From: Streptomyces sp. WZ-12
Lineage (GTDB): Bacteria; Actinomycetota; Actinomycetes; Streptomycetales; Streptomycetaceae
DNA: 64,000 nucleotides
Assembly: GCF_028898845.1 (NCBI RefSeq)
Contig: NZ_CP118575.1
Span: 310,001 to 374,000, forward strand
Direction: 5' to 3'
The position numbers and the translations under genes are program-made. Below are positions 1 to 64,000 of this stretch, piece by piece (position 1 is the first letter of the stretch; every line of letters begins with the position of its first letter). The notes below the pieces were generated by a model. That model was not told where the DNA came from, did no database searches, and worked only from the letters and a program-made list of their open reading frames with translations.

Positions 1-432
1 GAGGAGCCTCAGATCGTCAAGGACGACATCCAAGGGCTCGACTGTCACCTCGACTCCATCGGCCCCGAGCCGGCTGCCGCCAGCTCCATCATTGATGGTC
101 GCCTTTCCTGTGAAGTCTGACACAGCTTCGGTGATGATCATGCATCTTCGCGGGTCCACCCGGTCGACGTTCATTCTCAGTAGCTCGAGGTTGTGCGGCT
201 CGGGCTCTATGGATACGACACAGGCTTGGGGTGCCATTTCCAGTGCGAAGCAGGTGAAAGATCCGATGTTCGCGCCGACATCGACAACAAGGCGGGCATC
301 GCGAATGCGGTCGTGAACGTGGTACACGTCCTCGCACCACACCTCTCGTATAACATCGAAGTCGGCAGGGCACTCGTGGCGCACATGGAGGAGAACCTTC
401 GGATTGTGCGTGGGTACGAGAATTGTTTTCAC
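1..432 (-). CDS. FkbM-family methyltransferase, N-terminal part (runs off the window)
   Basis: The minus frame opens with GTG at 432 and stays open to base 1, giving 144 codons. The start has a GGGGGAG ribosome site about 8 bases upstream. Around residues 40-75 it reads VVDVGANIGSFTCFAL, then VSIEPEPHNLELLRMNV. This is the SAM-binding motif I plus the acidic second strand seen in FkbM-type O-methyltransferases, which often methylate sugars or glycosylated products. The upstream glycosyltransferase stops only two bases before this start, so the two are very likely co-transcribed. The substrate cannot be told, and the C-terminal half lies outside the window. Confidence 0.75.
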   Translation of the reverse strand, partial: MKTILVPTHNPKVLLHVRHECPADFDVIREVWCEDVYHVHDRIRDARLVVDVGANIGSFTCFALEMAPQACVVSIEPEPHNLELLRMNVDRVDPRRCMIITEAVSDFTGKATINDGAGGSRLGADGVEVTVEPLDVVLDDLRLL

Positions 433-434
433 TT

Positions 435-1388
435 CTATTCTCCCCCCAGAATTGCTAGCATCTCGCTTACTCGATGAACGTAAGTGTGGCGTTCGAGTAC
501 AATTCGATGCATTCTCGATCGCGCACTCGAACGAGCTTGGTGATCGACCAATGCGTGCTCAATGATGCGTTCGAGATTATCGAAATCCCCCCATTTGTAC
601 ATAGGGAGGAGTCCATCGAAATCCCCTTTGAGAAAATCTATCTCCGGCATGATCAGATAGCCGCCGCGTCCGGTTGTCTCGTAGACCCGGTCGGAACAGT
701 ACAAGGTTTTCTCGTGGTCGAGACAGAGGCTATCGCCCACCGTAACGCCGGCCGACGCGTAGAAATCGTTGAGGGCTTCACCGCGCTCGACCTTGGGATG
801 GTCGCCACCAGGGTTGCGCCAGGACCAGTTGTTGCGGACGCACATCAGTCTCAATGAGTCCACGACCTGCTTACGATAGGGCCAGGCCTTCGAGTGGTAG
901 CCGTTGCCGTTGCTCCCGACGAAGGCCACGTTGCAAGCGTGCCGGGCGTGTGCCTTGCCGAAGTGGGCGGCGTCGTGACGGATTCCGGGTCTTAGCCAAT
1001 GATGGTTGACTCCCATGTCCCTCCACCGGTCCTGGTGTGAACCGTCCGCCGTGAAGACGTGGGAGGTAAAGAACATGGGGTGCAGCCACCACTGACGCGC
1101 GCCTCTGTCGCTGCCGTGGAAGATATCGAGGTGCAGTGTCGCCGTCCGGACGCCCGCCATGGCACACCGACGCAAGGTGTCGAGACTCTCGCGTAGGGGC
1201 TGGGCGTCGTCCCATGTGCCGGTCCACAGCAGGAGATCGGAGGCGAGCGCGGTCTCGCGGACACGGGCCCATCTGGTGGAATTCTCCTGTAATGGGATCA
1301 CCTGGTGCCCTAGGAACTCGAATGCTTTGCGCACGTCGTTTTCCGTGCTGTAGGCGGGTTTGAAGTTTCCCACGTATGCGACACGCAC
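435..1388 (-). CDS. CgeB-like glycosyltransferase
   Basis: This 317-residue protein starts at GTG with GGAGG 10 bases upstream. It begins MRVAYVGNF, a Rossmann-like strand typical of GT-B glycosyltransferases. The second half has VAFVGSNG, then GDSLCLDHEKTLYCSDRVYETTGRGG and LIMPEID. This resembles the C-terminal nucleotide-sugar domain of CgeB/glycos_transf_1_2 proteins, where an R-x-YE-x-GRGG segment precedes a donor-binding loop. It sits between a GT4 enzyme upstream and the FkbM methyltransferase downstream, all in one direction. I infer a role in decorating a glycan, glycoprotein or secondary metabolite. There is no signal peptide or membrane segment, so it should be cytoplasmic. Confidence 0.65.
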   Translation of the reverse strand: MRVAYVGNFKPAYSTENDVRKAFEFLGHQVIPLQENSTRWARVRETALASDLLLWTGTWDDAQPLRESLDTLRRCAMAGVRTATLHLDIFHGSDRGARQWWLHPMFFTSHVFTADGSHQDRWRDMGVNHHWLRPGIRHDAAHFGKAHARHACNVAFVGSNGNGYHSKAWPYRKQVVDSLRLMCVRNNWSWRNPGGDHPKVERGEALNDFYASAGVTVGDSLCLDHEKTLYCSDRVYETTGRGGYLIMPEIDFLKGDFDGLLPMYKWGDFDNLERIIEHALVDHQARSSARSRMHRIVLERHTYVHRVSEMLAILGGE

Positions 1389-1472
1389 GACGGCGACCTC
1401 CTTCCTCGGTCTCAGTCCCCGGGCGAAAGAGGCCGAATATGTCGGGCTGCGAAGGCTCGGGACATGTGTTCC

Positions 1473-2543
1473 TCAAACCCTGCGTTGCGAAAGATCCGAC
1501 AGCGCTCGTTTGTACAGGGGCAGAATTTCCTCCCAGCGCATACGTGCGGCCAGTTCTTTGGCCTGCTCGTGCATGTGTCGTACAGCGGCGGGATGTCGGT
1601 ACAGATGAAGTATTTCGTGGGCGAGTTTCGGGACGTCGACGGTATGCACGTCGACCCGGCCGCAGATACGGATGGTCGCGACTTCAGGCCGGACGGGGAC
1701 AAGCCACTCGCGGGGCAAGACGACATTGTTGGGGGAGACGTCTGTCATCAGGACGGGGATACCGGATCCGATGGCCTCCTGCGCCGGGAGACAGAGACCG
1801 CCGTATCGGCGGGGGAGCACCAGGACGTCGCCCGTCTGGAAGATGTCTGCCGGTCGCGGCATGGGGCCGACGAGGTGTATCCCGCTGCCGTCGAGCGCTC
1901 GCCGGAAGACGTCGTTCATCTGCTGGCAGTACAGCGTGAACACAGCGTCGGGCATGAGCGGCCGCACCGACTTCACGGCCTCGATGAAGGCCAGGGTGCC
2001 GTTGCGGTCCTTGAAGGCGGGGCGTCCTGCTATGTGGAAGAACTCGCGTGCCCGTGTGATGTCGCGCCGCGGCAGGTCGGACAGGTCTATGGGCACCGGC
2101 AGATACCGTGTCGGGCCGATTCGTTCGATGTCCTCAAGGTGCCACGGTGAGGGAGCGACGAAGAGGTCGGGCCTTGGGATCGTGGGTCGACGCCGTTCGG
2201 ACGGCCTCACGTAGTCGAGAAGCTCGTAGTTCGGTTGACAGACCGTCTTGACGTTCCGTTCTCGACAGTACCACAGTAAATCATAATTGAGTGGCGTTTC
2301 GCAGTAGAGCACCAAGTCGAGATTCGATACGAAATCCTCTATGTCGCTCTTCGACGGGGCTCCACGTGTGCGCACATCATACTCATACCAGTCGGCATGT
2401 ACCGGCATGTGATTCATTTCACTGATGTCCAGCAACATCGTTCTGGCCGGTTCGAGCCATTTGTGGAGCGACCTCGTCTGAATTCCCAGACCGGTATCCG
2501 TTGCGAAAGCAAGTAGGCCCAGCCTGGGCTCGATTGCTTTCAT
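1473..2543 (-). CDS. GT4-type glycosyltransferase
   Basis: This 356-residue protein has a GT-B layout. An N-terminal domain reads LGLLAFATDTGLGIQTRSL. Mid-protein are FVAPSPWHLEDIERIG and the donor-side linker YLPVPIDL. The C-terminal donor domain reads FKDRNGTLAFIEAVKSVRPLMPDA, then DVLVLPRRYGGLCLPAQEAIGSGIPVLMTD. That last stretch matches the glycos_transf_1 signature, in which the usual E-x7-E is here G-L-C-L-P-A-Q-E-A. It starts at ATG and leads the downstream CgeB-like and FkbM genes by an 84-base gap, so it is probably the first gene of a three-gene operon. The sugar and the acceptor are unknown. Confidence 0.75.
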   Translation of the reverse strand: MKAIEPRLGLLAFATDTGLGIQTRSLHKWLEPARTMLLDISEMNHMPVHADWYEYDVRTRGAPSKSDIEDFVSNLDLVLYCETPLNYDLLWYCRERNVKTVCQPNYELLDYVRPSERRRPTIPRPDLFVAPSPWHLEDIERIGPTRYLPVPIDLSDLPRRDITRAREFFHIAGRPAFKDRNGTLAFIEAVKSVRPLMPDAVFTLYCQQMNDVFRRALDGSGIHLVGPMPRPADIFQTGDVLVLPRRYGGLCLPAQEAIGSGIPVLMTDVSPNNVVLPREWLVPVRPEVATIRICGRVDVHTVDVPKLAHEILHLYRHPAAVRHMHEQAKELAARMRWEEILPLYKRALSDLSQRRV

Positions 2544-2900
2544 TCGCTAGCCCGACAGGCCGGCATAGAATCGCGGAATTTCCGAGTGCGAGAAAAGGAG
2601 AGTTCACTCATGCGTCGAGTCCTTTCATGTGCGTTCCCTGTGGGTTAGCCACGCCAAGGCGCCACGGGTCAAGAATTTTTCGAGAAAGCTGTGCATTAAT
2701 ATTACATGGATTGACCGATTCTCACTGAACGGTGACGGGGTCTCTTTCGCGTGGAGGTTGGCACGTGAAGTGAGGGCCTGGTACCCTAGTCGCACTTTTT
2801 GATCTGCGGGGACTCCGTTGCTCAATTCGCAGGAGCTGCAGATCTGGCCGGCTCCGGTCGCTCGGCAAACAGCGTCGGTACAGGTCGTGGCGGCCGAGCC
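2544..2900. other. Non-coding stretch upstream of the glycosyltransferase operon
   Basis: I see no convincing gene here. The stretch holds the presumed minus-strand promoter region of the GT4 gene and the left arm (2811-2828) of an 18-bp perfect inverted repeat whose partner lies at 3069-3086, just outside the MITE-like element. Confidence 0.4.
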
Positions 2901-3064
2901 GGCTAGGGCGTTTCTGACGGATCTCCGTGGAGGAAGGAGCGGCGTCTGGTGCGTGTGATCGCAAGGCGCCGGGATGTCTTCATAGCGGAGCTATGGGGAC
3001 ATGTCGGCAACGCCGCGAGCGGGCGTGCCAGACGCCGCGGAGATCCGTCAGAAGCGCCCTAGCC
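2901..3064. repeat. MITE-like element with 30-bp terminal inverted repeats
   Basis: The ends at 2901-2930 and 3035-3064 are inverted repeats of 30 bp with two mismatches (core GGCTAGGGCG then TTCTGACGGATCTCCG). The 164-bp unit has no coding capacity. Eighteen-base perfect inverted repeats (GACTCCGTTGCTCAATTC) lie outside it at 2811-2828 and 3069-3086. On the right they abut the end with a 4-bp gap; on the left the gap is 72 bp. This looks like a non-autonomous derivative of a DDE insertion sequence, possibly with an extra insertion at its left end. Confidence 0.6.
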
Positions 3065-3109
3065 CGAGGAATTGAGCAACGGAGTCTGCGCGCGGTCGGC
3101 GTGGAGGGT

Positions 3110-3265
3110 TCAGGTGGGGGCGGCGAGGCGTCGCTTGTAGTGGTGCCAGCGGGCGTGGGCCTGGTGGCTGGCGGCGTCGCCAGGTGGACCAGTGCAGGTG
3201 GAAGGCCATGCGGTGGGCCGCGAGGTGTACCGGCAGGTCCTGTAGTAGTGCGGTGAACAGCTGGG
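3110..3265 (-). pseudogene. Remnant of a transposase C-terminus (IS701/IS4-like)
   Basis: In two minus frames one can read LLQDLPVHLAAHRMAFHLHWSTWRRR, then, after a shift, SHQAHARWHHYKRRLAAP and a stop. A W-S-x-WRRRHQA-x-AR-x-x-HY-x-R tail is typical of streptomycete IS701/IS4-like transposases. The rest of the gene is absent, so this is a decayed end. The family call rests on one short motif. Confidence 0.4.
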
Positions 3266-3408
3266 TCCTTGGAGGACCCCATCGTGGGGCTCATGTCGCT
3301 GGACCCGACTGGCAAGGGCCGCCGCCGCTGGACCTGCGCTGGAAGCCCGCCCCCAAGTCTTCGCCATCACCTTCGCAGGCCGCCTCACCCCCACCAACCA
3401 CTGACACC

Positions 3409-4029
3409 TCAAAAATCAAGATCAGCTGTCAGGGCGTCGCCTTGGTCTGGGCGTCCTGCGGTGTTGGCGCCATGCCATTGCCAGCGCCAGGTGCGTTCCG
3501 GGTGGTGGACGAAGTGTGCTCCTGCGTCAACCATGCGTAGCCAGCAGCCCCAGTCTTCGCAGGGGGCTGCTGACCCTTTGACGGGCGTGAACCCGCCGAC
3601 TCTCTTGACGAGTTGGGTGCGTGCGAGGACGGTGACGGGGATGTAGTTGGTGATTTTTAGCCGGGCGGGGTCGAATGGGCGGTTGAAGTCCGGGAAGGGA
3701 TCGGCTCCGCCTATGAGGTCGAACCAGGGGTAGACCAGGTCTGCGTGGGAGGCTTTGGCGGTGGCCATGAGGTGTTCGAGGTGTTGGGGCAGGAGTTCAT
3801 CGTCGGAGTCGAGGAAGGCGACCCAGGGAGTGGTGACGGCGGCGAGCCCGCGATTGCGCGTGGCACAGGCACCGGCTCGCTGACGGTCGTTTTCTATGAT
3901 TACGCGGCTTGGGAGGAGTGTCTGTGCGGTGACAGAGCGGAGGGCGCGGTCGAGCATACCGTTGCGGCTACGGGCAGGGTGCGTGGGAATCACCAGCGTG
4001 ATGTCTTCGGTATATGGCATGCGGGCCAC
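3409..4029 (-). CDS. Family 2 glycosyltransferase
   Basis: This 206-residue protein opens with DITLVIPTHPARSRNGMLDRALRSVTAQT, the GT-A fold start. It then has ACATRNRGLAAV and the metal-binding DxD equivalent VAFLDSDDELLPQHLEHL. Near the C-terminus is GGFTPVKGSAAPCEDWGCWLRMVDAGAHF, which holds the ED-W motif of the catalytic-base region. The GTG start at 4029 has AGGAGG five bases upstream; an internal ATG three codons on is the alternative. Length is short but normal for a soluble GT2 domain. It is divergent in position from the upstream IS debris but points the same way as the 1-2543 operon, so it is probably part of the same decoration locus. Confidence 0.8.
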   Translation of the reverse strand: MARMPYTEDITLVIPTHPARSRNGMLDRALRSVTAQTLLPSRVIIENDRQRAGACATRNRGLAAVTTPWVAFLDSDDELLPQHLEHLMATAKASHADLVYPWFDLIGGADPFPDFNRPFDPARLKITNYIPVTVLARTQLVKRVGGFTPVKGSAAPCEDWGCWLRMVDAGAHFVHHPERTWRWQWHGANTAGRPDQGDALTADLDF

Positions 4030-4206
4030 AGAACCTCCTTGGCATCGTCAGCACTGGACACGGCACTGATCTCTACTGTCGGGTTTTGCGGACTATGACA
4101 TAGGCCGGGAGCGGCGAATTTTCGTTGAGTTAACACTTCCTACAATCCTGGCGAGCATTGCCCCAATTTGGCGAGGAACGTCTCGCGGTCCCGGATGGCT
4201 TGCATA

Positions 4207-4490
4207 CTGACTTCGGCTCGGCAGGGTGACATTGGGGGCGTCGAGGGGCAGATTCAGTGTCTGTTATGAAGTCGTCGAGGGTGTTGGGCCAGTATTGGAG
4301 GCGTTTGAGTCGGTTGCGGACGAGGGTTCGAGTCGGTCCCCGGGCCATGACGACGAGGTTGGCCAGGCTACGTTTGATGTGGGCCTATACCCACTCAACG
4401 CGGTTCAGGTCGGGTGAGTAAGCGGGCAGTAAGAACATCGTCAGCCAGTCACGCTCGGCGCGCACCCTGCGGGACACGTGGGTGTTCCCT
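4207..4490 (-). pseudogene. IS630-family remnant (one end plus transposase C-terminus)
   Basis: A terminal repeat CTGACTTCGGCTCGGCAGG begins at 4207 right after a TA dinucleotide and nearly matches the ends of the intact IS630 at 16922-18089. The minus frame reads LVRNRLKRLQYWPNTLDDFI, against LVRNRLKRLQYRPDTLDGFI in the intact copy. Similarity continues to about 4490 and then stops. It is a diverged, frame-broken 3' end of an older IS630 copy. Confidence 0.75.
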
Positions 4491-4748
4491 CATTGACGTA
4501 GACGCCGGGTGTGGTGGGGGCGGCGAGGCATACGAGCCTAACCTTTCGGCGGTGACGAGCAGGACGCCAGCCATTCGGCCAGGTCACGTCAGTATCAGTG
4601 CCCACCGGGCCTGACGGCTACCCCTCAGCGGGAACACTTAGCGGCCAGCCCCCTGCCCTCAAGACCGCCCCAAGATGCCGCCTGCCGTCGCATTCCCTGC
4701 CGGGGCGAGCCAGTCGGCCGGTCAGGGGGCTGGGCGCCGACCGGGTGA
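4491..4748. other. Spacer between IS remnants
   Basis: GC-rich and without a supportable gene. It probably holds the decayed rest of the IS630 remnant. Confidence 0.3.
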
Positions 4749-4817
4749 TGAGGTTCCCCCGAGATGCGGAGGATGGTGACAGAGGGTCAGATGGTTCTCA
4801 TGAGAGGAACATCGACC

Positions 4818-5126
4818 ATGGCTGCCCCCAGGAAGTACTCGCTGGAGTTGCGCGAGCGTGCGGTGCGGATGTACCGGACCTCCGACCCGAAGCCCCAGAT
4901 CAAGCGACTGGCTATCGAGCTCGGCGTGCATCCCGAGGCCCTGCGCGGCTGGATCCGGCAGGCCGAGGCCGATGCCGGCGAGCGGGACGACCGGCTGACC
5001 AGCGACGAACGCGTCGAACTCGCCGCGCTTCGCAAGGAGAACGCCCAGCTCAAGCGCGCGAACGAAGTTCTGCGGACGGCCTCGGCTTTTTTCGCGGCGC
5101 AACTCGACCCGACCCGGCCCAGGTGA
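4818..5126 (+). CDS. IS3 type A OrfA (HTH and leucine-zipper protein)
   Basis: This 102-residue protein starts at ATG 4818 behind GAGAGGAAC. An earlier in-frame ATG at 4764 would add 18 residues but lies in the terminal repeat region. It carries an HTH_Tnp_1 domain (KYSLELRERAVRMY..., then LGVHPEALRGWIRQAEAD) followed by a heptad segment (VELAALRKENAQLKRANEVLR). Near the end the zero frame reads GCT TTT TTC, so the canonical -1 slippery heptamer T TTT TTC is present in the correct phase. A slip joins OrfA to OrfB as an OrfAB transposase. OrfA alone is expected to repress or bind the ends. Confidence 0.88.
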   Translation: MAAPRKYSLELRERAVRMYRTSDPKPQIKRLAIELGVHPEALRGWIRQAEADAGERDDRLTSDERVELAALRKENAQLKRANEVLRTASAFFAAQLDPTRPR

Positions 5127-6040
5127 CGGGGCTCCTCGACGAGCACCCTGACCTGGGAGTCGAGTGCGTCCTGCGGGAACTGCACATCGCCTCCTCCACC
5201 TACTACCGCTGGCGCCGCGCCGAGAAGCAGCCGTGCGAGCGGCGGCGTCGCGACGTCGAGCTGACCGAGCGGATCAAGGAGATCCACACCGAGTCCGGCG
5301 GGATCTACGGCTCTCCGCGCGTGCATGCCGTGCTGAAACGCGAGGGCACACGCGTGGGCCGCAAGCGGGTCGAGCGCCTGATGCGCGAGGCCGACCTGGC
5401 GGGCATCAGCCCGCGCCGCACAGGCTTCACGCGCCGGGATCCGAAGGCCACACTCGCCCCGGACCTGGTCAACCGGGACTTCACCGCACCGGCGCCGAAC
5501 CGGCTGTGGGTCACCGACCTGACGATGATCTCGACCGGCGAGGGCCCGCTGTGGCTGTCGGCGATCCGGGACGCGTTCTCCCGCCGGGTGGTGGCCTGGG
5601 AGACCTCCGCCCGCGCGGACGCCGACCTGGTCCTGACCACGCTGGAGTACGCCCTCGCGTCCCGCGAGGTCGAGCCCGGCAAGCTCATCCACCATGCCGA
5701 CCACGGCTGTCAGTACACATCCATCAAGCTCACAACTCGCCTGCTGCGGGCAGGAGTTGACGCGTCCATGGGCTCCGTCGGGGACAGCCACGACAACGCC
5801 CTCGCGGAGAACCTGTGGATGCTGATCAAGACCGAGTGCGTGCGCGGCCGCGTCTTCGCCACACGTGCCGAGGCGAACCTCGCGCTCTTCGAGTACACAG
5901 ACGGCTTCTATAACTCCCGCCGCACCCAGGAACGACTCGGCTTCCCCAGCCCGATCGAATTCGAGGAGAAGTACTACGCCGAGCAGGCAACGGCCGAACG
6001 AGCGAACCTGAAACCCCGTCAACCCCTCCTGACCAGCTGA
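5123..6040 (+). CDS. IS3 type A OrfB (DDE integrase domain)
   Basis: This 305-residue protein starts at GTG 5123, overlapping the OrfA stop as GTGA. The same -1 frame is open back through the T TTT TTC slip site, so an OrfAB fusion of about 407 residues can form. The HTH_21-like segment (GIYGSPRVHAVLKREG) precedes the rve integrase core: WVTDLTMI (first Asp), HHADHGCQYTS (second Asp) and NALAENLWMLIKTE (catalytic Glu). No lesions are visible, so this copy should be active. Confidence 0.9.
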   Translation: MTGLLDEHPDLGVECVLRELHIASSTYYRWRRAEKQPCERRRRDVELTERIKEIHTESGGIYGSPRVHAVLKREGTRVGRKRVERLMREADLAGISPRRTGFTRRDPKATLAPDLVNRDFTAPAPNRLWVTDLTMISTGEGPLWLSAIRDAFSRRVVAWETSARADADLVLTTLEYALASREVEPGKLIHHADHGCQYTSIKLTTRLLRAGVDASMGSVGDSHDNALAENLWMLIKTECVRGRVFATRAEANLALFEYTDGFYNSRRTQERLGFPSPIEFEEKYYAEQATAERANLKPRQPLLTS

Positions 6041-6092
6041 TCAGCGCCTCCCGAACGACGGGGGAACCTCAGAGCGAGAGCCGCGGCCGAAG

Positions 6093-6286
6093 ATGATCGA
6101 CGCGTTCCTGGAGAAGGTCGAGGAGTGGGTCGAGCAGTCGAAGGCAACGATCCGCGCCGATGTGGTCCACGAGAAGCTGGTGAAGATGGGCTACCTCGGC
6201 AGCGCACGCTCGACGAGGCGGGCGGTGAACGCGGCGAAAACGGCCTGGAAGGCAGGCAAGCGCCGCACCTACCGGCCGTGGGTCCC
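6093..6286 (+). pseudogene. istA: istA 5' fragment (IS21 transposase N-terminus)
   Basis: From ATG 6093 it reads MIDAFLEKVEEWVEQS, then RADVVHEKLVKMGYLGSARSTRRAVNAAKTAWKAGKRRTYRPWVP. This is the helix-turn-helix N-terminus of IstA. At 6286 the family reading frame stops abruptly, and what follows (SLNYEMALFY and a stop) belongs to the inserted element. Confidence 0.85.
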
Positions 6287-6313
6287 TTCTCTGAACTACG
6301 AAATGGCCCTGTT

Positions 6314-8827
6314 TTATTGAGATTTAAGATGGTTCTTCGGGCCGGAGCTGGTAGTGATCTGGCGGCCCGCGACGTCGGGGAATGTGGGCATGCCGAGGTT
6401 GACGGCTGCGGTGCGGCTGGCAATGAGGTTGTCGAGCTGTGCGAGTTTGGCGTTCGCCGCGGCCAGGCTGACCTTGAGTCCTTCGGCTTCGCCGGCCCAG
6501 CCTTCGCGTTCGGCTTCGGCGATGCGGGCGAGGAGGTTGTCACGGATGCCCACGAGTCGTGACCGTTGGGCCGGGTCGGCCCGCAGGAGCGGGCATCGGA
6601 TGCAACTGTGCTCGTGAATGCAGCTGGTGCCGTAGGCTCGTCCGCAGTCACCGAGTGCGACTTTGCGGCGTTCGAAGTGCCCGAGGAAATCCTCCCATTC
6701 CTCCTCGGTGGGGCTGCGGTATTCCTCGCTCGGACGTAGTTCCCGGCGGCGGGCGATGAACGCCCGGTGCCCGGTAATAGCCTCCTCGGGATAGACGGCC
6801 TTGTAGCCCATGGTCGTGTTGATGTCGCGGTGGCCCAGAACCAGTTGGGCGATGTGCGGTGGCATCCCGTTCATGACGGCGTCCGTGGTGAAGATTCGCC
6901 GGAAGTCGTGCGGAGCGAAGTGCAGCGGTCTCCCGGTCGTGTCGGTGAACCCGGTGGCGGCGAGGGCGTCCTGCAGGAGGGTGCGGATACCATCGATAGG
7001 GATGGGCCTGTCCTCCAGTCCGATCTTGCGCTGGAACAGCAGGGGCAGGGGCGGGTTCCAGACCTTCTCGTGGTGGTCGTAGGCGATCACGAGGGGGACG
7101 CTGCCGTCGGCGGTGCGGATGCGGCAGATGATCGCGGAGAGCACATCGGCGAGTTCCGGGGAGACGACCAGGAGCCGTTCCTCATCGGTCTTGGAAGGCG
7201 CGATCTGCAGCAACGGGACGAGTTCACCGGTGCTCGGCAGCCGGTATTGGACCAGGCTGTGGTGCGAGATCTCACTCAGCTCCTCGATGCGCACTCCGGT
7301 CATCCGCAGAACCTCAACCGCAGCCCAGCCCCAGAAGGCGTTGCTCTCCTCACGGGCCAGGTTCCGGCGCCGCCCGGTGTCGAGTTCCTCTCCCCACAAG
7401 TGCGGCGAGTGTCGCTTGAGAACCGCGCGTCGGAGCGTCGTGCAGTCGGCGGTGAACACCTCGCCGGGGTGGGTGTGTCCGGCGGCCTCCAAGCGGGCGG
7501 CGGCTGCCTTCCGGTTCCGGTCAACTGCGTCGATCAGCACCGGGAGGACGGGCAGACGTTCGCGGGTCCGCTGATCCATCCGGGCCTTTTGACGGGACTT
7601 CATCTTGCGGTGCTGGACGTCGTCGGCGCGGATCGGGCAAGGGACCGCCCAAGGCCCCCAGCGGGACGGCTCGTCCAGTGCCCACTGAGCGAGGTCGAGA
7701 TAGAAGGCCCGCACTGTCATCAAGGTGTCGGAGGCGGTGGCCCTTTCCACCGTGGTTTCCACGACGTCGCCGTGCTCGTTGGTGGTGCGGACGGTGCGGG
7801 TCTGCAGGCGTCTCTTCCAACTGGCGGCAATGTCGGGAGGAAGCCGGAGCGAGTCGATGCCGGCATGGTGCTTTTCCAGGTCCTTCCAGAACCACAGCGC
7901 CAGCGCGGTCGCCAGGCCGGTCAGCGTGTTGTAGTCGATAGATGGCTGACGTTCCATCAAGTAGTCGACCAGCAGGTCGCGGACGGGACGGCAGGACAGG
8001 TCGTAGCGGTCGACGAGCTGTTCGGCGGTGAGCTGGCCCGGGAAGCGCGTGCTGAACATGCGGACCGAGGTCGGGGCGCCGGCGGGGAAGACGCCGAGGG
8101 AGTGCAGCAGCTGGTAGGAGAACGGGCTGTGCCGGCTGGCCTTGGCCGGTCCGGGGAAGACCTCCCGGCTGGTCTTCAGCAGTTCGAGGCAGTCGCCGGG
8201 GGTGACATCGGCGACCGTGCCGCCCTTGGCCGCCATGATGAGCGCGATCTTCTCGATCGCGGGCAGCACGGTGGAGTCGCCCACCGTGCTCGCCTTCCGC
8301 AGGGCCCGAAGAGAAGCGATGGCCTCGCCGTCGCGGACACGCTCCATTTCGTTCGCGATCCGCAGCGGCGAGGCCGTGGCCATCAGCCAGCCCAGGTCAG
8401 GCCGCAGGACGTCACCGCCGATCAGCTGGACCAGGCCCATGCCGAGGATGCTGAAGATCCGCTCTCCTCGTGGGCCGAGATTGTCGACGCTCTTCAGGTC
8501 GCTGATGAGCCGGGTCCGCCAGTCCACACGTCCGTCGACGCCGACGCCGCTGGCGTCCCACCGTTCCTGCCAGGTGGTGCCGGGCTGCATCTCCAGCCAG
8601 TCGAGCACCTTGAGCAGGGTCAGTTTCCGGTTGCAGCGGGTCTTGGAGTCGTTCCCGAGGAACGGTGGCTTGAGCATCCGGGACACCACGGCGGCCCGGC
8701 TCTGCCGGGTCGCCGGCCAGCTCTTCGGGTTGGTCCGGGGCGGGAACTTCTTCCAGAGGGCGACGGCCTCCGCGCTGAGCTGCCAGGGGCGGGCGGCCAC
8801 CGCCTCGGTGATGGCGCTGGTGGTCAC
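6314..8827 (-). CDS. Large tyrosine recombinase (TnpB-like)
   Basis: The protein is 837 residues if started at GTG 8827, which overlaps the upstream recombinase stop (GTGA); a longer open frame to 9010 only runs through the neighbour. The catalytic domain lies in the second half. GVRIEELSEISHHSL carries Arg I, PHDFRRIF gives H-x-x-R, and LVLGHRDINTTMGYKAVYPEE gives the last His and the nucleophile Tyr. After the catalytic domain comes a cysteine-rich segment (CGRAYGTSCIHEHSCIRCPLLRADP) and a C-terminal coiled coil. Size and operon position match TnpB of Tn554-like elements. All catalytic residues are present, so it looks functional. Confidence 0.82.
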   Translation of the reverse strand: MTTSAITEAVAARPWQLSAEAVALWKKFPPRTNPKSWPATRQSRAAVVSRMLKPPFLGNDSKTRCNRKLTLLKVLDWLEMQPGTTWQERWDASGVGVDGRVDWRTRLISDLKSVDNLGPRGERIFSILGMGLVQLIGGDVLRPDLGWLMATASPLRIANEMERVRDGEAIASLRALRKASTVGDSTVLPAIEKIALIMAAKGGTVADVTPGDCLELLKTSREVFPGPAKASRHSPFSYQLLHSLGVFPAGAPTSVRMFSTRFPGQLTAEQLVDRYDLSCRPVRDLLVDYLMERQPSIDYNTLTGLATALALWFWKDLEKHHAGIDSLRLPPDIAASWKRRLQTRTVRTTNEHGDVVETTVERATASDTLMTVRAFYLDLAQWALDEPSRWGPWAVPCPIRADDVQHRKMKSRQKARMDQRTRERLPVLPVLIDAVDRNRKAAAARLEAAGHTHPGEVFTADCTTLRRAVLKRHSPHLWGEELDTGRRRNLAREESNAFWGWAAVEVLRMTGVRIEELSEISHHSLVQYRLPSTGELVPLLQIAPSKTDEERLLVVSPELADVLSAIICRIRTADGSVPLVIAYDHHEKVWNPPLPLLFQRKIGLEDRPIPIDGIRTLLQDALAATGFTDTTGRPLHFAPHDFRRIFTTDAVMNGMPPHIAQLVLGHRDINTTMGYKAVYPEEAITGHRAFIARRRELRPSEEYRSPTEEEWEDFLGHFERRKVALGDCGRAYGTSCIHEHSCIRCPLLRADPAQRSRLVGIRDNLLARIAEAEREGWAGEAEGLKVSLAAANAKLAQLDNLIASRTAAVNLGMPTFPDVAGRQITTSSGPKNHLKSQ

Positions 8828-10107
8828 GGTCGCCTCCGGCCGAACAGCACGTCCAGGCTCTCGGGCCGGTAGTGCAGAGTCGGCTCCGAGGGCTCCGCCG
8901 GTTCCTCGGCCTGGCGACGGTGGTGAGCCAGGACGCTTTCGATGACGTCCTCGGTGGTGGGCGTGACGTACCGCTGAGTGGTGGATAGACGTGCATGTCC
9001 GAGTACCCATTGGACGTCCGTGATCGGCATCAGCGGGTCACGGGCGAGCCGGTAGGCCGCCGTGTGCCGTAGGTCGTGCAGCGACCAATCCGACCCCAGC
9101 GTGCTGTTCGCGCGGACGAACATCGCTCGCGCGGCATGGTAGTTGAGAGCACGAAACGGCCGTCGCAGCGTCCACCACAGCGGGTCGTCGGGGCCGGTGG
9201 GCACCAGTTCGTGCATCTGCTGCTGGTAGAGCCGCAGCCAGACGAACGCGTCCGGCGAAGCCGGCAGCTGCTGCAGGGCGCGCGAGCCCTTGCGTACCAC
9301 CGTGACCAACTGGCGCCCCGGGTCCGTGCCGGAGCACAGCACCCCGAGCAGCTCGGAAGCCCTGGCCCCGGTGGAGATCCAGAAGGCGACCATGGCCCGG
9401 TCACGGTCCGAGGACAGCCGGGCGAACAGCTCGTTGAACACCGCATCGGGGATCTGACGCGGGATCCGTTGCGGCTGCCGTGGTCGGAACAGTCCTGCCC
9501 GTTGCGGGCGCCATGGCTCCATCGGGTTGTGGTGCGCGTTCACTCGCGGAGTCCTGGCCAGCGGGAACGGGTTGACCAGCGGACCGGTCCCGGCCTCCAG
9601 ATGGTGGGCGTAGAAGCTGCGGAGCACCGTCTCGCTGTGCGCGACCGTCGACGCCGCGTACGTCGTCCCGACCGGCCGCTTCCCGGTGATCGGATTCGTG
9701 CCCCGGGCGACCGGCCGAACAGCCGACGACGAGGTCGATGCCGAACTCCGGTGCGGCCGAGGAGGCTTGGCCGTGATCTGAATCCACCGGGAGAAGTCGC
9801 GGGCCTCGATCCGGGTCGCCTCGTTCCACGGCACCTCGACCGCCCACAAGAAGCGGAACCAGCGCAGCAGGTCCATGCCGTACGAACGCTGAGTCGTCGC
9901 AGGCCGCCCGGCCGCCTGCAGATCCTTCATGTACGCAGCCGCCGCCCCCACCATCGCCCCGGCAGGATCCACCAGACGATACGGCTCCCACGGGTCACCA
10001 CTCTCCACGAGCGCACCCACCCGGGACACCACCAGTGAACCCAAGTCCCTTGAGACATCCTCACGTTCGAGCATGTCAGGGGACGGTAGCCAGCCCGCCT
10101 CCGCCAT
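8824..10107 (-). CDS. Tyrosine recombinase (TnpA-like)
   Basis: This 427-residue site-specific recombinase has a core-binding N-terminal domain (ATTQRSYGMDLLRWFRFLW). The catalytic domain follows: STGARASELLGVL (Arg I), SLHDLRHTAAYRLA (H-x-x-R), and WVLGHARLSTTQRYVTPT (His and Tyr). It is the first gene of the pair, and its stop overlaps the start of the larger recombinase, indicating translational coupling. ATG 10107 is the longest start; ATG 10074 (MLERED) is an alternative. It lies within 50 bases of the element's right border. Confidence 0.85.
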   Translation of the reverse strand: MAEAGWLPSPDMLEREDVSRDLGSLVVSRVGALVESGDPWEPYRLVDPAGAMVGAAAAYMKDLQAAGRPATTQRSYGMDLLRWFRFLWAVEVPWNEATRIEARDFSRWIQITAKPPRPHRSSASTSSSAVRPVARGTNPITGKRPVGTTYAASTVAHSETVLRSFYAHHLEAGTGPLVNPFPLARTPRVNAHHNPMEPWRPQRAGLFRPRQPQRIPRQIPDAVFNELFARLSSDRDRAMVAFWISTGARASELLGVLCSGTDPGRQLVTVVRKGSRALQQLPASPDAFVWLRLYQQQMHELVPTGPDDPLWWTLRRPFRALNYHAARAMFVRANSTLGSDWSLHDLRHTAAYRLARDPLMPITDVQWVLGHARLSTTQRYVTPTTEDVIESVLAHHRRQAEEPAEPSEPTLHYRPESLDVLFGRRRP

Positions 10108-10151
10108 GTCCGAAGAACAAGAAGAGAACCTCCCGTAGTTCAGTCAACACG

Positions 10152-11291
10152 CCAGAGCCGGGCCGATGGCTCCAGTTCGACTGGGGCGAGGGCCCGCGGA
10201 TCAGGGGCCGGCGGACCTGGTTGTTCTGCGCGTGGCTGTCCTGGTCGCGGTTCCGGGTCGTGATCCCGGTCTGGGACTGCACGTTGGGCACGCTGGTGGC
10301 ATGCCTGGACACCACGTTGCGGCGGATCGGCGGGGCACCGACCTACGTCCTGACGGACAACGCGAAGACGGTGACCGTCGAGCACATCGCCGGGATCCCG
10401 GTGCGGCACCCGCAGATGGTCGCCGCGGGCCGGCATTACGGCTGCCAGGTGGTCAGTTGCGTTCCCTACGACCCCGAGTCGAAGGGCGGCGCGGAGGCCA
10501 CGGTCCGCATCGCGAAGGCCGACCTGGTGCCCACCAGCGCGAACCTGCTGGCCGCCTACGACACCTTCGCCGAGCTCGCCGATGCCTGCCTGACCTGGTG
10601 CGATGCAGTGAACTCCCGCCGCCACCGGGCGACCGGACAGATACCCGCCGACCGCCTCGATATCGAACGCACCACCCTGCACATACTGCCCATCGAGCCG
10701 CTCGCGCTCGCGCTGGGCGAGGAACGACTGGTCGGCTCGGACCGCACCATCAGCTTCAACTCGGTGCGTTACTCGACCCCGCCGGGCTATACGGGCGCGA
10801 GGGTGTGGTGCCGGGTGGTCGGCGAGGAACTTTCCATCACCGCCCGCACCAACTCCGGTGACCTGTCGGAGATTTGGCGCCACCAGCTCTCCACTCCGGG
10901 TGCTCCACAGATCATCGACGAGCACTACCCCGACCATCCCGATGGCCGCAGTGTTCACCAGCCGCGGCTGTAGCCCCGCTCGGAAGCGGAGATCGCGTTC
11001 GTGGGCATCGGCTCCGGCGCGGGCCGCTGGCTCAAGGAAGCCGGACCCGCCGGAGCGGTCCGCATCCGCTCCAAGATGGCCCGCGCGGTCGAGCTGGCCA
11101 CCGTCCTGGGCAACGACAGAGTCGACCAGGCCCTCGGCCTGGCGGCCACGGCCGGACGCTTCGCCGACGGCGACCTCCTCTCGATCCTGGGACACATCGC
11201 GGATAGCAAGCCCGCCGGCGAGGTCGTCCGCGCGGACGAGGCCCACTCCGTCCAGAACGGAACCATCGGCTGGCAGGCACTCGGCCGCTGA
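10152..11291 (+). pseudogene. istA: istA 3' part, with a nonsense codon
   Basis: The frame resumes as PEPGRWLQFDWGEGPRI and carries the IstA integrase core: WLFCAWLSWSRFRVVIP, then YVLTDNAKTV, then YDPESKGGAEATVRIAK. At 10971-10973 an in-frame TAG interrupts it. The same frame then continues (PRSEAEIAFVGIGSGAGRWLKEAGP...) to 11291. So istA is dead twice over: by the recombinase insertion and by this stop. Confidence 0.85.
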
Positions 11292-11351
11292 CCCAACAGC
11301 CCATCTCTCAACACGTTTTGACGATTCCTTCCCCAAGAGAACGGCACCTCC

Positions 11352-12125
11352 ATGAGTTTTCCCAGCGCGCCCGCCCTCCCCGAGGAACTCGACAAGCTCA
11401 TGCGCCGCATGCGGCTGCCCCATATGCGCAAGGCGGCCCCCGATGTCCTGGCCACCGCGCGGGCTCAACGCTGGGACCCCGCCGAGGTGTTGCGGCTGCT
11501 GATAGCCGAAGAGGTCACCGGCCGCGACGCGGCCACCCGCCGCCTGCGGCGGTCCTCGGCGAACTTCCCCACCGGCAAGACCCTGGGCTCCTGGCGGGCC
11601 GAGGACTCCACCATCCCCGAGCCCACCCAGAACTCCCTGATCACCCTGGAATGGATCGGCCGCGCCGAGAACTTGGTGATCGCCGGCCCGAGCGGCACAG
11701 GGAAAAGTCACTTCACCGAGGGACTCGCCCAAGCCGCGATCGAGAAGGACATGAGGGTGTCCTGGTTCACCCTGGAGACCCTCGCTGCCGCGATCGGGAA
11801 GTCGAAGGTCGATGGGTCCACGGCACGGACCGTCGCCCGGATCTGCCGGGCCGATTTGATCGTCATTGATGACATTGGCCTGCTGCCGGTCGGCGAGGAC
11901 GCCGCCGAGGCGTTCTACCGGATCATCGACGCCGCCTACGAGCGTCGCTCCATCGCGGTGACCAGCAACATCCACCCCTCGGGCTTCGACACGATCATGC
12001 CCAAGACCCTCGCAGGGGCGAGCACCGACCGTCTCATGCACCACGCTCACCTCGTGACCACCTCCGGCGACTCACATCGCCTCGCCGAGGCCCTCGCCGG
12101 GAAGGGAGTGGTCCCCTTGAACTGA
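11352..12125 (+). CDS. istB: IstB ATPase of the IS21 element
   Basis: This 257-residue AAA+ helper ATPase has Walker A GPSGTGKSH, Walker B LIVIDDIGLLP and sensor-like VTSNIHPSGFD. The N-terminal LDKLMRRMRLPHMRKAAPDVLATA segment is typical of IstB. Sixty bases separate it from istA. The gene is intact although its transposase partner is not, so it could serve only a related IS21 in trans. Confidence 0.92.
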   Translation: MSFPSAPALPEELDKLMRRMRLPHMRKAAPDVLATARAQRWDPAEVLRLLIAEEVTGRDAATRRLRRSSANFPTGKTLGSWRAEDSTIPEPTQNSLITLEWIGRAENLVIAGPSGTGKSHFTEGLAQAAIEKDMRVSWFTLETLAAAIGKSKVDGSTARTVARICRADLIVIDDIGLLPVGEDAAEAFYRIIDAAYERRSIAVTSNIHPSGFDTIMPKTLAGASTDRLMHHAHLVTTSGDSHRLAEALAGKGVVPLN

Positions 12126-12442
12126 CCCCCACCCCCAGGAACACCACTGGCCACACGCCTGGATTTCTGATGGCCACCAGCCTGGTCATCCACCGGCCAC
12201 CTACCTGGGCATCTCAATGGCCGTTGACAATTCAGGCAATTCAGCTTTCGCCCTATCACGCGGGTCCCCCAGAGCACCGTCCCTTACGCCTGGACCCGGT
12301 CTCTGATTTCCTGGCATGCTACGGTCCCCTTCACCTTTCGGATCCAGGTAAGCCATTGGACCCAAGAACCTCCCTCCGAGTTCCTCCCGGTTATGCCGGG
12401 GATACGACGGGGCGCCTCGTGGCGCACTGAAAACGCTCGATC
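12126..12442. other. IS21 right end and short spacer
   Basis: The first 100 bases hold the multiple terminal binding repeats of IS21 (four spaced GGCCAC/GGCC motifs) ending at about 12227. The rest up to 12442 shows no gene. Confidence 0.5.
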
Positions 12443-12805
12443 TTGCCAGTGGTCGTAGGCGAGCGCGGCTTCGTCAGGCGCTGGGTGATGCCGTTCTCGC
12501 GGCAGATCCCGACCGCGCCGAACCCCAAGGACGGCGAGAAGAGCCTGGACTGGTACTACGGCCTGAACCACTTCCAGTACCGCGTCGTCGGCGAGAAGCG
12601 CGGCGACCAAGTCACCTATCACGTCGACGTGCAAAAGCGATACGACTGGGGTATCCCCAGCGAGCACCGCCGCACCCAGACCGCCTTCGGAGGTCCCTTC
12701 AAGATGGAGCTGGAGCAAGCCGACCTGGCCCACCTCAACACCACAGGTTTGGCGCGGGACTTCGACGTCAAAGGCAGCTCCGGGCAGATGCAGACCACCT
12801 TGTGA
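12443..12805 (+). CDS. Hypothetical protein, possibly the C-terminal part of a larger one
   Basis: The 120-residue frame contains LDWYYGLNHFQYRVVGEKRGDQVTYHVDVQKRYDWGIP and ends HLNTTGLARDFDVKGSSGQMQTT. This is consistent with the C-terminal domain of larger streptomycete proteins of unknown function. The amino end shows no ribosome site or signal peptide, and the gene starts soon after an IS end, so the front may have been lost. I assign no function. Confidence 0.45.
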   Translation: MPVVVGERGFVRRWVMPFSRQIPTAPNPKDGEKSLDWYYGLNHFQYRVVGEKRGDQVTYHVDVQKRYDWGIPSEHRRTQTAFGGPFKMELEQADLAHLNTTGLARDFDVKGSSGQMQTTL

Positions 12806-13142
12806 GCCCCCGCTACGTTGGCCGGCACACCGGTGCGCCGGCACCCGACCCCAACAAACCCCCGGCTGCGCCACGCCCCCGGCGCCAGCCAGGAACGGGA
12901 GGCGTCGATCGAGGCAAGGTTAAGAAGACCGCCCTGTGGGGGCCCTCGCCCTGTGTCTTGCGCTGTCCATCGCCGTTCTCGTTGGCCTCGTGCAAGGTTT
13001 CTACGAGATGGGCCATCCGCCTGGTGGCTGGTGTCAGGACAACTCGGTGTCCTGTGTCCACCGTTGAGCATCCGCGTCGGGTTCATTCCGGTGCGCTGGG
13101 CCAGTCGTTTCTCGGCAGGTGCAGTGGCCTCCGCGGCCGGGA
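12806..13142. other. Spacer downstream of parB
   Basis: No supportable gene. A candidate parS palindrome begins at its right edge (13143). Confidence 0.3.
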
Positions 13143-13161
13143 GTGATTACGCCGTAATCAC
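13143..13161. promoter_or_regulatory. Candidate parS site 1 (downstream of parB)
   Basis: The 19-bp palindrome GTGATTACGCCGTAATCAC is extended by flanking GGGA/TCCC. The same word occurs five times, only around this parAB operon. Confidence 0.75.
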
Positions 13162-13259
13162 TCCCGGGGCCGATTCTGACGGCACAAGGCCATACGCATA
13201 CGTATCAGGCCCCGCTCCCCCACCAGAGGCAGGGTGCGGGGACTGACAGCCATGTCGAG

Positions 13260-14333
13260 TTAAGCCGGGGATACGGTCTGCAGCTTCTGCGAGAGCTGCT
13301 GGATCTGCTCCGTGCCCATGTGGCGGCAGATCAGGTCCGCCATGGCGTCGACGTCCTGCCACGGCAGGCCCGAAACTGTATCGGCTGTCGCCGGCGTTGA
13401 CGTCGGCTTCGGTGTTACGGGCGAAGCCGGGTCCCCGCCACGGTCGCTGCTGGGCGTTGTTGCTCGACGGCCTTGCTGGGGGGCGATCTGCTCGGTGATT
13501 ACGGCGTTATCACCTGAGGCGCTCTCGGGCCTGGAGGCTGGAGTGATTACGCCGTAAACACTCGGCACCTGGGGCGGCGGGGCATCGCTGGAGGGCTTGC
13601 GCTTGCGTTCCTTGGCGTGGGAAGCCTCAGCGGCCCGCTTGTCTGCCTCAGCTCGTTGCTGTTGCGGCGGCAGCTTGCCCAGTCCTCGGACGTGTTCGAC
13701 CTTCCGGTCGCCTGCTTCAAGGTCGGCCTGGAGGGCCGGGTCAAGGTGGAGGAGGGAGAGCCGCTGGGAGATGAACCCTTGGCTTATACCCAGACGTTGG
13801 GCGGCCTTGCGTTGCGAGCCGTAGAACGTGACGAGCTTCTCCAGCGCGTTGGCTTCTTCGAGCTCGATCATGTTCTCGCGATGCACGTTGGCCACGAAGG
13901 CTGCTTCCAGCAGCTTCTCGTCCGACGTGGCGAAGGCGTCATCGACGGTGTACTTGATCTCCGTCAGGCCGGCCTCGCCAGCAGCCGCGAAGCGTCGGTG
14001 CCCATCGACGACGACGTACTGCGCCCCGTCCTTCAGCTTGCCGGCTTGACCGGGCCGTTCGGCGAGGTAGGCGTCCACCGTGACGAGGCTGATCGCATTG
14101 ACCAGGCCGACCTCAAGAATCGACTGCGCGAGGTCGGAGACGTCGCCGACCGTCTCACGCGGGTTGTCGGGGTTCTCACTGATCTGAGTCAGGGGGAGCC
14201 TCGCGGCCTTGGGTGCCGGCGCGCTTGTCGGTGCTTCTGTTGCCGCGGCGATGGCGGCACGGCGGGCGCTGACGGCTGGGGCGGCGTGGCTGAAGGAGGC
14301 GGAGGCGCCGAGCTTGGCGGCCTTGCTGCTCAT
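13260..14333 (-). CDS. parB: ParB-family centromere-binding protein
   Basis: This 357-residue protein has the ParB/Srx N-domain: ENPDNPRETVGDVSDLAQSILEVGLVNAI, then YVVVDGHRRFAAAGEAGLTEI, where the canonical GERR is replaced by DGHRR. The HTH follows in RKAAQRLGISQGFISQRLSLLHLDP. Its ATG overlaps the parA stop as ATGA. Two candidate parS palindromes lie inside the coding sequence (13495 and 13543), others just outside the operon. It should bind these sites and drive plasmid segregation with ParA. The region after about residue 240 is low-complexity linker. Confidence 0.9.
   Translation of the reverse strand: MSSKAAKLGASASFSHAAPAVSARRAAIAAATEAPTSAPAPKAARLPLTQISENPDNPRETVGDVSDLAQSILEVGLVNAISLVTVDAYLAERPGQAGKLKDGAQYVVVDGHRRFAAAGEAGLTEIKYTVDDAFATSDEKLLEAAFVANVHRENMIELEEANALEKLVTFYGSQRKAAQRLGISQGFISQRLSLLHLDPALQADLEAGDRKVEHVRGLGKLPPQQQRAEADKRAAEASHAKERKRKPSSDAPPPQVPSVYGVITPASRPESASGDNAVITEQIAPQQGRRATTPSSDRGGDPASPVTPKPTSTPATADTVSGLPWQDVDAMADLICRHMGTEQIQQLSQKLQTVSPA
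13495..13513. promoter_or_regulatory. Candidate parS site 2 (inside parB)
   Basis: GTGATTACGGCGTTATCAC, one mismatch to the consensus arms. Confidence 0.65.
13543..13561. promoter_or_regulatory. Candidate parS site 3 (inside parB)
   Basis: GTGATTACGCCGTAAACAC, one mismatch to the consensus arms; 48 bp from site 2, start to start. Confidence 0.65.
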
Positions 14334-15553
14334 GCGATCTCCCGGGCCAGGGCGCGGATGTTGGCGGCTTGTTCGCTGTTGGAAGCGTAGGCGAGGAGGG
14401 GTGTCTTGGTGCGGACGGCTTCGCGTTGTTCGCGTCGGTCGGGGATGACGGCGACGACGCGGGGGTCCCTTATGGCCTTCCAGGATGCGAGGGAGCTGGT
14501 GGCGATGTAGCCGCGGCGGGCGTCGTAAAGGTTGACGATGAGGCCGAGGTAGTCGAGTTCGATGTTCATGTCGGCGCGCATGTCCTCGATTTGGGAGACA
14601 AGGAGGCCGTAGGCGTCTGCGCTGCTGTCTTCGGCTTGGACGACGATGCCGACGCCGGACTGTCCGGGCTGTTCGCCGTCGCGACGGCGTCCGTAGTAGA
14701 CGGCGGCGTCCATGCTGAGGCCGAGGCTGGGCGGGCAGTCGACGATGATGACGTCGTAGTCGCCTTCGATGGGGGAGAGGGCTCGTTCGAGGGCGGCTTC
14801 GCGGACTCGGACGCTGGAGAGTTTCACGTCCAGGAGGAAGGCGTCTTGGCTTGCCGGCAGGAGGTCGAGGCGGTCGCCGAACTGGTCGCCGCTGACTCCG
14901 AGGATGAGGTCGCGGATGTCTCCGCGGTCCTTGTCGGCGGCCATGTGCTTGGAGAGCGTGTCGCCCTTCATGTCGAGGGGCTCGTGGCCGAGTTGCTTGG
15001 TGAGGTGGCCTTGCGGGTCGAAGTCCACCAGGAGCACGCGTATACCGTGGCCCGGCAGTTGTTCAAGGTCCAGTTCCGTGCCGGTCTCGGTCATCTGCTT
15101 GGAGGCGCGGACGGGGAAGAGGGCGTGGGGGTCCTCGGCGTAGGCCTGGGCCATGCCGGCTGCCGTGGCGGTCTTGCCGACGCCGCCCTTCTGGTTGCAG
15201 ATGATCTTCCGCTTGGGAATGGTCGGGCGCTCAACGGCCGGAGCGGGGTTGGAGTCCAACCACAGTTGCACGGATTGCGCCAGACCTTGGATTCCGGATA
15301 CGCCACGTGCGGTGGCGTCGGTGCGGAAGTCTTCCCACATGCCTTCCGGCAGCCAGGTGGAGAAGGACTCTGCGCCTGCGGTGTCGATGAGGGAGAGGTT
15401 GGAGCCGAGGCTGCGCCAGGCGGTGATGCCTTCGGTGACCGCGTCTTGGAGGGCGATGCCTCGCTGGGCGACGCGGATTTTGAGGGCTTGCCATAGTGTG
15501 GCGGGGAGTTTAGATACGACCTTCTCGCGGTCGCTTTGCGGACTGCTCGTCAT
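14330..15553 (-). CDS. parA: ParA-family partition ATPase
   Basis: This 407-residue protein starts at ATG 15553; the frame is open to 15592, but the MTSSPQSDREKVVSKLP start is more typical. An N-terminal region of about 120 residues precedes the ATPase and may bind the operator, as in long ParA proteins. The deviant Walker A is NQKGGVGKTATAAGMAQAYA, with VLLVDFDPQGHLTKQLG (A') and YDVIIVDCPPSLG (B). It overlaps parB by ATGA. An 8-bp inverted repeat ACTAACGC/GCGTTAGT at 15566-15604 and a parS-like palindrome at 15632 lie in the upstream region, pointing to autoregulation. Confidence 0.92.
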   Translation of the reverse strand: MTSSPQSDREKVVSKLPATLWQALKIRVAQRGIALQDAVTEGITAWRSLGSNLSLIDTAGAESFSTWLPEGMWEDFRTDATARGVSGIQGLAQSVQLWLDSNPAPAVERPTIPKRKIICNQKGGVGKTATAAGMAQAYAEDPHALFPVRASKQMTETGTELDLEQLPGHGIRVLLVDFDPQGHLTKQLGHEPLDMKGDTLSKHMAADKDRGDIRDLILGVSGDQFGDRLDLLPASQDAFLLDVKLSSVRVREAALERALSPIEGDYDVIIVDCPPSLGLSMDAAVYYGRRRDGEQPGQSGVGIVVQAEDSSADAYGLLVSQIEDMRADMNIELDYLGLIVNLYDARRGYIATSSLASWKAIRDPRVVAVIPDRREQREAVRTKTPLLAYASNSEQAANIRALAREIA

Positions 15554-15565
15554 AGAAGGAACCTT

Positions 15566-15604
15566 ACTAACGCGAGCGATCATTTCCAACACCAGGGCGT
15601 TAGT
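15566..15604. promoter_or_regulatory. Inverted repeat upstream of parA (possible operator)
   Basis: ACTAACGC at 15566-15573 is repeated in inverse orientation at 15597-15604, immediately upstream of the parA start. The position suits an autoregulatory operator. Confidence 0.45.
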
Positions 15605-15631
15605 GTCTACTCGAAGTAGCGTAGGGAATGG

Positions 15632-15650
15632 GTGATTACGCCGTAATCAC
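15632..15650. promoter_or_regulatory. Candidate parS site 4 (upstream of parA)
   Basis: A perfect copy of GTGATTACGCCGTAATCAC, about 80 bp before the parA start. Confidence 0.75.
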
Positions 15651-15795
15651 CATCCAACCTCCTGCACTGGGACGCTTCCTGACGCACCATCCGCTGACCC
15701 GCCGCAACGAAGATCGAGTGTCCTCACCGATTGCCACGGTGTGCGTCAGCCCGTTGCGGTCAAACTCAGGAGTCAAGTGGACGACGAGGTGATGG

Positions 15796-16197
15796 TCACG
15801 GTGACGGATCGGCTGTGTAGCCCCTGGCCAGGTAGGCCACCTCCACGGACGTGCCGACCAGGCCAACTCCCTTAAGGACAATAGCCATCAGCCGCGCCTC
15901 ATTCAGCGAGAGGTGCTGCATCTCGCGCAGGGCTCGCAGCACGGGAACGAAGCTCGCGTCTTGGTGCGCAAGCCGAAGCCGAGCGGCCCCGTGCTGCGTC
16001 AGCGGAGCCTGCCTGACCTCTTCGGGAGCCGAGCCGGTAGTCGTCTCGCACCATGCGTTCGGGCAGCCTCGACACTGCCCTTCGACGCGCCAGCGCAACC
16101 GACCCTGGTCGACGAACTGACCGACGTCGCGGGCAAGTTCACCTCCACAGCTCTCACACTGCGATGTAAGCGTCGCTCCCTGAGCAGCAGTGATCAT
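15796..16197 (-). CDS. Hypothetical protein with zinc-ribbon-like cysteines
   Basis: This 133-residue protein begins MITAAQGATLTSQCESCGGELARDVG; the frame is open further upstream, but this start precedes the conserved-looking part. Cysteine pairs C-x-x-C at about residue 14 and in GQCRGCPNAWCE suggest a zinc ribbon. The C-terminal half (VPVLRALREMQHLSLNEARLMAIVLKGVGLVGTSVEVAYLARGY) is helical and resembles an uncharacterised streptomycete family. It lies between the parS sites upstream of parA and faces the same way. A plasmid-maintenance role is only a guess. Confidence 0.6.
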   Translation of the reverse strand: MITAAQGATLTSQCESCGGELARDVGQFVDQGRLRWRVEGQCRGCPNAWCETTTGSAPEEVRQAPLTQHGAARLRLAHQDASFVPVLRALREMQHLSLNEARLMAIVLKGVGLVGTSVEVAYLARGYTADPSP

Positions 16198-16672
16198 TAG
16201 TCTCCCCTGCGGCGTCGATCCGCCCGATCCTGCCGCACGCAGCGAGATCCGGCGACAGGGTTGCGCGGCGGCACGGACCCTCATCAGGAGCGTCATGCCT
16301 CGACTGATGTTGATGGTGCGGGCTCGTAGCACCGTTGGTCGCGCAGTGGGGCCCAGATGGCGTTCACGCGACGGCGAGTCAGGTCGAGGGCAACCGGGGT
16401 GTGGCGCCTAGGGAAGTCGCCGCCTCATCGAAAGCAGTCGAGCCTGGCTTCGGACACGGCAGCACGAGATAGGAGGAGCCTCCTTAGCCGGATCTGCCTC
16501 GGCCCCCGGCGTATTGCTCACAGAACTCCACCGGCTCCTCGAAGTTGGTTGCTGTCAACGCCTGTGCTCATCGAGACAGCAGGGCCGATGCTGTAGCGAT
16601 GACGCGTGTTCTCGTCCAGCCGCTCAGCCGACTCCATCAAGTCGAACGTCGTGGACAGGGCCGCAACACGGA
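16198..16672. other. Non-coding region with no recognised gene
   Basis: Several short open frames exist but none has a ribosome site or a recognisable motif. Confidence 0.3.
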
Positions 16673-16673
16673 A

Positions 16674-16726
16674 CCTCTGCGGGGTCCGGGGTGATTACGG
16701 CGTAATCACCCCGGACCCCGCAGAGG
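16674..16726. repeat. 53-bp palindrome containing parS-like site 5
   Basis: Arms of 26 bp are perfectly complementary around one central base. The centre is GTGATTACGGCGTAATCAC (16691-16709), flanked by CCTCTGCGGGGTCCGGG and its complement. It could be both a centromere site and a strong hairpin/terminator. Confidence 0.75.
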
Positions 16727-16921
16727 CAGGTTCCACATCCTCTTCAGAGGGCGGTCGGGTTGAGGTTCCCCCGTCGTTCGGGAGGCGCTGATCAGCTGGT
16801 CAGGAGGGGTTGACGGGGTTTCAGGTTCGCTCGTTCGGCCGTTGCCTGCTCGGCGTAGTACTTCTCCTCGAATTCGATCGGGCTGGGGAAGCCGAGTCGT
16901 TCCTGGGTGCGGCGGGAGTTA

Positions 16922-18089
16922 CTGACCTCGGCTCGTCAGGGTGATGTTGGGTCATCGAGGGTGAGGCCGGTTCCGGCGATGAAGCCGTCGAGGGTGTCGG
17001 GCCGGTACTGGAGGCGCTTGAGCCGGTTGCGGACGAGTGCCTCGAGGCGGTCCAGGGCCACGACGGCGAGGTTGGCCAGGCTGCGTTTGACGTGTGCCCA
17101 CACCCACTCGACCGGGTTCAGATCGGGTGAGTAGGCCGGCAGCAGGAATACCGTCAGCCATTCCCGTTCGTCGATCAACTTCCGCATCCTGCGGGAGACA
17201 TGCGTGTTCAGCCGGTCCCACACCAGGACGATCGGTGCCTTGACGAGCTGATGGGCGCCGTCGATCAGCGCGATGAAGTCGCGCTCGCTCATGCTGCGGC
17301 GCTTACCCTTGCCCGCCGGGTGGGCGATCAGCCGGTGGCACAGGCGGGTCCGCGAGCCGGGCCGCATGGCGACCAGCCCGGCCACCGACAGGCGTCCCGA
17401 TCGTCGTCCGCTGACCGTCACAACCGGCGTCACACCGCGCCGGCCCCAGGTGCGTCCCCTGGGCGGCTTGCGGGTGAACCCGGCTTCGTCCTCGAAGCAG
17501 AGGTAGCCCCCGCAGGCCGCCCGGGCTCTTTTACCTCCGCCCAGGTCGCCTCCTTCCACACCTTCACGGCCTGCTCGTCGCGCTCGGCCACCCGCCGCGC
17601 GGGAACCTGCGGGGAGAAGCCGAGCCGGTGCATCAACCGGGTGGCACCCGAGACGCTGTAGGAGACGTGGAACTTCCTGCCGATCAGCGTGACCACTCGC
17701 GCCGCGGTCCACACCTGGTCCTCCACCCACCCGTGCGCGGCCGGACCCTGGTCGAGATACACGGCGAGTTTCGCCAGGCAGCGTGGCGACAGCCGGCACC
17801 GGCCGCCACCGGGCCCTCGTGAACCAAGCGCATCGGCGCCGCCCTGACGCCACAGCTGCTGCCACTGATAGGCCGACTTCACGCTCACCCGCAGCCGCCG
17901 TGCGACCTCCGGCGGCTTGATCTTCTGCTCGAACAGCTCGACCGCCTGCATCCGTACAGCCTCGCGACGCTGACGTCCCGCAGCGGTAAGCCCGCCCCCA
18001 TCTGCATATCTCACACACCACGAGATACAGACAACGCGCCCGCCTCACCAGCGACTTCGCCAAAGATCACCCTGACGAGCCGAAGTCAG
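16922..18089 (-). mobile_element. IS630-family element with TA target duplication
   Basis: Terminal repeats CTGACCTCGGCTCGTCAGGG and its near-perfect inverse bound 1168 bp. TA flanks each side (16920-16921 and 18090-18091), the hallmark of IS630/Tc1 insertion. Joining the flanks restores the IS3 orfB reading frame (DGFYNSRRTQERLG), which proves insertion into that copy. Confidence 0.93.
16936..18014 (-). CDS. IS630 transposase in two frames (-1 frameshift)
   Basis: The first frame (18014 to about 17530) gives the double HTH: RREAVRMQAVELFEQKIKPPEVARRLRVSVKSAYQWQQLW and the winged-helix part ending KVWKEATWAEVK. After a -1 shift on the AAAA run, the second frame continues RARAACGGYLCFEDEAGFTRKPPRG with the DDE core: FEDEAG (Asp), VLVWDRLNTHVS (Asp) and LPAYSPDLNPVEWVWAHVK (Glu). 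The junction lies exactly on the A-run, so programmed frameshifting is plausible; simple decay is the alternative. Confidence 0.75.
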
Positions 18090-18091
18090 TA

Positions 18092-18879
18092 TAGAAGCCG
18101 TCTGTGTACTCGAAGAGCGCGAGGTTCGCCTCGGCACGTGTGGCGAAGACGCGGCCGCGCACGCACTCGGTCTTGATCAGCATCCACAGGTTCTCCGCGA
18201 GGGCGTTGTCGTGGCTGTCCCCGACGGAGCCCATGGACGCGTCAACTCCTGCCCGCAGCAGGCGAGTTGTGAGCTTGATGGATGTGTACTGACAGCCGTG
18301 GTCGGCATGGTGGATGAGCTTGCCGGGCTCGACCTCGCGGGACGCGAGGGCGTACTCCAGCGTGGTCAGGACCAGGTCGGCGTCCGCGCGGGCGGAGGTC
18401 TCCCAGGCCACCACCCGGCGGGAGAACGCGTCCCGGATCGCCGACAGCCACAGCGGGCCCTCGCCGGTCGAGATCATCGTCAGGTCGGTGACCCACAGCC
18501 GGTTCGGCGCCGGTGCGGTGAAGTCCCGGTTGACCAGGTCCGGGGCGAGTGTGGCCTTCGGATCCCGGCGCGTGAAGCCTGTGCGGCGCGGGCTGATGCC
18601 CGCCAGGTCGGCCTCGCGCATCAGGCGCTCGACCCGCTTGCGGCCCACGCGTGTGCCCTCGCGTTTCAGCACGGCATGCACGCGCGGAGAGCCGTAGATC
18701 CCGCCGGACTCGGTGTGGATCTCCTTGATCCGCTCGGTCAGCTCGACGTCGCGACGCCGCCGCTCGCACGGCTGCTTCTCGGCGCGGCGCCAGCGGTAGT
18801 AGGTGGAGGAGGCGATGTGCAGTTCCCGCAGGACGCACTCGACTCCCAGGTCAGGGTGCTCGTCGAGGAGCCCCGTCAC
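18092..18879 (-). pseudogene. IS3 type A orfB, copy 2, 5' part
   Basis: It reads TGLLDEHPDLGVECV through DNALAENLWMLIKTE and DGFY, then runs into the IS630. The missing tail is at 16800-16921. Confidence 0.85.
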
Positions 18880-19184
18880 CTGGGCCGGGTCGGGTCGAGT
18901 TGCGCCGCGAAAAAAGCCGGGGCCGTCCGCAGAACTTCGTTCGCGCGCTTGAGCTGGGCGTTCTCCTTGCGAAGCGCGGCGAGTTCGACGCGTTCGTCGC
19001 TGGTCAGCCGGTCGTCCCGCTCGCCGGCATCGGCCTCGGCCTGCCGGATCCAGCCGCGCAGGGCCTCGGGATGCACGCCGAGCTCGATGGCCAGTCGCTT
19101 GATCTGGGGCTTCGGGTCGGAGGTCCGGTACATCCGCACCGCACGCTCGCGCAACTCCAGCGAGTACTTCCTGGGGGCAGCCAT
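18876..19184 (-). CDS. IS3 type A OrfA, copy 2
   Basis: The same 102-residue HTH/zipper protein as the other copies, with TAPAFF instead of TASAFF at the slip region; the T TTT TTC heptamer is kept. The orfB that should follow (from 18879 downward) is broken by the IS630 at 18090. Confidence 0.85.
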   Translation of the reverse strand: MAAPRKYSLELRERAVRMYRTSDPKPQIKRLAIELGVHPEALRGWIRQAEADAGERDDRLTSDERVELAALRKENAQLKRANEVLRTAPAFFAAQLDPTRPR

Positions 19185-19414
19185 GGTCGATGTTCCTCTC
19201 ATGAGAACCATCTGACCCTCTGTCACCATCTTCCGCATCTCGGGGGAACCTCAATGGGGCAGGTCGGCTGCTCGGACTTGGGCGATCCAGCGCAGGTTGC
19301 GTCCGGTGTCAATGGCCACGAATTGGCCCCCGGTGGCGGTCAGCAGAACCCGTGCACTGGCGGACACAAGAATTCGCGGTCGCTGACCTGCACCGCTGAC
19401 CTTCGACAATGAAG

Positions 19415-19834
19415 TTAGTCGACTGCGGGTTCGTGGCCTGGGCGGACTTTGTTGGTTGGCAAGGAAGCCCCGCAGTGTGGGCATCGAGGCGCCCGGTTCT
19501 GGACGTAGAGCCTGATAGTGCCGTATGAGATCGAGGTCTCGTGCTCATCCATGAGCTTCACCCAGATGTCTCTGGGGCGGCTGTGACCGGATTCGATCAT
19601 GGAGTCGATGAGGTGTTGGACGGGATCGATGACGGTCGGTCGACGGGGCTGAGGTTTGCGGGGACGGGGTTCGAGGCCGTCAAGGGCGGCCCGGACGGTT
19701 CGCCAAGTGACGTTGTGCCGTCTGACAGTGAGGATGTAGATGGCATCGCCCGGAGGTCTGACTCTCCGTCTGACTGACGCTTCGGCTGTCCTTTGCTGGA
19801 ACCGTCGGGCCCGCCGGGCGATGCTGCTGCGCAC
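19415..19834 (-). pseudogene. IstA-like N-terminal fragment or small HTH protein (arm copy 1)
   Basis: The 139-residue frame reads NVTWRTVRAALDGLEPRPRKPQPRRPTVIDPVQHLIDSMI, then ISYGTIRLYVQNRAPRCPHCGASLPTNK. The first part looks like the HTH and linker of an IS21 IstA; the CPHCG knuckle at the end does not. An identical copy lies inverted at 35131-35550. It may be a transposase front fused to unrelated sequence, or a small DNA-binding protein; I cannot decide. Confidence 0.45.
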
Positions 19835-19889
19835 GTGGCCGGTCGGGCGTCTGTGACTTCATAGGAGCCCGGCCAAAGGTCCCATCACT

Positions 19890-20602
19890 GAGCGTTTTCC
19901 ATCCTCACTCTGGGCTGGTCAATTGGAGGGTGAGGACGGTCTGGACGAGTTTGGTGATCCGAGTGGTCGAGCACCGCAGTTTGCGAAGAAGGCGCCAGGT
20001 CTTGAGGGTTGCGATGGCCTGCTCGACGAGCGCTCGGATCTTCGCGTGGGACCGGTTCACCGCCTTCTGGCCTGCGGAAAGGGTCTCCCATCGGCCCCAG
20101 TACGGGATGCGGATGGTGCCGCCGGCACCCCGGTAGCCTTTGTCTGCCAAGCACTTGATCCCGACCTCGGCCAAGGCGTCGACGATGCCGTGTTCACGGG
20201 CTGCGCGGACATCGTGGACAGCGCCAGGCAGCGCGGGTGAGGCCCACAGCAGCCGACCGAAGGGGTCAGCGAGGACCTGCACGTTCATCCCGTGTTTCTT
20301 GTGCTTGCCGGAGTAGAACGGGCGGTCCGCGGCAATGCGGTCGATCGGCAGGAGCGTGCCGTCCAGGATCAGATATGCCTTCACCGACGCGGTGCGCACC
20401 GCGTCGGTGAAGGCTGGGGGCGAGGATGGTCAGGAGCTCGACAGTCTCGGTGACGTAGCGCGGTAGGCCGTCGTGGTTCCGACGCCGAACCCTGCCGCGA
20501 GCTGGGCATACGTGTGGCCCACTTTCAGGTGGGCGAGAGTGAGCAGGGCCTGGCGGCCAGCGCTCAGGCGCCGCCAACGCGAGCCGATTTCGTGGCGATG
20601 CC
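19890..20602 (-). mobile_element. IS5-family element, copy B (5' truncated)
   Basis: The right end (GAGCGTTTTCCATCCTCACT, inverse) starts at 19890. The sequence matches copy A (34184-35075) base for base as far as I compared until 20602, then switches to ISAs1. The transposase C-terminal frame (19905-20399) is intact and the front is missing. Confidence 0.85.
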
Positions 20603-21850
20603 AGGGTCTCGGCAAAGTCGTTCAGATGAGGCCGAGCATGGTCAACGGGCGGGTGTGGTCGCGGGCGTTGGCGCGTAGGGTCCGGGCGATGTTGGCGGCT
20701 CCGGCCAGGCGGCAGGTGCTGGTGGCGAGGTTGCGGAGGGTGGCCATGGCGCGGGGGCCGTTGCCGGTGCGGATCTGTGAGCGGTCCTCGTCGAAGGTGA
20801 CGTCCCGGACCCAGTGGAGGCGGTTCTCGATGCCCCAGTGCCCGCGGGCGTAGGCGCCGAGGTGGGCGGGGCCGGCCCGGTGCGCTTCCAGGCTGGTGAT
20901 GCCGTAAACCGTTTCGGTGTGTTTCGGCTGTCCGTCGAGACGGCGGACGGTGCGCCGGATCCGGAACGCCTGGGCAGCGTAGGGGAAGTGGAGGCCTGCC
21001 GGGACGGTGAGGGCGAGGACGGCGCGGTGTTCGCGGCGGCCGTGGCCCCGGTTCAGCCGGGGACATCCGCCCAGGGCAGCGCGCTGAGCTGGGCGAACAG
21101 CCTCGGCTGGTTCTGCTTCACCGTCAGGACGTAGTCGGCGTTCTTGTCCTCGACGAGGTAGCGGGCGTGTTCGCGCTGGGTGTGCAGGGCGTCGGCGGTG
21201 ATGACCTTCCCGGCCAGGCCAAGTGGGTCGAGCAGGGGTTGGAACCGGGTGATTTCGTTCGTCTTCCCGTCGACGTCGACCTGGGCGAGAACGATGCCGC
21301 TGTCGTGGTCGAGGGCGGCCATCAGGTGGGGCTGTCCGTCCCCGGTCTGCGCTCCGCGCAGGGTCTTGCCGTCCACCGCGACGGCCTGCCGCGTTGCCGC
21401 CCTGGGTGAAGCAGGGGTGTTCCGTTCGGCGAGCCATCCGCATACGGCCTGGTCAAACGCCTGCCCGTCCACCGCTTGCAGGGTCCGGCGGATGGTCGAC
21501 TCGCTCGGCGCGATCCGCAGCCCGCCCGCCGGGCGGCAGCGCGCGTCCAAGGTCTCAAGAATGTGCTGGGGCAGGTCGGCTGCCCACTCGCCGATCGCGG
21601 ACAGGGACCTCGCGCCGGCCAGGACCGCGCACGCCGCGATCACCAGCACCACCACGAGCGCATGCCGCACCCCGCGCGAGGCGCGGGGATCCGGTATCCC
21701 TTCGAACCACTCCCGCAGCCCCGCCCCCGACGACGAACACCCCGCCCGGTGCAGCCTCTCCAGAGCGGGATGCAACGATGTCGTACAAGCGGGCATGGAC
21801 GTCCCCTTCGATCACGTGAGCCTCAACAACCCACATGATCACCGACCTTC
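20603..21850 (-). mobile_element. ISAs1-family element (approximate ends)
   Basis: Recognised by its transposase. The low-coordinate border is where IS5 copy B stops. The other end was not resolved and is placed beyond the start codon. Confidence 0.6.
20622..21796 (-). pseudogene. ISAs1-family transposase, frameshifted
   Basis: The start at ATG 21796 has AAGGGG upstream. Frame one (to 21053) has GLREWFEGIPDPRASRGVRHALVVVLVIAACAVLAGARS and AVDGKTLRGAQT, then VLTVKQNQPRLFAQLSALPWADVPG. A second frame continues LNRGHGRREHRAVLAL, RTVRRLDG and YARGHWGIENRLHWVRDVTFDEDRSQIRTGNGPRAMATLRN to a stop at 20622. These are the signature blocks of ISAs1/H-repeat transposases. The frame break near 21053 probably inactivates it. 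Confidence 0.82.
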
Positions 21851-22253
21851 ATGCCAGCCCACCTGCACAAACACCCCTCAACCACAACTTTGCCGAAGCC
21901 CTGACCCACAAGTATTGACAATTCCTCCCGCGCCACCCTCCGGGCTTAGTCCGGATGGTGGGCGCGCGGCGCTTCGGAGATATGGCGGGTGGCTGTCCGA
22001 CGTCTTGCCTACGTGGAGTGGAGTGGTTGCCGACAACGTATTCGTTGTCGGGCTCCGCGGTAGTCCGGGTACGCCGACGGTAGTAGACGCACCGGACCCG
22101 CACGCGTTCACCCGTTTGGGTCATCGGGATCGCCTGTATGGGCACGCAGGGGTTGCATGGAGCCACGGCTAGGCCGCAAGGCCCTCGAACAGGGCCCGCC
22201 ACGTCTCAGCGCACCACCGGAGACGGAGCGGGCAGCACGGGAAGGCAGCCGCC
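21851..22253. other. Non-coding stretch with a perfect hairpin
   Basis: The only clear structure is the inverted repeat CCGACAACG-TATT-CGTTGTCGG at 22030-22051. I see no supportable gene. Confidence 0.4.
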
Positions 22254-22487
22254 GTGTACGAAATGTGTTGCGCCCCCGCATTCCCCGGCAGCCCAGACGT
22301 TCTATGGCACATCATCTCCCACAGCGCCCCCACCACCCTGTGCGGATACGCCCTGAGCCTCATACCCCCCAGCCCTACCGCAGCAACCACGCTCACCGAA
22401 GCGCACTGCGCCCCCTGCATGGCCGTCTTCTCCACCCTCGTACACCCTCAGCCAGCAGTAACGCGGCAGTCACCGGAACCCCTTTAG
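22254..22487 (+). CDS. Small hypothetical protein with His/Cys pattern
   Basis: This 77-residue frame from GTG 22254 reads DVLWHIISHSAPTTLCGYALS and later HCAPCMAVFSTLVH. An H-x-n-TTLCG ... C-x-x-C arrangement resembles small streptomycete proteins of unknown function that look zinc-binding. No neighbour gives a functional clue. Confidence 0.45.
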   Translation: MYEMCCAPAFPGSPDVLWHIISHSAPTTLCGYALSLIPPSPTAATTLTEAHCAPCMAVFSTLVHPQPAVTRQSPEPL

Positions 22488-23032
22488 CAGGTGCAGCCTC
22501 TCGGCGGATCGGGTAGCTCGATTGACCTAAACCGCTGTGACGCCTTCCTGGTGCACTCGTTGGAGAGAGCACCGCTTCTCACAGTGCGGTCGGCCCCGAC
22601 GCCTCGGCCGGCGGTCGGGGCCGTAAAACCCCAAGACTCTCCCCCGCCAGTATCACGGCGCGGCACTAACAGTGACGCATGTTCAGGTGCCAGACTCAGC
22701 CAGGGCGCCGCCGGCTGTTCAGAGCCTCCCCTGGCCGTCACCATGGCTGGCGGCGTCCGCAACGAGCAAGCTCACACCAGCGGCCCGTTGCCGCGTTGTG
22801 GGCCGTTAGCCTGTCGGTTTGGCAGAGCGTGTCATACCCGGTCGCACGGACGGCCTGATCACCCTGGGTGTCGCGGACGCTCTGTGGGTCGATGAGATGT
22901 CTGAACAGGTTTCGGGCCCTTCCCCGCAGCCTTTCCCGACAGTGCGAGACCGTGAGTATCTATACGGCGCATCGCACTGACGCTGGGTGTTTTGGACCGT
23001 TCCGTTCCGCCTGGTGGCTCGTTATCCGAGCC
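22488..23032. other. Spacer with no recognised gene
   Basis: Open frames here lack recognisable motifs. CACTGTGAGAAG-like and other weak inverted repeats are not strong enough to name. Confidence 0.25.
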
Positions 23033-23227
23033 ATGGATGACTCTTCTCGTGATTTCGTGCAGTACGCGGCCCAGCTGGACTCGTACTGGTTCGATACCAC
23101 CACGGCGGCACCGCGCGCTCGGAGATACCCCACCCTGCTCCGGGTGAGGGCAACCTGGCGGATGGCGGCAGTCGCGCTTTCCGCCGTGACGGTGGCTGTG
23201 GCCCTGCTAGTCACGGTATTTAACTGA
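23033..23227 (+). CDS. Small single-pass membrane protein
   Basis: From ATG 23033 the 64-residue product has a polar front (MDDSSRDFVQYAAQLDSYWF), a basic stretch and a C-terminal hydrophobic helix (MAAVALSAVTVAVALLVTVF). The ribosome site is weak. Function is unknown, and it may be a remnant. Confidence 0.4.
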   Translation: MDDSSRDFVQYAAQLDSYWFDTTTAAPRARRYPTLLRVRATWRMAAVALSAVTVAVALLVTVFN

Positions 23228-23298
23228 GGCAGACCGTTCCGCCGGAGCAGTCCTCCAACTCCTGCCCATGAGACCCAGGCGTACCTCCTTCGAGGGCC

Positions 23299-23569
23299 GT
23301 GAGTACTCACTTCAGGCTAAGCACCCAGGAAGTGCTAGAGCTGGATGCGACCGGGGCGTTGACGACGGCGCATGTGTGTGCGGGCGCTCGGGTCGGCGGG
23401 GTGAATGTGCGCACGGTGTGGCGCTGGCTGGAGGCGGCGCGGACGGAGGGCCGTGTGGAGCGCAGGCCCCGGGCGCGGCTGGAGTTGTCCGACCAGGCGT
23501 GGGAGGTGCTGGCGCAGGCGGGCGGGAACGTGGCGGCGTTGCACCGGCATCTGAAGGCCGACTCGCGGG
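23299..23569 (+). pseudogene. Transposase N-terminus cut by IS3 copy 3
   Basis: GTG 23299 opens STHFRLSTQEVLELDATGALTTAHV, then VRTVWRWLEAARTEGRVE and ELSDQAWEVLAQAGGNVAALHRHLK. This is a helix-turn-helix front like that of Mu/Tn552-type integrase-catalytic transposases in streptomycetes. The IS3 inserted at 23570 removes everything after residue 90. Confidence 0.55.
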
Positions 23570-23638
23570 TGAGGTTCCCCCGAGATGCGGAGGATGGTGA
23601 CAGAGGGTCAGATGGTTCTCATGAGAGGAACATCGACC

Positions 23639-23947
23639 ATGGCTGCCCCCAGGAAGTACTCGCTGGAGTTGCGCGAGCGTGCGGTGCGGATGTACCGGAC
23701 CTCCGACCCGAAGCCCCAGATCAAGCGACTGGCTATCGAGCTCGGCGTGCATCCCGAGGCCCTGCGCGGCTGGATCCGGCAGGCCGAGGCCGATGCCGGC
23801 GAGCGGGACGACCGGCTGACCAGCGACGAACGCGTCGAACTCGCCGCGCTTCGCAAGGAGAACGCCCAGCTCAAGCGCGCGAACGAAGTTCTGCGGACGG
23901 CCTCGGCTTTTTTCGCGGCGCAACTCGACCCGACCCGGCCCAGGTGA
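23639..23947 (+). CDS. IS3 type A OrfA, copy 3
   Basis: Same 102-residue protein with HTH, zipper and T TTT TTC slip site as copy 1. Confidence 0.85.
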   Translation: MAAPRKYSLELRERAVRMYRTSDPKPQIKRLAIELGVHPEALRGWIRQAEADAGERDDRLTSDERVELAALRKENAQLKRANEVLRTASAFFAAQLDPTRPR

Positions 23948-24569
23948 CGGGGCTCCTCGACGAGCACCCTGACCTGGGAGTCGAGTGCGTCCTGCGGGAA
24001 CTGCACATCGCCTCCTCCACCTACTACCGCTGGCGCCGCGCCGAGAAGCAGCCGTGCGAGCGGCGGCGTCGCGACGTCGAGCTGACCGAGCGGATCAAGG
24101 AGATCCACACCGAGTCCGGCGGGATCTACGGCTCTCCGCGCGTGCATGCCGTGCTGAAACGCGAGGGCACACGCGTGGGCCGCAAGCGGGTCGAGCGCCT
24201 GATGCGCGAGGCCGACCTGGCGGGCATCAGCCCGCGCCGCACAGGCTTCACGCGCCGGGATCCGAAGGCCACACTCGCCCCGGACCTGGTCAACCGGGAC
24301 TTCACCGCACCGGCGCCGAACCGGCTGTGGGTCACCGACCTGACGATGATCTCGACCGGCGAGGGCCCGCTGTGGCTGTCGGCGATCCGGGACGCGTTCT
24401 CCCGCCGGGTGGTGGCCTGGGAGACCTCCGCCCGCGCGGACGCCGACCTGGTCCTGACCACGCTGGAGTACGCCCTCGCGTCCCGCGAGGTCGAGCCCGG
24501 CAAGCTCATCCACCATGCCGACCACGGCTGTCAGTACACATCCATCAAGCTCACAACTCGCCTGCTGCG
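23944..24569 (+). pseudogene. IS3 type A orfB, copy 3, truncated
   Basis: Contains the first two catalytic aspartates (WVTDLT, HADHGCQYTS) but lacks the glutamate region, so it is inactive. Confidence 0.88.
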
Positions 24570-24620
24570 TGACCTTCCCCTCGTAGTGTGGAGGCGTGGC
24601 TGAAGGGGAAGTTGAGGATC

Positions 24621-24938
24621 ATGGGTGGGAAGCGACGGTCGTATGACGCGCCGTTTCGTGAGGGTGCGGTGCGGATCGTGCTGGAGACCGGGAAGCCGGC
24701 CGCAGAGGTTGCGCGGGACCTGGGCGTGCACGAGGGCACGCTGCAGACCTGGGTCCACCGGGCCAAGGTCCGCGCGGCCGCGGAAGCATCGGGCGGTCTG
24801 AACGAGTCCGAACGCGGGGAACTGCGCCGGCTGCGTGAGGAGAACCGGCAGTTGCGCAAGGAGAACAGCGAGATCGGGATGGAGCGTGATGTCCTCAAGC
24901 GTTCCGTGGTCCTCTGGGTGAAGGAGGCGACGAAGTGA
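24621..24938 (+). CDS. IS3 type C OrfA
   Basis: 105 residues from ATG 24621 ([24 protein letters not shown]). HTH_Tnp_1 with VHEGTLQTWVHRAK, then a coiled coil ([28 protein letters not shown]). The stop overlaps orfB (GTGA). Confidence 0.85.
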   Translation: MGGKRRSYDAPFREGAVRIVLETGKPAAEVARDLGVHEGTLQTWVHRAKVRAAAEASGGLNESERGELRRLREENRQLRKENSEIGMERDVLKRSVVLWVKEATK

Positions 24939-25849
24939 CGGTTGCGGGCTTCATCGCCGGCCAGCGGACCGAGCACCACGTCCCGCACGCCGTGTCTTGC
25001 CGAGCGCTCGGGGTGTCCGAGTCCTGGTTCTACAAGTGGTGCCGCCGTCCGTCGGAACCGACGAAACGCGAGGTCAGACGCGCGGCTTTGGCCGAGAGGG
25101 TCACCCACTTCTTCAACGCGTCGGGGAATACGTACGGTTCGCCGAGGATCACGCTGGACCTGTGGGCCGAGGGCTGGCAGGTCTCGGTGAACACTGTCGC
25201 CCAGGTGCTGGCCGAGCTCGGGCTCCAGGGCCGCAAACCCCCGCGCCGACGGAAGAACCTGACCCGTCAGGGCAAGCGGAAAGCAGCCCGTGACCTGGTG
25301 CTTCGTCGCTTCGACGCGATCGCCCCGGACGTGTTGTGGTGGGGCGATATGACGGAGATCGAAACGGGCGAGGGCAAGCTCTACCTCTCCTCCGTCCATG
25401 ACGCGTTCTCGCGCCGGGTGCTCGGCTACGCGATGGGTGAGCGGCACGATGCAGCCCTGGTCAGCGTGTCGCTGCAGATGGCCGCCGCGACACGGGGTGG
25501 CGCCGTGGACGGCGTGATCTTCCACTCGGACCGCGGGTCGGAATACACCAGCGAGACGTACAACAGCCTGTGTGACCGGCTGGGTGTGGTGCAGTCCATG
25601 GGGCGCGTGGGCTCGGCCCTGGACAACGCGGCCGCCGAATCCTTCCACTCCTCGATCAAGGTCGAATACATCCACCGGCACCGCTTCGCCACCCGTGCCG
25701 GGGCCCGACTGAAGATCGCCACATGGATCACGGACTTCTTCAACACCCGCCGCAGGCACAGCGCCGCCGGCGGACTGCCCCCGGTGGAGTTCGAACGGAC
25801 GATCACCGAAGCCCGGATGCGGGCGCACCAGGAAGACCGAGCAGCATAA
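24935..25849 (+). CDS. IS3 type C OrfB transposase
   Basis: 304 residues from GTG 24935, in the -1 frame relative to OrfA. It has the HTH_21-like NTYGSPRITLDLWAEG and the DDE core: WWGDMTEI (Asp), [11 protein letters not shown] (Asp) and AAAESFHSSIKVE (Glu). Intact. Confidence 0.9.
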   Translation: MTVAGFIAGQRTEHHVPHAVSCRALGVSESWFYKWCRRPSEPTKREVRRAALAERVTHFFNASGNTYGSPRITLDLWAEGWQVSVNTVAQVLAELGLQGRKPPRRRKNLTRQGKRKAARDLVLRRFDAIAPDVLWWGDMTEIETGEGKLYLSSVHDAFSRRVLGYAMGERHDAALVSVSLQMAAATRGGAVDGVIFHSDRGSEYTSETYNSLCDRLGVVQSMGRVGSALDNAAAESFHSSIKVEYIHRHRFATRAGARLKIATWITDFFNTRRRHSAAGGLPPVEFERTITEARMRAHQEDRAA

Positions 25850-25880
25850 GGAAGTCCTCCACGTTTCCAGGGGATTGACA

Positions 25881-26990
25881 CCAGCCAAGGGGACGAATGT
25901 TGACGCACAGCGATACGCAGGCGATTACCGATAGCAGATCAACCCCAACGAACCTTCAACAAGCATGGATCAAACCTCTACAGAGCCTCTGACCTGCACT
26001 TATATCCATAACAATGCCGATGATTGAACCCTCACGCATACCGATGTATATTGCTTTTGCGATCTCTTAATATATCGCCATTCAGCTATCTATTAACATC
26101 CCCTTATAAATATCCTTAGCTGCAACTTGACCTATATCTATGGCTGCATCCTTATACCTATCCTCATGACTACCTTCATTCGCTCCTTGAATACTGCCTT
26201 CATCGCTTTCCTCATTGCTTACTTGAGTGCCACTCACCCATCGATCGAACTAGCCAACCTCGCCCACTCCGACTGAACTTCTTAAACTCCCAGCTACCTC
26301 CTGCCGGAGCTACACACCATCGATCCTTACTTGACTCCCGTCTTCCTTTCCTCCTGAAGAACCAACCTTCTAGTTATCGACATACGTTCCGTACGTTCGA
26401 CCATCCGCACACGCCACCTCCAGCCATTACCTCCAAACTTGATGCCTACCGATAGGTCTCCCTAAGCAGGTCCCGATCCATCTATGCAACCGCCTTTATC
26501 TGCACTGACCGACATGCCGAACGCACTACTCAACGTCTTCCCGACATAGCGATCGACATTTTTCCCCCACAACTATCGTCCTCGACAAGGATCGGAGCAC
26601 CCACCTCCCCACCTGCCGGTCTGCCGGTCTGCCGGTCTGCCGGTCTGCCGGTCTGCCGGTCTGCCGGTCTGCCTGAAGGCACTACGACCAACCGCCTTCC
26701 GTGTCCAAATGACCCGTCGAGTCTGCCCTCGACCGCCAACCAGCAGGTTCTTCGCACCGTCGCTCCGCCCCAACTCGTCACCGGTGTTCCACCGTTAATG
26801 CCTCTGCCTGTTCAGAGCGCCTTCGCCTCCGACAGATGCACCGTTTGGTCGATCAGCCCACCGCGGCTTCGATCCAGCCACGTCTTCGCCCTGCGCCTGC
26901 GCCAGGAGACTGATTTCGGATTTGTCAACCCAATGCCGCGTCGGAACCCCTCAAGCCACACTGAGGCTGTTAAAGTCACACCAGACATAC
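25881..26990. other. Low-GC, pyrimidine-rich non-coding tract (candidate origin/centromere)
   Basis: Composition changes sharply from about 70% GC to well below 50% by eye, with the + strand rich in C and T and poor in purines. There is no supportable gene over about 1.1 kb. Words such as CCGAT and CGATCGA recur, and GCGATCGACA also appears in the second tract near 29209. Position immediately before a parA operon suggests a replication or centromere region. Confidence 0.5.
26613..26668. repeat. Seven tandem 8-bp iterons
   Basis: CTGCCGGT is repeated seven times without interruption and followed by a partial unit. Short direct iterons near a ParA gene are typical of plasmid centromeres or origins. 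A simple slippage repeat is the alternative. Confidence 0.8.
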
Positions 26991-27002
26991 CCCTGACAGG
27001 GG
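26990..27002. promoter_or_regulatory. Shared operator candidate upstream of the second parA
   Basis: The palindrome CCCCTGACAGGGG lies about 110 bp before parA. The same 13 bases recur at 29291-29303 before the next gene, both flanked by ATA/ATG-like bases. Confidence 0.6.
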
Positions 27003-27113
27003 CATAGTTTGCCCCCCGTCGCCGAGGTGCAAGTAGCGTCCTTTCGCCCATACCGAGCGATGTCACGCGCTGACCAACCATGAGGTTGGCCGCTGGTAGG
27101 AAGAGAGTTGTCC

Positions 27114-28043
27114 GTGGAGAAGATCGCCGTTGCAAGCCAGAAGGGTGGCCCAGGCAAGACCACGACGACGGTCAACCTCGCTGCGGGGCTTGCTCTCGCG
27201 GGGTTCCGCGTCCTGGTGGCCGACATCGAGCCGCAGGCCCAAGCTGGCGTAGCCCTTGGAGTGCGGCTCAAGGGCGGGGACATCGCGAAGTCACTGGCCC
27301 TGCCTCTGCAGCAGCTCGCTCAAGGTGTCCCCTCGACTCTGCGCAGCATCATCATCGACCGCTCCGACCTTCTCCAGGCCCGCAAGGCGAAGGGCACCCT
27401 TCACCTTCTGGCGTCCGAGCAGGCCACGATGACTAACGCGCAGCACATTCTGCATGCGGCTGGTGTTGAGAAGGTGCACGTTCTCCGCGAGCTGCTGCAG
27501 GAGTTCGAGGACGAATACGATTTCGCCGTATTTGACACTCCGCCAGCCGTTCAATCTCTAAATGGCGTTGCTCTGGCTGCGAGCGACTACGCCCTCACTC
27601 TGTGCATGCCGAAGGGCGCCACCGTTGAGGGCGCTGTCACCATGCGTTCGACCATCAGGCACGTCAAGGACCGCACTCGTGGCCTTGCTGATCCCAAGTA
27701 CCTCGGTGCAGTCCTCAACATGGCGAAGCCGATGGGAGATTGGAGCACGGAGGAGATCAATGTTCGTAACCAGATGGTCGACGCAAACCTCCTGCCTTTC
27801 GTAACCGAGATCCGCGAGGACTCCCGGATTTCCGGCAGCTACTCCAAGGGGTTGCCTGCGGTGCTGGGGTTCGCCCGGGCGGCTCCGGGAAAGCGCTACG
27901 CACAGTTTCTGCAGGAGGTGTTGGACAGGATGGACGCCCCTGAGGAGGGCTGGGAGATCGCTCAGAGCGCCGACGAGATGCTGGACGCTGCCGAAGCTGC
28001 CTCCGTGCCCGCGCAGCAAACCAAGGAGGCATCCAGTGTCTGA
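27114..28043 (+). CDS. parA: ParA-family ATPase, second partition system
   Basis: About 309 residues from GTG 27114 (VEKIAVASQKGGPGKTTTTVNLAAG); a TTG two codons earlier also follows the purine-rich AGGAAGAGAG ribosome site. The deviant Walker A is KGGPGKTTT, followed by VLVADIEPQAQAGVALG and FAVFDTPPAVQSLNG. It lacks the long N-terminal DNA-binding region of the first ParA, so it is the short type that relies on a separate centromere-binding partner. It overlaps the next gene by 8 bases. Sequence, size and centromere differ from the 14330 system, so the two are not duplicates. Confidence 0.88.
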   Translation: MEKIAVASQKGGPGKTTTTVNLAAGLALAGFRVLVADIEPQAQAGVALGVRLKGGDIAKSLALPLQQLAQGVPSTLRSIIIDRSDLLQARKAKGTLHLLASEQATMTNAQHILHAAGVEKVHVLRELLQEFEDEYDFAVFDTPPAVQSLNGVALAASDYALTLCMPKGATVEGAVTMRSTIRHVKDRTRGLADPKYLGAVLNMAKPMGDWSTEEINVRNQMVDANLLPFVTEIREDSRISGSYSKGLPAVLGFARAAPGKRYAQFLQEVLDRMDAPEEGWEIAQSADEMLDAAEAASVPAQQTKEASSV

Positions 28044-28878
28044 GGCAACCAGCCGGCGGGACACCGACCTCACCGGCGACTTCGCCTCACTTAGGCCCCG
28101 AAGGCCGAGAAGGCGGGGGAGTGCTGACCGTGCGGCAGCAGCCGCCGAGTTGCTGTCCAATGCCGATGAGGTCGCTGCCAGCTCGTTTCTCGGTCAAGGC
28201 GCTGGGACTCAATCCGGAGCATCCGTCGAGGTTCAAGCTGTTCCGGCCACACCCGCCGCCCCCACAGCGCCCTCCCCGCTCGCCGAGCCCAAGTTCGAGC
28301 CGGAGCCCGAACCGGCGACGGCAACACCCCCTAAGAAAAGGGGCGCTGCCAGGGAAGGAGCGGGAAGGAAGGTCGGCACTTCGCCTTCCAAGCGATCGAC
28401 GCAGGCCCCGCCAGCACCGGAATACGGCCGCGTGCAGCGGGAAGTCTGGAAGAGCTTCATCAACTCAAGGGTTCACTCCCGCACGTGGGATAGCCATGGT
28501 GTGAACCTGATTCCAGACTTGTGGCGACTCCTAAAGTCGCGCGTCCAGGCGGATCGGAAGGCCACTGGACGTTCCGAACTTACGCTCGGCCACTACCTGG
28601 ACGCTGCCCTGCGTACTGCGCCACTGGACCAGGACAAGCTCGTCAAGATGGCCGACGGGCTGCAGGTTGAGTTGGAGGGGCTTCCGAAGGGCAAGAAGAG
28701 CACGCTGAGTCTCAGCCCCGAGGCGATCAGCAACTTCGGCGAGATCCTGGAGTTGCTGGATGCGGCGGACTACAACCGTAAGGGCAAGGATGCGATCTGC
28801 GCCCTCGTCCTCCAATTGCTTCGCGACTTGAAGGACGAGGGTCCGATGCCCAAGCCACCCGCTAAGCCGCTCATGTAA
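28036..28878 (+). CDS. Putative centromere-binding partner of the second ParA
   Basis: 280 residues from a GTG inside the end of parA (8-bp overlap, translational coupling). The first 130 residues are disordered, rich in Arg, Ala and Pro, with a KKRGAAREGAGRKVGTSPSKR basic patch. The C-terminal half (VWKSFINSRVHSRTWDSHGVNLIPDLWRLLKSRVQADR, then TLGHYLDAALRTAPLD) is helical. I recognise no classical ParB motif. The call rests on operon position after parA. A strong terminator follows. Confidence 0.55.
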   Translation: MSEATSRRDTDLTGDFASLRPRRPRRRGSADRAAAAAELLSNADEVAASSFLGQGAGTQSGASVEVQAVPATPAAPTAPSPLAEPKFEPEPEPATATPPKKRGAAREGAGRKVGTSPSKRSTQAPPAPEYGRVQREVWKSFINSRVHSRTWDSHGVNLIPDLWRLLKSRVQADRKATGRSELTLGHYLDAALRTAPLDQDKLVKMADGLQVELEGLPKGKKSTLSLSPEAISNFGEILELLDAADYNRKGKDAICALVLQLLRDLKDEGPMPKPPAKPLM

Positions 28879-28894
28879 GAGCGTTCTGCACACC

Positions 28895-28925
28895 GAGAGG
28901 GCGACCCAGCGAAGGTCGCCCTCTC
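28895..28925 (+). terminator. Terminator hairpin after the second par operon
   Basis: A 12-bp perfect stem, GAGAGGGCGACC with loop CAGCGAA and its complement, 17 bases after the stop codon. Confidence 0.75.
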
Positions 28926-29290
28926 GCGCACTCGCGACATGCCGGGGAAGAAGCGCGCCAGAAGCCATCATTCGGCACTTTTTTGGGCTTAGCGACACCT
29001 AATGGCTGCTGCCAACGGGCCATTCACCACGAGGTCGGTCCGCGCCCCAACCTCAATTCACGCGTGCACGCCTCGCCTCGAACGCAGTCCCGCGAGGCAG
29101 GGGGCATCTGCCGTCACACCCATTGTGAGCTGCGGATATGCCGATCTGTATGCCCTCTAGCGCTTCCTTATTGCTACCGATGTCTGCACCCTCAGCCATG
29201 CCTGTATTGCGATCGACACACCCACCTACAGCCTCTACCGTCCCCCTACTGTCGCATCCCTCACCGCGCAGACCTCGCTACGCATCTATG
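28926..29290. other. Second non-coding, pyrimidine-rich tract
   Basis: No gene. Composition and words (CCGATGT, GCGATCGACA) resemble the 25881-26990 tract. Confidence 0.45.
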
Positions 29291-29303
29291 CCCCTGACAG
29301 GGG
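29291..29303. promoter_or_regulatory. Second copy of the shared operator
   Basis: CCCCTGACAGGGG again, about 60 bp before the gene at 29365; the flanking ATG...AAT also resembles the first site. Confidence 0.6.
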
Positions 29304-29364
29304 AATAAATCCACGAATTCAGGTATGCTGGCGCCGCCAGGTTGATCTTCTTTCGGGAGCATCG

Positions 29365-29880
29365 ATGTCGTCAGGGCGCCTTAGCGCGAACGCTGTTGCC
29401 GTCGCCGCCGGCGTGGACAGCAATTGGGTCTACCGAGCGGTACAGAACGGCGTATTGCCGGAGCAGCACTTTGAGGCTGATGTGATCGTCATCAAGGTCT
29501 ACCGACTCATCTCGCAGTTCGTGTGGCCCGACCGACCGCGCCAGCGCTCCAGGAAGCACGAGATCGACACCTGGCAGCTCTCCGCCTTGCACGCAGCCCG
29601 AGACGCCGTCACAGATCCCAAGACCACCCCTGAAACGACCCTTTGGATCATGCAGGACTCCGTGCGGGTTGCACACAGACGCACGGAACGAGCTGCTCTT
29701 GAGTCTGTTGCTGCTGATGGGCACGAACCGTCTTTGCTCGACGCTCAAGTCGCTCTACGCCTCCCAATCGGGCGCTGGATCGACGAGTTGCCATCGCTCC
29801 TCGCACGCATCCCAAAGCGCGAACCGCGCCGGAAGACGGCAGCCCGCACCAGCCGGACCCAGCCCCGTTCTGCGGCCTGA
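29365..29880 (+). CDS. Small HTH protein next to the replication region
   Basis: 171 residues from ATG 29365 with GGGAG upstream. The N-terminus (LSANAVAVAAGVDSNWVYRAVQNGVLPEQHF) looks like a MerR-type or excisionase-type helix-turn-helix. The middle is helical and the tail is basic (KREPRRKTAARTSRTQPR). It shares an operator-like palindrome with the parA operon and ends in a terminator. I infer a DNA-binding plasmid regulator; the family is not certain. Confidence 0.5.
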   Translation: MSSGRLSANAVAVAAGVDSNWVYRAVQNGVLPEQHFEADVIVIKVYRLISQFVWPDRPRQRSRKHEIDTWQLSALHAARDAVTDPKTTPETTLWIMQDSVRVAHRRTERAALESVAADGHEPSLLDAQVALRLPIGRWIDELPSLLARIPKREPRRKTAARTSRTQPRSAA

Positions 29881-29916
29881 CATCTGCTTCGGCAACTGCA
29901 GCAGGTAGACGCACTT

Positions 29917-29942
29917 GGCCCGGGACACAGCAATCCCGGGCC
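29917..29942 (+). terminator. Terminator hairpin
   Basis: GGCCCGGGA, an 8-base loop and TCCCGGGCC form a 9-bp perfect stem 37 bases after the stop codon. Confidence 0.7.
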
Positions 29943-29946
29943 TGTT

Positions 29947-30067
29947 CTGTCGAGGAGGTGAACGCCACCCGCATCTGTAACTGAATGACGTCGCGCGACC
30001 GGCTTCCCTACCTCCCCAGGCGGTGTGCCGGTTGGCGATGGGTGTTGCCCTCGTACCTCCTCGACAG
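29947..30067 (+). promoter_or_regulatory. Leader with 13-bp inverted repeat covering a ribosome-site-like sequence
   Basis: CTGTCGAGGAGGT at 29947-29959 is perfectly complementary to ACCTCCTCGACAG at 30055-30067. The first arm contains GAGGAGG followed by an 8-codon frame (GTG at 29959, stop TGA). The arrangement could form a long-range RNA stem that hides the ribosome site. It lies just before the replication-like gene. Confidence 0.5.
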
Positions 30068-30109
30068 GAGCACATCATAGCTACCCGTCAGAGGGCTGGC
30101 TCAGTCATG

Positions 30110-32683
30110 CCTGATGGTGGTCTGAATCGTCAGCCGGCCCAGCAGACCCCAACGCGTCTCGGCTCGACGCATTCCGACGCGTTCGGCCGGGCCCGAGAGT
30201 TCTCGGTGGGGGAGTCCCTACAACTGACCCGTTCGATGCGCAGTGCGCTCTCCGCCGCCGTGCACGCACTTCTCAATGACCCGCGACTTGTTGGTGCCCT
30301 TGATGCGGTGCGCCTGGCCTCGGTGGTGCTGTTGGCCAAGGCGCCGGCGACTTCGTCTCGCGTACGCATCACGTACCAGGACCTGGCCGGCTGGCTGGGG
30401 TACTCCGTCTCCCACGTGGGGCACACGGTCATCCCCGCGTTGAAGAAGGCTGGTGCGGTCACCAGCAAGAAGGTCCGCGACCTGGTGACCCGGCACACCA
30501 AGGCCATCGAGCTCGACCTGCTTCCGCTGCGGGAAGCCCGCGCGGCGGGCACACCACACCCGATGGCTCTGCTCACCCAGCGCGATCTGGCGACGCTGCT
30601 GAGGATGTGCGAGGCGGTGACGTGTCCGGGCTGGGAGCCGGTGGACAAGCCGGCAACGCCCGCGGGGTTCATGGCTGTACGGCGGGGGTCCGATGCTGCA
30701 ACGGACCGGCTGGCCATGGTCCTTCTCGTCCTCAACGCTCGCCCTGACGGGCGGGTCCGCATGGCGCCTGGACGCGTCGCGGAGGGCTTCGATCGAGCTG
30801 ACGCGACGGTGGCGCGGCTGCTGGACTGTCCGATGAGTGCCGCGGTAGCGGTAGTTGACCGTCTGGCGGCGCTTGGTGTGGTCGAGTTCGGGTCAGTTGG
30901 TCGGGATCGGCTGCGCATTCCTGCTGTCGCCGCGTCGTACGCGCGAACCCGCACGATGTCGCCGGAGAAGCACGACGATGCGCCACCTGTCGAACCTCCT
31001 GTTGAACAGCAGGGCGGATGCCCGCGGTGCGCGCAGGATGGGGGCGCTGACAACGACGTGGAGCTGGTGCTGGCCGGTGAGGGGTGGGCCCAGGAGAGTT
31101 TCGATGAAGTCCTGGCTAGCGAACCGGAGAGTGCATTCAGGGATCAGGAACCTGTCGAGCCGTCATCTCCGCAGGGCAGGGCGGGTTTTGAGGGCGCGGG
31201 GACCGGTTCTCGTCCTGCCGAGCTCCACGCCCACCACGCACCGGTAGCTAATCTCTGTGGGTCTGGTGCGGGTGGTCATGATGGTTTTTCCGGCTCCGCC
31301 GTTTTGGGTTGCGACGACCAGCGGGGACGCGCGGGCGCGGGCGAGGTTCAACTCCAGGACTCCGCCTCCGGTGAAGGTGCTTGCGAAGCTGGGGGGCGCC
31401 CGCTGCGCGGGGAACAACCCAACAGTGATCCCTACGGCGGTAGGCAGCCCGCTTCACGTGAGGTGTTGGCGAGCTGGCTGCACGCGTCGGGTGGCCCTCC
31501 GAAGGTGTGGGCAACGGTGCCGCGAGAGCTGGAGCAGGTCCTTAGGCCCGCGGAGGCCGTCTGGGGCCGGTTGGATCGCCGTGGCGCCCGGCGGCGTGTT
31601 CTTCGCGCGATCCGCGTGGAACTCGCCCGGTTGAGCGGTACGTTCGGGCCCGAGCCAGCTGCGCAGCTCCTTGCGGAGCGGCTGCGCCGGCGGCTTCGCG
31701 AGCAGAGCACGACTCCGATCACTGACCCGGTGGGTTGGTTCGTCGGGCGGGGCCTTCCTCGCCGGTCAGAATGCTGCGACCAGCGGTGTGACGACGGACG
31801 GCGCATGGACACCCGAGCCCACTGTGATGCCTGCCGACTGCTCCACGCCGATCGCGTGGCGCTGCGGCACACCGTTGCCGCCGAACTGGCCAGCGAACCT
31901 CACCTACCGCCCCTGCGGTGGCAGCGCAAGGAACTCTTCGACGACCGGCTCCGCCAGGCGCACACCGCCCACGTCGAGCGTCGGATGGCCGAACTCGCCC
32001 ACCAGGCCGCACAACGGGCTGCTCGGGAAGCCCGCGCAGCTGAAGAGTGGGCCCGAACCGAGGCGGCCGTGGCCGAACGGCGTGCACGGCCCTGCGCTGT
32101 GTGCGGGCGGACGGCATCAGACGGCCTGTGCCAACCCTGCGCGAACCTCCAGGCCGCCGACCGCGCAGTGGCCACCGCGGTGGACGTCGTCACGGCATGG
32201 ACGGCTCCCGACGACCCCTCCGAATGGCCGGAGATCGCCACCTGGGTGGAGAGCGACATCCGCGCCGAGGTCGACCAGGCCGCGGCGGTGCAACAGCAGG
32301 CGCACGGCGCTACCGATGAAACGGTAACGCTGGCACAGAAGTTGACCGCTGAAGTGGCGGCAGTCGAGTACCGGAGCTCCGCCATCTCCGGGCTGTCCCG
32401 TAGCGCGGAGGCCGAAGCCGAAGCCAAGTCCGCCTTCGCGGCTCAGATGCGGCGCCGTCACCTGTGCGCCTCCGACGAGGACGCCCGAGCCAACGCCCAC
32501 GCGGCTGCCCGAGCTGCACGACGGCGGACCGCCGAACACATGCTGGCGACCCGCCTGGCAGCGGTGCGCGATCAGCGTCGGGTTCCTTCCAGCCCGGAGG
32601 AGTCGGACCCGTACGTCTTGGCCACAGCCCGGCTCCGATCCCTGATCCAACCGACCTGCACTCTCGCTACGAGCGGCCGTTGA
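30110..32683 (+). CDS. Large plasmid replication-like protein
   Basis: About 857 residues from ATG 30110; the frame is open to a GTG at 30023, inside the leader loop. The front (FSVGESLQLTRSMRSALSAAVHALL, then VRITYQDLAGWLGYSVSHVGHTVIPALKKAG) has winged-helix character. A second helical block follows (RVRMAPGRVAEGFDRADATVARLLDCPMSAAVAVVDRLAALGVVEF). A low-complexity middle leads to cysteine clusters (CCDQRCDDGRRMDTRAHCDACR and CAVCGRTASDGLCQPC) and a long Ala/Glu/Arg coiled coil. Location between a par operon and low-GC tracts suggests a replication or copy-control role. I cannot name the family. Confidence 0.5.
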   Translation, partial: PDGGLNRQPAQQTPTRLGSTHSDAFGRAREFSVGESLQLTRSMRSALSAAVHALLNDPRLVGALDAVRLASVVLLAKAPATSSRVRITYQDLAGWLGYSVSHVGHTVIPALKKAGAVTSKKVRDLVTRHTKAIELDLLPLREARAAGTPHPMALLTQRDLATLLRMCEAVTCPGWEPVDKPATPAGFMAVRRGSDAATDRLAMVLLVLNARPDGRVRMAPGRVAEGFDRADATVARLLDCPMSAAVAVVDRLAALGVVEFGSVGRDRLRIPAVAASYARTRTMSPEKHDDAPPVEPPVEQQGGCPRCAQDGGADNDVELVLAGEGWAQESFDEVLASEPESAFRDQEPVEPSSPQGRAGFEGAGTGSRPAELHAHHAPVANLCGSGAGGHDGFSGSAVLGCDDQRGRAGAGEVQLQDSASGEGACEAGGRPLRGEQPNSDPYGGRQPASREVLASWLHASGGPPKVWATVPRELEQVLRPAEAVWGRLDRRGARRRVLRAIRVELARLSGTFGPEPAAQLLAERLRRRLREQSTTPITDPVGWFVGRGLPRRSECCDQRCDDGRRMDTRAHCDACRLLHADRVALRHTVAAELASEPHLPPLRWQRKELFDDRLRQAHTAHVERRMAELAHQAAQRAAREARAAEEWARTEAAVAERRARPCAVCGRTASDGLCQPCANLQAADRAVATAVDVVTAWTAPDDPSEWPEIATWVESDIRAEVDQAAAVQQQAHGATDETVTLAQKLTAEVAAVEYRSSAISGLSRSAEAEAEAKSAFAAQMRRRHLCASDEDARANAHAAARAARRRTAEHMLATRLAAVRDQRRVPSSPEESDPYVLATARLRSLIQPTCTLATSGR

Positions 32684-32865
32684 TGAGCAGTGACCGACCA
32701 GATGGAGAACGCCGTGCCCCTCCTGGGCCGCTCCGGCCCCTCGTGGACCTTGAGGACGTACTCACCGCCTACCAGGACGTCCTGCACGTGATCGCGGGGC
32801 CGGCCACGTTTGCCTCGACGTGCGCGGCCGCCGGCATCGGCCCGGCTCCGCGGTCATCATCTTGG
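32683..32865 (+). pseudogene. Front of a gene coupled to the replication-like gene
   Basis: ATG 32683 overlaps the preceding stop (TGATG). It reads MSSDRPDGERRAPPGPLRPLVDLEDVLTAYQDVLHVIAGPATF, then CAAAGIGPAP, after which the frame turns into the shadow of the opposite gene. It is probably the start of a truncated second operon gene. The frame stays open to 33141, so a longer product cannot be excluded. Confidence 0.4.
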
Positions 32866-32972
32866 CGTGCACCTTCCCCGCCACCCCGCGGTTCCACCTC
32901 GGCGGCTCGTCCTCCTCGATGTCGACAATCGGAGCCGGCTCGACCGTTGACGCCAGCCCCGGTCCTTCGGCG

Positions 32973-33470
32973 TCACCGGCTCGTACGGCGTAGGTTGTCC
33001 GCGTCGACCACGGCCTCGCGATCCATCTCCCGGCCGACCGACCACCTGGGAACCTTGATGTCCACGGTCCCCGGCGGTGAGCACGAATACGCCGCACCGC
33101 GGCCGTACAGCTCGCGCTGCGTGTCGCAGTCGCGTTTGTAGTCGATCCAGCCCCGGGCACCGATGTCCCGCAGCTCCGTGAGGATCCGGCGCAGGTCGTC
33201 GAGATCGCGGTAGTCGCGTGTGTAGACGCAGGCCCTGCTGTGGTCCTTCAGCACCTTGGCCCCGATGCCGAGGTCCCCCTCAATCGTGGCGCTGCGGATT
33301 CGCTCCCACAGCTCCGGCGTGAGCTCCTTGGGCATCCACTTCCCGGTGACCTCGTTGCCGAACTCGTCGAAGTCCTCGTTGGCGTCGTCGGGCGCGCGGA
33401 CGCGGTCGATCCATCCCAAGCTGTTCAGCTCCTCCAAGCCGGCTCGGACGGCGGGCGGGTCAGCGGTCAC
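32973..33470 (-). CDS. DUF1917 / phosphothreonine-lyase-domain-like protein
   Basis: 165 residues. The core reads GKWMPKELTPELWERIRSATIEGDLGIGAKVLKD, then CVYTRDYRDLDDLRRILTELRDIGARGWIDYKRDCDT. The GKW...W-x-x-IR-x-AT-x-x-G-x-LG-x-x-AKV and CVYT-x-D blocks match what I know of the DUF1917 family, annotated as a putative phosphothreonine-lyase domain. The last 30 residues look unrelated and may be read-through after a truncation. The biological role is not established. Confidence 0.55.
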   Translation of the reverse strand: MTADPPAVRAGLEELNSLGWIDRVRAPDDANEDFDEFGNEVTGKWMPKELTPELWERIRSATIEGDLGIGAKVLKDHSRACVYTRDYRDLDDLRRILTELRDIGARGWIDYKRDCDTQRELYGRGAAYSCSPPGTVDIKVPRWSVGREMDREAVVDADNLRRTSR

Positions 33471-33502
33471 GGTGCCTCATTGAGCTTCTTCAGCCCGGCC
33501 AC

Positions 33503-34183
33503 TGATCGGGTGACGAAGCGAAACCCGTAACAGGCGAGGCCCTCGGACTGTTGAGCGAGATGTCTCACGTCTCAACTCGTCAGTCAGAGGGCCTCGTTGG
33601 TTACCTATCCTTGCGTACTGGACCTACTGCACGCACTCGTGGAGTGGGTCACCATGCTCATCGTCACCCAGGAGGGTGACCGCCACTGCAAGCTTCGTCC
33701 GTCAGGACGAGCCCTGGTAGCGCTGGTCTACCTGCGCGAGCACACCACCCTCGCCAAGATCGCCGCAGGCTTCCAGATCAGCGAAGCCACCGCCCACGCC
33801 TACGTACACAGTGTGACGGAGCTCCTCGCCACCAAGGCTCCGTCCCTGACCCGAGCGCTTCGCAAAGCCAAGCCCGAGTACGTCCTGGTGGACGGCACGA
33901 TCGCCGAATGCAACCGCGTCGGAGATAGCCGAGCAGACTACTCCGGCAAGGCCAGACGCCACGGAGTGAACATCCAAGCCGTCACCGATCCAACCGGCGA
34001 GGTGCTCTGGTACTCGCCCGCACTGCCCGGCCGAACAGTGGACATCACCGCGGCGCGGACCCACCACATCATCACAGTGTGTCAGCGATTGAAGATCCCG
34101 ACCTTGGCGGACAAGGCATACGTAGGAGCCGGCGGAACCGTATACACACCGTTCAAACAGCACAGCGGCCGCGAGTTGACAGT
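33503..34183 (+). mobile_element. IS5-family element type 2, 3' end replaced by IS5 copy A
   Basis: A strong inverted repeat (GAGGCCCTCGGACTG with its near complement ending at 33593) precedes the transposase. The element ends where IS5 copy A begins. Confidence 0.65.
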
Positions 34184-34226
34184 GAGCCCTTTCCAACCTG
34201 ACGTTCCGGTCCGGCAGTTGGGCTGA
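33597..34226 (+). pseudogene. IS5-family transposase, C-terminus lost
   Basis: Reads [46 protein letters not shown] (HTH front), then [16 protein letters not shown] (first Asp), [33 protein letters not shown] and [18 protein letters not shown] of the DDE_Tnp_4-type core. After HSGRELTV it runs into IS5 copy A, losing the final catalytic block. Confidence 0.8.
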
Positions 34227-35075
34227 CAACATGGTGAGGCCCCTGGTAGATGGGTTTTCGACCAAGAGAACCGGCTCCGCCAGAGGCTTCACGTGCTTGT
34301 TTACCCGTCGGGCGTCGACGTGTCCAGCTCTGCCCTGCGCTTCCTCACCCAGCAGTTGCGACGGCATCGCCACGAAATCGGCTCGCGTTGGCGGCGCCTG
34401 AGCGCTGGCCGCCAGGCCCTGCTCACTCTCGCCCACCTGAAAGTGGGCCACACGTATGCCCAGCTCGCGGCAGGGTTCGGCGTCGGAACCACGACGGCCT
34501 ACCGCGCTACGTCACCGAGACTGTCGAGCTCCTGACCATCCTCGCCCCCAGCCTTCACCGACGCGGTGCGCACCGCGTCGGTGAAGGCATATCTGATCCT
34601 GGACGGCACGCTCCTGCCGATCGACCGCATTGCCGCGGACCGCCCGTTCTACTCCGGCAAGCACAAGAAACACGGGATGAACGTGCAGGTCCTCGCTGAC
34701 CCCTTCGGTCGGCTGCTGTGGGCCTCACCCGCGCTGCCTGGCGCTGTCCACGATGTCCGCGCAGCCCGTGAACACGGCATCGTCGACGCCTTGGCCGAGG
34801 TCGGGATCAAGTGCTTGGCAGACAAAGGCTACCGGGGTGCCGGCGGCACCATCCGCATCCCGTACTGGGGCCGATGGGAGACCCTTTCCGCAGGCCAGAA
34901 GGCGGTGAACCGGTCCCACGCGAAGATCCGAGCGCTCGTCGAGCAGGCCATCGCAACCCTCAAGACCTGGCGCCTTCTTCGCAAACTGCGGTGCTCGACC
35001 ACTCGGATCACCAAACTCGTCCAGACCGTCCTCACCCTCCAATTGACCAGCCCAGAGTGAGGATGGAAAACGCTC
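34184..35075 (+). mobile_element. IS5-family element, copy A (892 bp)
   Basis: Imperfect terminal repeats GAGCCCTTTCCAACCTGAC and (inverse) GAGCGTTTTCCATCCTCAC bound 892 bp. AGT occurs on both sides. Copies occur at 19890-20602 (truncated) and 42970-43861. Confidence 0.8.
34293..35060 (+). pseudogene. IS5-family transposase with two compensating frame changes
   Basis: The front (ALRFLTQQLRRHRHEIGSRWRRLSAGRQALLTLAHLKVGHTYAQLAAGFGVGTTTAYR) and the back (RTASVKAYLILDGTLLPIDRIAADRPFYSGKHKKHGMNVQVLAD...) are in the same frame. The 16-residue joint (YVTETVELLTILAPSL) is only readable in another frame, and a stop lies between. Two extra bases after TACCGC and one extra C after AGCCTT explain it. 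All copies that cover this joint share both changes. Confidence 0.75.
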
Positions 35076-35130
35076 AGTGATGGGACCTTTGGCCGGGCTC
35101 CTATGAAGTCACAGACGCCCGACCGGCCAC

Positions 35131-35550
35131 GTGCGCAGCAGCATCGCCCGGCGGGCCCGACGGTTCCAGCAAAGGACAGCCGAAGCGTCAGTCAGACGGA
35201 GAGTCAGACCTCCGGGCGATGCCATCTACATCCTCACTGTCAGACGGCACAACGTCACTTGGCGAACCGTCCGGGCCGCCCTTGACGGCCTCGAACCCCG
35301 TCCCCGCAAACCTCAGCCCCGTCGACCGACCGTCATCGATCCCGTCCAACACCTCATCGACTCCATGATCGAATCCGGTCACAGCCGCCCCAGAGACATC
35401 TGGGTGAAGCTCATGGATGAGCACGAGACCTCGATCTCATACGGCACTATCAGGCTCTACGTCCAGAACCGGGCGCCTCGATGCCCACACTGCGGGGCTT
35501 CCTTGCCAACCAACAAAGTCCGCCCAGGCCACGAACCCGCAGTCGACTAA
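35131..35550 (+). pseudogene. IstA-like N-terminal fragment or small HTH protein (arm copy 2)
   Basis: Identical to 19415-19834 in inverted orientation, including the CPHCGASLPTNK end. See that entry for the two interpretations. Confidence 0.45.
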
Positions 35551-35780
35551 CTTCATTGTCGAAGGTCAGCGGTGCAGGTCAGCGACCGCGAATTCTTGTG
35601 TCCGCCAGTGCACGGGTTCTGCTGACCGCCACCGGGGGCCAATTCGTGGCCATTGACACCGGACGCAACCTGCGCTGGATCGCCCAAGTCCGAGCAGCCG
35701 ACCTGCCCCATTGAGGTTCCCCCGAGATGCGGAAGATGGTGACAGAGGGTCAGATGGTTCTCATGAGAGGAACATCGACC

Positions 35781-36089
35781 ATGGCTGCCCCCAGGAAGTA
35801 CTCGCTGGAGTTGCGCGAGCGTGCGGTGCGGATGTACCGGACCTCCGACCCGAAGCCCCAGATCAAGCGACTGGCTATCGAGCTCGGCGTGCATCCCGAG
35901 GCCCTGCGCGGCTGGATCCGGCAGGCCGAGGCCGATGCCGGCGAGCGGGACGACCGGCTGACCAGCGACGAACGCGTCGAACTCGCCGCGCTTCGCAAGG
36001 AGAACGCCCAGCTCAAGCGCGCGAACGAAGTTCTGCGGACGGCCTCGGCTTTTTTCGCGGCGCAACTCGACCCGACCCGGCCCAGGTGA
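35781..36089 (+). CDS. IS3 type A OrfA, copy 4
   Basis: Same 102-residue HTH/zipper protein with slip site T TTT TTC. Confidence 0.85.
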   Translation: MAAPRKYSLELRERAVRMYRTSDPKPQIKRLAIELGVHPEALRGWIRQAEADAGERDDRLTSDERVELAALRKENAQLKRANEVLRTASAFFAAQLDPTRPR

Positions 36090-37003
36090 CGGGGCTCCTC
36101 GACGAGCACCCTGACCTGGGAGTCGAGTGCGTCCTGCGGGAACTGCACATCGCCTCCTCCACCTACTACCGCTGGCGCCGCGCCGAGAAGCAGCCGTGCG
36201 AGCGGCGGCGTCGCGACGTCGAGCTGACCGAGCGGATCAAGGAGATCCACACCGAGTCCGGCGGGATCTACGGCTCTCCGCGCGTGCATGCCGTGCTGAA
36301 ACGCGAGGGCACACGCGTGGGCCGCAAGCGGGTCGAGCGCCTGATGCGCGAGGCCGACCTGGCGGGCATCAGCCCGCGCCGCACAGGCTTCACGCGCCGG
36401 GATCCGAAGGCCACACTCGCCCCGGACCTGGTCAACCGGGACTTCACCGCACCGGCGCCGAACCGGCTGTGGGTCACCGACCTGACGATGATCTCGACCG
36501 GCGAGGGCCCGCTGTGGCTGTCGGCGATCCGGGACGCGTTCTCCCGCCGGGTGGTGGCCTGGGAGACCTCCGCCCGCGCGGACGCCGACCTGGTCCTGAC
36601 CACGCTGGAGTACGCCCTCGCGTCCCGCGAGGTCGAGCCCGGCAAGCTCATCCACCATGCCGACCACGGCTGTCAGTACACATCCATCAAGCTCACAACT
36701 CGCCTGCTGCGGGCAGGAGTTGACGCGTCCATGGGCTCCGTCGGGGACAGCCACGACAACGCCCTCGCGGAGAACCTGTGGATGCTGATCAAGACCGAGT
36801 GCGTGCGCGGCCGCGTCTTCGCCACACGTGCCGAGGCGAACCTCGCGCTCTTCGAGTACACAGACGGCTTCTATAACTCCCGCCGCACCCAGGAACGACT
36901 CGGCTTCCTCAGCCCGATCGAATTCGAGGAGAAGTACTACGCCGAGCAGGCAACGGCCGAACGAGCGAACCTGAAACCCCGTCAACCCCTCCTGACCAGC
37001 TGA
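36086..37003 (+). CDS. IS3 type A OrfB, copy 4
   Basis: 305 residues, all three catalytic residues present, intact. Confidence 0.88.
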   Translation: MTGLLDEHPDLGVECVLRELHIASSTYYRWRRAEKQPCERRRRDVELTERIKEIHTESGGIYGSPRVHAVLKREGTRVGRKRVERLMREADLAGISPRRTGFTRRDPKATLAPDLVNRDFTAPAPNRLWVTDLTMISTGEGPLWLSAIRDAFSRRVVAWETSARADADLVLTTLEYALASREVEPGKLIHHADHGCQYTSIKLTTRLLRAGVDASMGSVGDSHDNALAENLWMLIKTECVRGRVFATRAEANLALFEYTDGFYNSRRTQERLGFLSPIEFEEKYYAEQATAERANLKPRQPLLTS

Positions 37004-37034
37004 TCAGCGCCTCCCGAACGACGGGGGAACCTCA

Positions 37035-38752
37035 GTACTAGGAGTCCGGGAAAGCCGGTCACATGGGGAAGGGCGACAGCGTGATGGCAGCAGGACTGCT
37101 GTCGGGGAGGAACGTTGTTGAATAACGACGCGCCGTCGACAACTTGGCCGGGGAGTATGACGGCCGAGCGGCGGGTACTCGATCACCAGATCAAGCTGCA
37201 CCGATGGGCAAGGAATGAACCGGACCGCCGGTTCGATGATGTATTCAACTTGATCTGCGACCGGGCCACTTTGGTAGTGGCCTGGGAGCGGGTGGCTGGC
37301 AACCGGGGTGCCAGGACAGCAGGCGTGGACGCGGTCACCCGCTACCACGTCGAAGAACGCCAGGGAGTTATTCCGTTCCTGGAGGAGCTTCGCTCCTCAC
37401 TAAAGGACGGCTCCTTCACCGCATTGCCGGTCAAGCAGGCAGTGATTCCCAAGAAGAACGGCAAAGTCCGTTACCTGGGTATCCCGACCCTGCGTGATCG
37501 TGTCGCGCAGATGGCGCTCAAGCTGATTCTGGAGCCGATCTTCGAGGTCGATTTCTACCCGTCCAGTTACGGGTATCGGCCTGGTCGTCGAGCTCAGGAT
37601 GCCATCGCCGAGATTCACCACTTCACCTGCAAGCCGTCGACCTACGAGTGGGTCATCGAGGGCGACATCAAGGCTTGCTTCGACAACGTCGACCATCACG
37701 CCCTGATGGACCTGGTGGCCGAGCGCGTCAAGGACCGCAAGGTCCTGCGGCTGGTCAGCGCATTTCTGCGGGCTGGGGTTGTCGAGATGCACGGCGGATT
37801 CGCGGAGACCCTCACGGGCACTCCGCAAGGAGGAGTCGCCTCCCCGCTGCTGGCCAACATCTATCTCTCGGTCCTGGACCGGCATTTCTCGCGGATCTGG
37901 GACACGGAGATGACCCCGCCCTGGCGTCGGCAATACTGGCGCCGGATGGGGCGGCCGAACTTCCGGCTCGTGCGTTACGCCGACGACTTCATCGTGCTCG
38001 TGCACGGGACGAGGTCAGAGGCCGAAGCGCTTAAAGCGGAGATCGGCGAGCTGCTGGCCAGAAGGCTGAAGATGACTCTCTCGGTCGAGAAGACCCACAT
38101 CACCCACATCGGCGACGGATTCGTTTTCCTCGGATTCCACATCCAGCGGAGAGCCTGGGGTGACGGTCGTCGTGTCGTGCTCACCATTCCGTCCAAGCAA
38201 GCCTTGGCGTCGGTGATGCACAAGATCAAGAAACTGACGGGGCGGAGCACGACATCGCTCTCGTTGGAGGAGGTGTTGCGGACGGTCAACCCGGTCCTTC
38301 GGGGATGGGCTGCCTATTTCCGCTACGGCGCATCCAAGAAGACGTTCTCATACCTCGGCTGGTACGCGTGGTGGAGACTGATCCATTGGATTCGCTACAA
38401 GCATCCCCATGTGACCTGGAAACAGTTGCGCCGCCGCTACTACGGGGCGGACCGCATCGCTGAGGGCGGGCTCGTCCTCTACAACCCGGCGAAGATGCGG
38501 GTCGAGCGTTACCGCTTCCGCGGAGCGAAGATCAGCACGCGCCACAACATCGACGAGGTCAATCCGGACGGGGCGCGTTCCGCCGGACCAGCCACGACGA
38601 TGTGGCCTTCGTCGGCCAGGTCAGCGAATACCTCGCCTGACTCATCGGATCACGTGGAGAGCCGGATGCTCGGCCAACGGGCACGTCCGGTTCGGCGGGC
38701 GGGGATGGGAAAACCGACACCGGGAACGGTGCACGGCGTCCCGTCCCCGACC
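37035..38752 (+). mobile_element. Group II intron, 5' truncated
   Basis: A maturase gene is followed by domain V (38659-38693): GAGCCGGA pairs with TCCGGTTC, the inner stem is GCTCG/CGGGC, and the AGC triad is in place. A domain-VI-like stem (GGGGATGGGA with TCCCGTCCCC) follows, ending near 38752. Only about 80 bases precede the maturase start before the IS3 end, so the 5' splice site and nearly all of domains I-III are missing. The ribozyme cannot splice. Confidence 0.85.
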
Positions 38753-38779
38753 CAACACATCCCCTTCGAATCGGAGTAA
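37115..38779 (+). CDS. ltrA: Group II intron reverse transcriptase/maturase, frameshifted near its end
   Basis: The RT domain has AVIPKKNGKVRYLGIPTLRDRVAQMALKLILEPIFE, SYGYRPGRRAQDAI, IEGDIKACFDNVDH, GTPQGGVASPLLANIYL and the catalytic LVRYADDFIVLV. Domain X/maturase follows (VLRGWAAYFRYGASKKTFSYLGWYAWWRLIHWI). Near 38570 a single-base change shifts the frame. The alternative frame gives FRRTSHDDVAFVGQVSEYLA and a stop at 38640, just before domain V. As it stands the ORF runs through domains V and VI to 38779, so about 70 C-terminal residues are artefactual. RT and maturase activity may persist in trans. Confidence 0.88.
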   Translation: MLNNDAPSTTWPGSMTAERRVLDHQIKLHRWARNEPDRRFDDVFNLICDRATLVVAWERVAGNRGARTAGVDAVTRYHVEERQGVIPFLEELRSSLKDGSFTALPVKQAVIPKKNGKVRYLGIPTLRDRVAQMALKLILEPIFEVDFYPSSYGYRPGRRAQDAIAEIHHFTCKPSTYEWVIEGDIKACFDNVDHHALMDLVAERVKDRKVLRLVSAFLRAGVVEMHGGFAETLTGTPQGGVASPLLANIYLSVLDRHFSRIWDTEMTPPWRRQYWRRMGRPNFRLVRYADDFIVLVHGTRSEAEALKAEIGELLARRLKMTLSVEKTHITHIGDGFVFLGFHIQRRAWGDGRRVVLTIPSKQALASVMHKIKKLTGRSTTSLSLEEVLRTVNPVLRGWAAYFRYGASKKTFSYLGWYAWWRLIHWIRYKHPHVTWKQLRRRYYGADRIAEGGLVLYNPAKMRVERYRFRGAKISTRHNIDEVNPDGARSAGPATTMWPSSARSANTSPDSSDHVESRMLGQRARPVRRAGMGKPTPGTVHGVPSPTQHIPFESE

Positions 38780-38831
38780 CTGGATAGGTCCTGGGCGTCG
38801 TTGATCTCCGGGTGGCTTGCGGGTCCGGGCG

Positions 38832-39198
38832 TCAGGGTGTGGCGGGTGTCCAGGGGCTGCCGCGCATGGCGGTGATGAGGACGTCGAGGGTTCTCTGGCC
38901 GTGGCGGTGGGCGGTGGCGAGGTAGGTTCGGATCGTCGCGAAGTCGCGGGCTCCTCGCAGGGTGCGGAGGCAACCGGAGACCTTGATCCTGAGTTCCGCC
39001 ATGTGGATGGTCTGTTCGGCGGGGTTGTTGTCGAAGGGCAGGGCCGGGTCGTGTGTCCAGCGCAGGTAGTCGTCCCAGCGGCGGTGCAGGCGCTTGAAGA
39101 GGGCGTGGTGCTTGGCCTCGGCCTTCGAAGCGCCGCGCCACCGCCAACTCCGCCCGCAGCTCTACCACCAGGGCGGCGAGCTCCTCATACGACAGCAA
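38832..39198 (-). pseudogene. IS66 transposase with internal deletion
   Basis: The front LSYEELAALVVELRAELAVAR joins, out of frame, the family C-terminus (ALPFDNNPAEQTIHMAELRIKVSGCLRTLRGARDFATIRTYLATAHRHGQRTLDVLITAMRG) with its stop at 38832. The middle of the gene is gone. The intron's 3' end lies about 80 bases downstream of this C-terminus. Confidence 0.8.
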
Positions 39199-39431
39199 GC
39201 GGTCATCGACAGGTACAACCCCCAGACAACATCAAACCCGGCATCAAGATCAAACCGAGCACCGACGACCCATCCAGTTACCTGCTCCATTCTGGTTACA
39301 TGTCTCACTATCCAAGTAGCAACTGAGGGAATTTCTCCTCTTATCGGATGATTCAACCTGCAATTTCACCTAAGACTGGGCAAGCTGACCGTCGTAGAGC
39401 AGACCAAAAACTGTCACATGGGAGACGATCC

Positions 39432-39833
39432 ATGCGTTCATTGATCAGTGCTGTTATTTTGGGTGTTTGTGTTCTGACTTCCGGGGCTATTGCTGTGCCA
39501 GCTGTCGCGGCGCCCCACGCGAGCGAGCTCACCAGCGCCATCAGGTCCATGACCATGGGATGCCGTCCCAATGCGTGCGACCGTGACTTCGGGCACGGGC
39601 GAGACAACGACCATGACTACGGGAGCGTCCCGGACAACGACCGTGACTACGGGAGCGTCCCGGACAACGACCGTGACTACGGGAGCGTCCCGGACAACGA
39701 CCGTGACTTCGGGCACGGGCGAGACAACGTGCACGCGAAGAACGGACATGGCGGCATGGGATTTAATCAAAAACAGACGGTCGTAGTAGTGAAGAACCGC
39801 GACCACAAGCCCTGTAAGTGCGTCCTTCGGTAG
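39432..39833 (+). CDS. Small secreted protein with DNDRDYGSVP repeats
   Basis: 133 residues from ATG 39432, with GGGAGA upstream. A clear Sec signal peptide (MRSLISAVILGVCVLTSGAIAVPAVAAP) has an AVA-A cleavage site near residue 27. The mature part has three perfect or near-perfect DNDRDYGSVP units framed by DFGHGRDN at both sides, then a cysteine-containing tail (VVVVKNRDHKPCKCVLR). The repeats are highly charged, rich in Asp and Arg, and could bind metal or a surface. Moderate GC and recent repeats suggest transfer. No homologue is recognised. A stem-loop follows 13 bases after the stop. Confidence 0.65.
   Translation: MRSLISAVILGVCVLTSGAIAVPAVAAPHASELTSAIRSMTMGCRPNACDRDFGHGRDNDHDYGSVPDNDRDYGSVPDNDRDYGSVPDNDRDFGHGRDNVHAKNGHGGMGFNQKQTVVVVKNRDHKPCKCVLR
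39603..39692 (+). repeat. Three tandem 30-bp repeats in the secreted protein gene
   Basis: The unit starts GACAACGACCGTGACTACGG; the first copy differs by one base (CAT for CGT). Confidence 0.9.
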
Positions 39834-39846
39834 GTGATGCGATGGT

Positions 39847-39907
39847 GCGGGCATGGCTCCCGATCACGGAGGCGTTGATGCTTCGTGATCGTCGGGGCTG
39901 TGCCCGC
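39847..39907 (+). terminator. Large stem-loop after the secreted repeat protein gene
   Basis: GCGGGCA and CGATCACG pair with CGTGATCG and TGCCCGC across a 15-base loop. There is no U-run. Confidence 0.5.
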
Positions 39908-40133
39908 AAGCGCCATTGACTGAACCTCTTTCTGGAGTTGCCCCGGTCTGGCAGACACAAGGGGCGCGGGGTGCGAACGGGCGGATGGTCTTGCTCGGCG
40001 GCGTCAGGCCGCTGCGACCTGGAGCGCAGCGACGTAGGGCCAGACGCGGTCGGTCTCGCTCTGGCCGACGATGATGCTGCCGCTCTCGATCCACGCGTGT
40101 GCGCCCTGCGAGGCGCCAATTCGGCACTTTGAC
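39908..40133. other. Spacer upstream of the first fic gene
   Basis: No gene; presumably contains the fic promoter. Confidence 0.3.
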
Positions 40134-40151
40134 ATGATGATGCAGTCATGG
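40134..40151. promoter_or_regulatory. Palindrome before the first fic gene
   Basis: CATGA, 8 bases, TCATG, ending 12 bases before the start codon. The second fic gene also has a palindrome immediately before its start. Confidence 0.4.
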
Positions 40152-40163
40152 TGTTGTTGAGTC

Positions 40164-41309
40164 ATGTTGTACGAGACTCCGGCGCTGGACGCCGACGACC
40201 ACCGCGTCCTGACGGAGATCGAGGAGATGCGGCACACGCTGCGGCATCAGCTGCGTACGCAGCCGCGGTGGTCGGGGCAACTGCGGCGAAACCTGACGGC
40301 GCGGGCGATCGCGGGATCGAACACGATCGAGGGCTACGCCGCGACCGTGGACGACGTCGAGGCGCTGATGGCCGGCGAGGAGCCACTGGAAACCGCTGAC
40401 CGCACCCGGGTGGAGCTGGAGGGCTACCAGCGGGCGATGACCTTCATCCAGACTCTGGCCGATGCCGGGCCGGACTTCCGGTATGACGCGGGCCTGCTGG
40501 GCGGCCTGCACTTCATGCTCCAGGGACACCACCTGGACAAGCGCCCGGGCCGCTGGCGGGATGGACCGGTCTATGTCACCAGCCCCGACGACCCGCTCGT
40601 GCCCGCCTACACCGCCCCCGACTCCGAACACGTTCCGGGGTTGATGGCGGAGCTGATCGACTGGCTCAACGACGGCGACCTGAACGCGCCCGTGCATATG
40701 CGGGCGTCGATGGCGCACCTGAACCTGGTCAACGTCCACCCGTGGAAGGAGGGGAACGGGCGCATGTCCCGCGCCGTGTCCACGCTGGTCTTCGCCCGTG
40801 AGGCCGAGCAGATGCTGCCGCCGGAATTCTCCAGCATCGAGGAGTGGCTGGGCCGCGGGCAGAACACCTACGCCTACTACCAAGTCCTCCAGCAGGTCGG
40901 CGGCCCGCGCTGGAGTCCCGAGCGCGACACGCATCCGTGGATCCGGTTCTGCCTCGGCGCCCACCACCGCCAAGCCCAGCAGGCCCAGCGCCGCACCGAC
41001 CTGCTCGCCCGCGCCTGGATCCACCTGGGCGAGACCGCCACCGCCGACGGCTTGGACGAACGCGTCGTCTACGCCCTGCTGCCTGCCTTCTGGGGCTCGA
41101 AGGTCCGCCGCACCGTCTACCAGCAGGACGCCGACCTCTCCGACCAGCAGGCCATCCGCGACATCCGCGACCTGGTCCGCATCGGCTGGCTGACCCCGCA
41201 CGGCCAGGCCCGCGCCCGCCACTACGGCCCCGGCCCGCGCCTGGAAGCAGCCCAGCAGGCGGTCCGCCAGTCCCTGGAGCCGTTCGCCGACCCCTACCAG
41301 CGCAACTGA
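40164..41309 (+). CDS. fic: Fic-family protein 1 (predicted AMP transferase)
   Basis: 381 residues. The Fic core motif is HPWKEGNGRMSR at about residue 193 (HPF-x-x-GNGR type with Trp for Phe), and the beta-flap segment is nearby (GRWRDGPVYVTSPDD). An inhibitory-helix motif SNTIEG is at about residue 53, matching the (S/T)-x-x-x-E-(G/N) rule of class II Fic proteins whose N-terminal helix blocks ATP binding. A C-terminal winged-helix-like region follows (DQQAIRDIRDLVRIGWLTPHGQARARHY). Fic enzymes transfer AMP to target hydroxyls. Target unknown. About 45% identical by eye to the second copy at 54896. Intact, ending two bases before an IS3. Confidence 0.88.
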   Translation: MLYETPALDADDHRVLTEIEEMRHTLRHQLRTQPRWSGQLRRNLTARAIAGSNTIEGYAATVDDVEALMAGEEPLETADRTRVELEGYQRAMTFIQTLADAGPDFRYDAGLLGGLHFMLQGHHLDKRPGRWRDGPVYVTSPDDPLVPAYTAPDSEHVPGLMAELIDWLNDGDLNAPVHMRASMAHLNLVNVHPWKEGNGRMSRAVSTLVFAREAEQMLPPEFSSIEEWLGRGQNTYAYYQVLQQVGGPRWSPERDTHPWIRFCLGAHHRQAQQAQRRTDLLARAWIHLGETATADGLDERVVYALLPAFWGSKVRRTVYQQDADLSDQQAIRDIRDLVRIGWLTPHGQARARHYGPGPRLEAAQQAVRQSLEPFADPYQRN

Positions 41310-41379
41310 CTGAGGTTCCCCCGAGATGCGGAGGATGGTGACAGAGGGTCAGATGGTTCTCATGAGAGGAACATCGACC

Positions 41380-41688
41380 ATGGCTGCCCCCAGGAAGTAC
41401 TCGCTGGAGTTGCGCGAGCGTGCGGTGCGGATGTACCGGACCTCCGACCCGAAGCCCCAGATCAAGCGACTGGCTATCGAGCTCGGCGTGCATCCCGAGG
41501 CCCTGCGCGGCTGGATCCGGCAGGCCGAGGCCGATGCCGGCGAGCGGGACGACCGGCTGACCAGCGACGAACGCGTCGAACTCGCCGCGCTTCGCAAGGA
41601 GAACGCCCAGCTCAAGCGCGCGAACGAAGTTCTGCGGACGGCCTCGGCTTTTTTCGCGGCGCAACTCGACCCGACCCGGCCCAGGTGA
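41380..41688 (+). CDS. IS3 type A OrfA, copy 5
   Basis: Same protein and slip site as copy 1. Confidence 0.85.
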   Translation: MAAPRKYSLELRERAVRMYRTSDPKPQIKRLAIELGVHPEALRGWIRQAEADAGERDDRLTSDERVELAALRKENAQLKRANEVLRTASAFFAAQLDPTRPR

Positions 41689-42602
41689 CGGGGCTCCTCG
41701 ACGAGCACCCTGACCTGGGAGTCGAGTGCGTCCTGCGGGAACTGCACATCGCCTCCTCCACCTACTACCGCTGGCGCCGCGCCGAGAAGCAGCCGTGCGA
41801 GCGGCGGCGTCGCGACGTCGAGCTGACCGAGCGGATCAAGGAGATCCACACCGAGTCCGGCGGGATCTACGGCTCTCCGCGCGTGCATGCCGTGCTGAAA
41901 CGCGAGGGCACACGCGTGGGCCGCAAGCGGGTCGAGCGCCTGATGCGCGAGGCCGACCTGGCGGGCATCAGCCCGCGCCGCACAGGCTTCACGCGCCGGG
42001 ATCCGAAGGCCACACTCGCCCCGGACCTGGTCAACCGGGACTTCACCGCACCGGCGCCGAACCGGCTGTGGGTCACCGACCTGACGATGATCTCGACCGG
42101 CGAGGGCCCGCTGTGGCTGTCGGCGATCCGGGACGCGTTCTCCCGCCGGGTGGTGGCCTGGGAGACCTCCGCCCGCGCGGACGCCGACCTGGTCCTGACC
42201 ACGCTGGAGTACGCCCTCGCGTCCCGCGAGGTCGAGCCCGGCAAGCTCATCCACCATGCCGACCACGGCTGTCAGTACACATCCATCAAGCTCACAACTC
42301 GCCTGCTGCGGGCAGGAGTTGACGCGTCCATGGGCTCCGTCGGGGACAGCCACGACAACGCCCTCGCGGAGAACCTGTGGATGCTGATCAAGACCGAGTG
42401 CGTGCGCGGCCGCGTCTTCGCCACACGTGCCGAGGCGAACCTCGCGCTCTTCGAGTACACAGACGGCTTCTATAACTCCCGCCGCACCCAGGAACGACTC
42501 GGCTTCCCCAGCCCGATCGAATTCGAGGAGAAGTACTACGCCGAGCAGGCAACGGCCGAACGAGCGAACCTGAAACCCCGTCAACCCCTCCTGACCAGCT
42601 GA
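41685..42602 (+). CDS. IS3 type A OrfB, copy 5
   Basis: 305 residues, GTG start overlapping OrfA stop, full DDE set. Confidence 0.88.
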   Translation: MTGLLDEHPDLGVECVLRELHIASSTYYRWRRAEKQPCERRRRDVELTERIKEIHTESGGIYGSPRVHAVLKREGTRVGRKRVERLMREADLAGISPRRTGFTRRDPKATLAPDLVNRDFTAPAPNRLWVTDLTMISTGEGPLWLSAIRDAFSRRVVAWETSARADADLVLTTLEYALASREVEPGKLIHHADHGCQYTSIKLTTRLLRAGVDASMGSVGDSHDNALAENLWMLIKTECVRGRVFATRAEANLALFEYTDGFYNSRRTQERLGFPSPIEFEEKYYAEQATAERANLKPRQPLLTS

Positions 42603-42633
42603 TCAGCGCCTCCCGAACGACGGGGGAACCTCA

Positions 42634-42968
42634 GTACTAGGAGCCGGGTGAGGGCGGTGTGGCGGCCTGGGCCGGTGGGCCAGGTGTAGTGCAGGTCCAG
42701 GCGACGGTGCCGGACGGACAGCTCTACGTGTTCGACGGTGGGGGTGGCGGCCGCGGGCAGGTGCAGTGACAGGGTGCGGGTGTAGACGTCCGGCTGGTAG
42801 GTGGGGACGAGCCAGCCGCCGAGTGCGAGCAGGTACCACAGGAAGTTGGCGATCTCACCGGCCAGGATGTTTCGCCCGGCATGCTCGAAGTCGAGCCAAC
42901 ACGCGCCTGCGGCGCTGTCGGCGATGTTGGGCTCAGTCGGGTCGCCCTGGGTGAGGGCGGAGACCCAC
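42634..42968 (-). pseudogene. Aminoglycoside/choline-kinase-like phosphotransferase fragment
   Basis: The minus frame reads WVSALTQGDPTEPNIADSAAGACWLDFEHAGRNILAGEIANFLWYLLALGGWLVP. The T-x-GDP-x-x-x-N then LDFEHAG pair matches the catalytic loop and metal-binding region of APH-type phosphotransferases. Both ends are cut, by IS5 copy C upstream and IS3 copy 5 downstream. Inactive. Confidence 0.7.
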
Positions 42969-42969
42969 T

Positions 42970-43861
42970 GAGCGTTTTCCATCCTCACTCTGGGCTGGTC
43001 AATTGGAGGGTGAGGACGGTCTGGACGAGTTTGGTGATCCGAGTGGTCGAGCACCGCAGTTTGCGAAGAAGGCGCCAGGTCTTGAGGGTTGCGATGGCCT
43101 GCTCGACGAGCGCTCGGATCTTCGCGTGGGACCGGTTCACCGCCTTCTGGCCTGCGGAAAGGGTCTCCCATCGGCCCCAGTACGGGATGCGGATGGTGCC
43201 GCCGGCACCCCGGTAGCCTTTGTCTGCCAAGCACTTGATCCCGACCTCGGCCAAGGCGTCGACGATGCCGTGTTCACGGGCTGCGCGGACATCGTGGACA
43301 GCGCCAGGCAGCGCGGGTGAGGCCCACAGCAGCCGACCGAAGGGGTCAGCGAGGACCTGCACGTTCATCCCGTGTTTCTTGTGCTTGCCGGAGTAGAACG
43401 GGCGGTCCGCGGCAATGCGGTCGATCGGCAGGAGCGTGCCGTCCAGGATCAGATATGCCTTCACCGACGCGGTGCGCACCGCGTCGGTGAAGGCTGGGGG
43501 CGAGGATGGTCAGGAGCTCGACAGTCTCGGTGACGTAGCGCGGTAGGCCGTCGTGGTTCCGACGCCGAACCCTGCCGCGAGCTGGGCATACGTGTGGCCC
43601 ACTTTCAGGTGGGCGAGAGTGAGCAGGGCCTGGCGGCCAGCGCTCAGGCGCCGCCAACGCGAGCCGATTTCGTGGCGATGCCGTCGCAACTGCTGGGTGA
43701 GGAAGCGCAGGGCAGAGCTGGACACGTCGACGCCCGACGGGTAAACAAGCACGTGAAGCCTCTGGCGGAGCCGGTTCTCTTGGTCGAAAACCCATCTACC
43801 AGGGGCCTCACCATGTTGTCAGCCCAACTGCCGGACCGGAACGTCAGGTTGGAAAGGGCTT
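42970..43861 (-). mobile_element. IS5-family element, copy C (892 bp)
   Basis: Inverted relative to copy A and full length. Its last terminal base differs (AAGCCC for GAGCCC). The transposase carries the same two frame changes as copy A. Confidence 0.8.
42985..43752 (-). pseudogene. IS5 transposase, copy C, frame-broken
   Basis: Two frames (43510-43752 and 42985-43479) as in copy A, with the joint readable only out of frame. Confidence 0.75.
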
Positions 43862-44061
43862 AGTGCACCGAAACCCTCAACACCCGGACCAGGAAGGCCA
43901 TTTGGCTCGAAGAATCGCCGCCTGACCGCCCGGCATGACGTGGGCAGAGTCCTCGCCACCGGCGAGGCGTTCAGCCGCCCCGCCCACCACAAAGTCGGTA
44001 CGAAACCGCGTCGAACTGGATAAACGACAAGCTCAGGTGAAGCGGTTCAGGATGCAGTCGT

Positions 44062-45537
44062 CTACTGCTGGTCCAGAACGGCCTTCATGACCGCCTTGGC
44101 GATCGGCGCACCCAGCCGCCCGCCCGCGATGTCCGAGCGGGAGATGTTTATGTCCTTGGGGTCGACGAGAACGGCGACGGCAACCGGGGAGGACCCGTCC
44201 TTGAGCTTGGCGTAGGAGACGAACCAGGCGTAGGGAAGCTCGTCGCGGACGTCGGCACCGTGCTGGGCGGTGCCCGGCTTGCCGCCGACCGTGACGCCGT
44301 CGATGCGCACCTTGTCCCCGGTGCCGTCGGTCACCGTGTACTCCATCATCTCCTGCACCTTCTTCGCGGTGTTCTCGGAGACGGCCTGGTTCAGCACCTC
44401 GGGCTCGGTCTTCTCGATGGTGGACAGGTCGGCGCCGCGCAGTTCCTCGACCATGTACGGCTTCATTACCTTGCCGTTGTTGGCCAGTCCTGCGGTGACC
44501 ATGGCCATCTGGAGCGGTGTACTGGCCAGGCTGCCCTGTCCCATGCCGGTCAGCGCGGTCTGCGACTTGTCCAGCTTGTCGGGGTAGGCACCGGCGACGG
44601 CGCGCACGGGCGTAAACTGCTCCTTGTTGAAGCCGAACTTCTCGGCCGTCTCCCGCATCTTGTCCCTGCCTGTCTTGAGCGCTGCGTCGAGGAAGACGTT
44701 GTTGCACGACCACTGCATGCCGATTTTCATCGAGACGCGGTCACACTGGGCGTCGGGGACAACGCTGCCAACCTTCGTCGTGCTGAGCGGAAGCTGGTAG
44801 GGGGACGGTGCTCCGGAGGAGGCGTTGATGTCGGTGACGGCACCGCTCTCGAGCGCGGCTGCCGCTGTGAGGATCTTGAAGGTGGATCCGGGCGGGTAGG
44901 TCTCGCGGATGGCGCGGTTGCTCAGCGGCTTGTTCTTGTCCTTGTCCAGCTTCTGGAACCTCTCTCCTTCCTTGGCGGAGATGCCAGCGAAGGCGGAAGG
45001 GTCGTAGGATGGCGTGCTCGCCATGGCGAGGATCCTGCCGGTGCGCGGGTCCAGGGCGACCACGGCGCCCTGGGCGTTCAGATCCGTCAGCCCCTTGTAG
45101 GCGGCCTTCTGCGCCGCCGGGTCGATCGTGGTGACGACGTCGCCGCCCCGGGGCTTCCTACCGGTCAGCGCGTCCAGCGGCCCGGTGTACAGTCGGTCGT
45201 CCTTGCCGCTCAACAGGTCACTGTAAACGCCTTCCAGGAAGGTCGCGCCTTGCGCCTGGGAGAAGTAGCCCGTGATCGGCGCGTACACCGGGCCGTCCTT
45301 GAAGACCCGCTTGTACAGGAAGTCCGAGCCGGGCGTCGCCTCAGAACCGGTGATGGCCTCCCCTCCGACAATGATGTCGCCGCGAGGCTGGGAGAACGCC
45401 TCGATCTGCACCCGCCGGTTGTGCGGATCGTCGGCCAGGGTGCCGCCTTTGACGAACTGCACCCAAGTGGCCCGGAGGAAGAGTGCCATCACCATGACCC
45501 CGCAGAAGACGGCTACGTGTTTGATCGGTCTGTTCAT
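44062..45537 (-). CDS. Class B penicillin-binding protein (PbpA-like) with KPGT instead of KTGT
   Basis: 491 residues from ATG 45537 (MNRPIKHVAVFCGVMVMALFLRATWVQF, a signal anchor). The dimerisation region (NRRVQIEAFSQPRGDIIVGG) is followed by the transpeptidase domain: PPGSTFKILTAAAAL (S-x-x-K, acylated Ser), WSCNN (S-x-N) and VGGKPGTAQHG, where KTG is expected. It cross-links peptidoglycan stem peptides outside the membrane. A Pro at the KTG threonine position is unusual and could lower beta-lactam affinity or activity. A broken paralogue lies directly upstream. Confidence 0.88.
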   Translation of the reverse strand: MNRPIKHVAVFCGVMVMALFLRATWVQFVKGGTLADDPHNRRVQIEAFSQPRGDIIVGGEAITGSEATPGSDFLYKRVFKDGPVYAPITGYFSQAQGATFLEGVYSDLLSGKDDRLYTGPLDALTGRKPRGGDVVTTIDPAAQKAAYKGLTDLNAQGAVVALDPRTGRILAMASTPSYDPSAFAGISAKEGERFQKLDKDKNKPLSNRAIRETYPPGSTFKILTAAAALESGAVTDINASSGAPSPYQLPLSTTKVGSVVPDAQCDRVSMKIGMQWSCNNVFLDAALKTGRDKMRETAEKFGFNKEQFTPVRAVAGAYPDKLDKSQTALTGMGQGSLASTPLQMAMVTAGLANNGKVMKPYMVEELRGADLSTIEKTEPEVLNQAVSENTAKKVQEMMEYTVTDGTGDKVRIDGVTVGGKPGTAQHGADVRDELPYAWFVSYAKLKDGSSPVAVAVLVDPKDINISRSDIAGGRLGAPIAKAVMKAVLDQQ

Positions 45538-45589
45538 CGTTGTCCCGTCGAGGTCGTGCGGTGGGTACGGTCGAGGTGGGCCCGCGCGG

Positions 45590-46045
45590 TACGGGACAAG
45601 TGTCGGGGTGCCATGACGGATCGGCGGGCACGTCGGAGAGGCTGCGGACGATGGGCCCTGCCGTAGCGCCACCGGTCTTCCCTTGCTCGACGACGCACGC
45701 GATGGCGACGTTGTCGCGACGAGCCACGATCCAGCTGTTGTTGGGAGCGTCCTCGGTGACCTCAGCGGTGCCGGTCTTTGCTCCGAAGCCACCGGGCAGG
45801 CCGTCCGGGACCTTCGCCCGTGCCGTCGGTGACCGTGGCGCGCATCATCTCCTTCAGCCGGTCGACCGCGTTCTGCGGGAGCTTGGACGTCGGCGTGTCC
45901 TTGTTCCCGCGCGTGATCGTGGGCTGGCGGAACGTGCCCTAGGCCCTAGGCCGCAGTGGCCGTGGCGGATGCAATGATCAGTGAGTTGGTCAGCACCCGG
46001 CCCTGCCCGATCATCGAGGCCGCCTTCTCCATCTCGTCGCGCGGT
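45590..46045 (-). pseudogene. Second penicillin-binding protein, broken fragment
   Basis: In pieces of different frames: MEKAASMIGQGRVLTNSLIIASATATAA (then a stop at a duplicated GGGCCTA), GTFRQPTITRGNKDTPTSKLPQNAVDRLKEMMRATVTDGTG, then LPGGFGAKTGTAEVTEDAPNNSWIVARRDNVAIACVVEQG. This is the C-terminal third of a PBP2-type transpeptidase with an ordinary KTG. It has at least two frameshifts and no front. Confidence 0.8.
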
Positions 46046-46056
46046 GCTGAAACGGT

Positions 46057-46086
46057 GGCAACCCTCTGGTTGCCTTCACGTTTTTT
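46057..46086 (+). terminator. Intrinsic-type terminator
   Basis: GGCAACC-CTCT-GGTTGCC perfect 7-bp stem followed by TTCACG and six T. Confidence 0.55.
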
Positions 46087-46332
46087 CAAGGGATTGCCAC
46101 CTTCGGTTGAGTACGACACGAACTGGCCAGGTTGGTCAGTAAAATCTCCGGAAAGCGGATGTTCTCTGACTGAGACTGGACTACATGACCAGCTCGCCGA
46201 CAGTATGAAAGTGAAGCATTGACGTCACGCAGCAGCTATAGGCTTAGGTTGACTGTTAAATTCAGGAGTCGACAGGGTACTGATCTTTGACGGCGCGTTT
46301 GATGATCTGGCCTTGTTCGGCATACCGTGTGT

Positions 46333-46695
46333 ATGGGGATTCTAACTCGCAGGCGGTTGGGGGCAGTTGAGGTCGAGCGGCGGCGTATGCGGGCAGCTGA
46401 TTTATTCGAACAAGGGATACGGCAGAGCGGGGTCGCGGGCATGCTCGGGGTGACGCCGCAGGCGGTCAGCCTGTGGCGTCGGGTCTGGGCCGAGGGCGGT
46501 CGGGAGGCTCTGCTGTCGAAGGGTCGGGCGGCAGCTCGTACTTGAGCGCCGGGCAGGAAGCGGAGCTGGAGGACTTGCTGCGGGCTGGTCCGATGGCGCA
46601 CGGCTGGGAGGACCAGCGGTGGACGCTGGCGCGGATCGGCCGGCTGATCGAGGAGCGGTTCCACGTCACGTATGAGTTCCCTGTCAAGTCAGCGT
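46333..46695 (+). pseudogene. IS630-like transposase N-terminus, frame-broken
   Basis: MGILTRRRLGAVEVERRRMRAADLFEQGIRQSGVAGMLGVTPQAVSLWRRVW, then after a frame change SYLSAGQEAELEDLLRAGPMAHGWEDQRWTLARIGRLIEERFHVTYE. These are the two HTH domains of IS630-type transposases. It stops at FPVKSAC and the DDE part is absent. Confidence 0.65.
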
Positions 46696-46786
46696 GTTGA
46701 GATCTTGGAGGCCCCGGAGGGGCCGGATGCTGGGTTGGGCGGGGGCGCCGGAGGCGCTCCCGCCCGGAGATCTCTGAGTCGCGCTG

Positions 46787-49327
46787 TCACTCGTCCGGGT
46801 GGGGTCGTCGCCTGCCGCGGAGCGGGACGACATTCGGGTCTGGCTGGGCGAGTGCTTCTCTCAGTTGCTGGTTCTCCAAGGTGACCTGGTTGAGGGCCCG
46901 GATGAGGGCAGGGACGTCTGCTCGGAGCTGATCGAGTTCCTTGTTCTTGTTAGCGATCGTCGTTTTGAGCTTCACGATGTTCCGCCGGAGACGGACTTCG
47001 ACGTCCAGAGCCGCCCCTCGTTCTTTGAGCCGTTCGTAGAATTCCTTCTTCAGGTCGAGATGCCGCTGGGTCAGGGCATTTCTTGGAACACCGGCTTCCT
47101 GGGCCAGCGCAACGATCGTGAGGGCGCCGTTCGAGGACTCCGGGGTGCCGTTCAAGATCCGGTCCATCGCCTTGCGGATGCGCTCGCGCTCGTCGAGGGC
47201 GGGGGCCATGCAGCAGTCTCCTGGAGTGTGATCCGGGTGCGGTCGGTGGTGATCGGCGATGGCGCGGAGGATGTTGGCGTTGGTCCGCAGCCTGTCCCCG
47301 ACCGGTTGCGGGGTAACGGGGGCACGTTTGTCGATGATGTCCGCGCGCTGGCGAAGCCGGGCCGCGTGCTGGTCGGTGCGGACGACGTTGCCGCAGCCGG
47401 GAACGCAGTGGTCCAGGCTCGGGGTGTCCTTGACCTCGTCGCGGTGGCAGAGGGCCTGTTCGCGCCGGTAGTGGCATAGCACGAGGGCCTGGGGATTGTC
47501 GTAGATCATCGCGTCCTCGTTCGCCAGGAGGCGGCGGGCGGTGGTCGCGGTGATGGCGGTTCCGGTGAACAGGGCGGCACTGGTGGCGGTGGTGATGGCG
47601 CGTCGGGCGGCGGGCCCGGAGACGCCTTCGCCCGCTTCGAGGCTTTCATGGAGCTCGGAGACGGTGTCGGCAACGGCGAGGACGGTCTCCATGTCGATGA
47701 GTTCGTGGATGCCGTCGCGGCTGCGGGAGGCGTACCCCTCGGAGACGAAGGTCGTCCGCAAGTGCCCGTACTGGATGGCGAGAGCGACGAGATCGTTAGG
47801 CCGCCGGGCGATATGCCAGGCCAATGACCTGCGAAATCGCTCAGTTCCGACGTTGCCGTGAGGGTCGGGAGGGATGATCTCTCCGGTGATTCCCTGGGCC
47901 TCGGCCTCGGTGTTCGACCATGCGATGAAGTCCTCGATCCGGGTCCGGATGGCACTGTTCTTGAGGGAGCCCGTGTCGGTTCGCTGGCATTGGTCGTGTG
48001 CGTCGTGGTCAAGCAGGAGGTGTCCGGCGGGGACCATCCGTTCCAGAACACGTATGGAGCGGACGACGGGAGTGATGGCCACCCAGGGGACGTCGCGTTC
48101 AGCGCCAGAGGCCGCGTAGTTGCCGTCCTCGTCGGTCGCGGTCTTGTATTCATGACCGCGGATAAGGTGCCGGCCGACGGTCCCGTCCGGGCCCGGGACG
48201 GGGTCCGGGCAGCAGCCGGAGCGGAGGCCGAGAATTTCATCGGGGCGCATTCCGGTCAAAAAGGCCAAAACGATGAACGCGGCTGTTCCGAGATGCCGGC
48301 GGAGGCTCGCGACTTCGTTGAAGTCGATCTTCTCGCGCCATGGCTGCCCATCGACCAGACCGGTCACCGAAACATCCAGGGGGCAGGGGCCTGGCCGCAG
48401 GCCGACTGTGGCGACCAGGTCGTGCCGCTGGACGGCCCATTCGAGATCGCGCCGGGAGGCTCCGGTGACGCCGCTGATGTACTGCCGGGCCAGACTCGGC
48501 TTCCCCTGGTTCATCGAGCTCGGCAAGGGAGAGTGATCGTTCAGGAGCGGGGTCAGGTGGGCCATGAGGGCGTCCCGTCCGGCCGGGGTGGTCGGGTTGG
48601 TGCGGGCGGCTTCGACGAGTCGTTGGCTCTCGTCCCAGGCTCCGAGGATGTCGTCGGCGAAGTCGTCGATCATGCGGATCGCCCGGACGAGCAGAGGCCC
48701 CATGGTCTGTTCGGCCAGGGGCTCGTTGTCGTTCTCCCCGCCGGTGGTGGAGGTCGCGGACGGCAGGTAGTCGTCCGCCCCGAGCTCGTCCCAAGGTGGC
48801 CGGGCGATGCCGGTGGGCCGGGCGGAGAGCTGGTCGAAGGCCCACAACCGCGTCAGGGCTGCGAGCCACTTCTTCACGTACTCACGGCCGGTGTACTTGT
48901 CGCGCAGGTGCATGCCGTACTCGTGCAAGACCGCGACGTCGCAGTCCGCGAGGGTGGTGATGCCTTGCTTGGTCAGCCATGTCGCGAAGTGCGACCACCA
49001 TCTCACCGTGTCGACGGTGCCGACCGGGCTGAGTCGGGACCGCAGGCGGTTGCCGCGGGCCTTGAGATGAGTGGGCCGCAGCTGCCCGTTGATCATGTTC
49101 CAGGCGATCAGCCGCACTTCGTCCTGGAAGACGACCGGGCAGTTCCGCCAGTGGACTGCGAGTTTGCTCGCGCTGGGCTTGTCGGTGAGCGGAGCCATCA
49201 GCCAGACCGGGTCCGCGTAAGCGCTGTTGAGGTGTGCGTGGGCGACGACGAGAGCCGTCGGGATGACGGGCGAGGTCGGAAGGGGCAGCGGCAGGAGGTA
49301 GGGATCGAGTTCGGGGGCGGTGGTCAC
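46787..49327 (-). CDS. Large tyrosine-recombinase-like protein
   Basis: 846 residues from GTG 49327, which overlaps the upstream stop as GTGA, exactly as in the 8827 recombinase. The core-binding region (VRWWSHFATWLTKQGITTLADCDVAVLHEYGMHLRDKY) precedes a catalytic domain with FLTGMRPDEILGLRSGCC (Arg I), GTERFRRSLAWHIARRPNDLVALAIQYGHLRTTFVSEGYAS (second Arg, His, Tyr). C-terminal to it is a Cys/His patch (LDHCVPGCGNVVRTDQH) and a long coiled coil (LKTTIANKNKELDQLRADVPALIRALNQVTLENQQLREAL). The H-x-x-R histidine is not in its usual form. It probably belongs to a multi-recombinase mobile element whose front has been cut. Confidence 0.72.
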   Translation of the reverse strand: MTTAPELDPYLLPLPLPTSPVIPTALVVAHAHLNSAYADPVWLMAPLTDKPSASKLAVHWRNCPVVFQDEVRLIAWNMINGQLRPTHLKARGNRLRSRLSPVGTVDTVRWWSHFATWLTKQGITTLADCDVAVLHEYGMHLRDKYTGREYVKKWLAALTRLWAFDQLSARPTGIARPPWDELGADDYLPSATSTTGGENDNEPLAEQTMGPLLVRAIRMIDDFADDILGAWDESQRLVEAARTNPTTPAGRDALMAHLTPLLNDHSPLPSSMNQGKPSLARQYISGVTGASRRDLEWAVQRHDLVATVGLRPGPCPLDVSVTGLVDGQPWREKIDFNEVASLRRHLGTAAFIVLAFLTGMRPDEILGLRSGCCPDPVPGPDGTVGRHLIRGHEYKTATDEDGNYAASGAERDVPWVAITPVVRSIRVLERMVPAGHLLLDHDAHDQCQRTDTGSLKNSAIRTRIEDFIAWSNTEAEAQGITGEIIPPDPHGNVGTERFRRSLAWHIARRPNDLVALAIQYGHLRTTFVSEGYASRSRDGIHELIDMETVLAVADTVSELHESLEAGEGVSGPAARRAITTATSAALFTGTAITATTARRLLANEDAMIYDNPQALVLCHYRREQALCHRDEVKDTPSLDHCVPGCGNVVRTDQHAARLRQRADIIDKRAPVTPQPVGDRLRTNANILRAIADHHRPHPDHTPGDCCMAPALDERERIRKAMDRILNGTPESSNGALTIVALAQEAGVPRNALTQRHLDLKKEFYERLKERGAALDVEVRLRRNIVKLKTTIANKNKELDQLRADVPALIRALNQVTLENQQLREALAQPDPNVVPLRGRRRPHPDE

Positions 49328-50203
49328 GTATCGAGGCTTCCGGTCAGCAGGAGATCGATCAGTTCGCGGTCGGCGTCTGTGACCCTGGCCAGCCCCTGAG
49401 CCCAAGGGCCGTCGCCGAGCTTGCGCTTGAGGTCTTCGAGACGGGCATGGGGATCGCCCCAGTCCTCTTGCCATGTGGGCGGGGGCAGCACGGAGCGCAG
49501 GTTGGTCAGCGCCTCATGAAGGTGGACGAGGCGCGGGTGGTGCCCTGGGTGGACGCTGGCGTTTTCGCAGCCCAGACACATCAGGAACGAGGCACCGCAG
49601 CCGCCGTCCGGCGCCGGGTAGGGCCCGTTGTCGAAGTCGGAGCAGTCCGCTGTCGCGGTCTCGACGTCGCCGGGTGCCGGCTCGTCGCGCAGTTGCGCCA
49701 CCAGCACCGCGGCGCGAGCCCGGCGCTCGGCGTCCTCGGCGCCGGCCGCGATCACCTCGACCACCCCGCCCTGGACGCGTTTGTCGACCAGCGCGTACTT
49801 GCGGTCGTGGGTGTCCTGGCTGTGCTGGGTCGGTTCGCGCCGGTCCACCGTGACCACGGTCCGCCGGCCCCGCTGGAACGGGGAGCCGGGAAACCCCTGG
49901 GCCTGGGCCCATTCCTTGGCGGCGTCGGTGTGAACACCGAACTCGAAGAACCCGACCGACGGCTGCCGGTCCTGGTCCTTGCGGAGGTGTGAACGATCGG
50001 GGCGGTTCGAGCGCCAGACGACCATCAGGTCGGTGCCCGGAGCGAGTCCCTCGACGAGAGTGCGGGCAAAGCGGGTGGCCTCCAGGGCCTGGGTGATCAG
50101 CCGCCCCCGCGAGTCGGCCCCGTGGTCGGTGACGTTCCGCGTCTCGTAGTAGCGGCCGGCACCGCGCTTTCGCTTCTCCACCGGGACGCGGTAGGTGGGA
50201 TTC
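49324..50203 (-). pseudogene. Upstream partner of the large recombinase, 5' truncated by IS3
   Basis: The last 285 residues or more of a protein whose frame runs unbroken into the IS3 at 50204 (NPTYRVPVEKRKRGAGRYYETRNVTDHGADSRGRLITQALEATRFARTLVEG...). A cysteine-rich segment (CSDFDNGPYPAPDGGCGASFLMCLGCENASVHPGHHPRLVHLHEALTNLR) follows. No catalytic recombinase motif is visible in what is left. Its stop overlaps the next gene's start, so the two act as a unit. Confidence 0.6.
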
Positions 50204-51313
50204 TGAGCTTCCCCCGCTGTGCGGGAGGTGCTGATCAGCAGGTCGGGATGGGTTGATGGGTGTTCAGGTTCGTTCGTTCGGTCGTTGCCTGCTCGGCGTA
50301 GTACTTTTCCTCGTACTCGATCGGGCTGAGGTATCCGAGCCGTTTTTGGATGCGGCGGGGGTTGTTAGAAGCCGTCGATGTACTCGAAGAGTGCGAGGTT
50401 GGCTTCGGCCCTGGTGGTGAAGGTGCGGCCGCGGATGCCCTCGGTTTTGATCGTGGACCACAGGTTCTTGGCGAGGGCGTTGTCGAAGCTGTCGCCGATC
50501 GATCCCATAGATGCCTCAATGCCCGCTCTGAGCGGGCGTGTTGTGAGTTTGATGGACGTGTATTGACAGCCGTGATCGGCGTGGTGAATGAGTGTGCCGG
50601 GCTCGACCTCGCGGGATGCGAGCGCGTACTCCAGCACGGTGAGCACCAGGTCCGCGTCGGCGTGGGCGGAGGTCTCCCAGGCGACCACCCGGCGGGAGAA
50701 GGCGTCGCGGATCGCGGAGAGCCACAGGGGCCCCTCGCCGGTGGGGATCATGGTCAGGTCGGTGACCCACAACCGGTTCGGTGCCGGCGCGGTGAAGTCC
50801 CTGCCCACCAGGTCCGGGGCCAAGGTAGCCTTCGGATCCCGGCGCGTGAACCCCTTGCGCCGAGGGCTCACGCCCGCCAGACCGTCCTCGCGCATCAGGC
50901 GCTCGACCCGCTTGCGGCCGACGTGGACGCCCTTGCGTTTGAGGACGGCGTGTACACGGGGAGAGCCGTAGATCCCACCGGAGTCCGTGTGAATCTTGCG
51001 GATCTGCTCGGTCAGCTCGACGTCGCGACGTTTGCGCTCGCACGGTTCCCTCTCGGCTCGACGCCAGCGGTAGTAGGTGGCGGAAAGGACGGAGATCTCC
51101 CGGAGTACGGGCTCGACCCCCAGATGCGGATGCTCATCGATGAGCTCCATCACCTGGGCCGGGTCGGGTCGAGCTGGCCGGCGAAAAAAGCGCTGGCGGT
51201 CCGCAGGATCTCATTCGCGCGGCGCAGTTCCTTCACCTCCCGCCGCAACTGCGCAAGCTCTTCCTTCTCCTCGGTGGTCAGCGGGTCCTCCCGCTCACCA
51301 CGGTCAGCCTCGG
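50204..51313 (-). mobile_element. IS3 type A-prime, diverged and truncated
   Basis: The end TGAGCTTCCCCCGCTGTGCGGGAGG is a variant of the type A end. The coding part is about 80% similar to type A by eye. The orfA front is cut by the type B element at 51314. Confidence 0.85.
50365..51153 (-). pseudogene. IS3 type A-prime orfB with catalytic Glu replaced by Lys
   Basis: Reads HPHLGVEPVLREISVLSATYYRWRRAE to DGF and a stop; the normal tail (NPRRIQKRLGYLSPIEYEEKYYAEQATTERTN) follows in another frame. The DDE glutamate block reads NALAKNLWSTIKTE instead of NALAENLW, a GAG to AAG change, so the enzyme would be dead even without the frameshift. Confidence 0.85.
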
Positions 51314-51365
51314 TGTCCCTCCCCTCGTAGCGTGGAGTCCGTGATTGCAGGGGAAGTTGGGGTTC

Positions 51366-51695
51366 ATGGGGTCCAAGCAACGGACGTACACGCCTGAGTT
51401 TCGTGAGGGTGCTGTACGCATTGTGATCGAGACGGGCAGGTCGATCCCGGAGGTCGCCGAGGAGCTCGGCGTCCACTCCGGCACGCTGCACAGCTGGGTG
51501 TCGCGGTGGCGGCGCAACGGGTCGGCGTCGTCCGACCGGCCGGCCGAGCCCGCGCCGGGTGGACGGATGCGCGAGGCCGAGCGCGCCGAGCTGGAGCGGC
51601 TGCGGCGGGAGATGTCGGAGAAGAACAAGCGGATACGCGAGCTGGAGATGGAGCGTGATGTCCTCAAGCGATGCATGGTCCTCTGGGTGAAGTGA
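51366..51695 (+). CDS. IS3 type B OrfA
   Basis: 109 residues from ATG 51366 ([24 protein letters not shown]). HTH ([15 protein letters not shown]) and a coiled coil ([28 protein letters not shown]). Confidence 0.85.
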
Positions 51696-52603
51696 CCGAG
51701 ACGGACCCGGCCACTCTGGCCGCGTTCATCGGTAACCAGAGGACCGAGCACCGCGTCCCGCACCGTCTGGCCTGCCAGGTTCTGGGGGTGTCGGAGTCCT
51801 GGTTCTACAAGTGGCGCGTCAGACCCACCACCGCGCGTGAGGTCCGGCGCGGACAGTTGGCCGACGCGATCACGGGGATCTTCGAGGGCTCCGGCGGCAC
51901 CTACGGTTCCCCGAAGGTCTGGCTCGTCCTGGTCCGCGCGGGCTGGCGGGTCTCGGTGAACACCATCGCCCGTCTGATGGCCCAACTCGGCCTGGCCGGA
52001 CGGAAGGTCCGCAGCCGGCGCGGGCTGACCCGGCCCGGCAAACGGCCGGCGGCCCCGGACTTCGTGCGCCGGGACTTCACCGCGGACGCTCCGGACCAGG
52101 TGTGGTGCGGTGACATGACCGAGATCACCACCGGTGAGGGCAAGCTCTACCTGGCCACCGTCATCGACCTGTTCTCACGTCGACTGCTCGGCTACGCGAT
52201 GAGTGCCCGCCATGACGCCGAACTGGTCGTGGCCTCCTTGAACATGGCCGCGGCCACCCGCGGCGGTGATGTGAAGGGCGTGATCTTTCACAGCGACCGC
52301 GGCAGCGAATACGTCTCCTGGCGCTTTCGCCGGGCCTGTCGCCGCCTGGGCGTGACCCAGTCCATGGGCCGCGTCGGGTCGTGTTTCGACAACGCCGTCA
52401 GCGAGGCGTTCAACAGCGTGCTCAAGGTCGAGTATGTCCACCGGCACACGTTCGCCACCCGCACCGAGGCTCGGCTGCGGATCGCGACCTGGATCACCGG
52501 CTTCTACAACACGCACCGACTACACAGCGTGTGTGGGTATCAGAGTCCGATCGACTACGAGCACGACCATCGCACCAACTCCACCTTGGAGCTGGTCGCT
52601 TAG
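51671..52603 (+). CDS. IS3 type B OrfB transposase
   Basis: 310-codon frame overlapping OrfA by 25 bases; the functional product probably forms by frameshift. It has [16 protein letters not shown] and the DDE core [19 protein letters not shown] and [12 protein letters not shown]. Intact. Confidence 0.88.
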
Positions 52604-52632
52604 AAGATCTCCACAGTTCGAGGGGATTGACA

Positions 52633-52974
52633 CCGCCCCGAGTTCATCCAGGACCGCGCGGTGCAGCCGACGCCACAGGCCGGCCTCGGTCCACGCGGCG
52701 AATCGGCGGTGCGCGGTGGCGGGTGAGACGCCGAACGTCTCAGGTAGGTGCCGCCAAGCACAACCACTGGTCAGGACATACACGACCGCCGTGAACACAG
52801 CCCGCTCATCGCGCGGAGCGGTCCCGCCACCCTGCGGACGGGCTTTGAACGACGGCAACAACGGGACAGCCAGTTCCCACAGACCGTCAGGAACCAGCCG
52901 CTGCGACAGATCGACACCCACAACCGACAATGATGCCGCAGATCAGCCCATCACCACGTGAGACATCCTCTTAG
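52633..52974 (-). pseudogene. IS5-type transposase N-terminus with its terminal repeat
   Basis: Minus frame from 52930: VPDGLWELAVPLLPSFKARPQGGG, then RAVFTAVVYVLTSGCAWRHLPETFGVSPATAHRRFAAWTEAGLWRRLHRAVLDELG. This is the DUF4096/HTH front of IS5-family transposases. It is cut by the type B IS3 at 52632. The outer end (CTAAGAGGATGTCTCACG, inverse) is at 52974. Confidence 0.82.
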
Positions 52975-53099
52975 TCAAATGTATGCAAAATTCCGTCCTG
53001 GGTAACCTCAGCCTCGCAGTGCCCTCACTCGTTCTCCGGCGTGACGGCATTTACCATTCCGGCGTTCAATCAACCGTCGGCATTGGAGGCGAGTAGAGT

Positions 53100-53531
53100 A
53101 TGACTGCTTTCGACCCCGAGGCAGAGCTCGAAAAGCTTGGCATCTCCATCCAATATCTTCAACTCCAAGATATCCTCGCTGCCTGGGACGCCGAGCGAAG
53201 CGCGGTCTACTGCAGCGTCGACTTGCGCCCTGTGCACAAGCGCGGCGCTCTTTGTCACGAGCTGGCTCACATTACCCTGGGGCACCAGCGCTGTGCGCAC
53301 TTCGACGACAGTGTCACTGCCTTGGAGACCGTCACGCAAGAACGAGCCGCCGAAATGTGGGCCGCACGGCAGCTCATCAGTACCGTCGAGCTTGCTATCG
53401 CTCAAGAGTCCGGCCTCTCGTGCACCACAATCGCTAGAGAGTTTGGGGTAACGGAGCGTATGTACCGAGCACGACTGCTCGCACATACAGAAGACGAGCG
53501 GCGCTGGCTCGGGGGCACGGTGTCGACGTAA
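53100..53531 (+). CDS. ImmA/IrrE-family metallopeptidase
   Basis: 143 residues from ATG 53100 with GGAGG ten bases upstream. The zinc site is CHELAHITLGH (HE-x-x-H) at about residue 52, with ETVTQERAAEMWAARQL as the downstream glutamate helix. The C-terminal segment (LAIAQESGLSCTTIAREFGVTERMYRARL) is an HTH-like helix pair. ImmA proteases of ICEs cleave their cognate repressor to induce transfer; IrrE-type proteins act in stress. No XRE repressor remains beside it. IS5 ends flank it on both sides, pointing outward. The short size fits phage- and plasmid-borne versions. Confidence 0.82.
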   Translation: MTAFDPEAELEKLGISIQYLQLQDILAAWDAERSAVYCSVDLRPVHKRGALCHELAHITLGHQRCAHFDDSVTALETVTQERAAEMWAARQLISTVELAIAQESGLSCTTIAREFGVTERMYRARLLAHTEDERRWLGGTVST

Positions 53532-53612
53532 GGGGGGAACGCGCGGGGCATCTCCGTGGTTGGGCAGGACACCACAACGAGCCTGACCAGCGGAGAGGCC
53601 CCAGGTGTTCGC

Positions 53613-53745
53613 CTAAGAGGACGTCTCACGTGGTGACTTTTGCGAGTCTCTTGTAGTAGGTCAGGGTGGCCGCCAGGCCGAGGAAGGCGAGGAAATGGGA
53701 GCCCTTCCGCTCGTATCGGACGGTGAGGCGGCGGTAGCCGAACAG
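53613..53745 (-). pseudogene. IS5-type transposase C-terminus with its terminal repeat
   Basis: Minus frame reads WLFGYRRLTVRYERKGSHFLAFLGLAATLTYYKRLAKVTT and a stop, the usual C-terminus of IS5-family transposases. The outer end CTAAGAGGACGTCTCACG starts at 53613. IS3 copy 6 removes the rest. Confidence 0.8.
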
Positions 53746-54480
53746 CCAGCGAGGGCACACGCGTGGGCCGCAAGCGGGTCGAGCGCCTGATGCGCGAGGC
53801 CGACCTGGCGGGCATCAGCCCGCGCCGCACAGGCTTCACGCGCCGGGATCCGAAGGCCACACTCGCCCCGGACCTGGTCAACCGGGACTTCACCGCACCG
53901 GCGCCGAACCGGCTGTGGGTCACCGACCTGACGATGATCTCGACCGGCGAGGGCCCGCTGTGGCTGTCGGCGATCCGGGACGCGTTCTCCCGCCGGGTGG
54001 TGGCCTGGGAGACCTCCGCCCGCGCGGACGCCGACCTGGTCCTGACCACGCTGGAGTACGCCCTCGCGTCCCGCGAGGTCGAGCCCGGCAAGCTCATCCA
54101 CCATGCCGACCACGGCTGTCAGTACACATCCATCAAGCTCACAACTCGCCTGCTGCGGGCAGGAGTTGACGCGTCCATGGGCTCCGTCGGGGACAGCTAC
54201 GACAACGCCCTCGCGGAGAACCTGTGGATGCTGATCAAGACCGAGTGCGTGCGCGGCCGCGTCTTCGCCACACGTGCCGAGGCGAACCTCGCGCTCTTCG
54301 AGTACACAGACGGCTTCTATAACTCCCGCCGCACCCAGGAACGACTCGGCTTCCTCAGCCCGATCGAATTCGAGGAGAAGTACTACGCCGAGCAGGCAAC
54401 GGCCGAACGAGCGAACCTGAAACCCCGTCAACCCCTCCTGACCAGCTGATCAGCGCCTCCCGAACGACGGGGGAACCTCA
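53746..54480 (+). mobile_element. IS3 type A, copy 6 (5' truncated)
   Basis: Only the last 735 bp remain, starting in orfB at the GRKRVERLMREADLAG region. The right end is intact at 54480. Codons give DSYDNALAEN where other copies have DSHDNALAEN. Confidence 0.9.
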
Positions 54481-54767
54481 ACGTCGTTGGCTTGGTTCTC
54501 CATGTGTGGGTGTTGTCGCCATAGCGCCTGAAGTCCGCCGGGCCCAGGGACGACTGAAAAGGCCACTCCGCACCGGTCCTCGAAGGCGTCAGCGTGCAGG
54601 TCCGAGATCGGCAACCCCGCCTTCATCAAGGTGATCACCATCTCGATCGCCAAATGGCGACGACCCTCTGGCACTCCGGAGTCGGTGACCACCGCCCGGT
54701 CCAGAGCATTCAGGGCTTTCGCCTGCCACAGGTCATCGGTCGGGCTGTTGGTGGACGGCTCGGTCAT
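54481..54767 (-). pseudogene. Hypothetical protein, C-terminus cut by IS3
   Basis: From ATG 54767: MTEPSTNSPTDDLWQAKALNALDRAVVTDSGVPEGRRHLAIEMVITLMKAGLPISDLHADAFEDRCGVAFSVVPGPGG, then HMENQANDV, before it runs into the IS3 end. About 96 native residues remain. It is divergent from the fic gene at 54896 and shares its promoter region. Function unknown. Confidence 0.5.
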
Positions 54768-54867
54768 GGTGGTGCTCCTGCGCGTGGGATTGCCTACCTC
54801 AGGGTCAGCCTGCCCACGTTCTCCCGCCAACATCGTCCAGTAGCCCCTTTCGGGCACACCTCGCCAT

Positions 54868-54890
54868 AATGATAGTTACCAAGTATCATT
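54868..54890. promoter_or_regulatory. Palindromic operator candidate between the hypothetical gene and fic 2
   Basis: AATGATA, 9 bases, TATCATT, with further matching TT/AA inside, ends 5 bases before the fic start. AT-rich in a GC-rich setting. It would cover the ribosome-binding region. Confidence 0.6.
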
Positions 54891-54895
54891 CGCTC

Positions 54896-56038
54896 ATGCT
54901 GTATCGGATGCCCCGCCTCGCCGCCGTCGACCGTCGGGTTCTGAACCAGATCGATTCCCTCCGGGAGGAGCTGCGCCATGCGGTGCAGCAGGTGCCGACG
55001 AAGTGGACGGCCGATCTGCGCAAGGCGCTAACAGCCAGTGCGATCGCCGCGTCCAACACCATCGAGGGCTACCGGGTCGACGCCAAGGACGTCGCCGATC
55101 TGATGGACGGCGAACGCGACGCGGTGGACGCCAGCGAGGAGGACAAGGCCGAGACGCTGGCCTACCAGCAGGCCATGACCTACATCCAGTCCCTGCACGA
55201 CGCGACCGACTTCCGCTACAGCAAGGAACTCCTCAACGCGCTGCACTGGATGCTGCAGGGCCACCACCACCCGCTGCGCACAGCCGGCCAGTGGCGGCGC
55301 ACCGCGATCCGCATCACCGCCCCCGGGGACGAGCTGGCCACCGACTACGAGGGCCCAGACATTGAACTGCTGCCGGCCCTGACAGAGGAGCTGGTGGACT
55401 GGCTCAACGACGGGGACCTCGACGCCCACGTGCTGGTGCGGGCAGCGATGGCACACCTGAACCTGGTGAAGATCCACCCCTGGTCGGACGGGAACGGCCG
55501 GATGTCCCGCTCCCTGCAGACCCTGGTGATCGCCCGCGGCGGCGTGCTGGCACCGGAGTTCTCCAGCATCGAGGAGTGGCTGGGCATGCCGGGCAACACC
55601 TGGGAGTACTACAAAACGCTGCGCGAGGTCGGCGGCCCCGTCTACTCGCCCGAGCGCGACACCGGACCATGGCTTCGGTTCAACCTGCTCGCCTACCACC
55701 AGCAGACCCAGCGGGTACAGCGCCGTGTCGAGCGGTCCAACGAGTGCTGGCTGCAGCTGATGGAGGCCGCCGACGGCCTCGGGATCACCGAACGGCAGAT
55801 CACCGCGCTGCACGAGGTGGCAATGGTGGGCCGGGTGCGTCGCTCGCGCTATGAGAAGGCCGAGGCCCTCAACACCCAGCAGGCCACAAGGGACTTGCAG
55901 GCGCTGACGAAGGCAGGGCTGCTGACCGCTGTGGGCCAGACCAAGGCTCGCCACTACATCGCCGGCCCCCGCTTCCCAGCAAACGTCCTGGCTACCGCGC
56001 AGCGCACGCACACCATCGCCGACCCCTACGACTCCTAA
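54896..56038 (+). CDS. fic: Fic-family protein 2
   Basis: 380 residues from ATG 54896 (MLYRMPRLAAVDRRVL, aligning with MLYETPALDADDHRVL of the first Fic); an ATG at 54869 lies inside the palindrome. The inhibitory motif is SNTIEG, and the active site is HPWSDGNGRMSR at about residue 195. The C-terminal region QQATRDLQALTKAGLLTAVGQTKARHYIAGPRF looks like a winged helix, perhaps binding its own operator. The zeta-toxin gene starts 67 bases downstream in the same direction. Class II AMPylator by motif; target unknown. Confidence 0.88.
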   Translation: MLYRMPRLAAVDRRVLNQIDSLREELRHAVQQVPTKWTADLRKALTASAIAASNTIEGYRVDAKDVADLMDGERDAVDASEEDKAETLAYQQAMTYIQSLHDATDFRYSKELLNALHWMLQGHHHPLRTAGQWRRTAIRITAPGDELATDYEGPDIELLPALTEELVDWLNDGDLDAHVLVRAAMAHLNLVKIHPWSDGNGRMSRSLQTLVIARGGVLAPEFSSIEEWLGMPGNTWEYYKTLREVGGPVYSPERDTGPWLRFNLLAYHQQTQRVQRRVERSNECWLQLMEAADGLGITERQITALHEVAMVGRVRRSRYEKAEALNTQQATRDLQALTKAGLLTAVGQTKARHYIAGPRFPANVLATAQRTHTIADPYDS

Positions 56039-56104
56039 CAGCCCTGACGTACGGGGCCCGTGCCAGCCTGCCGTGATCCACCCTGACCTGTTCGTGGAGG
56101 AACA

Positions 56105-56444
56105 GTGCGTTCGCCATCCCTTCCCTCGTCGCCGTTACCGGATCCGGCCGACGACTGGCCCCACTGGGTCCTGGCCACCCACGTACTCCCCGCCGCCGTG
56201 CGCGGCGCGGTGCCCCAGCAGCGCCCCGTGGTGGTGTTCGTCGCCGGGCAGCCGGGCAGCGGCAAGACGTTGGTGGCCGACCTGGTGCAGGCGGCGTTGA
56301 ACCGGCGGGGCGGCGCGGTGCGGGTGGATCACGATGAGTACAAGGCCATGCACCCCCACTACCAGGACTATCTCAGCGAGGATGTCCGCACTGCAGGGTC
56401 CGGGTGCGGCCCGAGACGTACCGGTGGCAGGCGGACGTCGAGGC
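56105..56444 (+). pseudogene. Zeta-toxin-family kinase, frameshifted and cut by IS3
   Basis: From GTG 56105: DDWPHWVLATHVLPAAVRGAVPQQRPVVVFVAGQPGSGKTLVADLVQAALNRRGGAVRVDHDEYKAMHPHYQDYL. The Walker A is GQPGSGKT and the VDHDEYK region fits the substrate side of zeta/PezT UDP-N-acetylglucosamine kinases. After EDVRTAG one base appears lost in a G-run: the other frame continues VRPETYRWQADVEA, the expected family sequence. The type B IS3 at 56445 then removes the remainder. Confidence 0.82.
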
Positions 56445-56473
56445 TGTCAATCCCCTCGAACTGTGGAGATCTT

Positions 56474-57406
56474 CTAAGCGACCAGCTCCAAGGTGGAGTT
56501 GGTGCGATGGTCGTGCTCGTAGTCGATCGGACTCTGATACCCACACACGCTGTGTAGTCGGTGCGTGTTGTAGAAGCCGGTGGTCCAGGTCGCGATCCGC
56601 AGCCGAGCCTCGGTGCGGGTGGCGAACGTGTGCCGGTGGACATACTCGACCTTGAGCACGCTGTTGAACGCCTCGCTGACGGCGTTGTCGAAACACGACC
56701 CGACGCGGCCCATGGACTGGGTCACGCCCAGGCGGCGACAGGCCCGGCGAAAGCGCCAGGAGACGTATTCGCTGCCGCGGTCGCTGTGAAAGATCACGCC
56801 CTTCACATCACCGCCGCGGGTGGCCGCGGCCATGTTCAAGGAGGCCACGACCAGTTCGGCGTCATGGCGGGCACTCATCGCGTAGCCGAGCAGTCGACGT
56901 GAGAACAGGTCGATGACGGTGGCCAGGTAGAGCTTGCCCTCACCGGTGGTGATCTCGGTCATGTCACCGCACCACACCTGGTCCGGAGCGTCCGCGGTGA
57001 AGTCCCGGCGCACGAAGTCCGGGGCCGCCGGCCGTTTGCCGGGCCGGGTCAGCCCGCGCCGGCTGCGGACCTTCCGTCCGGCCAGGCCGAGTTGGGCCAT
57101 CAGACGGGCGATGGTGTTCACCGAGACCCGCCAGCCCGCGCGGACCAGGACGAGCCAGACCTTCGGGGAACCGTAGGTGCCGCCGGAGCCCTCGAAGATC
57201 CCCGTGATCGCGTCGGCCAACTGTCCGCGCCGGACCTCACGCGCGGTGGTGGGTCTGACGCGCCACTTGTAGAACCAGGACTCCGACACCCCCAGAACCT
57301 GGCAGGCCAGACGGTGCGGGACGCGGTGCTCGGTCCTCTGGTTACCGATGAACGCGGCCAGAGTGGCCGGGTCCGTCTCGGTCACTTCACCCAGAGGACC
57401 ATGCAT
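56474..57406 (-). CDS. IS3 type B OrfB, copy 2
   Basis: Intact DDE transposase, 310-codon frame, as in copy 1. Confidence 0.88.
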   Translation of the reverse strand: MHGPLGEVTETDPATLAAFIGNQRTEHRVPHRLACQVLGVSESWFYKWRVRPTTAREVRRGQLADAITGIFEGSGGTYGSPKVWLVLVRAGWRVSVNTIARLMAQLGLAGRKVRSRRGLTRPGKRPAAPDFVRRDFTADAPDQVWCGDMTEITTGEGKLYLATVIDLFSRRLLGYAMSARHDAELVVASLNMAAATRGGDVKGVIFHSDRGSEYVSWRFRRACRRLGVTQSMGRVGSCFDNAVSEAFNSVLKVEYVHRHTFATRTEARLRIATWTTGFYNTHRLHSVCGYQSPIDYEHDHRTNSTLELVA

Positions 57407-57711
57407 CGCTTGAGGACATCACGCTCCATCTCCAGCTCGCGTATCCGCTTGTTCTTCTCCGACATCTCCCGCCGCAGCCGCTCCAGCTCGGCGCGCTCGG
57501 CCTCGCGCATCCGTCCACCCGGCGCGGGCTCGGCCGGCCGGTCGGACGACGCCGACCCGTTGCGCCGCCACCGCGACACCCAGCTGTGCAGCGTGCCGGA
57601 GTGGACGCCGAGCTCCTCGGCGACCTCCGGGATCGACCTGCCCGTCTCGATCACAATGCGTACAGCACCCTCACGAAACTCAGGCGTGTACGTCCGTTGC
57701 TTGGACCCCAT
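57382..57711 (-). CDS. IS3 type B OrfA, copy 2
   Basis: Identical in layout to copy 1 OrfA, starting MGSKQRTY. Confidence 0.85.
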   Translation of the reverse strand: MGSKQRTYTPEFREGAVRIVIETGRSIPEVAEELGVHSGTLHSWVSRWRRNGSASSDRPAEPAPGGRMREAERAELERLRREMSEKNKRIRELEMERDVLKRCMVLWVK

Positions 57712-57876
57712 GAACCCCAACTTCCCCTGCAATCACGGACTCCACGCTACGAGGGGAGGGACACACCCGAACAGCAATAGCCGACAACGTCGTAAAGCGT
57801 TCCCTTTGAGGCGGGGTAGGTGCCTGGAGAGGTACCCGCTGGAACCTTCCTGTCCGGGCGGGCCTGTGACGACACT

Positions 57877-57917
57877 GTGGTGTGGTCCGGTCGTGTGCTG
57901 CGGCCGGACCACACCAC
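57877..57917. terminator. Strong hairpin upstream of the repeat-protein gene
   Basis: A 14-bp perfect stem, GTGGTGTGGTCCGG with CCGGACCACACCAC, 13-base loop. It could be a terminator of upstream transcription. The rest of 57764-58079 is non-coding and presumably holds the promoter of the gene at 58080. Confidence 0.6.
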
Positions 57918-58079
57918 GAGCACGGGCGGCTTCAACTCCTCCGAAGCTGCGGGGACGATCCGCTCAGGCTGCCGGTTACAGAAGTCTCGCAGTCACTTTC
58001 ACCCACAACTCTCCCAACGCAGCCGACCGGACAGACATCTCCCTCGGTTGTCCAGCACCGCTAAGGAGGCGAGGAAACA

Positions 58080-60398
58080 ATGGCAGCCAGCCTCGAATCA
58101 AACGGCCTGTCCATCAGGGTTACCGTCGATAAGGTCCCTCCCGATGACTCCGACGCCGGAATCTCCGTCAATTTCGACGACGAAAGAGGCCCGGAGGGTG
58201 ACCATGTAGTCCACGCCGAGGTAACCGAATTCGACGGGATCTACAAGGCCTACGCCCAGTACACCTACCCCGCCTCCGGCACGTACTCCATCGTCGCCAC
58301 GGGCCTGGAAACCGGCACCCAAGCCACCGCCGAATGCATCGTGGTTGCTACACCTGCCGCCCCGACGATCACTGAGCCGCCCGCAGGCAACACCGGGCGC
58401 AGGCCTCAGATCACGGGAACCTGTGTGGCCGGTGCGACCGTGACCGTGGCAACGACCACCGGAACGATCACCCCCGCCACCGTCACTCCCGGCGGCACCG
58501 CCACCACCTGGACACTCCAGCCCACCACAGACCTGGCAGTCGGCGCGCACAGCCTGACCGCCACCCAGACCGTCCCCGGCAGCGACCCCTCCCCAGCCTC
58601 CACCCCGCGTGCGATCACCGTGGTTGCTACACCTGCCGCCCCGACGATCACTGAGCCGCCCGCAGGCAACACCGGGCGCAGGCCTCAGATCACGGGAACC
58701 TGTGTGGCCGGTGCGACCGTGACCGTGGCAACGACCAACGGAACGATCACCCCCGCCACCGTCACTCCCGGCGGCACCGCCACCACCTGGACACTCCAGC
58801 CCACCACAGACCTGGCAGTCGGCGCGCACAGCCTGACCGCCACCCAGACCGTCCCCGGCAGCGACCCCTCCCCAGCCTCCACCCCGCGTGCGATCACCGT
58901 GGTTGCTACACCTGCCGCCCCGACGATCACTGAGCCGCCCGCAGGCAACACCGGGCGCAGGCCTCAGATCACGGGAACCTGTGTGGCCGGTGCGACCGTG
59001 ACCGTGGCAACGACCAACGGAACGATCACCCCCGCCACCGTCACTCCCGGCGGCACCGCCACCACCTGGACACTCCAGCCCACCACAGACCTGGCAGTCG
59101 GCGCGCACAGCCTGACCGCCACCCAGACCGTCCCCGGCAGCGACCCCTCCCCAGCCTCCACCCCGCGTGCGATCACCGTGGTTGCTACACCTGCCGCCCC
59201 GACGATCACTGAGCCGCCCGCAGGCAACACCGGGCGCAGGCCTCAGATCACGGGAACCTGTGTGGCCGGTGCGACCGTGACCGTGGCAACGACCAACGGA
59301 ACGATCACCCCCGCCACCGTCACTCCCGGCGGCACCGCCACCACCTGGACACTCCAGCCCACCACAGACCTGGCAGTCGGCGCGCACAGCCTGACCGCCA
59401 CCCAGACCGTCCCCGGCAGCGACCCCTCCCCAGCCTCCACCCCCCTCACCATCACCGTCCCTCCTGCCCGCCTCGTCGTCTGGGGACGGGGCGCGGACCA
59501 GCTCACCCCGGCCCCTACAGAGGAGGGCTTCACCCAGGTCGCCTGCACAGGCACCGGCTACAGATTCTACGATCATCAGGTGGCGGTGGCGATTGACAAG
59601 GACGGCAAACTGCACGTCTGGGGACAGGGCGCGGACCAGCTCGCTGAGGCCCCTACAGAGGGGGGCTTCACTCAGGTCACCTGCAACTACAGCGGCGGCG
59701 GCACCTATCCTCGGGTGGCGGTGGCGATTGACAAGGACGGCAAACTGCACGTCTGGGGACGGGGCGCGGGCGAGCTCACCCCGGCCCCTTCAGAGGGGGG
59801 CTTCACCCAGGTCGCCTGCACAGGCACCGGCGTCGGCACCGGCACCCATCCTAAAGTGGCGGTGGCGATTGACAAGGACGGCAAACTGCGCGTCTGGGGA
59901 CAGGGCGCGGACCAGCTCACCCCGGCCCCTACAGAGGGGGGCTTCACCCAGGTCGCCTGCGCAGGCTACGGCGGCGACGACTATCCTCAGGTGGCGGTGG
60001 CGATTGACAAGGACGGCAAACTGCGCGTCTGGGGACGGGGCGCGGACCAGCTCACCCCGGCCCCTTCAGAGGGGGGCTTCACCCAGGTCGCCTGCGCAGG
60101 CACCGGCGGCACCTCTCTTCAGGTGGCGGTGGCGATTGACAAGGACGGCAAACTGCACGTCTGGGGACGGGGCGCGGACCAGCTCACCCCGGCCCCTACA
60201 GAGGGGGGCTTCACCCAGGTCACCTGCAGCGCCACCGGCCTTAACGTGGCGGTGGCGATTGACAAGGACGGCAAACTGCGCGTCTGGGGACAGGGCGCGG
60301 ACCAGCTCACCCCGGCCCCTACAGAGGGGGGCTTCACCCAGGTCGCCTGCACAGGCCACGCCGGCGACACCTATCCTCAGGTGGCGGTGGCCCTTTAG
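58080..60398 (+). CDS. Repeat protein with Ig-like repeats and RCC1-like propeller repeats
   Basis: 772 residues from ATG 58080, with AAGGAGG ten bases upstream. Residues 1-87 form a beta-rich unique domain (FDGIYKAYAQYTYPASGTYSIVATGLETGT). Then come four near-identical 93-residue Ig-like units (ATPAAPTITEPPAGNTGRRPQITGTCVAGATVTV..., WTLQPTTDLAVGAHSLTATQTVPGSDPSPAS). Seven RCC1-like units of about 45 residues follow (VAVAIDKDGKLHVWGRGADQL, then TPAPTEGGFTQVAC). The last unit ends abruptly at VAVAL, suggesting truncation. There is no signal peptide or anchor in the sequence. Binding or adhesion is a reasonable inference; export would need another route. Confidence 0.75.
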   Translation: MAASLESNGLSIRVTVDKVPPDDSDAGISVNFDDERGPEGDHVVHAEVTEFDGIYKAYAQYTYPASGTYSIVATGLETGTQATAECIVVATPAAPTITEPPAGNTGRRPQITGTCVAGATVTVATTTGTITPATVTPGGTATTWTLQPTTDLAVGAHSLTATQTVPGSDPSPASTPRAITVVATPAAPTITEPPAGNTGRRPQITGTCVAGATVTVATTNGTITPATVTPGGTATTWTLQPTTDLAVGAHSLTATQTVPGSDPSPASTPRAITVVATPAAPTITEPPAGNTGRRPQITGTCVAGATVTVATTNGTITPATVTPGGTATTWTLQPTTDLAVGAHSLTATQTVPGSDPSPASTPRAITVVATPAAPTITEPPAGNTGRRPQITGTCVAGATVTVATTNGTITPATVTPGGTATTWTLQPTTDLAVGAHSLTATQTVPGSDPSPASTPLTITVPPARLVVWGRGADQLTPAPTEEGFTQVACTGTGYRFYDHQVAVAIDKDGKLHVWGQGADQLAEAPTEGGFTQVTCNYSGGGTYPRVAVAIDKDGKLHVWGRGAGELTPAPSEGGFTQVACTGTGVGTGTHPKVAVAIDKDGKLRVWGQGADQLTPAPTEGGFTQVACAGYGGDDYPQVAVAIDKDGKLRVWGRGADQLTPAPSEGGFTQVACAGTGGTSLQVAVAIDKDGKLHVWGRGADQLTPAPTEGGFTQVTCSATGLNVAVAIDKDGKLRVWGQGADQLTPAPTEGGFTQVACTGHAGDTYPQVAVAL
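58341..59456 (+). repeat. Four tandem 279-bp repeats
   Basis: Units begin at 58341, 58620, 58899 and 59178 with GTGGTTGCTACACCTGCCGC. They differ by only a base or two (ACC to AAC after the first unit; the last few codons of the fourth). Such identity indicates very recent expansion or gene conversion. Confidence 0.93.
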
Positions 60399-60513
60399 AA
60401 GCCGTTGTCTTTCCGGATGTGAGCGTTGAGTTTCCGCTGTTCAGGCATGGTTTCGGTGTCGCTGCGGGAGAGTTCGGGCGATCAGTCAGTTCTCGGTGAT
60501 GTGGAGATGTCCG

Positions 60514-60850
60514 ATGCCGTCGGTGATGGGGTTGCTGGAGGAGCGGGAGGCGGTTGCCCGGGTGCGGGCGGAGGAGCTTCGCGTCGAGCTGGAGCGGATC
60601 GCTGCTGAACTCGCGGATGCAGAGGCGGTGTTGGAACGGCGGGTGATCGCCCGGACGGAACTCGCCGAGGCCCTGGCTGGTGAGGGCGAGGAGGCGCAGG
60701 CGCCTGATGCCGGTGTGTGCGAGGCGCCTTCCGTGAGCGAGAAGGCCCCAGCTCCGGTGGTGGGTCCGTCGTGCCACGCTGGCACGAGGCGGCGGCGGTG
60801 GACGCGCTCGCGGTGGACTACCGGCGGTCGTCGGAGGGTGTACACCAGAG
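60514..60850 (+). pseudogene. Coiled-coil hypothetical protein, frameshifted
   Basis: From ATG 60514: MPSVMGLLEEREAVARVRAEELRVELERIAAELADAEAVLERRVIARTELAEALAGEGEE. After VVGPS the frame changes; the other frame continues VPRWHEAAAVDALAVDYRRSSEGVHQSV and a stop. A family with this coiled coil followed by W-x-x-x-x-AV-x-x-L-x-VDY-x-R is common near transposases in streptomycetes. The C-terminal domain is missing. Function unknown. Confidence 0.55.
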
Positions 60851-60918
60851 TGTGTGAGTGGGGGATGATTGCTCCTATTTGGTTCCGGTTCCTGCCCTGA
60901 ACGGAAAGTGACGCATAG

Positions 60919-61755
60919 TGATATCGAGGCAGGAATCTGAGGCGGTCCGCAGCGAGGCCGCGGAGCGGGCGACGCGGGCGTTGTCGCCGAGGCGATCGAC
61001 GCGCTGATCGCGGACGCGAAGGACTCCGGGATTGCGCTGGACGGGCGGGACGGTCTGCTGCAGCAGATGATGAAGCAGGTCATCGAGCGGGCCCTGCAGG
61101 CCGAGCTGAGCGATCACCTCGGCTACGAGGCAGGCGATCCGGCCGGGCGTGGCAGCGGGAACAACCGCAACGGCTCGTATCCGAAGACGGTGACCACCAC
61201 GGCCGGTCCGGTGGAGATCGAGGTGCCGCGGGACCGCCGGGGCGAGTACGAGCCGAAGGTCGTGCCCAAGGGCACGCAGCGGCTGGGGCAGGTCGACGAG
61301 ATGATCCTGTCGCTGTACGCGCGCGGGATGACCACCCGCGACATCACCGCCCACCTGTATGAGGTCTACGGAGCCGAGGTGTCCCCGGCACTCGTCTCGA
61401 AGGTGACCGACGTGATCACCGACGAGGTCACCGGCTGGCAGAACCGTCCGCTCGACGAGTGCTACCCGATCCTCTACATCGACGCGATCGCATCAAGGTC
61501 CGTGACAACGGACACGTCGTCAACAAGGCCGCCCACCTGGTCATCGGCGTCGACACCGACGGCATCAAGAACGTCCTGGGCATCTGGCTCCAGGACGGTG
61601 AGGGCGCGAAGTTCTGGCTCCACGTCCTGACCCAGCTCAAGCACCGCGGCCTCACGGACGCGCTCATCCTCTGTTGCGACGGCTTGAGGGGGCTGCCCGA
61701 GGCGATCGAGGCCGTCTAGCCCCAGGCCATCACCCAGACCTGTGTCGTTCACTGA
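60919..61755 (+). pseudogene. IS256-family (mutator) transposase, decayed
   Basis: Pieces read LIADAKDSGIALDGRDGLLQQMMKQVIERALQAELSDHLGYE, GNNRNGSYPKTVTT and [19 protein letters not shown]. After ILYIDAI a frame change leads to [33 protein letters not shown], and [14 protein letters not shown] is followed by TAG where TGG is expected. The gene ends at TCVVH. Two lesions plus 3' truncation make it inactive. Confidence 0.85.
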
Positions 61756-61807
61756 AGCCGTCAAGAAACAACGCGTTGCTTCGCGGAAACGATCTCGTTG
61801 ATGTGGT

Positions 61808-62422
61808 ATGCGCATATCCGACGAGGTCCGCGGCCAGTTGGCGCGACGGTTCGACGTTCTGCTCCCGCATCTGAACGAGCGTCAGCGGCGTCTGGCGCTG
61901 GCGGCCGAGGCCCGGCTGCTCGGGCATGGAGGCGTCGGTGTGGTTGCGCGGATAGCCGAGGTCAGCGAGACGACTGTCCGCAAGGGCGTGTTCGAACTCG
62001 AAGCCGGAGTCGACCCGCTGCCTGAGGGACGTGTCCGGCGTCCTGGCGGCGGGCGGATGCGGGCCGAGGCCGTCGACCCTCGGCTGGTTCCGGCGCTGAT
62101 GGCGCTGGTCGAGCCGGACGAGCGCGGTGATCCGATGTCGCCGTTGCGCTGGACGGCGAAGTCGCTGCGGCACCTGGCCACCGAGTTGTCCCGGCAAGGG
62201 CATCGGGTGACCGCGCCCACGGTGGGCCGGATGCTCAAAGAGCAGGGATTCAGCCTGCAGGGCACCGCCAAGACCCTGGAAGGCGACCAACACCCGGACC
62301 GGGACGCGCAGTTCCGCTATATCAACGAGCAGGTCAAACAGCACCAGGCCGCGGGCGAGCCGGTGATCAGCGTGGACGCGAAGAAGAAGGAAGTGCGACA
62401 CGATGCTGCACGAGACGAGTGA
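61808..62422 (+). pseudogene. ISAzo13-family transposase, truncated
   Basis: MRISDEVRGQLARRFDVLLPHLNERQRRLALAAEARLLGHGGVGVVARIAEVSETTVRKGVFELEAG, then LRWTAKSLRHLATELSRQGHRVTAPTVGRMLKEQGFSLQ and VISVDAKKKE. This is the front of ISAzo13/DDE_Tnp_ISAZ013 transposases up to the first catalytic Asp. The reading frame then leaves the family and stops. Confidence 0.82.
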
Positions 62423-62668
62423 ATGCGCTGGTCAGTCCTTCTGGCCCTGGTGGGGACGCCTTGCCGGCGTGAAAAGTGATCTTGGCGCCCGCTCGCCGAC
62501 TCCGGTGTCTCGTTGGGACTTCAAGCCCGCAGGTCAGTCTGGTGCAGGGGCCGTCGCGGGGCCTTGCCTTGTTGCCGTAGAGCACGCCGGTCAGATTTCG
62601 CTTCCCCGTGGCCCCTTTGGGGCGGGCGCCGTCTTGGACGACGGCACTATGGAAAGGGGCGAGTGGGC
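62423..62668 (+). ncRNA. IS110 left end with candidate bridge-RNA region
   Basis: About 245 bases of non-coding DNA precede an IS110-type start. In IS110-group elements this left-end segment encodes the bridge RNA that pairs with target and donor DNA. I see GC-rich stem-forming segments (for example GGGGCCGTCGCGGGGCC) but did not fold it. Left border uncertain. Confidence 0.4.
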
Positions 62669-62755
62669 ATGACAGAGACGGCTGTGGAGGAGAGCGAGCA
62701 GGGCCCGGAGATGGTGGAGAGGGTCGCGGCGATCGACATCGCGAAGGCGTCGGGG
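62669..62755 (+). pseudogene. IS110-family recombinase N-terminus
   Basis: MTETAVEESEQGPEMVERVAAIDIAKASG; the VAAIDIAK segment is the first DEDD Asp strand. Cut by the IS3 fragment at 62756. Confidence 0.7.
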
Positions 62756-62881
62756 TGAGGTTCCCCCGTCGTTCGGGAGGCGCTGATCAGCTGGTCAGGA
62801 GGGGTTGACGGGGTTTCAGGTTCGCTCGTTCGGCCGTTGCCTGCTCGGCGTAGTACTTCTCCTCGAATTCGATCGGGCTGG
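62756..62881 (-). mobile_element. IS3 type A, copy 7 (126-bp right-end fragment)
   Basis: Matches the type A right end from its terminus to the IEFEEKYY codons and then stops at the IS21 start. Confidence 0.88.
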
Positions 62882-64000
62882 TGGCTTTATTCACGAGCCG
62901 TGACGGCGGTTGTACACGGGTTTGGGAGGCGCCCGTTTCCACGGTCGGGTGATGTTCACGAGTTTTGAAGGCAGTGGGGGGCTTGCCAGGACAGCATCGA
63001 GGTGTTCCCGGTGAAAGGCCCTGGTCATGCCGCAGATGTCGAAGGTCGAGCTGTACGCGGCGATTCGTCGGGACCACCGAGCCGGCGTGACGATGCGGGA
63101 GCTGGAGCGCAAGTACAACGTCGCCTGGCGGACGGTGCGCAAGGCCCTGGACTCGGCTTGGCCGGAGCCGCGCAAGCAGCTTCCGCCGCGGCCGTCGGCG
63201 CTTGATCCGTACAAGACGCTGATCGACGGGATCCTGCGGGCGGACCTGGGCGCGCCGCGCAAGCAGCGGCACACGGTCACCCGGATCTTCCATCGGCTGC
63301 TCGATGAGCATGGTGCGAACGTGTCCTATCCGATGGTCAGGCGCTATGTCGCCGACCGGAAGCCGCAGATCGCGGTGGAGGCGGGGAAGGCGCCCATCGA
63401 AGCGTTCGTCCCGCAGACCCACCCACCCGGCATGGAGGCGGAGGTCGACTTCGGCGACGTGGCCGTGCGGCTCGGAGGGGAGCTGGTGACCTGCTACCTG
63501 TTCTCCTTCCGCCTGTCGTATTCGGGCAAGGCCGTCCACCGGGTGTTCGCTTCCGCCGGCCAGGAAGCCTTCTTCGAGGGCCACGTGCACGCGCTGCGGA
63601 CGCTGGGTGGAGTCCCGCGGGGCCGCGTCCGCTACGACAACCTCAAGGCCGCCGTCGCCCAGGTGCTGGGGCTGAGCCGGGCGAGGGTGGAAACCGACCG
63701 GTGGATCGCGTTCAGATCGCACTTCGGCATCGAGAGCTTCTACTGCCGCCCGGGCATCGACGGCGCCCACGAGAAAGGCGGTGTCGAGGGACAGATCGGC
63801 TACTTCCGCCGAAACCACTTCACCCCGGTGCCGGAAGTCTCCTCGCTGGCGGAGCTGAACGAGATGGTCGAGCAGTGGGACCTGCACGACGGCCGACGCC
63901 GGATCGGCTCTCGTTCGCAGACCATCGACGACTACTTCACCGTCGAACAGCCGCTGCTGCTGCCACTGCCGCAGGAACCTTTCGAGACCGGGCGGGTGTT
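62882..64000 (+). mobile_element. Second IS21-family element (runs off the window)
   Basis: Starts next to the IS3 fragment. TTCACGAG repeats near 62890 and 62955 suit IS21 terminal sites. It encodes an IstA distinct from the one at 6093-11291. Confidence 0.7.
63027..64000 (+). CDS. istA: IstA transposase of the second IS21 (partial)
   Basis: Open from ATG 63027 (GAAAGG upstream) to the window end, 324 codons. The HTH reads MSKVELYAAIRRDHRAGVTMRELERKYNVAWRTVRKALDSAWPEPRK. The integrase core has MEAEVDFGDVAVRLGGELV (first Asp), GRVRYDNLKAAVAQVLG (second Asp) and GIDGAHEKGGVEGQIGYFRRN (Glu). No lesion is seen in this part. Confidence 0.88.
   Translation, partial: MPQMSKVELYAAIRRDHRAGVTMRELERKYNVAWRTVRKALDSAWPEPRKQLPPRPSALDPYKTLIDGILRADLGAPRKQRHTVTRIFHRLLDEHGANVSYPMVRRYVADRKPQIAVEAGKAPIEAFVPQTHPPGMEAEVDFGDVAVRLGGELVTCYLFSFRLSYSGKAVHRVFASAGQEAFFEGHVHALRTLGGVPRGRVRYDNLKAAVAQVLGLSRARVETDRWIAFRSHFGIESFYCRPGIDGAHEKGGVEGQIGYFRRNHFTPVPEVSSLAELNEMVEQWDLHDGRRRIGSRSQTIDDYFTVEQPLLLPLPQEPFETGRV

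Follow-up and report, generated by a model that had tools for sequence, protein, structure and literature searches.

Transposons with paired tyrosine recombinases

The actinobacterial Tn554-related transposons, named in 2012, include a subgroup without TnpC (Van Houdt et al., PMC3414803). The members of this subgroup (Famint36/41) were described, like the locus analysed here, as having two neighbouring tyrosine recombinases, one short and one abnormally long, with no TnpC, and as residing in actinobacterial plasmids and chromosomes. The description was based on the genes, and the available text of PMC3414803 is silent on termini, core, empty site and target. A description of termini for the tnpC-less subgroup was not found in the accessible text of the open-licence papers either, and the sequence terms of the ends reported below occurred only in papers unrelated by title.

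Tn554 proper has TnpC, which is absent from our element, where 27 bp separate the tnpB stop from the end of the right arm. The Tn554 proteins are smaller than the TnpA and TnpB of our element. Tn554 has one strongly preferred target (radC), whereas many targets in both orientations are used here. The target core is on the left and the carried core on the right in Tn554, an arrangement that is reversed in our element and in 10 other deciding targets of the 23 that were read. Tn554, Tn552-II and Tn6188 are likewise reported to have a small and a large tyrosine recombinase and to produce no target duplication (PMC12486829, PMC3788773). The 6–7-bp core at the ends of the Tn554 relatives, with one core preferred in the circle (PMC12486829, PMC3788773), compares with 6-bp cores in our element.

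SE elements, as described in PMC10214605, also have one ordinary and one large recombinase. In their circle, imperfect terminal inverted repeats lie on both sides of a 6-bp spacer, and the arms and 6-bp cores described below would fit such a joint. Their left-end core is carried, as is proposed here. They differ in having an intA-tfp-intB-srap block instead of two genes without tfp or srap, in their reported gammaproteobacterial hosts (here Streptomyces) and in that the carried 6 bp go to attR, whereas here they would go back to the left end (PMC10214605). Compared with SE elements, an empty site after excision is predicted for our element. GInts and RIT elements similarly combine several tyrosine recombinases, but have three recombinase-type genes as against two; in GInts, these belong to a ginABCD operon, with ginD as the extra gene. 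Staggered cuts of 6 nt were reported for GInts (PMC5385486).

Borders, arms and genes of the 3,865-bp unit

In the window (the whole 64-kb stretch of Streptomyces DNA analysed), a unit of 3,865 bp splits the istA gene of an IS21 element. The only genes inside it are tnpA and tnpB. The features are:

6287–10151, minus strand (tnpA to tnpB): whole element, 3,865 bp, from the empty site in 12 istA relatives and the conserved ends
6072–6286, plus strand: istA 5′ piece, its start removed by an IS3 element
6281–6286, plus strand: target core GGTCCC, original istA sequence (codons for W-V-P), from 12 istA relatives
6287–6298, minus strand: tnpB-side arm TAGTTCAGAGAA (plus strand TTCTCTGAACTA), from conserved ends
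6291–6300, unstranded: 10-bp inverted repeat, copy 1, from sequence search
6314–8827, minus strand: tnpB, 837-aa tyrosine recombinase, GTG start
8824–10107, minus strand: tnpA, 427-aa tyrosine recombinase, from the ORF and catalytic residues in the alignment
10134–10143, unstranded: 10-bp inverted repeat, copy 2, from sequence search
10136–10147, minus strand: tnpA-side arm TTGACTGAACTA (plus strand TAGTTCAGTCAA), from conserved ends
10148–10153, plus strand: carried core CACGCC (GGCGTG from tnpA to tnpB), foreign to istA
10152–11291, plus strand: istA 3′ piece, interrupted in frame by TAG (10971–10973)
11352–12125, plus strand: ORF at the istB position, from the IS21 context

The earlier note had expected the istA family to supply the empty site and the borders to be directly readable. 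Twelve uninterrupted istA relatives (L075–L085 and L089), 88–93% identical to the right flank, indeed run through the insertion point and confirm to the base the borders 6287 and 10151 given in the note; the alignment of L085 covers the right flank only. None of the 12 holds the interval, which rules it out as a normal part of istA, the contrary outcome that had been looked for. The two istA borders have a CC in common (2 bp, 6285–6286 and 10152–10153), and istA rejoined at this CC reads RTYRPWVPEPGRWLQFDWGEG, in frame and with an unchanged number of codons. The IS21 in which the element sits has lost its start and contains an internal stop. The ORF at 11352–12125 we take, from its position in the family, to be istB, the IS21 helper ATPase. 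The host genome contains a single copy of the element.

The 10-bp inverted repeats proposed in the earlier note proved real at both ends but incomplete. CTGAACTACG is present at 6291–6300 and, inverted, at 10134–10143, which are its sole perfect copies in 64 kb; with one mismatch, three copies were found against 2.38 expected by chance. Since a 10-mer with one mismatch is not rare, the repeat alone proves little, and because a chance repeat was possible from the 10-mer alone, conservation in relatives was used instead. The tnpA-side end TTGAC(T/C)GAACTA and the tnpB-side end TAGTTC(A/G)GAGAA recur in 47 elements including that of the window. The 10-bp repeats are the inner part of these 12-bp arms (TTGACTGAACTA and TAGTTCAGAGAA in the window), which differ at their outer edge, and a 6-bp core lies outside each arm. 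A left-end match with at most two mismatches was found in 69 of the 80 tnpA-tnpB rows derived from 93 loci, and TnpB identity goes down to 36% among the 47 elements with both ends in the final table. Changes in one arm were matched in the other (GGAC/GTCC, GCAC/GTGC). Perfect arm pairs (27 of 47, shuffle mean 10.0) are biased upwards because the right ends were picked partly by their fit to the left arm. The cores played no part in this choice, except for L038, L047, L065 and L114, which were set by hand from target reading. In the named Rhodococcus plasmid loci, examined after the rule had been fixed, both ends were present in five of six, the right end of these five lying at most 44 bp from the tnpB stop; in the sixth, tnpA is short and the ends are absent. 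The outcome adverse to the earlier note, homologous pairs in other genomes with no conserved borders, was not found; conserved borders are present.

The 80 rows included 11 without a left end and 12 with a left end but no right candidate. The 48 rows which passed the filter formed the first table, the right end of L038 being set by hand. L009 and L062 were removed (flanks from two places) and L065 was added, which gave 47 elements; the right ends of L047 and of the second L114 element were re-set by target reading. The first L114 element, whose cores are the same as those of L121, is absent from the counts because two rows had one key. One of the site analyses used 41 of the 48 sites.

The genes tnpA and tnpB are adjacent, run in the same direction and overlap by GTGA; both are open and retain the catalytic residues. 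R249, K273, H344, R347, H371 and Y380 of TnpA are kept in all 48 rows of the alignment, which adds the reference to the 47 elements and hence includes the window twice. TnpB consists of a helical N-terminal part (residues ~15–278), a core-binding and catalytic part (~279–692), and a C-terminus with a C/H module (C728, C736, H738, C742, C745) and long helices; the structural matches listed span ~279–692, with residues 1–278 outside their range. A 98% identical TnpB is recorded in Streptomyces sp. NPDC001404. The TnpA and TnpB of the RHA1 pRHL2 pair are 58 and 55% identical, respectively, to those of the window over most of their length; R. koreensis has a 99.9% identical copy of the pRHL2 pair with both ends of the window type. 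Both ends are also present at the pair on pBD2, a plasmid listed in PMC3414803. The reading of the earlier note, a mobile two-recombinase unit whose borders can be read and which follows a Tn554-like plan minus tnpC and cargo, is supported.

In comparison with the tnpABC member pNL1 (Novosphingobium), TnpB gave E 9e-5 and a profile probability of 77.5%, and TnpA only E 0.002. The two TnpB proteins have the catalytic end and a C-CxHxHxCxxC module in common. The pNL1 TnpC-like protein gave no match below E 1.6 in the 48 first-table elements and did not match the TnpB profile. A TnpC fused to the C-terminus of TnpB was therefore ruled out, since the TnpB of TnpC-bearing pNL1 has the same C/H module and its TnpC-like protein is unmatched.

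Carried and target cores

As read from the istA relatives, the two ends are not equivalent: the six bases of the target are at the tnpB side and six foreign bases, the last two of which coincide with the common CC, are at the tnpA side. When 23 target genes (22 plus L114; L046 and L069 in a second round) were read with either core, 11 favoured the tnpB-side core via a conserved residue, 12 were undecided and none clearly favoured the tnpA-side core. The deciding residues are W in the window, a Cys of tnpB (L037, L038, L072), RHYG (L041, L114) and GGDEF (L046); GCGTVHAN is common to L047, L050 and L055, and L122 has a stop when read with the other core. At L043, ARAGORN detected no tRNA with the element present and one (labelled SeC, although it looks like Met) once the flanks were joined with either core, and this backs the 6-bp spacing, not the choice of core.

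The tnpA-side core is inherited with the element. One genome contains two 5.9-kb copies, 100% identical to each other, which have exactly 6 bp in common past the left arm and 1 bp past the right. In pairs with at least 80% DNA identity, the left cores agree at 5–6 of six bases in 17/17 and the right cores in 10/17, these pairs coming from few clusters and some having the same target gene.

The carried and target cores matched at positions 1–6 in 39, 31, 25, 17, 10 and 12 of the 47 elements (shuffle means 26.4, 13.4, 16.6, 14.1, 10.1 and 11.8), and the counts at positions 1, 2 and 3 were reached by 0, 0 and 7 of 10,000 shuffles. The 34 cluster representatives gave 29, 21, 16, 10, 9 and 7 matches, and a mismatch already at position 1 was found in 8 of the 47. 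The agreement is confined to the first bases, adjoining the tnpB-side arm, and therefore suggests that the strands are exchanged at the tnpB-side core edge, opposite to the placement reported for Tn554 and SE elements. In a register control with 48 elements, the pattern was lost at shifts of −2, −1, +1, +2 and +3; a shift of −3 still gave 32 and 21 matches at the first two positions, since the arm contributes GAA and GA is a frequent start of carried cores.

The targets are varied and weakly palindromic, with the pattern GN5-[GN4C]-N5C, and are often transposase genes. They include istA, Tn3 transposase, own-type tnpB, T2SSE, Ku and others; L062 is still among the Pfam queries, and its Ku match depends on the left flank. 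Both orientations occur at identical six bases in istA RPW (window, L121), istA NHLVP (L122, L115), tnpB (L038; L037 and L072) and T2SSE (L055 and L047; L050).

Proposed exchange mechanism, cargo and distribution

The window element is probably a member of the actinobacterial Tn554-related class, a tyrosine-recombinase transposon that is autonomous and free of cargo, and the mechanism proposed for it is circle formation and one-edge exchange. TnpA and TnpB would bind the 12-bp arm at either end and bring the ends together in a circle with the site TAGTTCAGAGAA-N6-TTGACTGAACTA, where N6 is the tnpA-side core; the joint predicted for our element is TAGTTCAGAGAA-GGCGTG-TTGACTGAACTA. The circle would pair with a weakly palindromic target and be cut at the core edge adjoining the tnpB-side arm, and that strand would be swapped provided that carried and target core can pair at their initial bases (one to three or four), the remaining core bases being free to mismatch. 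With exchange at that edge, the carried core would come to lie on the tnpA side every time, and the six bases of the target would remain on the tnpB side. The reverse of the same exchange would restore the target exactly, a scarless excision predicted to leave GTCCCAGAG in istA, and entry without TnpC would be possible in either orientation. A search of 382 Streptomyces genomes and of the viral contigs yielded no circle junction of the predicted form, so that excision was not observed in these assemblies.

We see about an even chance that this is a TnpC-free two-protein transposase which uses the same strand exchange for excision and integration, keeps its own 6-bp core permanently, needs only one to four edge matches, and enters a loose palindrome in both orientations and leaves it without a scar. 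If so, this would be a third way of core handling, distinct from that of phage integrases, with full homology, and from that of Tn554 and SE elements, with a brought-in core. The tyrosine recombinases of CTnDOT and Tn916 tolerate mismatched coupling sequences, and CTnDOT requires identity at one core edge only; both are conjugative elements with one integrase and Xis, unlike our element.

It is rather unlikely that the unit was formerly mobile and is now fixed, its borders being real and its sole copy no longer moving in a dead IS21. The single genome copy and the host IS21 without a start and with an internal stop are in agreement with this, but both genes are open with catalytic residues, both arms are intact and the 98% identical TnpB is known from strain NPDC001404; the element may be active at present. 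We regard as improbable a mirror image of the Tn554 rule, in which the tnpB-side core, that of the target, would enter the circle and be deposited on the tnpA side at the following site, so that the tnpA-side core is the previous address. This rule would agree with the observed tnpB-side position of the target core, and under it a constant carried core could also come from one unseen donor; however, differing left cores would be expected at different targets, whereas those of close relatives are the same or one base apart, and the identical copies L059 and L060 each have a left core that differs from the right core of the other. The ordinary Tn554-type rule, by which, at every jump, the tnpA side receives the target core and the core of the previous site stays at the tnpB side (att-brought-in), is reported for Tn552-II (PMC12486829) and SE elements (PMC10214605) and shares gene order and core length with our class, but is very improbable here, as the istA sequence forms the tnpB-side core and the tnpA-side core is not istA, 11 of the 23 targets read speak against it and none clearly for it, and inheritance of the left core is seen in all 17 close pairs.

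With the one-edge match rule proposed above, strand order could be tested directly in transposons that have two recombinases, and a loosely targeted, minimal two-gene tyrosine transposase could serve as a useful tool. Sequence is now enough to recognise ends, core, empty sites and choice of target, and cargo can therefore be delimited. The absence of cargo stated in the earlier note holds for the window and for nine of the other 47 first-table elements, but not for the other 38, which have 0.4–3.1 kb between tnpB and the right end; one of the 38, L114, is cargo-free once its right end is corrected. By eye, the cargo consists of methyltransferases, phosphotransferase-like proteins, a kinase and a regulator.

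The class is common, and its description so far, in the available text of PMC3414803, is by genes alone. A TnpB match at E ≤1e-60 was found in 93 of 392 Streptomyces genomes and one at E 0.001 in 210 of 392, where the weaker matches may represent other tyrosine recombinases; the 7,990 scored TnpB candidates included 3,840 proteins at E 0.001.

The interrupted istA gene and its surroundings

Features of the window referred to here:
4764-6071: IS3-type element (two overlapping frames; type assigned by eye)
6287-10151 (-): element with tnpA (427 aa) and tnpB (837 aa), 3,865 bp
10971-10973: in-frame TAG in the istA remnant

The istA gene of the IS21 copy in the window is broken between 6286 and 10152. 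The earlier note had proposed that a 3.87-kb unit splits this gene and that the empty site is predictable from the istA family, and this was confirmed: 12 istA relatives run through without the interval, reading CCGTGG-ATT-CCC-GAG or near variants at the insertion point, and the joined flanks of the window give the intact frame RPWVPEPGRW. The order is CCGTGGGTCCC, element, CCAGAGCC, one CC being common to both sides. We call the 12-bp terminal repeats arms and the 6 bp outside each arm the core; left and right denote the tnpA and tnpB sides. The right core (GGTCCC) encodes the conserved W of istA, whereas the left one would encode C-T, not W-V. In the window, it is thus the core next to tnpB that belongs to the target, and the one next to tnpA is foreign.

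The IS21 copy is dead for reasons beyond the insertion, since its start is cut off and it contains the in-frame TAG, which is not present there in the istA relative L075. The IS3-type element ends in istA, removing its first part, so that three mobile elements are stacked there. Elsewhere in the host genome, a different IS21 (72% identical DNA) occurs in several copies, at both ends of contig C2 and in four places on contig C1. One copy is apparently split over both ends of C2, which suggests a circular 378-kb replicon. Of two other TnpB relatives (~42% identical), one (C1:4334957-4336789) lies within an 873-aa open frame and the other (C2:91635-93943) is in pieces.

Conserved ends and the inherited core

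TnpB matches at E 0.001 were found in 210 of 392 Streptomyces genomes, of which 93 reach at least 1e-60. In a set of 394 genomes from the class, same-genus genomes among them, 28 have a match at E 1e-100. Read from tnpA to tnpB, the left arm of the relatives is TTGAC(T/C)GAACTA, ~20-130 bp upstream of tnpA, and the right arm, after tnpB, is TAGTTC(A/G)GAGAA. The arms covary: CTGAACTA occurs with TAGTTCAG, CCGAACTA with TAGTTCGG, CCGGACTA with TAGTCCGG and, in two elements, GCAC with GTGC. Arm pairs were perfect in 27 of the 47 elements with both ends (the window's included), a count biased because right ends were partly chosen by their fit to the left arm. Independent support for the predicted ends comes from the empty-site readings. 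Once the end rule was fixed, it was tested on six named loci from Rhodococcus plasmids. Both ends were present with at most one mismatch at five of them; at the sixth, pREL1, where tnpA is short, the ends were looked for and none was found. Homologous pairs elsewhere do have conserved ends; the earlier note had named a lack of conserved borders there as a refuting outcome. Two of the five loci (L171 and L172) are the same insertion, so the independent elements number four. Core bases 1 and 2 match in three of these, pBD2 being the exception. At two further loci (L009 and L062), the left and right flanks come from targets that differ or are inverted, as though recombination between two copies had taken place.

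Two 100% identical 5.9-kb copies in one genome (G079) share exactly 6 bp past the left arm (GACGTG) and 1 bp past the right arm. Among 17 element pairs with at least 80% DNA identity, which are not independent and some of which have a common target gene, left cores match at 5-6 of 6 bases in all 17 and right cores in 10. Ten of these pairs are in different genes or opposite orientations (targets by our reading); eight of the ten have identical left cores, and the remaining two differ there by one base. The tnpA-side core is thus passed on with the element.

Agreement of left and right cores at positions 1-6:
47 elements, observed: 39, 31, 25, 17, 10, 12
47 elements, shuffled expectation: 26.4, 13.4, 16.6, 14.1, 10.1, 11.8
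34 cluster representatives (one each), observed: 29, 21, 16, 10, 9, 7
34 cluster representatives, shuffled expectation: 17.6, 9.0, 10.5, 9.4, 7.9, 7.1

The agreement observed among the 47 elements at positions 1-3 was reached in 0, 0 and 7 of 10,000 shuffles. Matches become fewer away from the tnpB-side arm, a pattern that would be expected from cutting and rejoining of a strand at the core edge adjoining this arm. The ends joined in a circle would read TAGTTCAGAGAA-N6-TTGACTGAACTA.

When 23 target genes were read with each core in turn, a conserved residue decided in 11, always for the tnpB-side core. The other 12 are open with either core, and clear support for the tnpA-side core was found in none of the 23.

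Readings decisive for the tnpB-side core:
window: conserved W of istA
L037, L038, L072: invariant Cys of TnpB
L041, L114: RHYG, which the istA of the window also has
L046: GGDEF, not GGDRF
L047, L050, L055: GCGTVHAN, common to three loci otherwise discordant
L122: the other core gives a stop

Relation to known systems and cargo

A section of Van Houdt et al. 2012 (PMC3414803) defines actinobacterial Tn554-related transposons, in which a long recombinase is paired with a short one, and also lists recombinase pairs without TnpC, including that of RHA1 pRHL2. Identity between the pRHL2 and window proteins is 58% for TnpA and 55% for TnpB, and the element is thus a member of this class. The left end of the pRHL2 copy, which an IS3 adjoins, was sought at the locus and not found; R. 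koreensis has a copy 99.9% identical to it in which both ends are present. In the parts of the reports concerned with Tn552-II (PMC12486829) and the strand-biased circularizing elements (SEs; PMC10214605), the target core is on the left and the carried core on the right. Compared with Tn554 and SEs, this placement is reversed in the window's family. The one-strand model, as outlined in the Tn552-II paper, uses different strands for excision and integration; our data would be simplest if both used the same strand. We infer this shared strand, and likewise the circle, scarless excision and which of TnpA and TnpB makes which cut.

At most 116 bp follow tnpB in 10 of the 48 elements first tabulated, the window's included, which makes the minimal form a regular variant that can be likened to a tyrosine-recombinase insertion sequence. 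The remaining elements have 0.4-3.1 kb there, and those inspected carry cargo genes (by eye) for, e.g., methyltransferases and phosphotransferase-like proteins. A 315-aa reading frame in the cargo of L050 resembles, by eye, a restriction-type nuclease domain.

Targets and orientation

Targets were identified by joining the flanks, in-frame reading and Pfam, some by eye. Transposase or recombinase genes make up 17 of 47, a count given without a background rate, and istA is hit at four places (RPW, KAVHR, RHY and NHLVP).

Target genes and the loci inserted in them:
istA: window, L041, L114 (outside the Pfam scan), L115, L121 (without Pfam match), L122, L137 (below cut-off)
Tn3-type transposase: L056, L067, L069, L126 (Pfam DDE_Tnp_Tn3); L057, L066 (by eye)
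same-family tnpB, at the CxRC motif: L037, L038, L072
serine recombinase: L163
Ku: L044, L049; L065 (by eye)
type II/IV secretion ATPase: L050, L055; L047 (by its sequence)
also GGDEF, GFA, endonuclease VII and NlpC/P60 genes

The elements in tnpB are nested in another copy of the family, in both orientations. The Ku and secretion ATPase genes are repeat targets in different Streptomyces genomes.

The same six bases were hit in both orientations at four sites:
istA RPW: window vs R. oxybenzonivorans L121
istA NHLVP: L115 vs L122
tnpB: L037, L072 vs L038
T2SSE: L050 vs L047, L055

The sequence logo of the targets shows a weak palindrome (bits over background: purine at -6, 0.41; G at core 1, 0.40; C at core 6, 0.17; C at +6, 0.19), and such a palindromic target would be consistent with insertion in either orientation. 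TnpC, which affects orientation in Tn554 according to a passage in Van Houdt et al. 2012 (PMC3414803), is absent from the window's element. The L043 element interrupts a tRNA gene at its variable loop; ARAGORN detects this gene only with the flanks joined.
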